In this document: in pieces, positions 1 through 20,004 of the stretch | Numbering within the stretch: the stretch's first letter is position 1 | Layout of the letters: every line of letters starts with the position of its first letter | Translations under genes and position numbers: made by a program | Virus record (IMG/VR): IMGVR_UViG_3300003937_000230 | Location: 1 to 20,004 of that record | Source of the DNA: a virus | DNA: 20,004 bases | Reading direction: 5' to 3' (one strand) | The notes under the pieces: model-generated | Told to the model about the DNA's origin: nothing | The model's input: the letters and a program-made list of their open reading frames with translations, nothing else | Database searches by the model: none

Positions 1-1
1 T

Positions 2-1450
2 AAAAAGTTTGAATCAACTGTACGATGCTGCACTCAAAACGGCATCAGAGGTGGTTCTGCTACAGTTCACTTTCCTATCTGGCACCAAGAAATAGAAGAC
101 ATTATTGTTCTTAAGAACAACAAAGGCACAGAAGACAATCGAGTGAGGAAACTTGACTACTCCATCCAAATTTCAAAACTTTTCTACGAACGTTTCATTG
201 CGAATGGAGAGATTAGCTTATTCTCACCGCATGACGTACCAGGTTTGTTCGATGCTTTCGGGACTGATAAGTTTGACGATCTCTATGTGGCTTATGAACA
301 GGATGAGTTTACTTCAAGAAAGACTATCGGGGCGCAGGAATTAATTCTAAACATCCTTAAGGAAAGAGCAGAAACTGGTCGCATCTACCTGATGAACATC
401 GATCACTGCAATTCTCACTCATCATTCAAAGATAAGGTTGAGATGTCTAACCTCTGTCAAGAGATTACTCTTCCTACATATCCCATTAATCATATTGATG
501 ACGAAAATGGTGAGATTGCTTTGTGCATTCTCTCTGCAGTTAACGTTGGAAAGATTAAATCTGATGAAGAGTTAGAAGATCTTTGCGAACTTGCTGTTCG
601 TGGACTGGAAGAACTGATTGACTATCAAGAGTATCCTGTAGCGGCAGCAGAACGTGCTACAAAGGCAAGAAGATCGCTTGGAGTAGGATTTATTGGTCTG
701 GCACATTATTTGGCAAAACTGGGTTACCAATACGACTCTCAAGAAGCATGGGACGCAGTTCATGGACTCTCTGAGTCTTTCCAGTATTATCTTTTGAAGA
801 CTTCAAATGAACTTGCAAAAGAAAAAGGATGGTGTGATGATTTTGGTCGCACCAAGTATTCAGATGGAATTCTTCCAATTGATACATATAAGAATGACGT
901 TGATGAAATCTGTAATCAAACATTAGCACATGATTGGGAAAGTCTTAGAGCATCTATCACCACCCACGGTCTTAGGCACTCAACATTGTCGGCACAGATG
1001 CCATCGGAGTCTAGTTCCGTTGTGTCAAATGCAACCAATGGAATTGAACCACCAAGAGATTACTTGTCCATTAAGAAATCAAAGAAGGGGCCTCTTAAGC
1101 AAATTGTTCCACAATACAATTCCTTGAAAAATAACTATACATTATTGTGGGAAATGGAATCTAATCGCGGTTACATTAATGTTGTTGCTGTGATGCAGAA
1201 ATTCTTTGACCAAGCAATTTCTGGAAACTGGAGTTATAATCCAGAGAACTATCCAGATAATGAAGTTCCTGTTTCGGTTATGGCACAAGACTTTTTGACT
1301 ACATATAAGTATGGTTGGAAAACTTCTTATTATCAAAATACTCATGACATGAAGAGTGATGAGATTGAAGAAGAAAAACCAAATTTGGACAATTTGTTGA
1401 CCGATCTAGAACACGCCGAGGAGGGAGAGTGTGAATCCTGTGCAGTTTAA
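2..1450 (+). CDS. nrdA: Ribonucleoside-diphosphate reductase, alpha (large) subunit, C-terminal part
   Basis: Catalytic subunit of class Ia ribonucleotide reductase, which makes deoxynucleotides from ribonucleoside diphosphates for phage DNA synthesis. The reading frame is open from base 2 and the start lies outside the window, so this is the 5'-truncated C-terminal ~480 residues. Motifs match the E. coli enzyme: TQNGIRGGSATVHFP near the start; MSNLCQEI at 443-466 carrying the Asn-Cys-Glu active-site trio (E. coli N437, C439, E441); NGEIALC with the partner redox cysteine (E. coli C462); and SYYQNT near the C-terminus with the Tyr-Tyr radical-transfer pair (E. coli Y730/Y731). The protein ends in CESCAV, the mobile CxxC tail that is re-reduced by glutaredoxin or thioredoxin. 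The nrdB start lies 40 bp downstream, so the two are surely one operon. Nothing looks broken in the visible part. Confidence 0.97.
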   Translation, partial: KKFESTVRCCTQNGIRGGSATVHFPIWHQEIEDIIVLKNNKGTEDNRVRKLDYSIQISKLFYERFIANGEISLFSPHDVPGLFDAFGTDKFDDLYVAYEQDEFTSRKTIGAQELILNILKERAETGRIYLMNIDHCNSHSSFKDKVEMSNLCQEITLPTYPINHIDDENGEIALCILSAVNVGKIKSDEELEDLCELAVRGLEELIDYQEYPVAAAERATKARRSLGVGFIGLAHYLAKLGYQYDSQEAWDAVHGLSESFQYYLLKTSNELAKEKGWCDDFGRTKYSDGILPIDTYKNDVDEICNQTLAHDWESLRASITTHGLRHSTLSAQMPSESSSVVSNATNGIEPPRDYLSIKKSKKGPLKQIVPQYNSLKNNYTLLWEMESNRGYINVVAVMQKFFDQAISGNWSYNPENYPDNEVPVSVMAQDFLTTYKYGWKTSYYQNTHDMKSDEIEEEKPNLDNLLTDLEHAEEGECESCAV

Positions 1451-1490
1451 AATATCATCTTTGGAAAACATTAATACTACTGTTAAAGGT

Positions 1491-2621
1491 ATGACTGTCT
1501 TTAACACTGAACAAGTTAATACTAAAAAGCAACCGATGTTTTTCGGTAAACCTCTGGGTGTCCAGAGATACGATTCATACAAATATCCAATTTTTGATAA
1601 ACTCACCACACAACAATTAGGATACTTCTGGAGACCTGAAGAGGTTTCTTTACAGAAGGATCGTGGTGATTATCAATTACTACGTCCAGAACAAAAGCAT
1701 ATCTATACTTCTAATTTAAAGTATCAGATTATGCTAGACTCTATTCAGGGTCGCGGTCCTGGTATGGCATTCATTCCTTACTGCTCCTTACCTGAACTAG
1801 AAGCATGTATGGAAGTATGGGGATTTATGGAGATGATCCATAGTCGCTCTTACACATACATTATTAAAAATGTCTATAGTGACCCCTCAGAAGTCTTTGA
1901 TAAGATTGTTACTGATCCTCGTATCTTAGAACGTGCAGCAAGCGTAACAGAATCTTATGATAACTTTATTAGCAGCGCCCATCAGTATGATAATTCCAAT
2001 GACTGGCAACATGCTTTAGAGCAAGTTCCTGCAGCACTAGAAGGAAAGTATGAACTCAAGCGCAAACTCTACAGAGCAGTCGCTAATGTCAACATATTGG
2101 AAGGTATTCGTTTTTATGTTTCTTTCGCTTGTAGTTTTGCATTTGGTGAACTCAAACTTATGGAGGGATCCGCTAAGATCATCTCCCTTATTGCAAGAGA
2201 CGAGAACCAACACTTGGCAATTACTCAAAACATTCTGAACAAGTGGAAGCAAGGTGATGATCCTGAAATGGCACAGATTATGAAAGAGGAAGAAGAGTGG
2301 ACCTATAAAGCATTCGATCGTGCTGTAAATGAAGAGAAGCGTTGGGCAGATTACCTGTTCAAAGACGGATCAATGATTGGTCTGAATGATAAACTCCTTC
2401 AGCAATATGTTGAGTGGATTGCTAATCGTCGTCTTAAAGGCATCGGTTTGCGTCCTGTATATGACATTGCAGCAAATGCTAACCCACTACCCTGGACACA
2501 GCACTGGATCTCTTCTAAGGGTCTTCAAGTGGCACCACAGGAGACAGAAGTTGAATCTTATGTTGTTGGTGGTATCAAGCAAGATGTTAAAAAAGACACA
2601 TTCAGTGGTTTCCAACTCTGA
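1491..2621 (+). CDS. nrdB: Ribonucleoside-diphosphate reductase, beta (small, radical) subunit
   Basis: Di-iron, tyrosyl-radical subunit of class Ia ribonucleotide reductase, partner of the upstream NrdA. With the start at ATG 1491 (376 aa), the metal ligands fall at D83, E114, H117, E204, E238 and H241 and the radical tyrosine at Y121. These are identical to or one less than the E. coli numbers (84, 115, 118, 204, 238, 241, 122), which supports this start. Key segments are MEMIHSRSYTYI and IARDENQHL. The C-terminus FSGFQL resembles the E. coli NFQL tail that docks into NrdA. An in-frame GTG at 1431 with a strong purine-rich ribosome-binding site (GAGGAGGGAGAG) would add 20 residues overlapping nrdA. 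I prefer ATG 1491 from family alignment, but the GTG cannot be excluded. A terminator follows the gene at 2714. Confidence 0.97.
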   Translation: MTVFNTEQVNTKKQPMFFGKPLGVQRYDSYKYPIFDKLTTQQLGYFWRPEEVSLQKDRGDYQLLRPEQKHIYTSNLKYQIMLDSIQGRGPGMAFIPYCSLPELEACMEVWGFMEMIHSRSYTYIIKNVYSDPSEVFDKIVTDPRILERAASVTESYDNFISSAHQYDNSNDWQHALEQVPAALEGKYELKRKLYRAVANVNILEGIRFYVSFACSFAFGELKLMEGSAKIISLIARDENQHLAITQNILNKWKQGDDPEMAQIMKEEEEWTYKAFDRAVNEEKRWADYLFKDGSMIGLNDKLLQQYVEWIANRRLKGIGLRPVYDIAANANPLPWTQHWISSKGLQVAPQETEVESYVVGGIKQDVKKDTFSGFQL

Positions 2622-2713
2622 TTTGGAAAAATATATCGAGGCAAAAAAGTGTGATGATTATATATTTGAAAATCGTGACATTGATGACAAACTAGATCAA
2701 AACTGCTTAAATA

Positions 2714-2733
2714 GGGGGAACGCTTCCCCCTTT
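2714..2733 (+). terminator. Rho-independent terminator after nrdB
   Basis: GGGGGAA (2714-2720) pairs perfectly with TTCCCCC (2724-2730) around a CGC loop and is followed by TTT. The T-tract is short, so termination may be partial. It closes the nrdA-nrdB unit; the next ATG (2737) begins only four bases after it. TTAAATA just upstream (2707-2713) resembles a T4-type late promoter but overlaps the stem, so I do not call it. Confidence 0.8.
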
Positions 2734-2736
2734 AGT

Positions 2737-2898
2737 ATGCCTAAGAATCAAATTCAAAAAGATGAAATGAAAAATCGTATACTTAAATTGAAAAATGAGG
2801 TATACGAAGAACCTGATACTGTGTGGCAAGGGGATCGAGATATGGCACATAAATATCTCGACAAGGTGTTAAACATTATTGATGAGTATCGATATTGA
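2737..2898 (+). CDS. Small conserved cyanophage-type hypothetical protein
   Basis: Predicted 53-residue, highly charged protein ending in DKVLNIIDEYRY. It is probably soluble and largely helical, with no membrane segment or metal site. I recall similar short proteins ending in ...IIDEYRY in T4-like cyanophages but know no function. ATG 2737 is chosen because it follows the terminator. The same frame stays open upstream to about 2605 with acidic, protein-like composition (possible GTG 2605 or TTG 2623), so a longer N-terminus reading through the terminator hairpin is conceivable. No clear ribosome-binding site precedes 2737. Confidence 0.6.
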   Translation: MPKNQIQKDEMKNRILKLKNEVYEEPDTVWQGDRDMAHKYLDKVLNIIDEYRY

Positions 2899-3141
2899 TT
2901 ATGAAAATCCATGGATCTATTTGGGTGTCTTAAAGCGGACATTGACAAATTGGGCAGACAAAATTTTAGTAGAACTATCCTGTCTTTACATAAAACAGGT
3001 GGCAAAACAAACTTCGAAGAAACGAAACAACTCTTTGCACACGGAGTCCTTACAGAATCACTTGACACAGGAGGACCTGCCTACTACAATAGCAACATCC
3101 TCAGCAGGTACTTCCGAAAAGACTATTATGATGGAGACTGA
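2882..3141 (+). pseudogene. Remnant of a GIY-YIG (T4-like Uri/Seg-type) nuclease, catalytic core deleted and frameshifted
   Basis: ATG 2882 opens one frame with SIDIDYENPWIYLG, which resembles the N-terminus I recall for small GIY-YIG nucleases of T4-like cyanophages (DYxNPWxxxG). At about 2920-2930 the similarity moves to the frame of ATG 2911, which encodes LKADIDKLGRQNFSR, then LHKTGGKTNFEETKQLF, LTESLDTGG and YYNSNILSRYFRKDYY. These resemble the C-terminal half of the same proteins (FSREILSLH, KTNFEE, ETLDTGE, YYNxNIxxxY). The part between, which should hold the GIY...YIG residues and the catalytic Arg and Glu (roughly 50-60 residues), is absent. The simplest reading is an internal deletion that also shifted the frame. 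The residual ORF 2911-3141 (76 aa) is still open and could be expressed, but could not be an active GIY-YIG enzyme. Family identity is from memory. Confidence 0.62.
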
Positions 3142-3352
3142 AGAAATTGTTGCAGACGTTCGACAGTGGGCAATTGATAAAGTTCAAGAGTATAATGGAC
3201 AAGGTGTAGAGAGAATCTATGATCAATTTGCAATCATGGCAGAATTTGATGAATGGTTCGACCCAAAAGAAGATTTAGAAGTCGTATCACTTGCCAAAAT
3301 CTCTGAAGACGAGTATGATAGATTCGTTGATGATCATAATCAACTGCGGTGA
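3128..3352 (+). CDS. Small acidic hypothetical protein
   Basis: 74-residue acidic protein beginning METEEIVADVRQWAID, with many Asp and Glu residues and no cysteine or membrane segment. It is probably helical. Tandem ATGs at 3128 and 3131 are both possible starts and overlap the end of the nuclease remnant by 11-14 bp, a typical phage junction. The frame is open further upstream to about 2879, but there it is antisense-free noise shared with the nuclease remnant, so the short start is preferred. Function is unknown. The tRNA cluster starts 45 bp downstream. Confidence 0.65.
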   Translation: MMETEEIVADVRQWAIDKVQEYNGQGVERIYDQFAIMAEFDEWFDPKEDLEVVSLAKISEDEYDRFVDDHNQLR

Positions 3353-3358
3353 CCTCCT

Positions 3359-3393
3359 TGGTAGTTCAGGGTTAGCGGCGATAGGAACTACCA
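3359..3393 (+). other. Strong hairpin in front of the tRNA cluster
   Basis: TGGTAGTTC (3359-3367) pairs perfectly with GAACTACCA (3385-3393), nine base pairs, around a 17-nt loop. It starts six bases after the preceding stop codon and ends four bases before tRNA-Arg. No T-tract follows, so it is not a classical terminator. It could be an RNA processing or stability element for the tRNA transcript, or a remnant of a lost RNA gene. Confidence 0.5.
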
Positions 3394-3397
3394 TTAA

Positions 3398-3470
3398 GGG
3401 TCAGTAGCTCAGTGGATAGAGCATCGCACTTCTAATGCGTTGGTCGGGGGTTCAAATCCCTCCTGACCCG
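3398..3470 (+). tRNA. tRNA-Arg (anticodon UCU)
   Basis: Full cloverleaf of 73 nt. Acceptor GGGTCAG pairs with CTGACCC, D-stem GCTC/GAGC, anticodon arm TCGCA-CTTCTAA-TGCGT with anticodon TCT at positions 34-36, and a T-arm with loop TTCAAAT. CCA is not encoded. It reads AGA/AGG arginine codons, which are common in the low-GC phage genes around it. Confidence 0.95.
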
Positions 3471-3474
3471 CTTT

Positions 3475-3545
3475 GCGGAATTAGTTTAGAGGCAAAACTA
3501 AAGGTTTCCAACCTTTCGTCACCAGTTCGATTCTGGTATTCCGCT
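3475..3545 (+). tRNA. tRNA-Gly (anticodon UCC)
   Basis: 71-nt cloverleaf only four bases after tRNA-Arg. Acceptor GCGGAAT/ATTCCGC, D-stem GTTT/AAAC, anticodon arm AAAGG-TTTCCAA-CCTTT with anticodon TCC, and T-stem ACCAG/CTGGT with loop TTCGATT. CCA is not encoded. It reads GGA and GGG. The four-base spacing suggests both tRNAs are cut from one precursor. Confidence 0.95.
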
Positions 3546-3562
3546 TTCTCCAAGTTTTTGTT

Positions 3563-3757
3563 ATGTCAGAGTATGATTTTGGAGGACTTGAAAGACACCC
3601 GGTCAGTATACTACGATTGATTAGTGAATTGGAAGGGTCGTCCCAACTATGTAAATATATGGGGTTTCAAGATGATATGAATACTCTCAATGAAATGAAG
3701 AAGAGATATTATAAACTCTACTTCAAAACAAAGAAAGAGTACAACAATCCTCTATAG
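3563..3757 (+). CDS. Small hypothetical protein between tRNA genes
   Basis: 64-residue protein starting SEYDFGGLERHPVSIL and ending in a Lys/Tyr-rich segment. It has no membrane segment or metal site. It sits between tRNA-Gly and tRNA-Asn; its stop codon lies inside the acceptor stem of tRNA-Asn (10-bp overlap from 3748). No convincing ribosome-binding site is visible. I do not recognise a family; gene-sized and in the direction of its neighbours, so probably real. Confidence 0.6.
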   Translation: MSEYDFGGLERHPVSILRLISELEGSSQLCKYMGFQDDMNTLNEMKKRYYKLYFKTKKEYNNPL

Positions 3758-3820
3758 CTCAGTTGGTAGAGCACGGAACTGTTAATTCTGTTGTCCCTGG
3801 TTCGAGTCCAGGTGGAGGAG
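3748..3820 (+). tRNA. tRNA-Asn (anticodon GUU)
   Basis: 73-nt cloverleaf. Acceptor TCCTCTA/TGGAGGA, D-stem GCTC/GAGC, anticodon arm CGGAA-CTGTTAA-TTCTG with anticodon GTT, T-stem CCTGG/CCAGG with loop TTCGAGT, discriminator G, and no encoded CCA. It reads AAC/AAU. Its 5' end overlaps the 3' end of the preceding small ORF. Confidence 0.95.
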
Positions 3821-3822
3821 TC

Positions 3823-3894
3823 GGGCGAATAGTTCAGAGGTAGAACACTTGATTTACATTCAAGTTGTCGGGGGTTCGATCCCCTCTTCGCCCA
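3823..3894 (+). tRNA. tRNA-Val (anticodon UAC)
   Basis: 72-nt cloverleaf two bases after tRNA-Asn. Acceptor GGGCGAA/TTCGCCC, D-stem GTTC/GAAC, anticodon arm CTTGA-TTTACAT-TCAAG with anticodon TAC, T-loop TTCGATC, discriminator A. It reads GUA/GUG. Confidence 0.95.
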
Positions 3895-3916
3895 TGTCGA
3901 ATTCAATGTATGCCTA

Positions 3917-4165
3917 ATGATTACTATCAGATGCAAAGAGTGTAGAAAGGAACTGACAAGCACAAGTAAAATTCAGTTCTGTGGTTGTCCCAATCAAATG
4001 AGTATTGTGGATAATAAGATTGGTGCCAAAGACTTAGATAAAGTTGTAATGGTAAATTCTCAAAAGTCAAATAGTAAAAATAGTGTATTAACTTCTGAAG
4101 ATGTTGCTTGGCACGAACAAAGAAGAAAACGTAAAGTTAGAAAGTTGAACTTTGAAATCAAATAA
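3917..4165 (+). CDS. Small zinc-finger-like conserved cyanophage protein
   Basis: 82-residue basic protein. The N-terminus carries CKEC (residues 6-9) and CGCP (about residues 22-25), a four-cysteine pattern that suggests a zinc ribbon. The C-terminal half is Lys/Arg-rich (QRRKRKVRKL), consistent with nucleic acid contact. I recall proteins with this CKEC...CGCP...RRKRKVR arrangement in many T4-like cyanophages, but no function is established to my knowledge. It starts 22 bp after tRNA-Val. The 71-bp gap that follows is very AT-rich, with an imperfect inverted repeat AGTATT...AATACT and no clear promoter. Confidence 0.8.
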   Translation: MITIRCKECRKELTSTSKIQFCGCPNQMSIVDNKIGAKDLDKVVMVNSQKSNSKNSVLTSEDVAWHEQRRKRKVRKLNFEIK

Positions 4166-4236
4166 GTATTAAAAACTGTAGAAAATATTAAAAAATACTG
4201 TATCATCTATATACACATATATCTCAAATACTAGAA

Positions 4237-4452
4237 ATGATATTATTTTATTTTGGTATTATGACAATACTTGTCTTAATTGCTTTTGGAGAATATGATT
4301 CAACTATGCGATTCGTAGCATATGTTGACCTTAGTATTAGATATCAAATTGTGCTATTAAAATTGTGGTTTATGAAAAAGAGAATGGAACTGCGACTTAA
4401 AAAAGATACCACTGAATATAAACGTCTCATAGAGGAACGAAAAAATGTCTAA
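4237..4452 (+). CDS. Small single-pass membrane protein
   Basis: 71-residue protein with one hydrophobic segment at the N-terminus (residues 2-17, ILFYFGIMTILVLIAF) followed by a basic, probably cytoplasmic helix rich in Lys, Arg and Glu. Its stop overlaps the next start by eight bases, so the two genes are probably translationally coupled. No family recognised. Confidence 0.6.
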   Translation: MILFYFGIMTILVLIAFGEYDSTMRFVAYVDLSIRYQIVLLKLWFMKKRMELRLKKDTTEYKRLIEERKNV

Positions 4453-4723
4453 CAAGGAACTGTCCGACTTATCATTAAGTAGGTTGGAATGTCCAAAGTG
4501 TGGTGCCGTCTGGATTAATGGAGAGCATCGATGGTCGGGTACTGGAAATCGAGGTAGTGAACTAGATTTAGCGGGTCTAATATGCAATGAACATGCTGAT
4601 GAGCAGTGTATCAATCCTATGAAAGGACAAGAAGGTGGTGACACTTGGGAGAAACGTCTACAGGACCTAGATAAGTTTGGTGAAAAGTATGATGAAGGCA
4701 ATAGTCAGTGGTGGGATAAGTAA
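4445..4723 (+). CDS. Conserved cyanophage protein with a putative zinc-binding Cys/His cluster
   Basis: 92-residue acidic protein. CPKCGAVW (residues 16-23) is followed by a conserved-looking GEHRWSGTG, then ICNEH and a further cysteine (CINP), a pattern able to bind one Zn. The segment EGGDTWEKRLQDLD near the C-terminus matches my recall of small conserved cyanophage proteins. Role unknown; redox or nucleic acid binding are both possible. The start ATG 4445 has GAGGAACG eight bases upstream as ribosome-binding site and overlaps the preceding gene. Confidence 0.8.
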   Translation: MSNKELSDLSLSRLECPKCGAVWINGEHRWSGTGNRGSELDLAGLICNEHADEQCINPMKGQEGGDTWEKRLQDLDKFGEKYDEGNSQWWDK

Positions 4724-4727
4724 TGAA

Positions 4728-4928
4728 ATGGAAGTGGAAGAAATTGACTTTACAACAAAAGAAGAAGTTCAGGAGATGATTGATGATGCCATACGAAAGC
4801 ACAATCGTAATGCTGGAATTATCAGTATGTGTGTTGGCTGGGTTGTTCTCTCACTTTTTGCTGAGGGTTTACTTCGACTTGTTGGAGTGATTCCTCCATT
4901 ATTACCTTGGTTAAAGATAACATTATGA
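4728..4928 (+). CDS. Small membrane protein with acidic N-terminal helix
   Basis: 66 residues: a charged N-terminal helix (VEEIDFTTKEEVQEMIDDAI, then RKHNR) followed by a hydrophobic segment (about residues 31-60, IISMCVGWVVLSLFAEG onward) likely to span the membrane once. ATG 4728 is chosen because it follows the previous stop by four bases; in-frame upstream starts would overlap that gene. Its end overlaps the next tiny ORF (ATGATGA at 4925). Confidence 0.65.
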   Translation: MEVEEIDFTTKEEVQEMIDDAIRKHNRNAGIISMCVGWVVLSLFAEGLLRLVGVIPPLLPWLKITL

Positions 4929-5014
4929 TGAGTGGATTATTTGTTTTTGGATTTATTATTTTAATGATTGTTGGTATGGAAATAACATGGCCCGTAAAAA
5001 ATAAAAATCGATGA
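4925..5014 (+). CDS. 29-residue membrane peptide
   Basis: A very short ORF, ATG 4925 to TGA 5014. It is almost entirely one hydrophobic helix (LFVFGFIILMIVGMEI) with a short basic tail (VKNKNR). It overlaps the upstream gene by four bases and the downstream ATG 5011 by four bases (ATGA), i.e. it exactly fills the gap in a coupled gene chain, which supports it being translated. No function can be given. Confidence 0.5.
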   Translation: MMSGLFVFGFIILMIVGMEITWPVKNKNR

Positions 5015-5220
5015 ATCCAGTAATTTTAATTGGTTGCTTCACACCATTAGTTATTATTTTTATAGTAATGAAACTTGCGGTTTGGATATCTGCAGTTAAC
5101 ACAGAAAACTCTTATGTCGGAAAAGAACCTCTACGCAAACGAGGGCCCTATTTGGAGAACCCGTATGCAGATGTTGACGAAGATGAAGAGGAATTTGGAG
5201 ATCGCACAGATTATCGATGA
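5011..5220 (+). CDS. Small membrane protein with acidic tail
   Basis: 69 residues. One N-terminal transmembrane segment (about residues 3-28, VILIGCFTPLVIIFIVMKLA) is followed by a polar tail that becomes strongly acidic (DVDEDEEEFGDRTDYR). ATGA overlap with the preceding peptide. Its last third overlaps, in a different frame, the ORF beginning at 5114; both readings look protein-like. Confidence 0.6.
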   Translation: MNPVILIGCFTPLVIIFIVMKLAVWISAVNTENSYVGKEPLRKRGPYLENPYADVDEDEEEFGDRTDYR

Positions 5221-5344
5221 TGCTCTTTATGAATACTATGTCGTGGAACGTGGAGAAGAAGTTCCCAAGTGGAGATATATGAAAGATCAAGACTGGTGGA
5301 TAGAATACTTGGACTCTTTAGGAATTGACAGAAGGAATCCATAA
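5114..5344 (+). CDS. Small hypothetical protein overlapping its neighbour in another frame
   Basis: 76 residues from ATG 5114: SEKNLYANEGPIWRTRMQML, a basic helix, then IAQIIDDALYEYYVVERG and WRYMKDQDWWIEYLD. The aromatic, patterned sequence looks like a genuine folded protein and recalls a small conserved cyanophage family. It shares 107 bp with the membrane protein gene 5011-5220 in a +1-shifted frame. A shorter version could start at ATG 5168. The longer frame open to 5075 is less likely. No function known. Confidence 0.65.
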   Translation: MSEKNLYANEGPIWRTRMQMLTKMKRNLEIAQIIDDALYEYYVVERGEEVPKWRYMKDQDWWIEYLDSLGIDRRNP

Positions 5345-5425
5345 CTGTATGATAGGTGTAATGCCACATATCAAGCATTAGCAAGTTTGAATCCTGTTAC
5401 CTCGATTTACATACATAATGCAACT

Positions 5426-5596
5426 ATGAAATTTTATTCAGTGGAATACTGGCAAAAAAACTGGGACAAATTGATGGAAAAAGTGGAGAACGGAGAGGCG
5501 ATAGGGGTGGAAAATAAAAACGGCGAGAGAGCGATAATGATACCTGCAGACGAGGAGCTCATACGAATACACACAACTCACGATGATGCATCTTGA
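5426..5596 (+). CDS. Phd/YefM-like antitoxin-type small protein (orphan)
   Basis: 56 residues: KFYSVEYWQKNWDKLMEKVENGEAIGV-type beginning, then a short beta pair ending in MIPADEEL. The arrangement (N-terminal strand, helix with a VENGE turn, strand with an MIP motif) resembles the DNA-binding N-terminal part of Phd/YefM antitoxins. The toxin-binding C-terminal half is missing or replaced by a short acidic tail, and no toxin gene is adjacent. It may act as a small DNA-binding repressor or neutralise a host toxin; that is inference. The frame is open upstream to TTG 5387, but ATG 5426 is the natural start. tRNA-Ile begins at the base after its stop. Confidence 0.6.
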   Translation: MKFYSVEYWQKNWDKLMEKVENGEAIGVENKNGERAIMIPADEELIRIHTTHDDAS

Positions 5597-5668
5597 GGGA
5601 CTGTCGCATATTGGTTAATGCTCTCTGCTTATAACGGGGTAAACTGAGTTCAATTCTCAGCAGTCCTA
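5597..5668 (+). tRNA. tRNA-Ile (anticodon UAU)
   Basis: 72-nt cloverleaf. Acceptor GGGACTG/CAGTCCT (one G-U), D-stem GCAT/ATGC, anticodon arm CTCTG-CTTATAA-CGGGG with anticodon TAT (two U-G pairs in the stem), and a perfect T-stem CTGAG/CTCAG with loop TTCAATT. It would read AUA directly. Bacteria normally use a CAU tRNA with lysidine for this codon, so a UAU anticodon is unusual. The weak anticodon stem leaves a small chance that it is decaying. Confidence 0.85.
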
Positions 5669-5671
5669 TTT

Positions 5672-5744
5672 GCTTCCTTAGCAATCTGGTGAATGCAGCA
5701 AACTCATAATTTGCCTAAGGTGAGTTCGATCCTCACAGGAAGCA
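5672..5744 (+). tRNA. tRNA with CAU anticodon (elongator Met, or Ile2)
   Basis: 73-nt cloverleaf. Acceptor GCTTCCT/AGGAAGC is fully paired, so it is not an initiator tRNA. D-stem GCA/TGC, anticodon arm GCAAA-CTCATAA-TTTGC, T-stem GTGAG/CTCAC with loop TTCGATC. CAU tRNAs can be elongator Met or lysidine-modified Ile; sequence alone does not decide. The neighbouring tRNA-Ile(UAU) makes a second AUA reader redundant, which favours Met. Confidence 0.93.
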
Positions 5745-5745
5745 C

Positions 5746-5775
5746 TTGACAAAAACACCGCTAAACCCTTATAAT
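5746..5775 (+). promoter_or_regulatory. Sigma70-type (early) promoter
   Basis: TTGACA at 5746-5751, an 18-bp spacer, and TATAAT at 5770-5775: both hexamers are perfect. Transcription would start near 5782, about 16 bases before ATG 5798. It begins immediately after the last tRNA and would be read by the unmodified host RNA polymerase, so it likely drives the two genes that follow early in infection. Confidence 0.88.
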
Positions 5776-5797
5776 ACTAAGGTCAACAAACGGAACA

Positions 5798-6010
5798 ATG
5801 ACACTGACTACTAAGTTCAAGAAAGATATCCAAACCTTAAAAGGTGCGGTAAATGGAGAATTCTTCCTGGATGTGAAGAATCCGAAACTTCTCAAAAAGG
5901 TCCGTCGTTATTATGAAAATATTGGTGTTGTCTTTTCAGGCGATGCTCTTGATGATTATGATATTTTGATGGAACAAATCTCTGTCGATCTTGAAGCAGT
6001 AGAAGCATGA
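5798..6010 (+). CDS. Small hypothetical protein, first gene after an early promoter
   Basis: 70 residues, mixed charge: MTLTTKFKKDIQTLKGAV, then FFLDVKNPKLLKKVRRYYENIGVVFSG and an acidic helical end. No membrane segment or cysteines. It has its own consensus promoter at 5746 and overlaps the next gene by four bases (ATGA at 6007), so the two form an operon. Early host takeover is a plausible setting, but no function is recognisable. Confidence 0.75.
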   Translation: MTLTTKFKKDIQTLKGAVNGEFFLDVKNPKLLKKVRRYYENIGVVFSGDALDDYDILMEQISVDLEAVEA

Positions 6011-6249
6011 AAGTTCTTCTAGAACGTTTCCCGTATCGTTATGTTGAGTGTGGCACATTGGAAATCAATGGTATGCCAGACTATCGCATTCAGAAAGCAA
6101 ATACCTGGTCAAAGAGATATAGTGATATGTATCTCCTTGATAATAAAATGCAACTTCTGACTGCGATAGATGACTTTGAGTACACCAAATGGTTAGATCC
6201 AGATGGTGTACCTTGTTATACTAAAGACTCGGTAAGTCGTGTAAACTAG
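6007..6249 (+). CDS. Small hypothetical protein, second gene of the early pair
   Basis: 80 residues, rich in Tyr, Trp and Asp: KVLLERFPYRYVECGTLEI, then IQKANTWSKRYSDMYLLDN and a C-terminal DDFEYTKWLDPDGVPCYT. Probably a compact soluble alpha/beta protein. The ATGA overlap with the previous stop indicates translational coupling. No family recognised. Confidence 0.75.
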   Translation: MKVLLERFPYRYVECGTLEINGMPDYRIQKANTWSKRYSDMYLLDNKMQLLTAIDDFEYTKWLDPDGVPCYTKDSVSRVN

Positions 6250-6280
6250 TCCTGGTGGAGTCATTAGACCCTTTTAAAAA

Positions 6281-6290
6281 CTAAATAAAT
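6281..6290 (+). promoter_or_regulatory. T4-type late promoter
   Basis: CTAAATAAAT at 6281-6290 matches the CTAAATA late-promoter form seen in T4-like cyanophages (the counterpart of T4 TATAAATA). It lies about 23 bases before ATG 6313. No -35 element is expected for this class. Confidence 0.65.
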
Positions 6291-6312
6291 CAAGAGTTAA
6301 TTATTAATCACT

Positions 6313-6555
6313 ATGGCAACCAAAGGAACAGCAGCAAAGTCTGCAAGCGGCGCATCGATGTCAAAGTATGATGTCGAAGTCGAATCAAGACTTCAGGCGC
6401 TGGAAGAAAAAGCACATACTTTATCTGGAGGTGATGGAAATGCATCTGGAATGGAGGCAAAACTTGATGCTCTCATTGAGGCATTAAATCAGTGTCCTGC
6501 AGTTACAGAAAATTTTCCAAAAGATTCTGAAGGCAACAGAAGAATTAGTCTTTGA
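6313..6555 (+). CDS. Small Ala/Ser-rich protein with a short coiled-coil segment, probably late
   Basis: 80 residues. A low-complexity N-terminus (Thr, Ala, Ser, Gly) leads to a helical stretch EVESRLQALEEKAHTL and a second one MEAKLDALIEALNQ with heptad-like Leu and Ala spacing, then a polar tail. The late promoter at 6281 suggests a virion or assembly role; that is inference. The tandem-hairpin RNA element starts right at its stop codon. Confidence 0.75.
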   Translation: MATKGTAAKSASGASMSKYDVEVESRLQALEEKAHTLSGGDGNASGMEAKLDALIEALNQCPAVTENFPKDSEGNRRISL

Positions 6556-6662
6556 TAAGGTTTCTTGCTTTTCCCAAGAGCAAGTGGTGCGGATGGAGGA
6601 AACTCCCGCCCTGTTTCTTGCTTCAGGTTAAAGAGCAAGTGGCGTGCATGAAAGACCTTATG
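6554..6662 (+). ncRNA. Structured RNA leader with duplicated hairpins upstream of gmd (candidate wcaG-type cis-regulatory RNA)
   Basis: Two copies of a motif: TTTCTTGCTT (6561 and 6614) followed by AGAGCAAGTGG (6577 and 6632). Each copy folds as CTTGCTT/GAGCAAG (stems 6564-6570/6578-6584 and 6617-6623/6633-6639). Between them GGAG-GAAA-CTCC (6595-6606) forms a tetraloop hairpin. ATAAGGT near the 5' end can pair with ACCTTAT at 6655-6661 to close the whole element. A terminator (6663) and then gmd follow, the layout of a riboswitch. The published wcaG RNA motif is known from cyanophages upstream of exopolysaccharide and light-induced genes, so this is the leading candidate; I could not compare to the Rfam model. 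It might also be an independent small RNA. Confidence 0.5.
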
Positions 6663-6690
6663 AGGACGGTTGCATAAACCGTCCTTTTTT
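6663..6690 (+). terminator. Rho-independent terminator directly upstream of gmd
   Basis: GGACGGTT (6664-6671) pairs perfectly with AACCGTCC (6677-6684) around a GCATA loop, followed by TTTTTT (6685-6690). It lies 26 bases before the gmd start. It either ends transcription of the upstream small gene or serves as the switchable part of the RNA leader. Within it TTGCAT (6671) with TATAGT (6693) at 16-bp spacing could be a weak promoter for gmd. Confidence 0.88.
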
Positions 6691-6716
6691 AGTATAGTGT
6701 AAAAAACAGATATAAT

Positions 6717-7724
6717 ATGAAAGTCGCTCTAATCACGGGGATTACTGGTCAAGATGGTTCATATCTAGCAGAATTGTTGCTTGAGAAAGGATATGAGGTC
6801 CATGGTATTGTGAGACGTAGTTCTTTGATTAATACTCATAGAATTGACCATATATTCAAAGATATTGAATTGCATTATGGAGATTTAACAGACTCTACTA
6901 ATGTGGTTAGTATTATTAAAAAAGTTGAACCCGATGAAATCTATAACCTTGCTGCTCAGAGTCATGTGAAAGTGTCGTTTGAACTTCCTGAGTACACTGG
7001 CAACGTTGATGGACTTGGAACGCTTCGTATTCTTGAGGCAGTTCGTCTTTTAGGAATGGAAGATAAAGTGCGTATTTACCAAGCATCTACATCCGAAATG
7101 TTTGGTAAGGTTCAAGAGATTCCTCAAAAAGAAACTACTCCATTTTATCCACGATCGCCATATGGATGTGCAAAGGTTTATGCGTATTGGTTGACGAAGA
7201 ACTATCGCGAGTCCTATGGAATTCACGCAGGTTCTGGTATTCTTTTCAATCACGAATCTCCACGTCGTGGCGAAACTTTTGTTACTCGTAAGATTACGAT
7301 TGCTCTGAAGAACATTGCAGAAGGAAAGTGGAATACTCTTTCTCTTGGCAATCTAAATTCTTTACGTGATTGGGGTCACGCAAGAGACTTTGTTGAAGCA
7401 ATGTGGATGATGCTTCAACAGGAGAAAGGAGATGATTATGTTGTATCTACAAATGAACAACATTCTGTTCGTGAGTTTGTAGAAAAGTGTGCCCCTTACT
7501 TCAATATGAATATTGAGTGGCACGGTGAAGGACTTGAAGAAGTTGGTATAGATACTATCTCGGGTAAAACTATTGTCAAAGTTAATGAGAAGTATTTCCG
7601 TCCAGCAGAAGTAGACACACTTCTTGGAGACTCAACAAAAGCAAGAGCAGTTTTGGGTTGGTATCCCAAGACATCATTTGATCAACTAGTGGAGGATATG
7701 TGTGAGAATGAAGAAGGGATCTAG
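6717..7724 (+). CDS. gmd: GDP-mannose 4,6-dehydratase
   Basis: Converts GDP-D-mannose to GDP-4-keto-6-deoxy-D-mannose, the first step to GDP-L-fucose and GDP-D-rhamnose. 335 residues, close to the family's usual ~345-370. Extended short-chain dehydrogenase fold: NADP-binding GITGQDG at 8-14, then the R-R-S-S signature ([10 protein letters not shown] 31-40), catalytic STSEMFG at 124-130 (Thr125, Glu127), and YGCAK with Tyr149 and Lys153; [10 protein letters not shown] follows, typical of Gmd. The residue order equals E. coli Thr132/Glu134/Tyr156/Lys160. Start ATG 6717 has no good ribosome-binding site and lies next to TATAAT. It overlaps fcl by 23 bases, so the two enzymes are probably made together. 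Downstream users include Fcl and perhaps the Rmd-like protein at 16987. Confidence 0.96.
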
Positions 7725-8664
7725 AATCTTTGTCGCAGGACATAAAGGACTTGTTGGTTCTGCTATTATTAGACAGTTGGAGACTGCAGGACATACTAAT
7801 ATCTTGACGGTTGATAGGTCGGAGGTTGACCTTACAAATCAGAGAGAAGTAAATAAATGGTTCAAAACGCATGAACCGAAGTATGTCTTTAATGCTGCTG
7901 CTAAAGTGGGTGGTATCATTGGTAATCAAAATCATAAGGCAGAGATGATTTATCAAAATCTTATGATTGAAAGTAACTTGATTGAAGCTGCATATCGTAA
8001 CGGGTGTAAGAAGTATTTGTTCCTGGGGTCTTCATGCATTTATCCAAAAGAACCTCAACTGCCAATCACTGAAGATCAGTTGATGACTGGTAAACTTGAA
8101 CCCACCAATGATGCTTATGCGGTGGCAAAGATTGCTGGTATCTATCTCTGCAAATCTTATCGTCAGCAGTATGGATTCAACGCTATTAGTGCGATGCCAT
8201 GCAATCTTTATGGACCAGGAGATAATTATCATCCAGAAAACTCTCATGTTATTCCTGGAATGATTCGTAAAATTCATGACGCAAGAGATGACATTGGTTA
8301 CGATCTTGGTGGTCCATATTATAGGGGAGTAAGACTTTGGGGAGATGGTTCTCCTATGAGAGAGTTTTTATATGTTGATGACTTAGCAGATGCATGTATT
8401 CTTCTTATGAAAAAATATAATGAAGAAGAACCCATCAACATTGGATCTGGAAAAGAAATTTCTATTAAGGACCTTGCTGAAGTGATTGCTTCTGTGATTG
8501 GACTTGAAAGAGAAAATATTCATTGGGACACTTCTAAACCAAATGGAACAATGCGAAAGGTTATGGACGTATCAAAGATTAAAGAACTTGGTTGGAAACC
8601 GCAGGTCTCCTTTGATGATGGTATTAGAGTTGCCTATGGAGACTTTCTAACAAGATTTGGATAA
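7702..8664 (+). CDS. fcl: GDP-L-fucose synthase (GDP-4-keto-6-deoxymannose 3,5-epimerase/4-reductase)
   Basis: Takes the Gmd product to GDP-L-fucose. 320 residues, the usual length. GHKGLVGSA (13-21) binds [12 protein letters not shown] (109-116) holds the catalytic Ser and Cys; Tyr139 and Lys143 form YxxxK; E. coli Fcl uses S107, C109, Y136, K140. AAKVGGI after the second strand is typical. GTG 7702 has GGAGGA six bases upstream; ATG 7708 (two residues shorter) fits the E. coli alignment slightly better, so the exact start is open. Overlaps gmd by 23 bases. A strong terminator follows, which ends the gmd-fcl unit. Confidence 0.95.
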
Positions 8665-8670
8665 TACTGT

Positions 8671-8695
8671 AGGGGTTGCGTAAGCGCCCCTTTTT
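8671..8695 (+). terminator. Rho-independent terminator after fcl
   Basis: GGGG (8672-8675) and TGC pair with GCG and CCCC (8684-8690) around a GTAA loop with one bulged T, followed by TTTTT (8691-8695). It separates gmd-fcl from the rest of the cassette. Confidence 0.82.
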
Positions 8696-8698
8696 CTG

Positions 8699-8709
8699 TA
8701 TAATAAATA
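8699..8709 (+). promoter_or_regulatory. Late-type promoter for the epimerase-glycosyltransferase block
   Basis: TATAATAAATA at 8699-8709 includes ATAAATA, the T4-type late form, and also TATAAT, a sigma70 -10. No good TTGACA is visible at the right distance, so a late promoter is preferred. It lies 22 bases before ATG 8732, which has ribosome-binding site AAGGAAAG. Confidence 0.6.
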
Positions 8710-8731
8710 TCGGGTAACAATAAAGGAAAGA

Positions 8732-9787
8732 ATGTCTGACTATAAAAAGACTGCACTGGTGTTTGGTGCAGGTGGATTTATTGGTTCACATATGGTTAAA
8801 CGATTACGCTCCGAAGGATACTGGGTGCGTGGTGTAGATCTTAAGCATCCTGAATATTCAGCATCTCATGCAAATGAATTTATTGTTGGTGACTTGAGAG
8901 ATGTTAATCTCGTAAAACGATGTGTTCGTTTTACTGGATATCTTGGAAATTTTTATAAAGACATTATAGATAAGTTTGCCGAACCTTTTGATGAGATCTA
9001 TCAGTTTGCTGCTGATATGGGTGGTGCAGGATTTGTATTCACTGGTGAGAATGATGCAGACATCATGCATAACTCTGTCACTATTAATCTAAATGTTCTT
9101 GAGGAACAACGTAAACTGAATGAAATTGTAAAGCAAAATAAAACTAAAATCTTTTACTCTGGATCAGCATGTATGTATCCTGAGTATGCTCAAGAAGAAA
9201 CAAACAATCCTGGACTGAGGGAAAATGATGCGTATCCAGCAGCACCGGACTCCGAGTATGGATGGGAGAAACTCTTCAGTGAGCGTCTCTACTTTGCTTA
9301 CAATCGCAACCATGGCATCCCTGTTCGTGTTGCTAGGTATCACAACATCTTTGGTCCTGAAGGAACCTGGGACGGTGGAAGAGAGAAGGCACCAGCTGCA
9401 ATCTGCCGTAAAGTCGCTTACCTCCCGGAGCAGGGTGGAGCAATCGAGGTGTGGGGAGACGGCTTACAGACTCGTTCCTTCTTGTTCGTTGACGAATGCG
9501 TTGAAGCAACTTACAGAATGATGCAATCAGACTTTATGGGACCGGTTAATATCGGTTCTGAAGAGATGGTTACTATCAATCAACTTGTAGAAACTGCTGC
9601 TAAAGTTGCAAATAAAAAAGTTACTAAGATTCATATTGATGGACCTCTTGGAGTTCGTGGGCGTAATTCTAATAATGATTTGATCCGTAAAGAACTTGGT
9701 TGGGATTATTCCCAAACTCTGGAGGAGGGAATTCGTTACACATATTATTGGATTTCTGAACAAATTCAACTGAAAGGTGGCAAATGA
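8732..9787 (+). CDS. gme: GDP-mannose 3,5-epimerase (GDP-D-mannose to GDP-L-galactose/GDP-L-gulose)
   Basis: Epimerises GDP-D-mannose at C3 and C5 to GDP-L-galactose; in plants this feeds vitamin C and cell-wall synthesis. 351 residues. GAGGFIGSH (12-20) binds NAD. Active-site residues are at the plant positions plus two: Cys147 in SACMYP (Arabidopsis C145), Tyr176 and Lys180 in YGWEK (Y174, K178), Lys219 in GGREKAPAA (K217). Also plant-like are ADMGGAGF, FHNI-like YHNIFGP, WGDGLQTRSF and GVRGRNSNN. A short insertion lies at about 61-85. Good ribosome-binding site AAGGAAAG. Overlaps the first GT11 gene by ATGA, so the epimerase product is a likely donor for it. A generic NAD-epimerase is the fallback. 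Confidence 0.88.
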   Translation: MSDYKKTALVFGAGGFIGSHMVKRLRSEGYWVRGVDLKHPEYSASHANEFIVGDLRDVNLVKRCVRFTGYLGNFYKDIIDKFAEPFDEIYQFAADMGGAGFVFTGENDADIMHNSVTINLNVLEEQRKLNEIVKQNKTKIFYSGSACMYPEYAQEETNNPGLRENDAYPAAPDSEYGWEKLFSERLYFAYNRNHGIPVRVARYHNIFGPEGTWDGGREKAPAAICRKVAYLPEQGGAIEVWGDGLQTRSFLFVDECVEATYRMMQSDFMGPVNIGSEEMVTINQLVETAAKVANKKVTKIHIDGPLGVRGRNSNNDLIRKELGWDYSQTLEEGIRYTYYWISEQIQLKGGK

Positions 9788-10641
9788 CGATTGGTTATAA
9801 CCGACTTGGATCTAATGGCAGACTAGGAAATCAAATGTTTCAATATGCTGCATTGCGTGGCATTACAACTCATCGTGGATTCGACTTTATGATTCCTCCA
9901 CCCGATGATAAGTATGAAGCAAACTATGGTTTGTTTGACTGCTTTAAGATGGGTAGTGTAAAACCAGAAAACTTTGGTTTTGTCCCTCACAACTTTACTT
10001 CATTTAAACTTCGTGAGTTTAATTTTCATGAGGAATTCTTTAATCAGTGTCCTGATGATAGTAATCTTGATGATTATTATCAAACTGAGAAATGGTTTAA
10101 GAACGTAGAAGATTTGATTCGTTCTGACTATACGTTCAAGGATGAGATTCTTAAACCTTGTAAAGAAATGATTGAAGGTGTTGGAGAATGTATTGCACTT
10201 CATGTTCGCCGTACTGATTATGTAAACCTTACAGACTATCATCCAGTTTGCTCTCTAGAATATTACGTTGCTGCTCTTGAAGAGTTTCCTGAGGACATGC
10301 CAGTTCTAATCTTTTCTGATGATATTGAATGGTGTGGACAGCAGGAAGTCTTCTCTAGTGATAGGTTTCTACTCTCTCAAAATGAGGAACGTTATGATCA
10401 TCTACATAAAGATGCTGATGGTCAAATGCGACATTCGCTGGTTCCCAATACAGACTTGTGTTTGATGTCATTGTGTAGTCACAATATTATCGCTAACTCT
10501 TCTTTCTCTTGGTGGGGTGCTTGGTTGAACAGTAACCCAGACAAGAAAGTTGTTGCTCCAGATCAATGGTTTGGACCTGCATCAGGTATTGATGATATTT
10601 CAGATCTTGTTCCTTCTGATTGGATTAGAAAACCGATATGA
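9784..10641 (+). CDS. Glycosyltransferase family 11 (alpha-1,2-fucosyltransferase type), first copy
   Basis: Inverting GT-B transferase that uses GDP-L-fucose in characterised members; GDP-L-galactose is a close analogue. 285 residues, the normal GT11 length. NGRLGNQMFQYAALRG (11-26) is the N-terminal family motif; HVRRTDY (140-146) is the GDP-binding HxRRxD; VLIFSDD at 174-180 and NSSFSWWGAWL at 238-248 are further family motifs. No membrane segment, so cytoplasmic. Overlaps both neighbours by ATGA. Paralogue of the next gene. The donor (fucose or L-galactose) cannot be told from sequence. Confidence 0.92.
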   Translation: MTIGYNRLGSNGRLGNQMFQYAALRGITTHRGFDFMIPPPDDKYEANYGLFDCFKMGSVKPENFGFVPHNFTSFKLREFNFHEEFFNQCPDDSNLDDYYQTEKWFKNVEDLIRSDYTFKDEILKPCKEMIEGVGECIALHVRRTDYVNLTDYHPVCSLEYYVAALEEFPEDMPVLIFSDDIEWCGQQEVFSSDRFLLSQNEERYDHLHKDADGQMRHSLVPNTDLCLMSLCSHNIIANSSFSWWGAWLNSNPDKKVVAPDQWFGPASGIDDISDLVPSDWIRKPI

Positions 10642-11441
10642 TTTTTTTAGATTATCTTGGTAAGATGGGGCAACTGGGCAATCAAATGTTCCAGTATGCC
10701 GCTCTCCGTGGTATTGCAAAGCATAAAGGATATGATTTTGGTATCCCAGATCATGATGAGTTAATTGTAGATGCTCTAGGAAATAGACTTCGTATTGAAT
10801 TGTATGTTCCTTTTAACTTACCGTATCTAAAAAATAAAGGAGTAACTTCTTCTGAACAAATTGTTCAGGAGAGGTTTTTTGAGTTTGACCAACAACTCTT
10901 TGATGAACTTCCAGATGGAGTGAGTATTACAGGTTACTTTCAAACAGAAAAATACTTCTCACATATTAGAGATGAGATCTTAGAAGAATTTTCTTTTAAA
11001 GATAACATCATGGAAGAATGTAGTTCAGCATACGAATTGTGCTCTGAGTCTGTTGCCCTACATATACGTAGAGGTGATTTCTTAAGGAACAGTGGAAATC
11101 ATCATAATCTTTCACTCGATTGGTACGAAAAAGCACTGAAAGAGTTTGATGAGGATAGACAGGTAGTCATATTTTCTGATGATACAAAGTGGTGTAAAGA
11201 GCAATCGTTATTTGCAAGTGATAGATTTTTAGTTTGCGAAACAAACAGTTCATATCATGATCTTCATTTGATGACCAAATGTAAAGATTTTATCATTGCT
11301 AATAGCACATTCTCCTGGTGGGGTGCTTGGTTATGTGAGAACGAAAATAAAAAAGTTGTAGCACCTTCAGTATGGTTTGGACCAAATAATAAACATCACA
11401 ACATTAAGGACTTGTTCCCTGAAACTTGGACAGTATTATGA
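10638..11441 (+). CDS. Glycosyltransferase family 11 (alpha-1,2-fucosyltransferase type), second copy
   Basis: 267 residues, paralogue of the previous protein with the same motifs in order: MGQLGNQMFQYAALRG (10-25), HIRRGDF (142-148), VVIFSDD and NSTFSWWGAWL. The middle region, where acceptor specificity usually lies, differs: this copy has an extra ERFFEFDQQLFDELP-like stretch, the common form in bacterial GT11, and lacks the long HLHKDADGQMRH insertion of the first copy. It probably adds the same type of sugar to a different acceptor, or L-galactose versus L-fucose. ATGA overlap on both sides. Confidence 0.92.
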   Translation: MIFLDYLGKMGQLGNQMFQYAALRGIAKHKGYDFGIPDHDELIVDALGNRLRIELYVPFNLPYLKNKGVTSSEQIVQERFFEFDQQLFDELPDGVSITGYFQTEKYFSHIRDEILEEFSFKDNIMEECSSAYELCSESVALHIRRGDFLRNSGNHHNLSLDWYEKALKEFDEDRQVVIFSDDTKWCKEQSLFASDRFLVCETNSSYHDLHLMTKCKDFIIANSTFSWWGAWLCENENKKVVAPSVWFGPNNKHHNIKDLFPETWTVL

Positions 11442-12319
11442 AGCACGATCTAAAAAATGTAACTTTTATCATTCCACTTCAGATTGAAACTGATGATCGT
11501 TTAAGGAACATTATTCTTACAACATCCTTCCTTCTGAATACTTTTGATACTAATGTAATCATCAAAGAGGTTGATGAGGAACCTATATTCCAGCAGTGGG
11601 CTCTGCCTGTTATTAAACGTATCGTTGGTGATACAAGTGGACTGAACTATATTTTTGAAAAGCATAGTCGCAATGATGATGCTTTCCATCGCACTAAAGT
11701 CTTAAATGATATGGTGCTGCTGGCAGATACCAAAATTGTTGTTAATTATGACAGCGATATTATCTTGCCAGTGTCTAGTTATCTTGAGGCAGCAGAAAAA
11801 CTCAAGACTTGTGACGTTGTTTATCCATATCGTTTTGGTGAACGGGGCGAACGTAAAGTAAAATTGGATACTCAATTTGATAATAAACCTGCCATTGATA
11901 CCTTTGAACAACATCCAGAAATTAAAGCGTATCTTGAATCTGGTTATGATGAGAACGCATTAGATGGCAAATATTTTTACTATCCTCACCAACAAGGAGA
12001 AGGATGGGCAGAATATGGAATGGTTCAGTTCTTCAATAAGCAAGTCTATCTGGATGGATATCTTGAGAACGAAAACTTTATTGCATATGCTCCTGAAGAT
12101 GTAGAACGTCATCATCGTTGGACACTTCTAGGATATGATATTCAAAGAGTTGATGACTATGCTTATCACTTTGAGCATAAGAGGACACCAAACTCTTGGT
12201 TTAACAATCCATTTATGCAAAAGAATAATCAATTGTGGGAATATCTTAAGAATCTTTCTAAAGAAGAAGTAATCGAGTATTATGAAAACCAAGAGTATGT
12301 AAAGGAGAAACTGAAATGA
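11438..12319 (+). CDS. GT-A glycosyltransferase, galactosyltransferase-like
   Basis: 293 residues. KNVTFIIPLQIETDDRLRN begins a GT2-like Rossmann half; NYDSD at 103-107 gives the DxD metal site. A C-terminal segment FIAYAPEDVERHHRWTLLGY resembles the E/D-D-x-x-R region of the C-terminal galactosyltransferase domain, and HFEHKRTPNSW follows. It should transfer a hexose from a nucleotide sugar to a growing glycan in the cytoplasm. ATG 11438 overlaps the previous stop (ATGA); the upstream TTG 11426 is not needed. Donor and acceptor unknown. Confidence 0.8.
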   Translation: MKHDLKNVTFIIPLQIETDDRLRNIILTTSFLLNTFDTNVIIKEVDEEPIFQQWALPVIKRIVGDTSGLNYIFEKHSRNDDAFHRTKVLNDMVLLADTKIVVNYDSDIILPVSSYLEAAEKLKTCDVVYPYRFGERGERKVKLDTQFDNKPAIDTFEQHPEIKAYLESGYDENALDGKYFYYPHQQGEGWAEYGMVQFFNKQVYLDGYLENENFIAYAPEDVERHHRWTLLGYDIQRVDDYAYHFEHKRTPNSWFNNPFMQKNNQLWEYLKNLSKEEVIEYYENQEYVKEKLK

Positions 12320-13053
12320 CTTGGCACCTAGTCAATTATGCTGATGATAAGTTCAAACCACAGCAGGAGTTTTTGGAAAGAATTCATTCCGACAACTTCA
12401 ACATCATGTCATACAATCGTGAGTGGTTGGTTACTACAGATTTCTACAAAGATAATCAGAGTATTCTAGATGAAGAGCGTGGTGGTGGATGGTGGGTATG
12501 GAAACCCTTCGTTATCCTTGACGCACTATCAAAAGTAGAAGAGGGGGACTATGTTCTCTACTGTGACTGTGGAGATATGGTGTCTCCTGGCATTAAATCT
12601 TTTGTCGAGGGTACGTTGAGTGAAGATGAGTTCTGTCTTCTGTTGTTTGGGGGGAATAAGAATAAAGATTATACCAAGCGAGACTGTTTTGTTCTGATGG
12701 GTTGTGATGAAGCAGACTATTGGAATTCAAATCAACTTGAAGCAGGGGTGCAGGTATGGAAAAAAACTGAGCAGTCAGTAAATGTTATTACTGACTGGAT
12801 GAAGTATTGTATTGACCCTCGCATCATTAAAGATGACCCTAGCACTTTGGGTGAAGAGATGTCTTCTTTCAACGCACATCGCAATGATCAAAGTATCCTA
12901 ACTAATATTGCTATCAGAGAAGGTCTGAGCGTAAGTAACCAAGAGTTTAGAAACTTTATCGAATGTGACTATGACTATTGGTATGAACGTTACCCTGCTT
13001 CGGGATATGGAAGAGAAATTGATAGTTTCCTTGTAAGTGTTAAAGATGCATAG
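12316..13053 (+). CDS. Putative glycosyltransferase with WKP and DxG motifs
   Basis: 245 residues. GGGWWVWKP (56-64) and DYVLYCDCGDM (78-88), followed by AGVQVWKKTEQS and HRNDQSILTNIA, form a pattern I know from uncharacterised capsule and LPS glycosyltransferase-like proteins (G-x-W-x-WKP ... GDxxxYxDxG ... DQS). In that reading DCGD takes the place of the DxD metal site. No membrane segment. ATGA overlap with the previous gene; its end overlaps the next ATG by eight bases. Specificity unknown; family membership moderately sure. Confidence 0.7.
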   Translation: MTWHLVNYADDKFKPQQEFLERIHSDNFNIMSYNREWLVTTDFYKDNQSILDEERGGGWWVWKPFVILDALSKVEEGDYVLYCDCGDMVSPGIKSFVEGTLSEDEFCLLLFGGNKNKDYTKRDCFVLMGCDEADYWNSNQLEAGVQVWKKTEQSVNVITDWMKYCIDPRIIKDDPSTLGEEMSSFNAHRNDQSILTNIAIREGLSVSNQEFRNFIECDYDYWYERYPASGYGREIDSFLVSVKDA

Positions 13054-13867
13054 TATTATTCTAACAATTCATAATAAAGAGTTCTTGATTAACCAAGTTC
13101 TTGACGGTATTACAAAAAATACTGTTGGGGACTATGAACTTATCATCGTCCTTGATGGATGTACTGATAAGTCATTTAACTGTGTTGAGGACTATTTTTA
13201 TGAAACAAATAAAGACGTTCTTATCTGCACAACTCCAGACGTATTTGAGACCAAAGCAAACAACGTAGGTCTCAAGAATGCAAAAGGCGAATATGTCATC
13301 ATCGTTCAAGATGATATGATTATTAAAGAGAAGGGTTGGAACCTGAGAATGCAGAAACCTTTTGATGCATTTGATGATGTGTTTGCAGTCACGTCTAGAA
13401 CCGCCCATAATTGGAAATTCAATCCCAACACCAAACACCTGGGTATGGAAGAAGACATCGACAATGCCTGGTCTGATATTTGCATTCATACTGATCACGC
13501 AAACAGCAGCACTATTTCTAGAGATGTGTTTGCTGTCCGTGCTTCAGTTAATCGTGGTCCTTTGATGATGAATCATGAAGACCTTAAGACTATGGGATAT
13601 TTTGATGAGGCATTCTCCCCACAAGATATGGATGACCATGACTTAATGTATCGTATGCATAAAGAACTTGGTAAGGTCTGTGGATGTTATTGGATTGACT
13701 TTGAGTCAAGAGATGAGTGGGGTGGTACAAGAGTTGATGGTGCTCCTGCACCTTGGTTATTGAAAGCAAACCAAAAGAATGGTAAAATCTTCTATAACCG
13801 TCATAGTGATTTAATAAATATGAGGTATGAAAATGAAAATAGAGAACTGCCTGATGAAACATCATGA
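13046..13867 (+). CDS. Family 2 glycosyltransferase
   Basis: 273 residues. SIILTIHNKEFLINQVLDGI is the GT2 start; DGCTDKS at 37-43 is the nucleotide-sugar site, ANNVGLKNAKGEYVIIVQDD (71-90) ends in the metal-binding DD. A later FSPQDMDDHDLMYRM supplies the catalytic-base region (E/D-D). Retains all key GT2 elements. ATG 13046 overlaps the previous stop by eight bases; GTG 13037 is possible. Overlaps the next gene by ATGA. Sugar transferred is unknown. Confidence 0.88.
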   Translation: MHSIILTIHNKEFLINQVLDGITKNTVGDYELIIVLDGCTDKSFNCVEDYFYETNKDVLICTTPDVFETKANNVGLKNAKGEYVIIVQDDMIIKEKGWNLRMQKPFDAFDDVFAVTSRTAHNWKFNPNTKHLGMEEDIDNAWSDICIHTDHANSSTISRDVFAVRASVNRGPLMMNHEDLKTMGYFDEAFSPQDMDDHDLMYRMHKELGKVCGCYWIDFESRDEWGGTRVDGAPAPWLLKANQKNGKIFYNRHSDLINMRYENENRELPDETS

Positions 13868-14574
13868 AAGAATTAACTAACGTTGATATAATCTCAATTA
13901 ACTGTGTAAATCCTCAAGCGTCGGTAGCAGCACTTAATCATTGTCAGAAGTATTTTAAGTTTGGGAAGTCTATTTTAGTATCTCATATTGAACCTTCTGA
14001 ATGTTATGAGATTGAGTTGCATCAGTTGGAAGAGAAACTTAGTTGGGATGGATATAATGACCATATCTTGAATCTAAAAGATCATACTGATAATGATTTT
14101 GTCATGGTCATCCAAGAGGATGGTTACATTGTTAATCCAACACTTTGGGATGATGAGTTTCTAAAATATGATTATATTGGAGCACCTTGGCCTATTGAAG
14201 ACAATTGGATTTCGATGCAACACAAAGAGCATCAACCAAAACTTAGAGAGAATCTTCCTAAGAACCGAGTAGGTAATGGTGGATTTTGTATCCGTAGTCG
14301 TAAGTTCCTTGAGTTTTCTAGTCAGTTTAAAGACACTGGTATTCTGGGAGAGGACACGTTCCTCTGCACTAAAATGTATCAGGAAGCAATTGATTATGGA
14401 ATCAAGTTTGCTCCTTTTGAACTAGCAATTAAGTTTGCATATGAGAATCCATGCTTTGAGTATGATGGACATCACTGGGATGAGATGATTGAATTTGACC
14501 AGAGCAAACATTTTGGTTGGCATGGAAATCAGTTTTTTAATAAAAACGAGTTATTATCCTTAAAATACAGATGA
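13864..14574 (+). CDS. DUF5672-type putative glycosyltransferase
   Basis: 236 residues. VIQEDGYIVNP (82-92), YDYIGAPWP (102-110) and RVGNGGFCIRS (135-145), then GEDTFLCTKM, are the signature blocks of DUF5672 proteins found in glycan clusters and presumed to be GT-A transferases, with EDG taking the place of the DxD metal site. Cytoplasmic. ATGA overlap on both sides. Substrates unknown. Confidence 0.82.
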   Translation: MKELTNVDIISINCVNPQASVAALNHCQKYFKFGKSILVSHIEPSECYEIELHQLEEKLSWDGYNDHILNLKDHTDNDFVMVIQEDGYIVNPTLWDDEFLKYDYIGAPWPIEDNWISMQHKEHQPKLRENLPKNRVGNGGFCIRSRKFLEFSSQFKDTGILGEDTFLCTKMYQEAIDYGIKFAPFELAIKFAYENPCFEYDGHHWDEMIEFDQSKHFGWHGNQFFNKNELLSLKYR

Positions 14575-15560
14575 AAATATTCGTAACAGGTTGTGCAGGT
14601 CTCTTGGGTTCTAATTACTCAAGACACCTAATGGAAAGTGGCCACCAGGTTATCGGTATTGATAATCTTTCTGGTGGATACAAAGCATTTGTTCCAAAAG
14701 GAGAAAACTTCGAGTTTGTTAAACTCAATCTTGAAAATAGGAAGAAAGTAGTAGATCTTTTTGAGAAGCACAAACCAGACGTTTGTATTCATTTTGCTGC
14801 ATATGCTGCAGAAGGTTTATCTCCTTTTATTCGGAACTTCAACTATAGAAATAATCTAGTTTGTTCTGCTAATCTTATCAATGAATGTATTACGCATGGG
14901 ACAAAGATTCTCTTTACTTCCACAATGGCAGTGTACGGTGACCAAGAACCACCATTCAATGAAGAAATGAGACCTTCTCCTATTGACCCATATGGAGTTG
15001 CAAAGTATGGTGTAGAAGTTGACCTTGAACTTGCTAGAAAACAGTTTGGTTTGAGATATAATATTATCCGTCCTCATAATGTTCTTGGGAAGTATCAGAA
15101 TATCTGGGATAGATATCGTAATGTTATTGGTATCTTTATCCGCAAGACTTTGAATGTCCAACCCATTTTGGTTTATGGAGATGGAGAACAGACCAGAGCA
15201 TTCTCTGACATCAAATATTATATGGAACCATTTGACCTTCTTCTAGATGGATTTGATGGTGAGACTTTTAATATTGGTGCAGACAAACACTTCACTCTGA
15301 ATGAGGTTGCAGAGACCGTACAAGCGATTGGAAGCAAGTATGGGTACAACGTACCCATTGAGCATGGAGAACCCCGTCATGAGGCAAAACATGCCTATTG
15401 CGACCACACCAAAGCAAAGAATCTTCTTAAGTTTGAGGACAATACAAACCTTTATGATCTTATTGAAGAGATGTTTGTTTGGGCAATGAAACAACCTAAC
15501 CGTAAGGTAAAAGATATGCCTTATGAAGTTACTAAAGACCTTTACGATTATTGGAAATGA
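14571..15560 (+). CDS. NAD-dependent sugar-nucleotide epimerase/dehydratase (GalE-like)
   Basis: 329 residues, extended short-chain dehydrogenase family. TGCAGLLGSN (6-15) is the NAD site; FTSTMAVYG (115-123) and YGVAK (141-145) hold Ser/Thr, Tyr141 and Lys145. FAAYAAEGLSPF, RPHNVLGKYQ and YGDGEQTRAFSDI are near those of UDP-glucose or UDP-glucuronate 4-epimerases, and I place it there rather than with the GDP-mannose enzymes. It would supply a further epimer (for example a galactose-type sugar) to the transferases around it. ATGA overlaps on both sides. Exact substrate not decidable. Confidence 0.85.
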   Translation: MKIFVTGCAGLLGSNYSRHLMESGHQVIGIDNLSGGYKAFVPKGENFEFVKLNLENRKKVVDLFEKHKPDVCIHFAAYAAEGLSPFIRNFNYRNNLVCSANLINECITHGTKILFTSTMAVYGDQEPPFNEEMRPSPIDPYGVAKYGVEVDLELARKQFGLRYNIIRPHNVLGKYQNIWDRYRNVIGIFIRKTLNVQPILVYGDGEQTRAFSDIKYYMEPFDLLLDGFDGETFNIGADKHFTLNEVAETVQAIGSKYGYNVPIEHGEPRHEAKHAYCDHTKAKNLLKFEDNTNLYDLIEEMFVWAMKQPNRKVKDMPYEVTKDLYDYWK

Positions 15561-16267
15561 CAAAACCTATTCAAGTATTGATGCGCCAGTGCTTTTATTC
15601 TCCTAATCAAGCACTTACGAATAGACATAGACCAGACTGGTTTGATAAGGTTAAGATCTTTGAGAACTTTAAGAAAACAATTAATCCAGAACTTGCAGAC
15701 TTTAAGATCATCTATGATGAAAAGTTTGGTCCACTAGAAGAAACCTTCTTGAAAGATGAACCGAATGTTGAGGTTATCAACTATGGATATGAAGCAGGTA
15801 GTTTTTCCAAGACTGTAGATATTGCTGTTGGTCTTGATGCCCCTGACGACACTATCATTTACTTTCTGGAAGATGATTATCTCCATCGTCCTGGTTGGTG
15901 TGAGATTATTTTAGAAGCATTTGAACTTCCTACCAACTATGTTTCTTTGTATGACCATTTGGATAAGTACATTGATACGGGATATGATGATCTTGTCTCT
16001 AAGGTTTTTGTAAGTAAGTCTGTTCACTGGAGGACAGTTCCTTCAACCTGCAACACATATGCTGCTAGGTTGGGAACTCTGAAAGAAGACTATAATGTAC
16101 ATAAGCATTTTAGTGATGCCTCTCCAGATGGTATCTCGATGGACCATGCTAAGTTTTGTCACCTAGGAAGTTTGGGTCGTAGACTTATTACACCAATGCC
16201 TGGATACGCAACTCACTGTGATCATCTGCAGTCCCCTACAATTGACTGGGAAGAATATAATGGATGA
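15557..16267 (+). CDS. Putative GT-A glycosyltransferase
   Basis: 236 residues. IYFLEDDYLHRPGW (101-114) is a GT-A-like metal-site strand (EDD), preceded by AGSFSKTVDIAV, which is the usual helix ahead of it. A late GISMDHAKFCHLGSLG and MPGYATHCD could give the acceptor site. No membrane segment. I recognise the type but no named family with certainty. ATG 15557 overlaps the previous stop (ATGA); its end overlaps the next ATG by eight bases. Confidence 0.72.
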   Translation: MTKPIQVLMRQCFYSPNQALTNRHRPDWFDKVKIFENFKKTINPELADFKIIYDEKFGPLEETFLKDEPNVEVINYGYEAGSFSKTVDIAVGLDAPDDTIIYFLEDDYLHRPGWCEIILEAFELPTNYVSLYDHLDKYIDTGYDDLVSKVFVSKSVHWRTVPSTCNTYAARLGTLKEDYNVHKHFSDASPDGISMDHAKFCHLGSLGRRLITPMPGYATHCDHLQSPTIDWEEYNG

Positions 16268-16985
16268 TATATTTTTGAAAGCATTTCATGGAGGGTTAGG
16301 AGATTGTCTGCAGTTTTCAACTCTTCCAGAGGAGTTTTCTAAACAGCAAGGTAGAAAAACATATATTCTTGAAAGTGCTTCATTTAGAAACCCTGAAATT
16401 TATGATTTAGTCTGGGGTAAGAACCCTTATGTTGAGGGGAAGAAAGAGGGGACTTGGAATGCAGGAGACCTTCCAGGTCTTTATTCTAATGTCTTGGGTA
16501 ACGCCATTCAAAACTGGGAGAAACTTCATGGTCTAGAACCAGTCAATACTCTCCCAAAAATTTATTATGAACCAGAGATACATAGTGATGTAAAAGATAT
16601 TTTCATTGTTGATTTTACGTCGATTAGTATTGACTACGATCAACAAGAACTTAAAAACATTCTTGAAAAAGTGAGGACTGAGTATTCAGACAAAAGGTTT
16701 GTATCGGTTCAGTTTTCAAAACAAGTTTCTGATGGGAAGCATAACGATTACGATGTTGGTATTGATGGATGTATTGAAATTGAAAATATATTCAAATATT
16801 GTGACTTGATTTCTTCTACTTATGGTCTCTTGGCTTTAAGTAGTGGTGCAAGTCATTTAAGTTCTGCCCTAAAGCAGTATTCTCCAAATCTTAAAAGTAT
16901 TTGTGTAATGCCACAAGAGTGGTATAATAACCATAAGGAGCGAGGTCTATTTCTCTTCGATAACATTAACTATCTAACATATTGA
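16260..16985 (+). CDS. GT9-like (heptosyltransferase-type) glycosyltransferase
   Basis: 241 residues, shorter than typical GT9 (about 330-350). HGGLGDCLQFSTLPEEF (10-26) matches the GT9 N-terminal G-x-x-GD-x-x-x-x-(T/S)-P turn, and LSSGASHLSSAL (193-204) the C-terminal D/S-x-G-x-x-H-x-x-A-x-L nucleotide site. The region between is reduced, so it may be a minimal GT-B transferase. Start ATG 16260; the frame is open to 16218 inside the previous gene but that is not needed. One base separates its stop from the next ATG. Confidence 0.68.
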   Translation: MDDIFLKAFHGGLGDCLQFSTLPEEFSKQQGRKTYILESASFRNPEIYDLVWGKNPYVEGKKEGTWNAGDLPGLYSNVLGNAIQNWEKLHGLEPVNTLPKIYYEPEIHSDVKDIFIVDFTSISIDYDQQELKNILEKVRTEYSDKRFVSVQFSKQVSDGKHNDYDVGIDGCIEIENIFKYCDLISSTYGLLALSSGASHLSSALKQYSPNLKSICVMPQEWYNNHKERGLFLFDNINYLTY

Positions 16986-16986
16986 T

Positions 16987-17964
16987 ATGGCAAAGTATTT
17001 AATCACTGGCATTACTGGATTTGCTGCCCCTCACCTTGCAAATCTTTTGCATAAGGAAGGGCATGAGGTGTATGGTTTGATCCGTCGCACCAACGGAATG
17101 GAAAGTGATATTCACGATGTGGTTCCTGATGATGTTTACGAAGCGATTACTTTTGTATATGCTGACTTGACTAACTATCGCTCATTGAGAAGTATCTTTG
17201 AAAAGACACAGTTTGATGGGGTGTTTCATCTCGCAGCACAATCACATCCTCCCACTAGTTTTATTGATCCTATTGGGACAATGGAAACTAATGTGATGGG
17301 TAGTGCCAACTTGATTCAAGTTATCCAAGACCACCAAGAAGATTGCAAACTGATGTTCTGCTCTACTTCCGAGGTTTATGGTAACGTTGGCCAAGATGGT
17401 CGTAAGATTCACTGGGAAGATAGTATTATTCCATCTAACCCTTATGGTGCTTCTAAAGCAGCAACGGATGTTTATATGCAAGAGCGTATGAACAATGGGT
17501 TCATCAAAGGATTCATTACCCGTGCATTCTCCCACACAGGTCCCCGACGCGGACGTATCTTCTCTATCTCTTCTGATGCATATCAAATTGCACGAATGAT
17601 GAAGGGACTACAAGAACCTGTTCTTAAGATTGGAAACCTTTCTACCACTCGTGTGGTGATGGATGTTCGTGACACAGTTCGTGCATACTATCTGGCAATG
17701 ATTAATCCAGAGGTGACTAACCATATGTTTAACATCTGTGGAGATACTCCTAGAAAGATGCAGTATTTTACTGATAAACTGATTGAACTTTCTAGGTTGG
17801 ATAGTGTTGAGCAGAGAATTCATGAACCATTCTGGCGTCCTCATGAAATCTATTATCAGCACGGTGACTCTACTAACCTAGTAGAGATGACTGGATTTAA
17901 AGAAGAGTATAATATTGACACTACTCTAAAAGATCTTCTGATGTATTGGTACAACAAAATCTAA
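16987..17964 (+). CDS. GDP-4-keto-6-deoxy-D-mannose reductase (Rmd-like) or second GDP-mannose 4,6-dehydratase
   Basis: 325 residues, extended short-chain dehydrogenase. GITGFAAPHLAN (8-19), STSEVYG (126-132) and YGASK (153-157) are the cofactor and catalytic motifs. FSHTGPRRGRIFSISSDAYQ, IGNLSTTRVVMDVRDTVRAY and FNICGD parallel Rmd (HTGP...FV.S.FA.Q, VGNL...RDF.DVRD), which makes GDP-D-rhamnose from the Gmd product. Gmd itself shares several of these, and Tyr/Lys/Glu are compatible with a dehydratase, so the name is not certain. Not a copy of the 6717 Gmd: the R-R-S-S loop differs. ATG 16987 is one base after the preceding stop. Confidence 0.8.
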   Translation: MAKYLITGITGFAAPHLANLLHKEGHEVYGLIRRTNGMESDIHDVVPDDVYEAITFVYADLTNYRSLRSIFEKTQFDGVFHLAAQSHPPTSFIDPIGTMETNVMGSANLIQVIQDHQEDCKLMFCSTSEVYGNVGQDGRKIHWEDSIIPSNPYGASKAATDVYMQERMNNGFIKGFITRAFSHTGPRRGRIFSISSDAYQIARMMKGLQEPVLKIGNLSTTRVVMDVRDTVRAYYLAMINPEVTNHMFNICGDTPRKMQYFTDKLIELSRLDSVEQRIHEPFWRPHEIYYQHGDSTNLVEMTGFKEEYNIDTTLKDLLMYWYNKI

Positions 17965-18758
17965 TGATGGATAAAAACAAGTCTGTTTATAAACTAAAGA
18001 ACTTTGGACCTGTATATTATCTAAATCTTGACGGGCAACCAGAAAGAAAAGAGTATATGGAATCTCAATTAAAGTATTGGGAAATAGAAGATTATACTCG
18101 CATCTCTGCATATGATGGTAGAGATGATGATTTGGGTGATATTATCAAAGGTCGTTATCCTTCCGATATGACATCTGGTGAGATTGGATGCACTACTTCA
18201 CACTTGAAAGCAATTAAGCACTGGATAGAAACATCTGATAGTCCATATGCTATTATTATGGAGGATGACTGCGATATCGATATCGTAAGATTCTGGAACT
18301 TTACATGGGAGGACTTTATTGCTAGAGTTCCTTATGCGTGGGACGTTATTCAACTTGCCATCATTCAAACGGGTGACATTCACGTTCCTATCCACGCAAG
18401 ATTTGTGAATGACTTTTCAACTGCCTGCTATGTTATTACTCGACATCATGCAGAGAAACTTATTCGCAACCATGTAAGGGGTGACAAATACAAACTGGAC
18501 AATGGAATCAAACCACGTCCAGTTGCTGATGACTTAATCTACAATTCTGGAGTTACATACGCTACTCCTATTCTTCTTTATAAGATTCAATTAGGTTCAT
18601 CTATTCATCCTGAACACATTGATGCATTCCATCGTCAAAGTCACGATGGTATCAGAAATTTCTGGGAACAGCTAGGTTCTGATATGACTGCTGATAAAAT
18701 TACGGACTATAATCCATATTTGGGTCGGGTCTCCGAACCAACTCCACAACAATCTTGA
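17964..18758 (+). CDS. Glycosyltransferase family 25 (LPS-type)
   Basis: 264 residues. VYYLNLDGQPER (17-28) is the GT25 opening (YxxNLDxxxxR), GEIGCTTSHLKA (72-83) the second block and IIMEDDCDID (97-106) the ExDxD metal site. Such enzymes add galactose or related sugars in LPS and, in eukaryotes, collagen. ATG 17964 shares its first base with the preceding TAA (TAATG); ATG 17967 is equally possible. It is the last gene of the cassette. A TTGACA sequence overlaps its stop. Confidence 0.88.
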   Translation: MMDKNKSVYKLKNFGPVYYLNLDGQPERKEYMESQLKYWEIEDYTRISAYDGRDDDLGDIIKGRYPSDMTSGEIGCTTSHLKAIKHWIETSDSPYAIIMEDDCDIDIVRFWNFTWEDFIARVPYAWDVIQLAIIQTGDIHVPIHARFVNDFSTACYVITRHHAEKLIRNHVRGDKYKLDNGIKPRPVADDLIYNSGVTYATPILLYKIQLGSSIHPEHIDAFHRQSHDGIRNFWEQLGSDMTADKITDYNPYLGRVSEPTPQQS

Positions 18759-18790
18759 CATAATCTTGAAAGTCAGTTAAGATAAATAAC
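18755..18790 (+). promoter_or_regulatory. Overlapping sigma70 and late-type promoters
   Basis: TTGACA (18755-18760), 17-bp spacer and TAAGAT (18778-18783) form a fair sigma70 promoter. GATAAATAAC (18781-18790) contains the late-type ATAAATA on top of the -10. Both would start transcription near 18790-18795 and produce the hairpin-rich leader that follows. The -35 overlaps the stop codon of the previous gene. Confidence 0.6.
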
Positions 18791-18903
18791 AATTGTCACA
18801 CCGCATTTATACTTATTTGAGTGTGACAGTTTAAATATCGTACCTAGTCGAGGTACTTCTCATCTGCGGGTATCCACTCCGCAAGTAACTAAAGGTAAAA
18901 CAA
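18791..18903 (+). promoter_or_regulatory. 5' leader with three consecutive hairpins and ribosome-binding site
   Basis: Three perfect stems: TGTCACAC (18794-18801)/GTGTGACA (18821-18828), loop 19 nt; GTACCT (18840-18845)/AGGTAC (18851-18856), loop AGTCG; TGCGG (18865-18869)/CCGCA (18879-18883). AAAGG at 18891-18895 is an eight-base-spaced ribosome-binding site for ATG 18904. This much structure in a phage leader suggests RNA stability or translational control. What it controls is now a dead gene. Confidence 0.6.
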
Positions 18904-19061
18904 ATGTTTAAAACGACTATCGCTGCAGCTGCCGCTGCTATTGCTCTTGCTCCAGCTGCTGCCCTAGCCGGTCCCTATACGGTGAGATGTCCTTCCTGAC
19001 CGCAGACGACGATGATGATTTCGGTGTTGGTGGTAAGTTGGGCGTCAAGTACAACTTCTGA
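18904..19061 (+). pseudogene. Remnant of a secreted outer-membrane beta-barrel (porin-like) protein
   Basis: ATG 18904 encodes a clear signal peptide (FKTTIAAAAAAIALAPAAALA, cleavage before GPYT), but the frame ends in TGA after 31 codons (18997-18999). A second frame running from about 18981 to 19061 reads GEMSFLTADDDDDFGVGGKL then GVKYNF and stop, a typical outer-membrane C-terminal strand ending in aromatic Phe. The pieces look like the two ends of one gene, with the middle (perhaps 100 residues) deleted and the frame shifted. I recall ~150-residue porin-like proteins with such ends in cyanophages, but the family is not verified. A functional 31-residue secreted peptide is an unlikely alternative. 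Confidence 0.65.
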
Positions 19062-19080
19062 TATTTAATATAGACACATA

Positions 19081-19094
19081 AACATCTAGATGTT
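19081..19094. promoter_or_regulatory. Perfect 14-bp palindrome, possible operator
   Basis: AACATCTAGATGTT is an exact palindrome with no loop, so it cannot form a normal hairpin but could bind a dimeric repressor. It lies between the dead gene and the terminator at 19100. No nearby regulator gene is seen. Chance occurrence in AT-rich sequence is possible. Confidence 0.3.
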
Positions 19095-19099
19095 ATACT

Positions 19100-19127
19100 G
19101 GGGGTGCGACGGCATCCCCATTTTTTT
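19100..19127 (+). terminator. Rho-independent terminator
   Basis: GGGGGTGC (19100-19107) pairs with GCATCCCC (19112-19119), one G-U, around loop GACG; A and TTTTTTT follow (19121-19127). A very strong terminator, ending whatever comes from the 18755 promoters. Confidence 0.92.
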
Positions 19128-19319
19128 GTGAAAAATTATTTTATAAAGATCGTCACTCATCCTGCTACACACTTTAATTTGATTTCTATTGGAGTATTGA
19201 TTATGATTGGAATGCTTCATAACCATGCTCACTACTCTATGGAAGTAGATCCTGACTCGTATGTCCTACAGTGGTGTAGCAAGCATCCAAAGAAATGCAC
19301 GTACAACCGTGACTGGTAG
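19128..19319 (+). CDS. Small hypothetical membrane-associated protein
   Basis: From GTG 19128 a 63-residue protein with a likely transmembrane helix (NLISIGVLIMIGML) and a conserved-looking polar end HNHAHYSMEVDPDSY, then LQWCSKHPKKCTYNRDW with two cysteines. GTG 19128 directly follows the terminator T-tract and has no ribosome-binding site. ATG 19203 has GGAG at a good eight-base distance but would cut the hydrophobic helix, leaving 38 residues. Either could be right. The consensus hli promoter starts four bases after its stop. No function known. Confidence 0.5.
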   Translation: MKNYFIKIVTHPATHFNLISIGVLIMIGMLHNHAHYSMEVDPDSYVLQWCSKHPKKCTYNRDW

Positions 19320-19322
19320 GTG

Positions 19323-19351
19323 TTGACAAAACTTTATGTTTCCTATATAAT
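19323..19351 (+). promoter_or_regulatory. Perfect sigma70 promoter of hli
   Basis: TTGACA (19323-19328), exactly 17 bp, TATAAT (19346-19351). Both hexamers and spacing are ideal. Start near 19358 gives a ~21-base leader with GGAG at 19369-19372 before GTG 19379. A perfect promoter means immediate strong reading by the host polymerase. Confidence 0.95.
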
Positions 19352-19378
19352 ATGTAAAGAAACATTACGGAGTGTATC

Positions 19379-19597
19379 GTGACTGTAACAACCAATGATC
19401 GTGGACAACAGAATCTGTTTGCCAAAGAACCTCAGATGTACGTCTCTCAGACTGATGCAGAGCGTTACGGTTATGAGTCATATGCAGAACGTGCAGAGAA
19501 ATTGAATGGACGCACTGCTATGCTTGGATTTGTTTCTGCTGTCATCTCTTATACTTTCAGTGGTAGTGTATTTTTCTTTGGTGTCTTCGGATTCTAA
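19379..19597 (+). CDS. hli: High-light-inducible protein (chlorophyll a/b-binding-like)
   Basis: 72-residue single-helix Hlip of the CAB/ELIP superfamily, placed in the thylakoid membrane, where these proteins bind chlorophyll and carotenoid and protect photosystem II. The signature AEKLNGRTAMLGF lies at 39-51 (E40, N43, R45 ligands and G50-F51) and is followed by the hydrophobic VSAVISYTF and a Phe-rich end SGSVFFFGVFGF. Cyanophages carry many hli genes to keep photosynthesis going in infection. GTG start with GGAG six bases upstream. Its TAA shares a base with the next ATG (TAATG). Confidence 0.97.
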   Translation: MTVTTNDRGQQNLFAKEPQMYVSQTDAERYGYESYAERAEKLNGRTAMLGFVSAVISYTFSGSVFFFGVFGF

Positions 19598-19683
19598 TGA
19601 CTGAATTTGTCTTTACCCTGACAAGTATTGCATTCCTAGTATTGCTCTGCTATTCTATTGAAAACCTATCTGAAACCTATTGA
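19597..19683 (+). CDS. 28-residue membrane peptide coupled to hli
   Basis: ATG 19597 to TGA 19683. One hydrophobic helix (FVFTLTSIAFLVLLCYSI) and a short polar tail (ENLSETY). It shares one base with the hli stop (TAATG) and one with the next ATG (TGATG), so it exactly fills a coupled chain. Size and context resemble small photosystem subunits, but no specific family is recognised. Confidence 0.55.
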   Translation: MTEFVFTLTSIAFLVLLCYSIENLSETY

Positions 19684-19910
19684 TGGAAAACTCCCTTCTT
19701 GAGATTCTGACTTATTATGTTATCGGGGGAGCATTGCTTGTCGGTGCTCCAGCAGTATTCTTTTTCGTAGTCTTCATGTCAGCTCTTCAAAATACGAAGG
19801 GTCGCATGGTAGGATACAAAGACCACAAACAATATGGTGACATTTCATCTTATGAGAATGCACCAGTAGACCAAAGCAAATTCTATTTTGTATTGAGTGA
19901 AGGCAAATAG
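19683..19910 (+). CDS. Small membrane protein downstream of hli
   Basis: 75 residues: an N-terminal transmembrane segment (about residues 9-34, TYYVIGGALLVGAPAVFFF onward) followed by a polar soluble tail with QNTKGRMVGYKDHKQYGDIS. ATG 19683 overlaps the preceding stop (TGATG). Probably transcribed from the hli promoter and so likely acts in the host membrane in the same stage of infection. No family recognised. Confidence 0.7.
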   Translation: MENSLLEILTYYVIGGALLVGAPAVFFFVVFMSALQNTKGRMVGYKDHKQYGDISSYENAPVDQSKFYFVLSEGK

Positions 19911-19932
19911 ATAGAAAACATTTCTAATTATT

Positions 19933-20004
19933 ATGCCTGATCCCAATGCTCTCTATGATGACATGGAGAAACTCAATGCTTTATACGAAGAACTTTGCTG
20001 GGAT
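19933..20004 (+). CDS. Start of a small hypothetical protein, cut by the window edge
   Basis: ATG 19933 opens a frame to the window end (24 codons): PDPNALYDDMEKLNALYEEL then CWD. The acidic helix looks like small cyanophage proteins I recall with ...YDDMEKLNALYEELCWD..., function unknown. Twenty-two bases separate it from the previous stop, without an evident promoter. The true end is not visible. Confidence 0.65.
   Translation, partial: MPDPNALYDDMEKLNALYEELCWD

Follow-up and report, generated by a model that had tools for sequence, protein, structure and literature searches.

The RNA element upstream of gmd in the cyanophage DNA analysed here is a genuine and already known RNA, wcaG, and, judged by its sequence, it is built of a 35-nt pseudoknot module that occurs twice. 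We hypothesize that this two-module wcaG lies at the 3' end of an early transcription unit, abuts a terminator-promoter composite of the PeSL type (promoter-early stem-loop), and acts in cis on read-through, a reading to which we give a probability of roughly 0.4. Its identity, module structure, covariation and composite site are read from the sequences of the window (the whole stretch of 20,004 nt) and its homologues, and the promoters and terminators named are consensus predictions. The window contains the following features.

5746–5775, + strand: predicted early promoter of the upstream unit, TTGACA-18-TATAAT, a 12/12 consensus match
6226–6271, + strand: partial upstream module, type II, a GACT/AGTC hairpin and then TGGTGGAGTCATTAGACCC; the second helix has 2 bp here
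6313–6555, + strand: small ORF (phrog_35121), flanked by the upstream module and wcaG, with its TGA directly next to wcaG
6555–6661, + strand: possible closing stem, ATAAGGT 6555–6561 with ACCTTAT 6655–6661
6556–6653, + strand: wcaG RNA (RF01761), cmscan match over the full model
6557–6589, + strand: pseudoknot module 1, with the strand AAGG of its pseudoknot (PK1), UUUC, stem 6564–6569/6579–6584, then GUGGUG; 41.5 bits with the single-module model R1; stem covariation
6590–6609, + strand: linker with the small hairpin GGAG-GAAA-CUCC of the Rfam structure; loop and stem variable in homologues
6610–6644, + strand: pseudoknot module 2, CCUG 6610–6613 with CAGG 6624–6627, stem 6617–6622/6634–6639; 38.2 bits with R1
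6662–6690, + strand: intrinsic terminator, hairpin 6662–6686 with 10 pairs and a loop of 5, then a T-tract; ends 26 nt 5' of the gmd ATG
6670–6698, + strand: embedded predicted sigma70-type promoter, TTGCAT (6670)-N17-TATAGT (6693); predicted start ~6705
6717–7724, + strand: gmd, GDP-mannose 4,6-dehydratase (Pfam PF16363, 1.1e-147)
7702–8664, + strand: fcl-like GDP-L-fucose synthase of the epimerase family (Pfam PF01370)
8671–8704, + strand: second terminator-promoter composite, TTGCGT-N17-TATAAT, 5' of the next epimerase (third nucleotide-sugar) gene

The cmscan search with Rfam 15 placed wcaG at 6556–6653 (+) with 93.9 bits and an E-value of 4.5e-17, complete over model positions 1–98; the gathering cut-off of RF01761 is 42 bits. 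This bears out the initial annotation, which had named wcaG as a candidate; the setting is that of a T4-like cyanophage. As a whole, the initial reading is partly supported. The window element has two hairpins with covarying stems and the small middle hairpin, and it lies 5' of an exopolysaccharide gene (gmd at 6717), with an hli-like gene (weak Pfam match) farther away at 19379. A TTGACA-N17-TATAAT-like promoter is found directly 5' of this hli-like gene (19322–19350), past the sugar operon. The gene order gmd, GDP-L-fucose synthase also occurs in S-SKS1. Folding of the stretch 6554–6692 beats all 200 shuffles (z –4.7), and the Rfam scan gave no other family, sub-threshold wcaG matches excepted, for the upstream module region of the window or for that of five homologous loci. 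Weinberg 2010 reports wcaG from marine and cyanophage sequences, 5' of exopolysaccharide or high-light genes, and grades it as a probable riboswitch (PMC2864571). Later cyanophage papers only re-annotated wcaG, and no report of its ligand was found in the open-access literature searched. Since 2010 it has been an unsolved riboswitch candidate, which cyanophage annotations repeatedly call an exopolysaccharide regulator.

At least 144 distinct wcaG elements, from two IMG/VR scans and a search of phage records (113 records, all cyanophages), were parsed into their parts, and the homologue figures refer to the matches listed. Because GCAAG is fixed in the pattern of the first scan, stem 1 varies more than these matches show; both patterns left stem 2 and the pseudoknots free. 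A core pattern gave 37 matches in the species genomes of GTDB (~85,000, bacterial and archaeal), and one of these matches was genuine. Occurrence of wcaG in bacterial genomes was rejected, as 36 of the 37 matches were not genuine. The genuine locus (L220) belongs to a MAG labelled Euryarchaeota TMED129 (marine archaeal), and its contig is probably a misbinned cyanophage.

CTTGC does occur twice (6564 and 6617) and GCAAG twice (6580 and 6635), as first noticed, and from these repeats a switch had been proposed in which either two local hairpins or a rod would form. Among the matches listed, both local stems are paired in 144 of 144 homologues. The Watson-Crick fraction per pair of the local stems is 0.96–1.00, compared with ~0.47–0.74 for shuffled pairs at most of the variable positions. 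A pseudoknot of 4 bp (PK2) is formed by the CNNG 5' of UUUC and the CNNG of the hairpin 2 loop (6610–6613/6624–6627 in the window), and it is fully paired, in six sequence versions, in all 144 homologues among the matches listed. Stem 2 and PK2 together have 440 of 440 pairs on 44 distinct rows (among the matches listed), and their covariation score on these rows is 0.669, whereas it is 0.210 for shuffled and at most 0.151 for slid arrangements. The pseudoknot of hairpin 1 (PK1) is weaker, with 3–4 pairs in 119 and 2 pairs in 25 homologues among the matches listed, and with ~2 pairs in the window. The covariance check that had been suggested thus speaks for the local stems and PK2 but not for the rod, the pairings of which are at the shuffled (chance) level in the homologues (among the matches listed). 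In the 53 distinct stem sets among these matches, both hairpins are formed in 53 and both rod helices in 10, and the hairpin/rod switch was ruled out as a conserved mechanism. Both structures can form in the window sequence, where, with pseudoknots ignored, the rod is ahead by 4 kcal/mol at 6556–6653 (–33.6 vs –29.2 kcal/mol); at 6554–6692 with the closing stem, the local hairpins are computed to be more stable than the rod. The rod is energetically possible in the window because both stems happen to share one sequence. Mutual exclusion of hairpins and rod, which the homologues contradict, is extremely improbable and could at most be peculiar to the window sequence.

The closing stem of the earlier reading, ATAAGGT/ACCTTAT, can pair in the window, where it competes with PK1, but its signal across homologues is weak (–8.01 vs –7.54, sd 0.17, ~2.7 sd) and possibly comes from shared ancestry. 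An antiterminator pairing of wcaG with the terminator arms was rejected, since swapping the arms among loci revealed nothing specific to wcaG: with the 5' arm, the observed value of –9.33 was not significantly different from the swapped –9.16 (sd 0.11), and with the 3' arm the pairing was weaker than swapped. In the homologues, the UUGCAU loop of the terminator showed no association with either tail type (UGCAUG or AGCCUG).

The single-module model R1, built from single 35-nt modules, gives 41.5 and 38.2 bits for the halves of the window wcaG and 14.5 bits for the next-best site in the window; because R1 was trained on both halves of the homologues, it expresses their common pattern and is not an independent discovery. 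Each of 18 complete cyanophage genomes has one wcaG locus, and all 42 module matches, 1–3 per genome, fall within these loci, while contigs have up to four modules per locus. The homologous loci comprise 1–4 modules and related upstream modules without an Rfam call, some of which give sub-threshold wcaG matches. This second, upstream form reads AGUC-GGG-GACU-A-rich-CCC-UGGUSG, and its loop and downstream strand covary (GGG/CCC, GGA/UCC, GAG/CUC). Its pattern has 74 matches within 600 nt upstream vs 4 in shuffles, although some of the 74 are the first form in another reading, which makes the true count of the second form smaller. Upstream pseudoknot-like modules sharing UGGU(G/C)G and a small hairpin with wcaG were observed at 6226–6271 of the window, in L127 (1472–1620) and in L095 (4130–4230). 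The wcaG-bearing phage contig of L095 also carries a glutamine riboswitch (RF01739, 52.2 bits, 458–504). In cyanophage S-H34 (L233, 3227–3817), an annotated NusG-type antitermination factor is encoded ~1.1 kb past wcaG. Module arrays split by an ORF-sized gap occur in L129 (850–1260), L183 and L136 (634–1296). In L226 (2498–2720), L230, L232, L105 and L053, a third type I module precedes a hairpin with a (T)TGACC loop, whose T-tract is minimal or absent, and a tRNA-Gly gene comes next. At 6281–6288 of the window, 5' of the small ORF 6313–6555, there is a T4-type late promoter-like sequence, CTAAATAA.

The terminator that had been described 26 nt 5' of gmd is present, as a 10-bp hairpin (6662–6686) followed by T's. 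As the proposed platform of a switch it stands less well, because it has no conserved pairing with wcaG and doubles as the predicted gmd promoter. Among the matches listed, a terminator starts within 110 nt of the module 2 GTTT in 126 of 144 homologues, nearly always at 39–54 nt. In the stricter composite test, the sigma70-type –35 overlaps the hairpin and the –10 lies past the T-tract. A promoter is embedded in the hairpin at 100 of 118 wcaG-side terminators vs 47 of 402 others on the same contigs (Fisher 4e-51; among the matches listed), the 402 being terminator-like sites, many of them chance matches inside genes. The composite consensus over 96 sites is TTG(C/A)(A/C)(T/A)-N17-TATAAT, with TTGCAT, TTGACA and TTTACA forms, and the median predicted leader between the composite promoter and the ATG is 15 nt (both among the matches listed). 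A promoter is found within 165 nt downstream of wcaG in 106 of 137 cases and upstream in 10 of 141, and the upstream stop codon lies at a median of 35 nt 5' of wcaG (likewise among the matches listed). The window composite has both the terminator hairpin with its T-tract and the embedded predicted promoter TTGCAT-N17-TATAGT, whose boxes (–10 TATAGT, –35 TTGCAT) are weaker than the consensus. From this promoter, gmd RNA would start at ~6705 with a leader of ~12 nt and would not contain wcaG. Thus, as the terminator doubles as the predicted gmd promoter, wcaG falls outside the main predicted gmd leader and, lying before the composite, would end the preceding early transcript; a read-through transcript may still cover it. 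With the second composite at 8671–8704, there is one such site on either side of gmd-fcl, the arrangement that cassette exchange would produce. A loose composite scan of Bellamy (first 200 kb) and SynMITS9220M01 gave 4–5 candidates per genome, no more than in shuffles; clear composites with a long stem and a strong promoter were found at the wcaG site in both genomes, and one more 5' of hli in Bellamy.

A classical riboswitch, in which wcaG would bind a small molecule (a nucleotide sugar, or a metabolite linked to light or energy) and control termination 5' of gmd, seems rather doubtful to us. The unpaired letters of wcaG, very highly conserved across homologues, the two linked domains resembling a tandem aptamer, and the terminator directly 3' of wcaG agree with it, as does the rating as probable in Weinberg 2010 (PMC2864571). 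On the other hand, the operon has its own predicted promoter 3' of wcaG, and swapping arms among loci gave no alternative pairing of wcaG with the terminator. A sugar riboswitch in particular accords poorly with one fixed site per genome that is also found 5' of hli, tRNA and tail-fibre genes, so the nearby sugar genes do not indicate a sugar. Of 124 first genes after wcaG in contigs, 60 are epimerase-type and 17 cytidylyltransferase-like, as assigned by reading the sequences, and most are sugar-nucleotide enzymes (all among the matches listed). Next to wcaG, isolates have sugar genes, hli, tRNA, tail fibre or oxygenase. A sugar island of ~20–24 kb separates wcaG from DUF680/pstS/hli in Bellamy and S-SM2, and in several phages without the island wcaG is near hli. 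Since the sugar genes lie between wcaG and hli in the two genomes examined, the genes present argue only weakly for a sugar ligand. The nucleotide-sugar ligand favoured by the initial annotation loses its force, because a fixed site with variable sugar cargo explains the gene context equally well. From this limited genome set, we infer that such a site would give the double association (exopolysaccharide, high-light) reported in 2010. If the downstream genes truly start behind wcaG, ligand screens guided by those genes would be misdirected.

Some wcaG loci (S-H38, S-SZBM1, Sf-FR1 and others) lead directly into a gene with no terminator in between, so terminator control cannot be the whole function, and a role in mRNA stability or between cistrons has to be considered. 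As a 3'-end or intercistronic element, the pseudoknots would protect or process upstream early mRNA or tRNA precursors and leave the downstream genes uncontrolled. This would fit the position of wcaG soon after upstream stop codons and before terminators or tRNA genes, its retention at loci without a terminator, and the modules flanking inserted ORFs on both sides. We nevertheless regard it as quite unlikely, because a general stability device should recur behind several units and there is one locus per genome, and because the letter conservation exceeds that of a simple structure.

The preferred reading, cis control of read-through at the operon boundary, is favoured by a terminator so close to wcaG and by a downstream operon with its own predicted promoter. 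The early unit would start at the promoter at ~5746, cover the ORFs at 5798–6555 and carry wcaG at its 3' end, and the composite would end this unit and start the gmd-fcl operon. During its synthesis, wcaG would act in cis on RNA polymerase or on the terminator and would set early read-through into the sugar operon, added to the operon's own promoter. A more general view, which we consider more speculative than likely, is that wcaG might be a modular tandem-pseudoknot cyanophage RNA and not a 5'-leader metabolite riboswitch, fixed with the composite at one operon boundary and acting on RNA polymerase (antitermination or termination control) for any cargo operon shuffled in. The single-module description and the composite lead to concrete, testable predictions, and the covariation-supported pseudoknot is suited to mutants.

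PeSLs of T4-type phages have reportedly been described in Arbiol 2010 and Comeau 2014. They resemble the window site in having a terminator hairpin with the –35 in its loop and the –10 past the T-tract, and in flanking exchangeable gene cassettes, while the window composite differs in being coupled to the wcaG RNA and in the scarcity of its kind at other places in the two cyanophage genomes scanned. A cyanophage paper citing the PeSL work mentions few PeSLs in S-PM2 (PMC4503421). With the published RF01761, the window wcaG shares a full-length match, the cyanophage setting and exopolysaccharide genes next downstream. In the published description, wcaG is a candidate cis-regulatory RNA or riboswitch of the following genes; the window copy is unlike these in lying 5' of a terminator that carries the downstream promoter, with related modules upstream. 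The STAXI motif (RF01728) resembles wcaG in its repeated pseudoknot unit, which occurs two or three times according to Weinberg 2010. STAXI differs in hosts and gene context, and the Rfam scan gave no STAXI match in the window. In type III antitoxin RNA (ToxI), a terminator follows the tandem pseudoknots, a layout like that of wcaG. The antitoxin consists of multiple RNA repeats (PMC8860590). By analogy with ToxI, a released 3' piece of wcaG (pseudoknot array and terminator) could act in trans by binding a protein of the host or the phage, either as a decoy or in the manner of an antitoxin RNA. Such a role is very unlikely, because the modules vary in sequence and number and are not identical repeats, no toxin gene is present downstream, and no likeness to other Rfam families was seen in the scan. 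The HK022 put RNA has two stem-loops in ~70 nt and causes read-through of intrinsic terminators in cis (PMC9378689). It may be likened to wcaG as a phage cis RNA with two stem-loops made in early transcription, by layout and not by sequence or family, the effect on polymerase being a feature of put. By this analogy, the action of wcaG would resemble that of put RNA more than that of a pairing-switch riboswitch.
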